Shown here: positions 1 through 21,474 of the stretch, one piece after another | Layout of the letters: every line of letters begins with the position of its first letter | How positions within the stretch are numbered: the stretch's first letter is position 1 | Source: Nannochloropsis salina CCMP1776 | Lineage: Eukaryota; Sar; Eustigmatophyceae; Eustigmatales; Monodopsidaceae | Reading direction: 5' to 3' | NCBI GenBank assembly: GCA_004565275.1 | Contig: SDOX01000108.1 | Span: 951-22,424, forward strand | Length of the DNA: 21,474 nucleotides | Notes under the pieces: model-generated | Told to the model about the DNA's origin: nothing | Databases searched by the model: none | The model's input: the letters and a program-made list of their open reading frames with translations, nothing else | Program-made: the position numbers and the translations under genes

Positions 1-2456
1 GCGCGCCGTGCTCGACCCGTTCAATCCGCACGCCCTGAGGGGCCAGCTCCTCTCTGCCGCAGACGAACTTCCCCTCGGCGGGAGGGAGGGAGGGAAGGAA
101 GGAGGGAGGGTAGGAGGAAGAGAAGGAGGGAGGGAAGGAGGGAGTGTCGGAGTTAAAGGAGCAGGCAAGGAAGGAGGGAGGAAGGAGGGGTGCAAGACAA
201 GAAAAGAAGAAAAGGGTGGAAAGCTTTCCGAAAGCATTCGTGAGCTTTCCACTTTTCTCCCTAAGTCCCTCCTTCCCTCCCTCCCCTCCTTCCCTCCCTC
301 CCTCCTTCGCAGGCATTACCCAGGGCACCTGGACCGAGACATTTTTGGCGCGAAAGCCTTCGACGAGGCTCTCGCTGACCTGGTGCAAGTGCGTCACCGC
401 CCCGACCTCCCTCCCTCCCTCCTTCCTCCCCTCCTTCCCTCCTTCCCTCCTCCAACCACTTTCTTCGTTCTGTCTTGGGTCTCCCTTTTTCCTACGCTCC
501 TCCCTCTCTCGTTGGCCCATGTAGCTCGTTGCCCTCTCTCCTTCCCTCCATCCCCTTCATCTCTCCCTCCCTCCCTCCCTCCCTCCCTCCCTCCCTTCCT
601 TCCTCCCTTCAGGGAGGGCAGCTGACGGGGCCCCTGTCCGACGGCGCTTACCGCAAGATGGAGTGGGTCGTGAATCCTCAGGTCAGAAAAGGAGGGAGGG
701 AGAGAGGGAGGGAGGGAGAGAGGGAGGGAAGGAGCGAGGACGGAGGACGGGTGAGACTCACGTTGTTTCACTCCACCCAGCGACACGTCAACCTCCGGAT
801 GATCGACCCTGTCACCTTCGAGGTGCGTCCGCCCTCCCTCCCTCCCTCCCTCCCTCCCTTCCTCCCCTCCTTTAACTCTCATTTCCATCTCCCTTTTTTT
901 CTTCCTTCCTCCTTCCCTTCCTCCCCCCCTCCCTCTTTCCCTTCCTCCTTCCCGCCCTCCCTCCTTCCCGCCCTCCCTCCCTCCCGCCCGCCGCACCTCT
1001 AGGTTGTCTCCCGTGTGTGGGGCTACCGGAAAGTCTGGCTGCAGTCTCACCGGGTATTTGAACAGGGAACGTTTTCTCTACCTCCCCTTGAGTACGAGAC
1101 TCGGGCGCTCTTCATCGACATGGACGTGACAATGAAGGAAGAGGTAGGGAGGGCAGGGTGGAGGGAGGGAAGGGGGAGGGAGGGACGGGAGGCATACGCG
1201 TGATGGAGGAAATTTGAAGTTCCGGCGGAGGATGGAGTGGAAGTCGATAGAATCAACAAAGGAAGGCAAGCCAGGGTGTAAATGACCCCCGAGCTTCTCC
1301 TGAATCTTGTCCCCTTCTTTTTCCCCGTCGCCGATTTTCCCTCAATCCCGCCCTCCCCCCGCCCTCCCCCCCGCCCTTGCCCCCACCAGGTCGTCCAGCA
1401 AGGCTTCGATTACCTAGGGGGACTCCATGCTATCAACCACGCGCTCCTCGCCGTGACCCCTCTCTTCCTCAAGTGCGATCCGGGCGACATTGAAGCCGAG
1501 CACGCCCACGTCCAGGTCCTTCATCCCATCCATCCTTCTTCCCTCCTTTTCTATATGTGCCTATGTCCCGTTTTTCCTCCCTGTCACTTTTTCTTTTCCC
1601 GCCTTTTTTTCCCCTCCGTTCTCTCTTTCTTTTCCCCCCCTCCTTTCCCCCCCCCCCTTCTCCCTTTCTTTCCTCCTGCTTTCCCCTTTCGCCGTTTTTT
1701 TCCCTTTCCAAAGACACCCATCCCTCTCCCTCGGTGGTTCGGACCTCACGCCTCTTCTTCTATTCACGCTTTATCCTCCCCCCTTCCCGTCCTTACTTCC
1801 TCCCCTCCCTCCGCTTCTTCCTTAGTACCAACGTCCCCGCCCCCCGCGCGTCTGTGTCTACGACAAGCGACCCGGAGGTATCGGCGCGAGCGATGGACTC
1901 TTCAGGTGAGAGAGGGAGGGAGGGAGGGAGGGAGGGGGGGAGGGAGGGAGTGAAGGAGGGCGACGTCTATGAAAGGAAAGGAACCGCACATGATGTCCCA
2001 TGACACAGTTTCTAGCACATTCCTTGACCGCTCGCGCTTCCCATGCTCCTTCCTTTCCCTCCCCTTTTGCCTTCTTCCCCCCTCCCGGTCCGGTCCTCCA
2101 GCGCTTTGCCCCACGTCCTCTCGCAAGCCCTCGCCCTCCTCGCCTCCTGCCCCTGCGACCTCCTCTCTGGCTGCCCTTCCTGCCTCGTCCTTCCCTCCTG
2201 CTCGTCGTACAACACGGTGCTCCACAAACCTGCCGCCCTCCTCCTTCTGCGGCGCCTGCTGGATCGGCTCGCCGCGGAAAAGGAGGGAGGGAAGGAAGGA
2301 GGGAAGGAGGGAGGCGAGGAGTCGACTCCTCGGAAGGAGGCACGCCGCCAGGCGTTGAAGCAAGCGAAAGGAATGGAAATGGCGCGAACGAAGGACTTGG
2401 TTCTCCAGAAGGAATGGGTCAAATCCTTTCCTAATTACAGGCCAGAAATGGATTGA
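1..2456 (+). CDS. HRQ1: HRQ1-type RecQ4-like ATP-dependent DNA helicase, C-terminal part (5' end outside window)
   Basis: Predicted exons: <1-about 189 (donor unclear, anywhere from about 82 to 189), 313-388, 613-681, 781-822, 1003-1143, 1390-1515, 1826-1905, 2102-2456 (TGA). From exon 2 onward the phases agree. The first exon has the helicase-family motif DPFNPHALRGQLLSAADELP. Exon 5 has VWGYRKVWLQS followed by LPPLEYETRAL, and exon 6 has GGLHAINHALLAVTPLFLKC. Exon 7 has the VYDKRPGGIGASDGLF motif, and exon 8 a four-Cys cluster CPCDLLSGCPSCLVLPSC followed by YNTVLHKPAALLLL. Together these are the DUF1998/MZB metal-binding domain of the HRQ1/MrfA helicases, which act in DNA crosslink and damage repair (family knowledge). 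The two RecA-like helicase domains must lie upstream of the window. Exon 8 continues into a Lys/Glu/Gly tract encoded by a GGAGGG repeat and a basic tail. The first intron has no clean donor: GTGCAAG at 190 fits the phase, and reading through would also stay open. Confidence 0.88.
80..612 (+). repeat. GGGAGGG and CCCTCC microsatellite tracts in HRQ1 introns 1 and 2
   Basis: G-rich (GGGAGGAAGG-type) repeats run from about 80 to 190, and CCCTCC/CCTTCC repeats from about 265 to 308, 407 to 452 and 540 to 610. The repeats leave several reading frames open, giving Gly/Arg/Glu or Pro/Ser/Leu strings with no protein meaning. The G-rich block is at the 5' side of intron 1 and the C-rich block just before its acceptor. 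Confidence 0.85.
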
Positions 2457-3539
2457 TCGCTTCCTAGAAAAATGATGTGTCTATGTTGTTCAACTCTGAA
2501 ACGTACTTCAGAGCTTGATCGTGGAGGGGTTTTGCCTCGCATTTCCAGGCATATCACCACGAGGTTGGACGCTTAGAAACCCAATTCTTCACGTAAGAAC
2601 AGGTACTTGCTTGAAGTTTTTACCACATTTGTTATCTTCCACAAGAATACATACATCATGATGAATTAAAGGTTCTCAAACAAGCATTTTATATCCGAAG
2701 TGTACTATCCGTGCAAATGTGCAAGCCAAAAAGTAAATAAAGCTGCCAGATTTGCCATTTCCATCAGGGTCTGAAGTACTTGAAGAAGTTCTCGCTCAAA
2801 AACAATCATTTCTACATTTGTTTGACATTTTTCAGTAACAAATATACAAAACAAGACGTTTTCGGAAAATGACCCCACACACATGCTTACCGGGATGAAT
2901 ACATCGCTTTCTTGTTCACCCGGACATTGCATCCTGGGACAACATAGCTTCCTAGAGCAGGCCTGAGATATCAAGGTGTCAGTTTTTCCCCCAATCTTTC
3001 TAGGAAAAGCACTCAATCTACTTCAAGAGCCATGCAAGACTGAAACCTAACTGATGGAATGGATGTGCGAGAAATGCTATATATCATTTGTTGTCAAGCA
3101 TTCTAGGACGGCGAACGGATATTCAAAATTTTGAGCAACCGTCTTCGGTTGACGACAGCAAGTCACACAAGTCAGGTTGGAAGATAATATGCCACAATTG
3201 TGGACGTACGTAACAATGTGTCCACCATCATGTATGTCGGGCATTTTATGGGCGAAGTACCATGCGTGAGGTTTCATGTCGTACCCTGCACTTTAGCAAG
3301 GGGAAAGATTAGGCGGAGAAACGCACAGGCTCGATAGAATGGTGGTAGAAAGGAAGGACCTGGAGATGACAACATGTCAAGCCTTCCTTTTGTCGATTCC
3401 AGATTCCGTGGAATCTTTAGAAAGTCTCTTCATTTCTTCATTTTTCCAAGGGCATCCTCCTGTCGGAGACTTTATATATGTACTCTCTCACTTAGCGATC
3501 TTATTATACTACACGTGCTTCTGGACGAATACAGGTACC
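2457..3539. other. Intergenic region between HRQ1 and the PON-like gene
   Basis: This stretch has lower GC than the flanking genes and no CCCTCC/GGGAGGG tracts. It presumably holds the HRQ1 3' UTR and the promoter and 5' UTR of the PON-like gene. Short open frames on both strands lack recognisable motifs. A CAG at 3532-3534, six bases before the chosen PON ATG, could be the acceptor of a 5' UTR intron. Confidence 0.5.
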
Positions 3540-6500
3540 ATGACTCGCATGTTCATGGTAACAATAAGTCTGGTCCTACTTCCTCTCGGCTCCCTCTTTT
3601 TTGTCATGTTGCTGTACGATTTGGACGTTCTTAAACCCTCGCCACGGCCCTCAGAGAGACTTTACTCTGAGGATGGTGAAGTCCACTTCGTACCAACACC
3701 TTCCGGATTCATTTGTCGTACATTGGGACGAGAGTCTATCATCGGTGAGGGCATAAAAATATAGAGCGAGAAGAGGAAGAGGAGCTTGGTGGGGAGGGAA
3801 ATTCTTAATAGATATAGTCAATTGGCCCAAAAGTTTCAAAGGGAAAAGGTAGGATAAGATAAGTATCGCAACATGCACAGGGACCTGAGACAAGAGGGGT
3901 TCCATGAAGGAATAGCGCGGATCACAATCCCAGATATCAGTTGTCATTATCCGGTGGAAGTGAGAAGAAGGACGGCGAGAAGCACGCAGATCTGTATGGA
4001 CGCAATATGCTACGGGGGCGTGTTCTTACACACGGTCCATAGATATGTGTCCGTGAGGGAATGAGAAATACGAGCAGCGAGCATAGGCCGGTGCTAAGCA
4101 CTTCTCCCGTCCTTTTCTCTTTTCCGTGTTTCAACTCAAATACGCTCGTCCCGCAGGTGCTGAAGACATCGTGACGCTCACCCCTTCCCTTTTCATCACG
4201 GGCACCGACGACCGTCTCCGCTTATGGGAAAACCCCGACTTCGGCCCGACCCGGACTCCGCAGGTATGGGTCGGAGAGAGGGAGGGAGGGAGGGAGGGAG
4301 GGAATGCAGGGAACATACTAAGAAAATACCCGTCGATCATCACGCTTCCAGGGAGGTTTGGTCGCCCTTTTCGAGGAGAAGGAGGGGGAGGGCTTGAGGA
4401 AAGGAGGGCGGGAAGGAGAGATGAGGGAGGGCTTGAGGAAAGGAGGGCAGGAAGGAGAGATCAGGGTGGCCTCAATTCCGTTGCTGGATTTTCCGAAAGG
4501 TGTGGCGTTCCATCCGCATGGGATGTACTACCACAGGTCAGGAGGGAGGGAGGGAGGGAGGGAGAGAGGGAGGGGAGGAAGGGAGGGTAGTAGGGAGGAA
4601 AGGAGATGAGGAAGGGAGGGAGGGATGTGCTGGAGTAGGGAGGGAACGGACAGCGGTATTGTGAAAAATTCGTCCAGCTTTTTGAAAATTAGAAGATTGT
4701 GAAGGCAGAAGAAGGGGGGGCGCGGGAGATGCAAGGGAGGTGGGAGGGAGGGAGGCACTGCGCGGCTTCACCCATGCCCCTCGACACAGGTCCACGTCGA
4801 AACTCTTCGTAATAAATCATGCCTACGACAAAGGTGTGTACCCTCCCTCCCTCCCTCTCTCCCTCCCTTCTTCCTTCCTTTCTATCCCTCCCTCCCTCCT
4901 TTCCCTCCCTCCCTCCCTCCCTCCTTCCTTCCTCTCTTCCTTCCTTTCCCTCCTTTCATCTGTTCTTCCCCTCACACCCTTCACGGGCTTCCTCTTTGCC
5001 TCACCCATCCCATTCCCACCCTCTCTTCTCGCTTTCTTCCCTTTCTTCCTCCCCCCCCCTCTGATTCCCTCCCTCCCTCCCTCCCCCAGGCGGAGAACGC
5101 ATCGACGTCTTTTACCTCACCCTCCCCGGGCAGACCCTCCCCGGGCAGACCCGCCCCGGCCGCCGAGACGATCCCCTCCACGTCCGCTGGGTGTACGCCC
5201 TGGCGCCTCCCCTCTTCCAAGCGGAGAGCATGGGGACGTTGAACGACCTGGTCGTCCTGCACGCATTCCCGCCGCCGCCGGTGGGGGAGGGCGGGGAGGA
5301 GGGCGGGGGGGAGGGCGGGGAGGAGGACGAGTTCTATGTGACGAGCTATCGGGCTTTTCCCGACGCGGTGGCGGGTCGTTTGTGTCCCGCGAATATTTTG
5401 GCGAGGTGGGGAGGGAGGGAGGGAAGGAGGGAGGGAGGGAGGGAGGGAGGGAGAGGGAGAATGTCGTGGACGCAGGAAGTCGTCGACAGGGCCTCCGAGC
5501 CAGACACACTTTGCGCTCCCATCTCCATCCACCTCCCTGCCCCCCCTTCCTCTCTCCCTCCCTCCCTTCCGTCTTCACAGATTTCACGACGTGCTTAACT
5601 TTCTTGGCGTGGCTCTTCACCGACGGTGGACTCGGATTTTGTACTGCAAGGTCCTCCTCGCCCTCCCTCCCGCCCTCCCTCCCGCCCTCCCTCACCTTTC
5701 GCCCTCCTTCACCTTTTCTCCCACTTCTTCTGAGTGCGCTTCCCTTGTGTTTTCCCTCCCTCCCTCCCTCTCTCCCTCCCTTCTTCCTACCTCCCTAGGG
5801 TCAACATTGTCGCCCTACCCTCATCGACGGCAAAGAGGGAGGAGGACGCGTCTTCAACGGCATCAACGTCTCCCCCGACAAAGAGCGACTCCTCGTTGCA
5901 GACATGAAGGTCTCGACTATTTTCCCTCCCTCCCTCCCTCCCTCCCTCCCTCCCTCCCTCCCTCCCTCCCTCCCTTCCTCCCTCCCTCCCTCCCTCCTCT
6001 CCTCTCCCTTCCTCTTTCCCTTTTTCCCCCCCCTCCGTCCTCCCTCGTGTTCCAAACAGTCGTCCTCCAACGGAGCAGGCACGCATGTCTTATCCTCCTC
6101 CTCTTCCCTCCCCTCCTGGCTTCCCTCACCCTCACCCTCGCTCCTTCCAGTCGGTCCACATCTTCCAGCTCGACCCCTCCCTCCCCCACGTTCTCCACCG
6201 GCTCGCTTGCCTCCCGACCCCGCACCCGGTGGACAACATCGAAGCCGTGCCAACAAGCGAGGATCAGGACATGGAAGGGAAGGAGGAGGTAGAGAGCTAC
6301 ATGTTGGGATGTACGTATGCGCGGGAGGGGGAGAGGAAGGAGGGGAGGAAGCGAAAAGTTGACGTTTACAAAGGGTCATGAGGCCATGAATGGGAACGGA
6401 TTTCTTCCGAATGTTCTCGATTTTGCATCCTCATTTTCATCCGTTGTGCCTGCTTTCATACCATTTCCTTCCAAGCCTTTGGTCACGTCTGGATGTTCAT

Positions 6501-7048
6501 GCGGCACAACCTTCATTACAAGCACCAATCCTCGGGGGAACGGGACGCGCGCTACAATATCACGGGAGGGGTGCAGCGTTTGTGGAGGGAGAGAAAGAAG
6601 GAGAGAGGCGGAGATGGTCCCAGCTATGCGGTCGAGGAAGTCTTTTTGCATGTAAGTGAGCTGATCCTTCTCCAAAAGGCACCTTGCCTCCCGTTCCCTT
6701 CTCCTTTTTGTCTTCATTGGATGTTTCTCTCTCCTATCAGCCCGTTCTCCTCTCCTTTTCCTCCCATTGTCGCTGTTAATGCACCATTAAATTCCTAATT
6801 ATTCCTTTTACACAATTTCATTCTATCTCTCTCTTTTTCCCTAAACCGTTTCTCAGGACGGAAGCGGACTTAGCGGAGTAAGTGGCGCTGCCGCCATGTT
6901 TTCGGCTTGTGATGCACCTTTTTCTCATAATTTTACAAATAAGAGAAAAGAAAGATATTTGCTGGGCTCTTGGTCCGATCGAGGGGTAATGGTGTGTGAA
7001 AGAGGAGAAAAACCGGAGGAGGTACGGAAAAAGAGGGAGGAGTTGTGA
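3540..7048 (+). CDS. PON: Paraoxonase/arylesterase (PON) family calcium-dependent lactonase-like protein, membrane-anchored
   Basis: Ten predicted exons in consistent phase: 3540-3744, 4157-4263, 4352-4536, 4790-4833, 5090-5405, 5581-5650, 5799-5909, 6151-6310, 6476-6651, 6857-7048 (TGA), about 521 aa. Residues about 4-27 are a hydrophobic anchor, as in PONs, which keep an uncleaved signal sequence. Family landmarks occur in order: FIC (first disulfide Cys), GAEDI (Ca ligands Glu-Asp), FHPHGM and VINHA (the His dyad), TLNDLV (Ca-binding Asn), EFYVTSY, FNGINVSPD (Asn ligand), PVDNIEAV (Asp-Asn ligands), DGSGLSGVS, and near the C-terminus VMVC, matching the second disulfide Cys. So every catalytic and metal site I can place is kept. 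PONs hydrolyse lactones and aryl esters at membranes; the substrate here is unknown. At 521 aa it is longer than animal PONs (about 355 aa). The excess includes a duplicated 13-aa unit in exon 3 and a Gly/Glu loop in exon 5. Exon 3 could begin at 4460 instead of 4352, but the acceptor at 4351 is better. Confidence 0.9.
4264..4790 (+). repeat. G-rich GGGAGGG tracts in PON-like introns 2 and 3
   Basis: GGAGGG repeats start a few bases after the donors at 4264 (repeat about 4275-4303) and 4537 (repeat about 4541-4625), and occur again at about 4735-4755. All have G on the transcribed sense. Such runs can form G-quadruplexes in RNA (known chemistry). Confidence 0.8.
4391..4468 (+). repeat. 39-bp tandem duplication inside PON-like exon 3
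   Basis: Two copies, about 4391-4429 and 4430-4468, begin GGCTTGAGGAAAGGAGGGC and differ at only a few positions. The period is 13 codons, so the frame is kept, encoding GLRKGGREGEMRE then GLRKGGQEGEIRV. The unit is G-rich and may have grown from the intronic GGAGGG sequence next to it. Confidence 0.8.
4840..6010 (+). repeat. C-rich CCCTCC tracts in PON-like introns 4 to 7
   Basis: CCCTCC/CCTTCC runs fill about 4841-4960, 5068-5088, 5541-5570, 5661-5700, 5753-5790 and 5925-6000. The exception is intron 5 (5406-5580), which starts with GGGAGGG (about 5408-5457) and ends with CCCTCC, so its two ends are complementary. Confidence 0.8.
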
Positions 7049-7746
7049 TGTATATATACACCAATACAAATTATCACGCCATTAAAGAAAATAGTTTTAC
7101 GCTGGCATGTTTGCCATGACCTTACAACTCAGGACGTGGGATCGATTTCAGCGCAGGGTTCTTTCTTGTTTGTTTAATTTTCAGCATAGTCCTCACGCGA
7201 AACCTCGTTGTCGGGCACACGTTTTTTTCCAAAATTTCAAATTCCATGAGCACGTCGTCCTGCCCGTTTTGACCAATGCTACCACCATGACGACTTTCCT
7301 GACTCTTCAACTCGCCACGCGGTACATTTTTGCGACCTATACCTTTCTGTGCGGTATGTCACTTCTTTTCAAGAGTATTGAAGTGCGTTTGTTGCCAATG
7401 GGAATAATATATGTGCACCGCGGCAGACATAATCATGCCATGGGCCCATATCCTGGGGCGCAAAGTCAACAAATATGATAATTTTGACCAAACATAGAAT
7501 TGAGACCATCCTTCTCACAAATTTGGGCTTTGTTCTGTTAAGATATCATTTTTTAATCAAATTGTAGTAGCAAATGATGGTGTTGATGAAGTAAACACTC
7601 GGCTTTGTGTACAGAGGAAGGAATGCAACCCGGTGCGATTCGTTGCTCCCACGCTGCCATCAGCCATATGATAATCATCCTTGCTCCCGCGCGCACAAAT
7701 GTCGCGACAAGCACAGGCACTTTAAAGCGTCCATATCTACATAAGC
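7049..7746. other. Intergenic region between the PON-like gene and CRP1
   Basis: AT-richer sequence without the C/G-rich tracts. One 123-codon open frame on the plus strand (7107-7478) has no signal peptide, recognisable motif or sensible splice extension, and I do not call it a gene. The region should hold the CRP1 promoter. No convincing core element could be picked out. Confidence 0.4.
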
Positions 7747-9151
7747 ATGAAGCTGTCCATTCCTTCGCTTTTCCTGGCCTGTGCCGTCTTTACTTTAGGT
7801 AAAGGAACTGTCAATGCTGGCAGCATGCGTGGTGCAGAAAAAAAAGGTAAGGAAAGGCATGTACACATCTTGAAGAGCAAATAATAAGTGCACTTTATGG
7901 ACGTCCCTTGTCGAGCTCTCGCATCGCTCATCTTGTACCTTTAAAGAAGCATGAGAATGCGTTCTCGGAATGACCTCCCACTGTGACAAGAGAGAACCGT
8001 CCCAATCCTGCTATCTCAAACCGTCCTCAATGCTTTTTGCTCACATACATATCTGAACATTTGTACAATTTCCTTCGTATTTCCCTCTGCATCTCTCTTC
8101 TCAACATACGCTAATCAAAGTGAACGGTGAGAAATTAAAGATGCTGATTGACTGCTTCGCCAGGTAGGTTACGAGAGGAAAAGGGCGGGACGAAGGGAGG
8201 GAGGATGGAAAGGAGTAAGCGCCACACACAATTTGAGGACTGAGCGGTCGAATACCATGTTTGCACCTGGGTACCTCAAACCCCCCTCTCCCTCCCCTCC
8301 TCTCCCCTTCCATCCCTCCCTTTCTTTCCAGTTATATGGAGGACGCCTCCTACCGAGCTGATAACAGCAAACGGGATGGGTGCACCGACGCTGAGATCCT
8401 CTACTGCCGTACCGACAGGTGAAAAGGGAGGAGGTAGGATTGTGTGAGGGAGAAATAGTTGGATGATTGAAGGGGTTCTGCTTGTCAATCTGTAATTAAC
8501 TGCCGGTCCTTAAAAAAGACAGCAGGGGGATATAAGGTAGTAGAAGGATAAGAGAAGGAAGAATGGAAGACAGGGAGGGAGCGAGGGAAGGAGGGAGGGT
8601 GAGGTTGTACGTGTCCCTAGGACATGCACGCCGAGCATGCCTCTCAATCAGGCGGCCGCGCCCTACCCTATCCCTCTCTCCTTTCATCCCACTCAGCGGC
8701 TACAACGACCACTTCTGCCGCTTTGACGGGACCAACAACCTCATTGACATGGGCGAGATCCCTCTCTGGGGGCCACAGGACGCGGTTCCCGAATGTTGGT
8801 TCAACTGCCAGGTGAAAAGGGAGGGAGAGGATGTACAGCTATGCCCGTCATGTTTCTCGTTTTTTGCGCTGCATCCTTCTCGTTTCTCCTCTGTTTTCTC
8901 TCGCTTCTGTCTTTTCTCTACCCGTCTGTTCGCTCCACCCCCTGAACTGGCACGCCTCTCAAGGCCATCCTCTTTCCCCCCTTCTCTTCTTTCCCTCGTT
9001 CTTTTCTTTGGCGCCCTGTACCTCATTCCTCTTTTGACCCATTTCTGAGGCCTCACTCCCTCTCTCTTCCTTGTCCTGCCAGATGGAGACTTGCAACGCT
9101 TGGGAATTTCCCCACAACGAGGAGCAAGAAAAATGCGTGGCTGCTCTTTAA
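7747..9151 (+). CDS. CRP1: small secreted eight-cysteine protein of unrecognised family
   Basis: Five predicted exons, phases all consistent: 7747-7846, 8121-8163, 8332-8418, 8697-8811, 9083-9151 (TAA), 137 aa. The N-terminus, MKLSIPSLFLACAVFTLG, is a typical signal peptide with probable cleavage near residue 24 (VNA-G). The mature part has KLKMLIDCFA, then GCTDAEILYCRTD, GYNDHFCRFDG, ECWFNCQMETCNAW and KCVAAL at the C-terminus. It has eight cysteines spaced 19-7-10-25-3-4-13 residues apart, suggesting four disulfides. CRP2 at 12815-14874 has the same eight cysteines and most motifs, which strongly supports this model. I recognise no known domain. An extracellular or wall role is inferred from the signal peptide and neighbours. 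The acceptor at 8120 (TCAAAG) is weak, but the phase and the paralogue alignment support it. Confidence 0.85.
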
Positions 9152-10240
9152 GGGCGGAGGCTTCTTTGGCAAAAAGCAAAAGGCGCGTGCCGTGGCTCCA
9201 CTTATGAGTTTTTAAGAGTGTTAGAGTGAGGAATTTTTGTTAAGGGGGATGGGTTGCGCTCGATTGTCTGGTGGGACTGGTCCGAGACGATCTTCCCTTA
9301 AAGGAGCAATTGAAAAAAGGTATACGTTGACAAAGATATCAGTTGGCAATGCACGACAGGATATCAAAGAAAGGCAAAACCTAAAGCATAACTAAGATTC
9401 ATAACTATGCTACTCACTTTTCTTTTGCATATATTGCGAAAGGGTATATAAATACTAAGACAAGAAAAAAGATCGGCTCTCTCATGTTCCTCCCTCCTAT
9501 ACAACCCAAAAAATGATTCTCCGCCACTCGAAATTTGACCTGATAGGCATATTTGGAAAGTGACAGATGTACTTTTTGGATGCTTAGGAGTCTTTGTTCT
9601 TTTCCTCCGGCACCGGATGTCAAATCAGAACTTCACCATGGGCCATAGCGGGGGCTCAACCGCTCCCTCCTCTTACCTCCTTTCAAAATGAAAGCTCTCA
9701 ATATATCGCTTGCATTTAACCATCTGGTATACGTAATTTATGTGTGACATGGCCGGGAGGCTCGCTTGCTCAATACCCACGCAAGGAAACGTACGGGAGG
9801 GCGTAACTACCTGTAGCTGTCGGGGCTGGGTTCGCGCATTTTTTTTATTTTACCCGGTCAAATTTACCGTCCCGGTTCGCGCAATTTTTCAGTTAATATC
9901 CTGGACTCGGTTCGCGCAATTTTTGGTCCACCATCCGGCGACCGGATTTTCGGTTTGACAAAATATACTGCCATGTGCGCACACCATGGGCGTGAGCACA
10001 ACACCCATACATCCCAAGCCCGACACCTGGGCTCTACAACTCGGTATTCGCTCGAATGCAAGGCGCGTGTTTCCTCTTCACGTTCTCGTGGGCTTTGGTG
10101 TCTTGAATACCATCGTGGCAAGCATATTTGGACATAGATGCGTTGTGTGCACACGTTATTCTTGTTAGCAACTGCCCCCGTGGCGAGTGCCATGCATGTA
10201 AGATTTCTCACCATTTTACCCTTTTTGCCCCCTCCCAGGC
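9152..10240. other. Intergenic region between CRP1 and the Pro/Tyr/Asn/Gly-rich gene
   Basis: About 1.1 kb without a convincing gene. It is AT-rich to about 9750, with a triplicated GGTTCGCGC motif at 9829-9924 (separate entry). CCCCCTCCCAG ends two bases before the ATG at 10241, so a 5' UTR intron may end there. Confidence 0.45.
9829..9924 (+). promoter_or_regulatory. Three direct copies of GGTTCGCGCAATTTTT, candidate regulatory array
   Basis: Copies start at 9829 (variant, GGTTCGCGCATTTTTT), 9874 and 9909, the last two identical over 16 bases. They lie 317-412 bases upstream of the ATG at 10241. The core TTCGCGC resembles E2F-type sites (TTTSGCGC), but that link is only an inference. The array could also be a decayed tandem repeat. 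Confidence 0.45.
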
Positions 10241-11838
10241 ATGCGCGTCCTACTCACGCTCGCATGTGTGGCATTTTGCGCCCTGAGCTTCACCGCTGCC
10301 CACTCGCCTTACGACACAAATGGCAATGACCATGACAACCAGCATCATCAACAACAACCTCCTCCGCCAGGATACTCCCCGAACGGCATGCCATCTGGGA
10401 ACAACAACTCCCCCCCCGGTCCAGGAAACACAAACTACCCGCCCACGCAAGGCAGCAACCCCTATTCTCCCTCACAAGGGAGTGGAAACTACCCTGGAGC
10501 CCAAATTAATGGTTATCCTCCGCAAGCCCCCGGCAGCTACCCTCCCAATCAGGGTGGCAGCAACTACCCGCCTAATCAGGGCGCAGGAGCGTACTCTCCC
10601 GCGCAACCCAACGGCAATTACCCTTCAGGTCAAGGCAATTATCCTTCAGGACAGGGACAAGGAAACTATCCTCAAGGCTCGCCCTATGGGAATCAAGGCG
10701 GCGGCTCTACAGGCACCTATGGACCGGGAGGGATGGGGGGGGGGGGGCAAATGCCTGGCGGCTACCCGCCAATGCCCAATGGGAACAGTAACTACCCCCC
10801 CAACCAAGCCTATCCGCCGCAGCGTGCTCCCATGAACAATTACGGCCCCGCCGGGGTTGGGGGTATGCCAATGCAGGGCATGCAAGGCGGGTACCCCCCC
10901 GGGGGAATGTTGAAAGGAGGGTCTGCGAGCTACCCTCCTGCACAACAGGCGGCGATGAACGGGAGCCCCGTCGCGAACACCATGCCGAGCAACGATCCTA
11001 AGGCCAGCCCCGTTCCTCCCGCGGACCCGACAAAGAACGGAAATTCAAAAGGTGCGTTGTCCAAACCGTAAATGAGCGGTGGGGGAGGGCCACAGGGCAG
11101 GGGAGGCGTAGGAGGAGGGAGGATGCCTCCTGTACGCTAACTGTTTTTGCTACCTTTTGGATTTTGTTGTCTACAGATGCGGTGCTGTCGAGTTTGGAGC
11201 AGGCGTCCGCTCCCATGGCTTCATCTCCGGCGACTGTCGCCTCCCGGTCCACAAATTGTCAGTAGGGAGGGAGGGAGGGAGGGAGGGAGGAAGAGAGCGA
11301 AGGGGGAAAGAGCGGGGAGGGCAGAGATTTGGATTGTTAGGTAGCGTCTTTTGATACTGGGAAAAGGATACTACATTGTGATGGTAATGTGGTGGTGCGG
11401 TAGAGAGGGTGAGGGAATGATCGAGGGGAAAGTGAGCGGGTGCAGGTTATGTTTGGAGGAGACGATGGCGATGGCTCATGGATGGGTTGATAGTGAGGGT
11501 ATGATATGACAAGGATGGCTACGATGTATGCGCTTCCTCGATCATGAAGAGGAGAATGAGGAGGGGTAATGAGTGGGACGGGGAGGGTCATTCTCTAAGC
11601 CTCTTGTATTTACGGCATCGAGTCCTACTCTGAGAGCGATGAATGTACCAACTCACTGACACTGGTTTCCTTTTCCCTACCGCAGTGCGAGGAGGGCAGT
11701 AGCAAAGCATCCGACGCTGTAGCCCTCTGGCATGAGATAGGTAACCCTTGCGGGGCGCGGCTGTATCGGTGCAATGCGCGCGACACAGGGTGTGTTGAAT
11801 GGGCCATTGATTTGAGCCAGCATTGGGGCATGGGGTGA
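10241..11838 (+). CDS. Secreted Pro/Tyr/Asn/Gly/Gln-rich repeat protein with Cys-containing C-terminus
   Basis: Exon 1 is clear: ATG at 10241, signal peptide MRVLLTLACVAFCALSFTAA, then a His/Gln patch and about 190 residues of degenerate repeats such as NYPPNQG, SYPPNQG, NYPSGQG and GGYPPM. These look like structural, adhesive or matrix proteins with disordered Tyr/Pro repeats. The 3' end is less sure. Preferred model: donor GTAAAT at 11068, exon 2 11177-11261 (CGAVEFGAGVRSHGFISGDC), exon 3 11686-11838 ending TGA (includes SSKASDAVALWHEIGNPCG and ARLYRCNARDTGCVEWAIDL); phases agree, 354 aa. Alternatives: no splicing, stop at 11069-11071; or donor at 11052, phase-compatible, giving a stop at 11263-11265. 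Exon 3 may begin further upstream, since its frame is open from 11599 with natural-looking sequence (ESYSESDECTNS). The start context GCATGCGCGTCCT is shared with CRP2. Confidence 0.7.
11265..11320 (+). repeat. GGGAGGG tract just after the 5' splice site at 11262
   Basis: GGAGGGAGGG repeats start at the predicted donor (GTAGGGAGGG) of intron 2 of the Pro/Tyr/Asn/Gly-rich gene, as in many introns of this window. There is no matching C-rich tract at the 3' end of this intron. Confidence 0.7.
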
Positions 11839-12814
11839 AAATGGGGCGTTGTTTGATTTTAGGTGCCCGCGGTGTACAGAGAGTTGATGCCTCACAGGAC
11901 GTTCTTTGGGATGAGGATAAAACAAGGTCTTTGTGGGTCTGAGGGTTAGGTTCACAGGTCTGAATTAGGAACAAAACTTCCTACGACTATAGCACATCCG
12001 TGTGAGAATGCATGTTTTGTTATTTGGAGTTCACGAGCAAGTCACGATGCCGATCTTCTATCCCTTATGTGAATCGAAGCTACGGATGGGAGGGAAGTAG
12101 GAACAGATAAAGGAATAGCAAAGAGTGCATGGGGTCAAAGCATTTATTTATTGAACGCGCGGCGACCTCAGCACGCAATATTGAAAGAACGACGAAAATT
12201 GATGGCAGACTTTTCGCTGCAGTTGTTTCTTCGAAGCGATGGCCGTGGGATGTATTCTACGGGTCGTACGTCTCTTATTTCTAAACCAGCACAGAGATGT
12301 GCTCTTTCTTTTTGGATATACCCCCCTGACTTTTTGTATAATCATTTGAAGAATTTTTCCGGTCCTGTCTATCATTGACTTGGGGGATGCTATTTGTCGT
12401 GTCGCCTACAAAATTGCACTGTGGTATCTATCCTTTACGTCTGTCACAGTCTTGCCCTACAACTCCATAATCAGACTCGGAGAGCCCCAAAGAAATAGAT
12501 TGCAGGGGGGGAGGTTATCGTATCTTCAACTACCATCACCCGACACTATCTTCTGATTTTCTATCTTTTTGCGCATGCAATTCCAAAAATAATCCTTGGA
12601 AACTATGTACAAGTATCTTTTTGTTTGAGATACTCATACTCAAGCTTTTTTTTCCCCTTTGTGAAACGGGAATGTCGAGAAGACCCAGTAATTTTTGCTC
12701 CATCCCGGGGCTATATCCTTATCATCAGCTCTTCCTTCTAATGTGCCCTTCCATGTGCCCCTTGTACCTATCATGCACCCCGTTGTCAGATCCTACATAT
12801 TTTCAAACTCAAGC
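11839..12814. other. Intergenic region upstream of CRP2
   Basis: Roughly 1 kb with no gene I can support. Overlapping open frames on both strands around 12148-12378 have no motif and are probably chance. The last 120 bases before the CRP2 ATG stay open in the CRP2 frame, but they encode no signal-peptide-like start. Confidence 0.4.
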
Positions 12815-14874
12815 ATGCGCGTCCTTCTTCCTCTCGCCGTTCTTGCTGCGTCGGCGTCGTCTTTCACCTCAGCCGTCCCTCGCCCCCCGCTTCACTTCAT
12901 GACTGAGGAAGCATCATCATCATCCGTGGGTTTTCCCCCTTTAGAAACCCTTTTCCTCTCTACTGAAGTCGATGTTCAAAGTAAATCTGCGGAAATAGCG
13001 CCTCAAGTGCCACAAGTTGACCCAATGCTGTCGTCCAAGGACCATAACTTGCGTGGCTCGTCGTCCGAAAAAGGTATGGGCGTAGATAAAAAGACACTCA
13101 GGGAGCTTGATTCCATTGTCAGACCCTTTTTCTTGCCCTACTTTATCCTCACCCGCTTGTAAAGCTCTTTAAAATTCCCAGTCCCCCCACTCGATCCTTT
13201 CTTTCGTCCTCCCTTCTTCTCTAAACCCCCCTTCCTCTCCCCCTTCCTCCCTCCCTTCCTCCCTTTTCTCTACCCGGGACATCATCTTCCTCTGCTCCTT
13301 CTCTAACCCTCCCTTCCTCCCTCCCTTCCTCCTTCCCTCCCTCCCTCCCTCCCTCCCTCCTCCCCACCCGGGACATCATCTTCCTCTACTCCTTCCATCG
13401 CCGCTGCCACCCCTGCTCCTACCACAGACGTCGCTGTCATTCCTGCCTCACTTACTGCTACTGGGGCGGCCACGATCATGGAGGAGGCTGCCGCAGCTTC
13501 CACCGTGGCCCCTGTGGTGGTCCCTCCCTCCCTCCCTCCCTCCCTCCCTCCCTCCCTTCTTGCGGCTCCTGTCGCCCAAAAAGCCACACGAGCCCCGGAT
13601 GGCCTCAAATTGAAAATGCTCATCGACTGCTTTGCGTGGTAGGGAGGAGAGGGAGTAGAGAAATGGAAGGCGGTGACGGAGGGCAGAAGGGAGGGCGCGA
13701 AGGAGGGAAGGAGGGCGCGAAGGAGGGAGGGTAGGGAGAGGACGAGGGAAGCGCATGGTTGTCGGAGACAGATCTTGCTGTGAATGGAACCTTAAAATGA
13801 TTTTGTTATCCTTTTAATGTCCGCACCTCGCTTTTCCTCACTCTCCTCCTCCCTCCACCCTGTCCTCCCTCCCTCCCTCCATCCCGCCTTCCCGCCTACC
13901 CGCCCTCCCTCTCTCCCTCCCTCAGGTATCTTCCCGATGCGGCCCACCGCGGCGACAACAGCAGGACAAAAGGCTGCGATGAAAGCTCCATCCAGGTGAC
14001 TGCTTCTACCTACCTACCTCCCTCCCTCCCTCCCTCCCTCCCTCCCTCCCTTCTTCCCTTCCTCCCCTCCGCCTTCTCCCCCCCGCCTTCTCCCCCATTT
14101 TTTTTCTTCCCCTGCCCGAAATTCTTCCCCTTTCTCCCTTCTTCCCTCCCTCCCTTCCTCGCATCCTCCTCGAGACCGATGCCTGTACATCAAGTTGAGA
14201 CTCGGTGGTCACTGTCATCTCCCGTCCTTTCCCTTTTGATCGTAACCCGAGCCCTACCTTCCCTCCTCCCGCCCCATCACATCAGTACTGCCGAACAGAC
14301 AGTGGGCACAACGACCACATGTGCCGTTTCGACGGTTCCAATCACCTTAAGGTCAGGAATGTGGGAGGGAGGGGGAGAGGGGAGGGAGGAAGGGAGGGAG
14401 GGAAGGAGGGTGTGTGGTTGTCTTCTCTTCTTCTTCGTCCTCGCGTCTCTGCTTGATTCTCCGACCTCACAATTTGTCCTCGCTTACCCTCCCTCCCTCC
14501 CTTCCTTCCTCCCTCCTTCTCTCCCTTCCTTCCTTCCTTCCTTTCTTCCTCCCTCCTCGTCGGCCCCTTCAGGACGCCCTTGATGCCAACCCTGACTGCT
14601 ACTTCAACTGTCAGGTTTGTCGACCCCCCCCCTCCCTTGCCTGTTCCCACCTAGCCTTTGTTGTCCTGGTTCGCATTCCCCCCTTACGACTTTGCTTCCG
14701 GCACTTTTCCTCAAAGTTTCTGGTCTCTGACTTCCCCGTGTGCATGAACTCCCTCCCTCCCGCCTTCCCTCCCTTCCTCCCTTCCTCCCTTCCTCCCTCC
14801 TTCAGATGGAGACTTGCAACAGCTGGGACAATCCCACCACTGACAAGACGCGCTCCTGTGTGGCAGCCCTCTAG
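12815..14874 (+). CDS. CRP2: secreted eight-cysteine protein, paralogue of CRP1 with low-complexity N-terminal region
   Basis: Six predicted exons, all phases consistent: 12815-13073, 13428-13638, 13926-13995, 14286-14351, 14573-14614, 14806-14874 (TAG), 238 aa. The start was chosen for the signal peptide MRVLLPLAVLAASASSFTSA and the GCATGCGCGTCCT context shared with the gene at 10241. After it comes about 130 residues rich in Ser/Ala/Pro/Val. This includes a PPSLPPSL repeat in exon 2 encoded by the same CCCTCC tract that fills nearby introns. The Cys domain begins with LKLKMLIDCFAWY, then DNSRTKGCDESSIQYCRTD, GHNDHMCRFDG, DCYFNCQMETCNSW and SCVAAL at the C-terminus. The cysteine spacing 19-7-10-17-3-4-13 matches CRP1 except for one loop eight residues shorter. 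Intron positions differ from CRP1 in the middle of the domain. Function unknown; extracellular location is inferred. Confidence 0.85.
13200..14805 (+). repeat. C-rich and G-rich tracts in and around CRP2 introns
   Basis: CCCTCC/CCTTCC tracts lie at about 13240-13365, 13522-13558 (coding), 13860-13923, 14020-14160, 14487-14555 and 14752-14803. GGGAGGG tracts lie at about 13640-13740 and 14362-14410, each directly after a donor. Within 13258-13385 a segment containing ACCCGGGACATCATCTTCCT occurs twice (13273 and 13366). Confidence 0.8.
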
Positions 14875-15373
14875 GCAGGGAGGGAGGGAGGGAGGAAGGA
14901 ATGAAGGGAAAGAGGGAGGGAGGGAGTGAGGGAAGAAAAGGAAGGATTGTGGGGGCAGGACGGCCAGGACCATGGGGAACCTGGCATGTCGGGGCCTGAG
15001 GGGGAGGGAGGAAATTAGCGAGGGTGGAAATTAGCGAGGGTGGAAAAAGGCGCGGGCCCATGTGGGGAAAAGTAGAGTGACATGCTTAAACTTTACCCAA
15101 ATTATGTGAGGTTGAAACAGCGAAGAAAAAATTCATGGGCAGGGCCCCCAACAGAGCCAAGAAGAGGAGTAAGGAGGTAGGACGCCTGTCAGGTCTGCAT
15201 TTAAATTTTAACGGAAAAGAACGGGCAGGAATGCCGGGCAAGTCCCGGTTCTTTGAGACCAGCGAGGCCGTGTGCTTCCCTTTATGCGATAGCTCGTGAC
15301 ATAAACAGAAGAAAATGGGAAAAAGCACATGGCAGTGTTAAAAATAAAAAGTATCCACCAAATGCAATTTGCA

Positions 15374-15530
15374 AATGCTCTCGCTTTGACGCATCGGAAA
15401 AGCAAATATAGAAGTTGTAGTGTTCTCCTCCTCCCCATTGTCCTCGCCATGCATCCCTTTGTTCCCGTAGTTGGTTTCCTTTCTTATACCCCGCTCCTCC
15501 AAGTCTTCCCTCCCTCCTTCCCGCGTCCCC
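15374..15530 (+). repeat. Dispersed repeat family R1, copy 1
   Basis: Clearly related to 19929-20088 over about 157 bases in the same orientation. Shared blocks include CATTGTCCT, CCCTTTGTTCCCGTA, TTGGTTTCCTTTCTT and CCCGCTCCTCCAAGTC, ending in a C-rich tract. The copies differ by scattered substitutions and small indels. No open frame in common looks like a protein, so the family is unassigned. Confidence 0.75.
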
Positions 15531-15576
15531 TCCCTGCCCTCCTTCCTCGCAAGGCCGGTGTCGTGTATAGCTCACA

Positions 15577-15787
15577 TTTGATATTTGCTTCAATGTCTCT
15601 GTGCCCAAGGAAACACTGACCCTAACTCAAACGTGGAACGTGGCAAGGCAAGGCAGGAAAGAGGGAGCGGAAGGAAGGAAAAAGCAAAAGAGGAAGGAAA
15701 GGGGCTCTGCAGGCTTGGGTATACTTTTGTTTGATATTTGCTTCAATGTCTCCGGGCCCAAGGAAACGCTGGCCCTAACTCAAATCC
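15577..15787 (+). repeat. Direct duplication of a 58-bp segment
   Basis: Copies at 15577-15634 and 15730-15787 start TTTGATATTTGCTTCAATGT and share CCCAAGGAAAC and CCCTAACTCAAA. They differ at about eight positions and lie 153 bases apart. The intervening DNA carries a segment (15669-15721) found again at 20864-20916. Confidence 0.8.
15669..15721 (+). repeat. Dispersed repeat family R2, copy 1
   Basis: Starts GGAAGGAAGGAAAAAGCAAA and ends CAGGCTTGGGTA. The copy at 20864-20916 differs by only two bases over 53, both C/T or G/A type. Together with R1, found upstream in both places, this suggests one larger element copied or broken apart. Confidence 0.75.
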
Positions 15788-15810
15788 TGAAATAGTGCCC
15801 TTTACCCCCG

Positions 15811-15822
15811 CCCTAACCCTAA
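15811..15822 (+). repeat. Two telomere-type CCCTAA hexamers inside the chromosome
   Basis: CCCTAACCCTAA matches the C-strand of the common TTAGGG telomere repeat. Two related CCCTAACTC sequences lie in the 58-bp duplication just upstream. Two units can arise by chance. Confidence 0.35.
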
Positions 15823-16323
15823 CGAAGATGATTGGATTTCCTTGAGAAGACTCGACCCCATGCCGAGTCTTACACACAGTAGCCTGACCCCCACCTGAAA
15901 ATTTTCAAAGTCTCTTACTCCGGCCAAGCTGACGACAAGTATCCCTCCCTCTTCCCAGTGCTTTCAACATCTCCCATCCCCAATACAATCGATACCCAAG
16001 GGACAGATCCCGCGATTGTCTTTTGCCCAAACAACTGACCCTCTTTTGCAAAGCTTTCTCGCCAAGAAGACTTTCTCAACCGCCAAGAAAGCTCTCCTGA
16101 TCATATGGTACACCCAGAAGCAAGACTAATTTGACTTTGTTTCGTCGCAAGCTGAAGACAAATGTCCCGTCGCTTATTTTGACTGTCTCAAGCTTGAGTT
16201 CACATCGATTTCCCCTTCTTCATCTTCGTTGTCTCTCCTTTGCGAATGACGGAGACCTGTGACGGCGACATGTAGGAAATATGAAACAGAAAGCGATATC
16301 CATGAGCCGATCGAGCGTAGAAC

Positions 16324-18810
16324 TCATTGCGCAAACTCGACGGGTAGTACCTGGAGCGGTGGAAACTCGGTCCGGCACGTAGCATTTGCTATGCTTCCAT
16401 CAAAAAGTCCGTATTCGATGTTGAAAGTATCGTCTTCGAACTCTTCTGTCACGTTGATCTGGTTGTCACCAGCGAAGATAAGCAAGATGGGATGGAGTGA
16501 GGGAATCAGTGACTTGTCCGCGTGTATGAGGACAGGTAAGTTGTCAGATAGAGCATCTACCATCACACTCTCCAGACTCACCTTGACCTTGTACGATACC
16601 ACCCTTCTTGACTTTTGTAATGGCGACGTCAGAAAGAAAATCTCGTCGGCAAAGTCATCGACTTGGATGTCTGCTGTCTTTGCGCTCGGTCCCTTTGCGC
16701 TCACAAACTCGATTCCAAAGGGAAGATCCAGAAAGATATTGGGAAGAGATCTCTTGTTGTATGTTGTCACTCGAATCCTAGTGGACAGAGTGGTCTTGGG
16801 CTTTCGGGCCCTGATTACCACCCTTTTGCGCGCGGCGTGCTTGTATTTGAAACGAGGGTCACAAGGAGGCAGCAGAGGAAAAATGGTCGACCCAGGCTCA
16901 GGGATCTGGATTGTACAGCTGAAGAGACATTCACATCTCTAAAGCGTGGGTGGATATTGTGTCATGGGGTGGTTGGCCAGGTATGGTTTGATAGCACGGG
17001 TCCATGACACCGGGGGAAAGGATGACTGGAGCATGCGTCCCAGCTTACCTCCTCTTCGAGAATCAGTGCAAACCAGTTCACAAGACCAGGAAAGGAGATC
17101 TGGCACTGCGTCGAGCATTCCTCGGGGGTCTTAGTATCCGGAAAGAAGCCCAAGTAGTTCGCTATTCCACGTGGTCATCCAGGTCAGAGAATAGAAAATG
17201 AGCATGTGAGATGTTGTTGAGTCCATGCTTTCTCTGTCTCCTCTAAGGCTTGCTACATACCTCCAGTATCCTTGCAAGCAGTGTTTTGTAAAGCGCACTC
17301 ACGGCAAAATGGTAAGGGGGAAGTGGGACCTGTTATATCAGAATGTGATGAGGGTTACGTAAAATATTCTTCAGTAGGATTCCTGCACGCAATTTATGCA
17401 CAAAGAATGACAAATACGCTAGATATGCCACGTACTCGGGGTGGGTATAGTTGTTGGAGATGCTGTCGGAGCCGATGTCGGTGCCGCTGTCGGGCTGCCA
17501 GTAGGACTCATGGTTGGGGAGGCAGTGGGATTCGGGGAGGGCGTTGGTAGCGACGACGTGGGAACTGGAGTAGGTGTGACTGGAAAAAGGCGGAAAGGTC
17601 TAGATCAGATGATGAGAACGATCTCAGTGACATCAGGAAAGGTATGATGTGCGGATTGAAGACTCAGATTTGTAAAGTAAGGATATCGAGCCCAGCGGAC
17701 AAGGTCCCTCGTCCCATGGATGAGACTATCCTCCTCTTCAGGCCTCAGAGAGCTGAGCTTGACGACTGTGTCACGGAACTCACTTGTTGGACCAATGGAC
17801 GAGGGACTAGCGGTAGGAGTATCAGTCGAATCTCCGGTAGGAGCTGGGGTAGGGCTGGTATGTGTGGAATGGATGCGAATGATTATGCACGTGCGTAAGT
17901 CACTTGATGTGTCATCTGTCGAGGACGATTTCATCAATTACCTTAGTGTCTGAGGCGACGCAGAGCACGCCGATCCACCTAGATCTAGTGCTGATAATCG
18001 GCCTGTAGTCGAGTAATCAGGAACCGATGTTGCCACGCCAGTCTCTAGGTCGATGGTATACCAATTGTCCACGGTAACATCGGCGGAATTGAATTGTTGA
18101 CCGTACAAGATTTCTTCTTCGCAGTCAAATGCAAGTTGGAGGGAGGGATTGCCCGTCTTGATCTCTGTGTAAGGAAGGGTGGGCTGCTCGAATGCGTCGT
18201 CGAGGTCAATCTTTGCGAATCGCCCATTGACTGTTGCCAAATATAACATGTCGGTGCTGGTCTTGATGGCAATGTCGCCAAACGACATGAAAGCTGGACT
18301 GAAATCAGGCCCTGCAATAGTTCGTTGAATATCTGTTCCAACTCCAATAGGATTGTCGGATACATCATAAGTGATGGGGAGAAAATTGACCGTGCTCCCT
18401 CTTTCAGTGATCCAAACGAAATATGAAATGCCAGTGCTGGGATCGCGGTAGAATTCCGCGTTTGCCGGGAATCTTTGATTGTCCCAGGATTGTGCTTGGC
18501 TTGCGATACGGCCAATGGCTCCGGTGACCTGATCCCAATAGTACAAGCCCGCAGGATTGGAAGCATCGCCTCTATAGAGCCAAAACATTTGGTTCCTGGC
18601 CTCGTCAAAGGCAAATGCATTGCTGCCTCCGTCTCTCGTCAGACCTGTGTCCTCAACAACCCTCGTGACTTTGTTAACAGGATCGTATTCAATAATCTCA
18701 TTGAAGCTATCGATTCCGTACATAAACGCAGGTGCGGCACTTGTAATGCTCAGAGCCAGCATGCCGACTAGAAAGATAAGCGGCTTCATCCTCATCTTTG
18801 TGCACAGCAT
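16324..18810 (-). CDS. Secreted mosaic protein: propeller-like domain, Ser/Thr/Pro stalk, WSC/apple-like Cys domain, beta-rich C-terminus
   Basis: Six predicted exons on the minus strand, every phase consistent: 18810-17942, 17854-17784, 17579-17436, 17329-17261, 17161-17049, 16938-16324 (TGA), 626 aa. Residues about 8-25 (MKPLIFLVGMLALSITSA) form a signal peptide. About 26-280 has spaced blade-like stretches (EIIEYDPVNKVTRVV, AFAFDEARNQMFWLY, GLYYWDQVTGAIGRI, WYTIDLETGVATSV) like secreted beta-propellers. Then come about 70 residues of PTPAPT/SPTMSPTGSPT-type stalk, likely O-glycosylated. The Cys domain follows: CRECALQNTACKDTG, NYLGFFPDTKTPEECSTQC, FALILEEERCECLFSC, resembling WSC/PAN-apple carbohydrate- or protein-binding modules. 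The last 190 residues (TTLSTRIRVTTYNKRSLPNI, LDLPFGIEFVSA) look like an Ig-like/DUF11-type beta sandwich. No hydrophobic C-terminal anchor is visible. Probably a wall or matrix protein. The blade and C-terminal assignments are inferred by eye. Confidence 0.82.
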
Positions 18811-18843
18811 GACTATGCTCAGTTCGAAATATGATTGAGTACA

Positions 18844-18899
18844 CTGAAAAGTGAAGATGGTCAGTGAGGAATGAGTAGAAGAACAAGGGCATCGAGTAC
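18844..18899 (-). other. Candidate 56-nt intron in the 5' UTR of the mosaic protein gene
   Basis: On the minus strand the segment runs from GTACTCGATGCCC to CTTCACTTTTCAG and ends 33 bases before the ATG at 18810. Two diverged relatives with the same GTAC start and CTTCACGCTTCAG end sit at 19255-19309 and 20111-20160. The splice signals are good but the intron is unproved. Confidence 0.5.
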
Positions 18900-19231
18900 C
18901 GTTCCTATACGCTTTGTGGTATGGGCCAATCTAGGGTCGTCAGGCTGCACCCCTCAGAGCAGAATCTTAAGCGCCACGTTGTACTATGACAAGACGCAGT
19001 GCACACCAGATGAGTGCTCAGGTGAATTTCTATCGTTTAAAGTCTTTACAATGCATTCCATCGAAAAGAGATGAGATGCATGCGTTCACCGGGAATACAG
19101 GACGCACCGGTCGGAGCGAACAGAATCCCACACGCAATCCCACTCTCTGGTCGCACGAACGGAACTAATCCCCCCTTTTCCTGAAATGCTAAGTTCTCAC
19201 TATGCCAGTCGCCCCTTTCAAAGAGTCGAGG
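18900..19231. other. Intergenic stretch with no gene seen
   Basis: Only short open frames without motifs. It presumably includes the promoter of the minus-strand mosaic gene. Confidence 0.4.
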
Positions 19232-19309
19232 CCCTCTACGTATGGTGCACTACACTGAAGCGTGAAGGTAGTGAGAGCGGTATGCATGAAATCACAGGGG
19301 TTTGCGTAC
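19232..19309 (-). repeat. Duplicated leader/intron-like segment, copy B
   Basis: Shares the segment ACTGAAGCGTGAAGGTAGTG (plus-strand reading) and its flanks with 20089-20160, including the downstream (minus-strand) TGTAGTGCA and CATACGTAGA blocks. It resembles the 5' UTR intron region at 18844-18899. No coding sequence follows, so it is probably a stranded copy. Confidence 0.6.
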
Positions 19310-19367
19310 CGATCTTGTACGGGTAATACAGTAACGGAACTACCAGTGAAGAAACACACCTTCGAAA

Positions 19368-19440
19368 TGGTGCGAAGGTGCGAAGGTGCAGGTGTGAAAA
19401 GGTGCGGTGCTGCACCTTGATTGCAGGGTGCGCACCTTCT
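19368..19440 (+). repeat. GGTGC-rich cluster of direct and inverted repeats, possible transposon terminus
   Basis: GGTGCGAA occurs in tandem (from 19368), followed by AAGGTGC and GCACCTT elements that can pair (about 19402-19421, and 19432-19440). CAGGGTGCGCACC at 19424 looks like the start of a hAT terminal inverted repeat, and a transposase-like frame begins 78 bases later. I found no matching right end (GGTGCGCACCCTG) in the window. Confidence 0.5.
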
Positions 19441-19501
19441 CTTTTTTAAATCACCATATATTTCATCTACCATATCTTATTTACTTCTATTTTCCCACAC
19501 A

Positions 19502-19927
19502 ATGTCATTTCTAACCAAAACTTCTACTTTGTCCATGGCCTCAACAGTTTCAGCTGATTCAGAGGTTGGAGAGGCCATTCGCGCGGAGGACGATTACCGC
19601 GCAAATAGGATTAACAAATATTCCTTAGAAGGCACAGCTTAAGACAAGCGTGAGATCCATAGGTTGTGGAAGAAACCCTCCTAAAACATGTCCTAAGACG
19701 AAAAGCAGCGCAACGACGTCTTATGCATGAAATGCGACTTCATGATAAGGAACGGCGGGATTTCGCACGTCAAGGACCATCATAGAAGGCACCACGGTCG
19801 GTGCGATGAATCAACGACAGACACCGGTACTGGCACGGTGCAGCGCAAGATGACCGACACGGTTCCTTACTCGGCCGAAACACAGGCGGTGCATACTGCC
19901 AAGCTCGTGGGCTTCCTGACTTTTTAA
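19502..19927 (+). pseudogene. Fragment of BED-zinc-finger DNA transposase, probably hAT
   Basis: One frame runs from the ATG at 19502 (MSFLTKTSTLSMASTVSADS) to a TAA at 19925. It is interrupted by three stops, all TAA: at 19640, 19682 and 19694. Between and after them the protein looks natural: DKREIHRLWKKPS, then CMKCDFMIRNGGISHVKDHH with a following RRHHG. That is the C-x2-C...H-x3-4-H pattern of a BED finger with the GG-SHxKxH core typical of hAT transposases. The later part (TVQRKMTDTVPYSA) resembles the linker after the finger. The catalytic domain is absent; dispersed repeat R1 starts at 19929. A TATA-like CCATATATTT at 19453 lies in the leader. Family assignment rests on the finger only. 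Confidence 0.6.
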
Positions 19928-19928
19928 A

Positions 19929-20088
19929 AATACTCTCACTTTGACTCACCGGAAAAGGAAAAAAAGGACTTGTGGCGTTCTCCCCCTCCTCATTGTCCTT
20001 GCCATGCTCCCCTTTGTTCCCGTATTTGGTTTCCTTTCTTGTATCCCGCTCCTCCAAGTCCTCCCTCCCTCCCTCCCGCGTTCCCTCC
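19929..20088 (+). repeat. Dispersed repeat family R1, copy 2
   Basis: Related to 15374-15530 (see there). It begins exactly where the transposase-like frame ends and runs into the leader/intron-like copy C, so three repeat types abut here. Confidence 0.75.
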
Positions 20089-20160
20089 CTTCTACGTATG
20101 ATGCACTACACTGAAGCGTGAAGGTAGTGAGTGAGGTGAGATAACAGGGGCATTGTGTAC
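20089..20160 (-). repeat. Duplicated leader/intron-like segment, copy C
   Basis: Same segment as copy B with a few substitutions and a shorter middle. On the minus strand it reads GTACACAATGCCCC to CTTCACGCTTCAG (20160-20111, 50 nt), then TGTAGTGCA. No gene follows downstream on that strand. Confidence 0.6.
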
Positions 20161-20863
20161 CAATTTCAGCGGCCTTGCTCACCCACAAGCATCGGAATCA
20201 CCGATAGGGAACTGAGAGATCAGTGGCGACGGGTGGAGCAGCGACTGCACAGGCGCCCGAAGAGTCTGGTCGATAAGTTCGCCATCCAAATCCTCACCTT
20301 ACGGGAAATGGGGGACCAAAATTGATATAGGAGAGCCCTCATCTCAAAGAACTTCTCTGCTGCGCCGGCATGGTAAAGTGAAGAAGATGGAAGTCTTGTT
20401 CCTAAACGATACGTCCATACTACGAAACACCACATTTGACCAGCCAGAATCTTTTATGTCTCTTATACCTATGACGTTGCGTTCTCACTGTGACAAACAC
20501 GACTTGTGATGACCCGAAACTTTTGTACATGTTGAACTATATATCACATTGACAAGACGTCCTCATTATGACAATCACCACTTTCAGATGAGCTATTTTC
20601 TGAAGTGCAGAAGTGGCGCATGTAGAACTGGGAGAGCCGGAGGTCTTAGGAAGAACCTAGCTTCGGGGGACGGGGGTACTGGGAGAGCGAGAAGGAGTGT
20701 GCCGTCGTTCTTCCTACCTTTCTTCCTCTCCTTGAAGTGACGGTAAACGGGAGAGCTGGAGAGAGGGAACGAAGGGCGAAAGGGAGGAAGGAAGAAAAGG
20801 GCTAGAAACTGTACATGCGCGAAGGATTGAGAGGGCTACAGGCAGGGCCATACATCATGGATA
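20161..20863. other. Intergenic stretch with no gene seen
   Basis: No supported gene. A loose direct repeat is visible around 20485-20515 and 20562-20592 (CTCACTGTGACAAACACGACT versus CTCATTATGACAATCACCACT, split by substitutions), and ACTGGGAGAGC occurs twice (20628 and 20678). Both may be old repeat debris. Confidence 0.35.
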
Positions 20864-20916
20864 GGAAGGAAGGAAAAAGCAAAAGAGGAAGGAAAGGGAC
20901 TCTGTAGGCTTGGGTA
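20864..20916 (+). repeat. Dispersed repeat family R2, copy 2
   Basis: Nearly identical to 15669-15721, with two transition differences over 53 bases. The flanks are not obviously related. Confidence 0.75.
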
Positions 20917-21123
20917 GTTGACTATCAACTCTCAGGGTTAATACTTAGACAGAGGCATTCGTTGAATACATCGAAAACAAGCAATACCTAAAGTGTACAC
21001 ACACACAACTAGATTTTTTGAGATTATGCCGCAAAATGATTTTTTTCGATGTCCCTCCCCTCTCCGTGTCTCGGATATGCAAAACCTCCATATCTCCTTT
21101 TCCTTAGATTCGATGTCTGCTTG

Positions 21124-21273
21124 GCTCTATCCTCTTTTAAGGCATCTGTACATGCAATACCTCCTCCCCATCGCTCTCTCAGACTTGTTACCTCTTTAGC
21201 TCTATCCTACTTCACGGCCTCTGCACATGCAATACATCCTCCCCTCTTTCCCTAAGATTCCTTGTCTACCACG
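21124..21273 (+). repeat. Imperfect tandem duplication, unit about 75 bp
   Basis: Units begin at 21124 and 21199 with GCTCTATCCT and share CTCTG-ACATGCAATAC-TCCTCCCC. They have diverged by substitutions and small indels in the second half. Noncoding as far as I can see. Confidence 0.65.
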
Positions 21274-21474
21274 TCCCGCCAGTAGACAGGAGGAGGAAAG
21301 CTGGCTCCCCCCTTCTCCCCCTCCTCCCCCTCCTCCTCCCCCTCCCCCTCCTCCTCTTGGAAGGCTCGCATATCCTCGCTGTCAGTACTGTGGCCAGCAC
21401 CACTGCTGCCGTCGCTGCTGTCGCTTCCACTCCGAAGTCGGGTGTCTGGAGGGCCGTGAGGCATGGGCGTAGGG
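21252..21474 (-). CDS. Possible last exon of a minus-strand gene: acidic, Ser/Asp/Glu-rich C-terminus (partial)
   Basis: A minus-strand frame is open from the window's right edge to a stop at 21252-21254. It encodes a Ser/Asp/Gly-rich part (SGSDSSDGSSGAGHSTDSED), a Glu/Gly run encoded by CCTCCTCCCC repeats, then PPPVYWRDVVDKES. The ending looks like a natural C-terminus, and the composition fits a disordered acidic tail. The low-complexity repeat could also keep a meaningless frame open. No domain is visible, and the rest of the gene would lie beyond the window. Confidence 0.35.
   Translation of the reverse strand, partial: PTPMPHGPPDTRLRSGSDSSDGSSGAGHSTDSEDMRAFQEEEGEGEEEGEEGEKGGASFPPPVYWRDVVDKES

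Follow-up and report, generated by a model that had tools for sequence, protein, structure and literature searches.

Do two sets of split, cysteine-rich reading frames in Nannochloropsis salina CCMP1776 represent a genuine protein family, and if so, what might such proteins do? They lie in a window of 21,474 nucleotides (the whole stretch of DNA that was analysed), in which a sequence-only reading had proposed two secreted paralogues, CRP1 and CRP2. The word 'family' is used here for two tandem genes in one genome.

Two tandem genes for an eight-cysteine domain

Joining five GT–AG exons gives a CRP1 protein of 137 amino acids and joining six gives a CRP2 protein of 238 amino acids, with the reading frame intact in both (Table 1). 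The CRP1 ATG (7747, plus strand) and the CRP2 stop (14874, plus strand) fall exactly where the sequence-only reading had placed them. CRP1 is hardly more than an eight-cysteine domain, and in CRP2 the same domain follows a long N-terminal segment that includes an Ala/Pro-rich stalk.

Table 1 Exons of CRP1, CRP2 and the intervening gene MID
Feature	Positions	Strand	Content
CRP1 exon 1	7747..7846	+	Signal-peptide-like start and short N-terminal segment; phase 1 intron follows
CRP1 exon 2	8121..8163	+	VNGEKLKMLIDCFA, Cys1; then phase 2 intron, position common to CRP2
CRP1 exon 3	8332..8418	+	Cys2 and Cys3
CRP1 exon 4	8697..8811	+	Cys4, 25-residue loop, Cys5, Cys6; then phase 0 intron (between Q and M), position common to CRP2
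CRP1 exon 5	9083..9151	+	METCN...CVAAL stop; Cys7 and Cys8
MID exon 1	10241..11051	+	MRVLLTLACVAFCALSFTAA, then P/G/N/S/Q/Y-rich low-complexity protein; phase 1 intron follows
MID exon 2 (minimal model)	11177..11265	+	...SRSTNCQ stop; MID total 299 amino acids
CRP2 exon 1	12815..13073	+	MRVLLPLAVLAASASSFTSA and N-terminal segment; phase 1 intron follows
CRP2 exon 2	13428..13638	+	Ala/Thr/Val/Pro-rich stalk, then GLKLKMLIDCFA with Cys1
CRP2 exon 3	13926..13995	+	Cys2
CRP2 exon 4	14286..14351	+	YCRTDSGHNDHMCRFDG, Cys3 and Cys4
CRP2 exon 5	14573..14614	+	DALDANPDCYFNCQ, Cys5 and Cys6
CRP2 exon 6	14806..14874	+	METCN...CVAAL stop; Cys7 and Cys8

By codon scores, 12 of the 12 exon segments tested favour the proposed frame over the other two on the plus strand, and all nine introns score negative in every one of these frames. 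In-frame scores dip slightly below zero in the first exons of both CRP genes and in the final portion of CRP2 exon 2, and CRP2 exon 4 is unremarkable alone (0.013, a value attained by 8% of open intergenic windows of 66 nt). The start of CRP2 exon 2 is not certain: acceptor 13427 is followed in frame by acceptor 13583, use of which would remove 52 residues of Ala/Pro-rich stalk and shorten CRP2 to 186 amino acids. The existence of the stalk, which includes a mildly hydrophobic stretch (KD 1.32 at residue 100), therefore depends on the acceptor chosen; codon scores favour the longer exon.

The C-terminal domains of the two proteins are identical at 59 of 94 gap-free residues and align with a score of 329, against a maximum of 52 among 1,000 shuffles. 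All eight cysteines are conserved, at spacings of 19, 7, 10, 25, 3, 4 and 13 in CRP1 and 19, 7, 10, 17, 3, 4 and 13 in CRP2, so that the spliced proteins agree with the claim of a fixed framework with one variable loop (25 versus 17). The QMETCN and CVAAL ends described as invariant are present in both, each protein finishing with a four-residue VAAL tail after Cys8. Within the domain, two introns coincide between the genes in both position and phase, a third differs, and a fourth is present only in CRP2. These comparisons indicate that CRP1 and CRP2 are real tandem genes from an ancient duplication.

Because synonymous sites between the two domains are saturated (pS 0.834) while pN is 0.247, the domain is under purifying selection. 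This contrast, together with the codon scores, supports the coding status of both genes. Of the suggestion that selection acts on a compact disulfide domain, the selection is borne out, and the disulfide pairing is presumed from the cysteines.

The sequence-only reading had also given both proteins signal peptides and had called their N-terminal regions unrelated. Their N-terminal 19-mers are hydrophobic (KD 1.41 and 1.79), and the putative cleavable signal peptides rest on sequence features of this kind. Beyond residue 22, CRP1 has no 19-mer above KD 0.18, that is, no transmembrane-like segment. The N-terminal regions align with a score of 21 (maximum of 200 shuffles, 39), which agrees with their being unrelated, and both first exons end at a phase 1 intron. 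By eye, the residues before these introns, MRGAEKK and LRGSSSEK, look alike. Both proteins are probably secretory. Routing to the plastid is still conceivable for CRP2, because its start and that of a further gene, MID (below), contain ...SFT.A..P, faintly like the Phe-containing pre-sequence ends of light-harvesting proteins of the same genome.

Searches for relatives

We found no Pfam family for CRP1 or CRP2 at E values up to 10 (at which HMMER filters drop most weak matches), none at E values up to 1 for the 186-amino-acid alternative of CRP2, and no NCBIfam match for either protein. Among PDB sequences, the best match had an E value of 0.15, to antibody heavy chains, and the CRP2 domain matched nothing at all; a single match among PHROGs (PHROG 30836, E value of 0.28) was, like the antibody match, judged to be chance. 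Rfam had no match within the window.

Of five scans of viral contigs, two gave 111 and 2 pattern stretches, with no stretch confirmed, and the other three gave nothing; two scans of prokaryote genome contigs gave 97 and 13, again with none confirmed. With CRP1 as the only query, no relative was found in phage DNA. All of these scans require an exact short peptide match and can therefore miss distant relatives, particularly those whose coding sequence is interrupted by introns. In the host genome (26.5 Mb, with the stretches beside the window masked), CRP1 and CRP2 are the only copies seen. Among the matches listed by a literature search with limited coverage of subscription journals and supplements, no description of either protein was seen; in the available part of PMC7554720, the sole use of 'cysteine-rich' is for a DNAJ protein.

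Together with the alignments, these searches support a compact domain, rich in cysteine, that selection maintains in two secreted-looking paralogues and that belongs to no family recognised in the collections searched. Lineage-restricted secreted cysteine-rich families are common, so the existence of this one is in itself unsurprising. The domain, unmatched in Pfam, NCBIfam and PDB sequences, is now cleanly and testably defined.

A third gene between the pair

We identified a further gene, MID, between CRP1 and CRP2 (10241–11265), which was absent from the sequence-only reading. Its predicted product is a secreted-looking protein rich in P, G, N, S, Q and Y. The MID 5′ end resembles that of CRP2, with a score reached by 0 of 2,000 shuffles, and genome-wide the DNA pattern for MRVLLxLA occurs only in CRP2 and MID (a reversed control pattern gave one chance match). 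The starts of CRP1 and MID are not clearly alike (35 of 2,000 shuffles reach the score), and at the DNA level their comparison is no better than shuffles; for this reason, CRP1, MID and CRP2 are not presented as one family. The last cysteine of MID sits where CRP exon 2 ends with Cys1, a coincidence that is suggestive only. The 400-base stretches that precede the three starts are unalike, with scores reached by 121, 276 and 76 of 300 shuffles.

Two further candidates around MID were rejected. The best match to a decayed CRP domain downstream (11052–12814) was CYLSCRLQNC, in a frame starting at 12379, with a score equalled by 12 of 300 resampled sequences for the CRP2 domain and 61 of 300 for the CRP1 domain. 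An open frame at 11686–11790 (CGARLYRCNARDTG) was no stronger a candidate, since 9.5% of open intergenic windows score at least as high, and by eye no listed donor–acceptor pair combines a good donor with the good acceptor at 11685.

Possible functions

The best reading of the locus is a small secreted disulfide-domain family among surface-protein genes, whose members are most likely parts of the cell wall or extracellular matrix. We tentatively favour a structural or binding module as their role, a view that is supported by the secreted-looking neighbour MID, its CRP2-like start, Ser/Thr-Pro-rich frames on the opposite strand at 17419–17937 and a diatom precedent. Nothing in the domain points to a ligand. 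In the available text of PMC5501833, the SiMat7-like proteins of diatoms are described as a family by eight conserved cysteines, are tied to the cell wall and share an expression cluster with PT-repeat proteins. Like the CRPs, they are stramenopile proteins with eight cysteines, and their signal peptide has a putative equivalent in the CRPs; the likeness is drawn from description and offered as an analogy. The NQ-rich region of silicanin-1 recalls MID, but its 341 amino acids hold 18 conserved cysteines, unlike the CRPs (PMC5501833 and PMC5525289). An RXL site and, at the C terminus, a transmembrane helix are further features of SiMat7-like and silicanin proteins (same papers). The CRPs end four residues after Cys8, with no such helix (the best 19-mer of CRP2 lies in the N-terminal stalk), and lack an RXL beyond their signal-peptide-like starts; CRP2 has only R-V-L at residues 2–4 of its signal-peptide-like start, and CRP1 has none.

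On the wall or matrix reading, four disulfide bonds would probably lock a compact acidic domain; stalked CRP2 may be lodged in the wall or extend through it, short CRP1 could be a diffusible or assembly partner, and MID might act beside them as a glue-like protein. It is unlikely that this extends to a eustigmatophyte-specific modular cassette, in which tandem genes for secreted acidic eight-cysteine proteins, with or without a stalk, and for glue-like polymers would cross-link or assemble the outer wall as a counterpart, without silica, of the eight-cysteine wall proteins of diatoms. If wall-associated, the CRPs would provide defined proteins through which to approach the tough wall of an oleaginous biotechnology alga, and could be compared with the wall proteins of diatoms.

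A small secreted-looking domain with a strict cysteine frame, one variable loop and two diverged copies could also describe secreted signals or recognition ligands for a surface receptor, CRP1 diffusible and CRP2 stalked. Recognition ligands often evolve fast, but the low pN beside saturated pS shows a slowly evolving domain, and neither a processing site nor a receptor is apparent; we give this reading a small chance. A mating role is made less likely by the loss of sex inferred for Nannochloropsis from incomplete meiosis gene sets in the available part of PMC6610115. Anti-microbial or anti-grazer defence would suit secreted-looking, cysteine-rich proteins with no relative in the collections searched. 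Antimicrobial peptides are usually cationic, however, and the CRP domains are acidic (pI 4.3 and 5.4), which argues against a cationic membrane-active peptide; with just two copies seen and no expansion, defence is improbable. So too is a small secreted enzyme or metal-binding protein acting through conserved Asp, Asn and His (DNS, RTDSG.NDH, FDG.N). In gap-free columns, CRP2 retains 8 of CRP1's 10 Asp and 5 of its 7 Asn, as well as NDH, but Asp and Asn together are not retained significantly more than other residues (Fisher p 0.27), one of two His is kept and we recognised no catalytic signature. The CC-x2-H-x2-C active site of secreted phospholipase A2 is absent, and Pfam gave no match.

Plant nsLTPs and fungal hydrophobins are secreted proteins of about 100 residues with eight cysteines and an adjacent CC and/or CXC; neither CRP has CC or CXC. 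Kazal inhibitors, judged from PDB sequences, share the Cys2–Cys3–Cys4 spacing (7 and 10) and a second loop that begins with C-x-T-D, which could hint at a protease inhibitor with a Kazal-like mechanism. Their other cysteines, Tyr and overall profile do not fit: the pattern C-x7-C-x6-Y-x3-C-x(2,3)-C is absent, and hhalign gave a probability of 0.5%, with 20 of 100 column shuffles as high (on alignments of just 2 and 3 rows). With no Pfam match either, such an inhibitor is highly improbable.

Gene models and shared domain

The sequence-only reading had proposed two paralogous genes for secreted eight-cysteine proteins, CRP1 and CRP2, and both are present at the coordinates that it claimed, with intact frames after the splicing of GT–AG introns. 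The shared C-terminal domain can be aligned from G[EL]KLKML on, with one gap of eight residues; identity is 59 of 94 aligned residues, none of the eight cysteines has been lost, and the local alignment scores 329, compared with 52 for the best of 1,000 shuffles. The cysteine spacings recur as described (19-7-10-(25 or 17)-3-4-13), as does the common C-terminal end, in which VAAL follows the last cysteine.

Coordinates of the genes and other features of the window
Feature	Position	Strand	Description
Possible exon	1282-1953	+	
Paraoxonase/arylesterase-like pieces	about 4450-6300	+	spliced
CRP1	7747-9151	+	137 residues, five exons
MID	10241-11051, 11177-11265	+	minimal model, 299 aa
Open frame downstream of MID	11686-11790	+	
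CRP2	12815-14874	+	238 residues, six exons
Series of frames	16324-18930	-	

Three lines of evidence argue that the predicted exons are real. Across the domain, the proportion of nonsynonymous differences is 0.247 and that of synonymous differences 0.834; the former are few and synonymous sites are saturated, so the protein has been maintained by selection since an old duplication. Codon preferences trained on 695 codons from three light-harvesting genes of this genome, with the intron background taken from the nine tested introns themselves, rank the proposed frame best of the three plus-strand frames in all 12 exon segments (slightly below zero in 3) and score 9/9 introns negative in every frame; some short exons are unremarkable in codon score relative to open intergenic windows. 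Lastly, a phase-2 intron after CFA and a phase-0 intron between Q and METCN occupy identical places in both genes. Near YCRTDS the two genes place an intron differently and in another phase, and CRP2 carries one more; the intron places are in keeping with an old duplication.

An in-frame acceptor at 13583 would shorten CRP2 exon 2 by a 52-residue Ala/Pro-rich stalk. Although the exon start is uncertain, we prefer the longer form, stalk included, because the first part of the stalk (13428–13515) scores as strongly coding (0.399; entire stalk, 0.068) and the acceptor at 13427 is the first AG after an AG-free stretch.

Copy number in the genome

The window sits on a 50-kb contig of a genome of 26.5 Mb in 103 contigs; for two Nannochloropsis species, genome sizes of 28.5–29.0 Mb have been published (PMC6610115). 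The chlorophyll-binding family gives 34 matches in this genome, counted per exon. One of these proteins aligns end to end with PDB chain VCPI-2 (205 of 223 residues identical); the source of PDB 8zo9 is presumably Nannochloropsis. The VCP name, taken with the genome size, indicates a Nannochloropsis or Microchloropsis species. All tblastn matches in the genome to CRP1 (seven) and to the CRP2 domain (eight) lie at the CRP locus, as do both occurrences of C-[x]-FNCQ plus donor and both of acceptor plus METCN (0 control matches for each pattern). No further copy was found in the genome by tblastn and patterns, which diverged short-exon copies may escape; masking covers the 950 bases before the window's left edge and the 9.9 kb retrieved beyond its right edge.

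The gene between CRP1 and CRP2

MID, the gene between the two, has a signal-peptide-like start followed by a low-complexity chain of about 280 residues rich in P, G, N, S, Q and Y, and a phase-1 intron ends its first exon, as in CRP1 and CRP2. Its first 20 residues match those of CRP2 with a score of 52 (reached by 0 of 2,000 shuffles), its first DNA with a score reached by 0 of 300, and an MRVLLxLA DNA pattern occurs genome-wide at MID and CRP2 only (2 matches; reversed control pattern, 1); the 5′ ends of these two genes are thus probably related. The CRP1 start does not clearly appear joined to them: its protein score against MID is reached in 35 of 2,000 shuffles and its DNA is at chance against MID and CRP2 (128 and 79 of 300). 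In the minimal model MID terminates in ...STNCQ, at the place of the first cysteine and intron of the CRP domain, and it may once have carried that domain. Downstream of MID, no likeness to this domain was convincingly above chance, including that of the open frame CEEGSSKASDAVALWHEIGNPCGARLYRCNARDTG, which faintly resembles the third CRP exon.

Known families and possible roles

The claim that the CRPs hold no recognised domain was borne out in the collections searched, none of which gave a convincing match: Pfam returned 0 matches at E up to 10 and NCBIfam none for either protein, no relative was found in phage, viral and prokaryote DNA, PDB sequences gave antibody chains only (E 0.15 and worse) with no match to the CRP2 domain, and a PHROG match (E 0.28) is regarded as chance. 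CC or CXC cysteine patterns mark nsLTPs and hydrophobins; neither identity fits, as the CRPs lack both patterns. Biologically, the diatom SiMat7-like family comes closest by description; it is reported to have a signal peptide and eight conserved cysteines, to share an expression cluster with PT-repeat proteins and to be tied to cell-wall formation (PMC5501833; PMC5525289). The CRPs lack the RXL site and C-terminal membrane helix of SiMat7-like proteins and are therefore not placed among them. The earlier observation is sound, in that the domain is real and no description of it was found. Orphan secreted families of this sort are frequent.

The analysis establishes the gene structure (from sequence), the conservation and selection of the domain, the linkage of the genes and the lack of relatives in the collections searched; secretion, disulfide bonds, a wall location and the roles are inferred. 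Most likely, the CRP domain is an acidic, secreted module that is locked by disulfide bonds and belongs to the wall or matrix, and it would occur in a short form (CRP1) and a stalked form (CRP2) adjoining the glue-like MID protein. Such secreted-looking proteins could instead act in signalling or in defence, although the acidity of the domains counts against a cationic antimicrobial. For protease inhibition, the Kazal inhibitors were the best lead among known families, but the CRPs fit them neither in pattern nor in profile, and for a small enzyme or metal binder the conserved Asp and Asn residues are no more enriched than the general conservation of the domain.

Other features of the window

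The paraoxonase/arylesterase-like pieces (FHPHGMYYH, NGINVSPDKERLLVAD and PVDNIEAVP), joined by eye, match Pfam Arylesterase at E 0.009, under the curated cut-off. The possible exon, perhaps of a helicase C-terminus, matches Pfam MZB (MrfA Zn-binding) at E 0.03, also under cut-off. The minus-strand frames, among whose scanned pieces Pfam gave no match, open with the signal-peptide-like MKPLIFLVGMLALSITSAAPAFMYGIDSFNEII, continue with Ser/Thr-Pro-rich stretches at 17419–17937 and are possibly a single large secreted protein. Tracts of CCCTCCCTCC and GGGAGGGAGG are abundant in introns and flanks across the window (for example, 13230–13370 and 14476–14560), and a tract akin to these in CRP2 exon 2 is translated as PPSLPPSLPPSLL.
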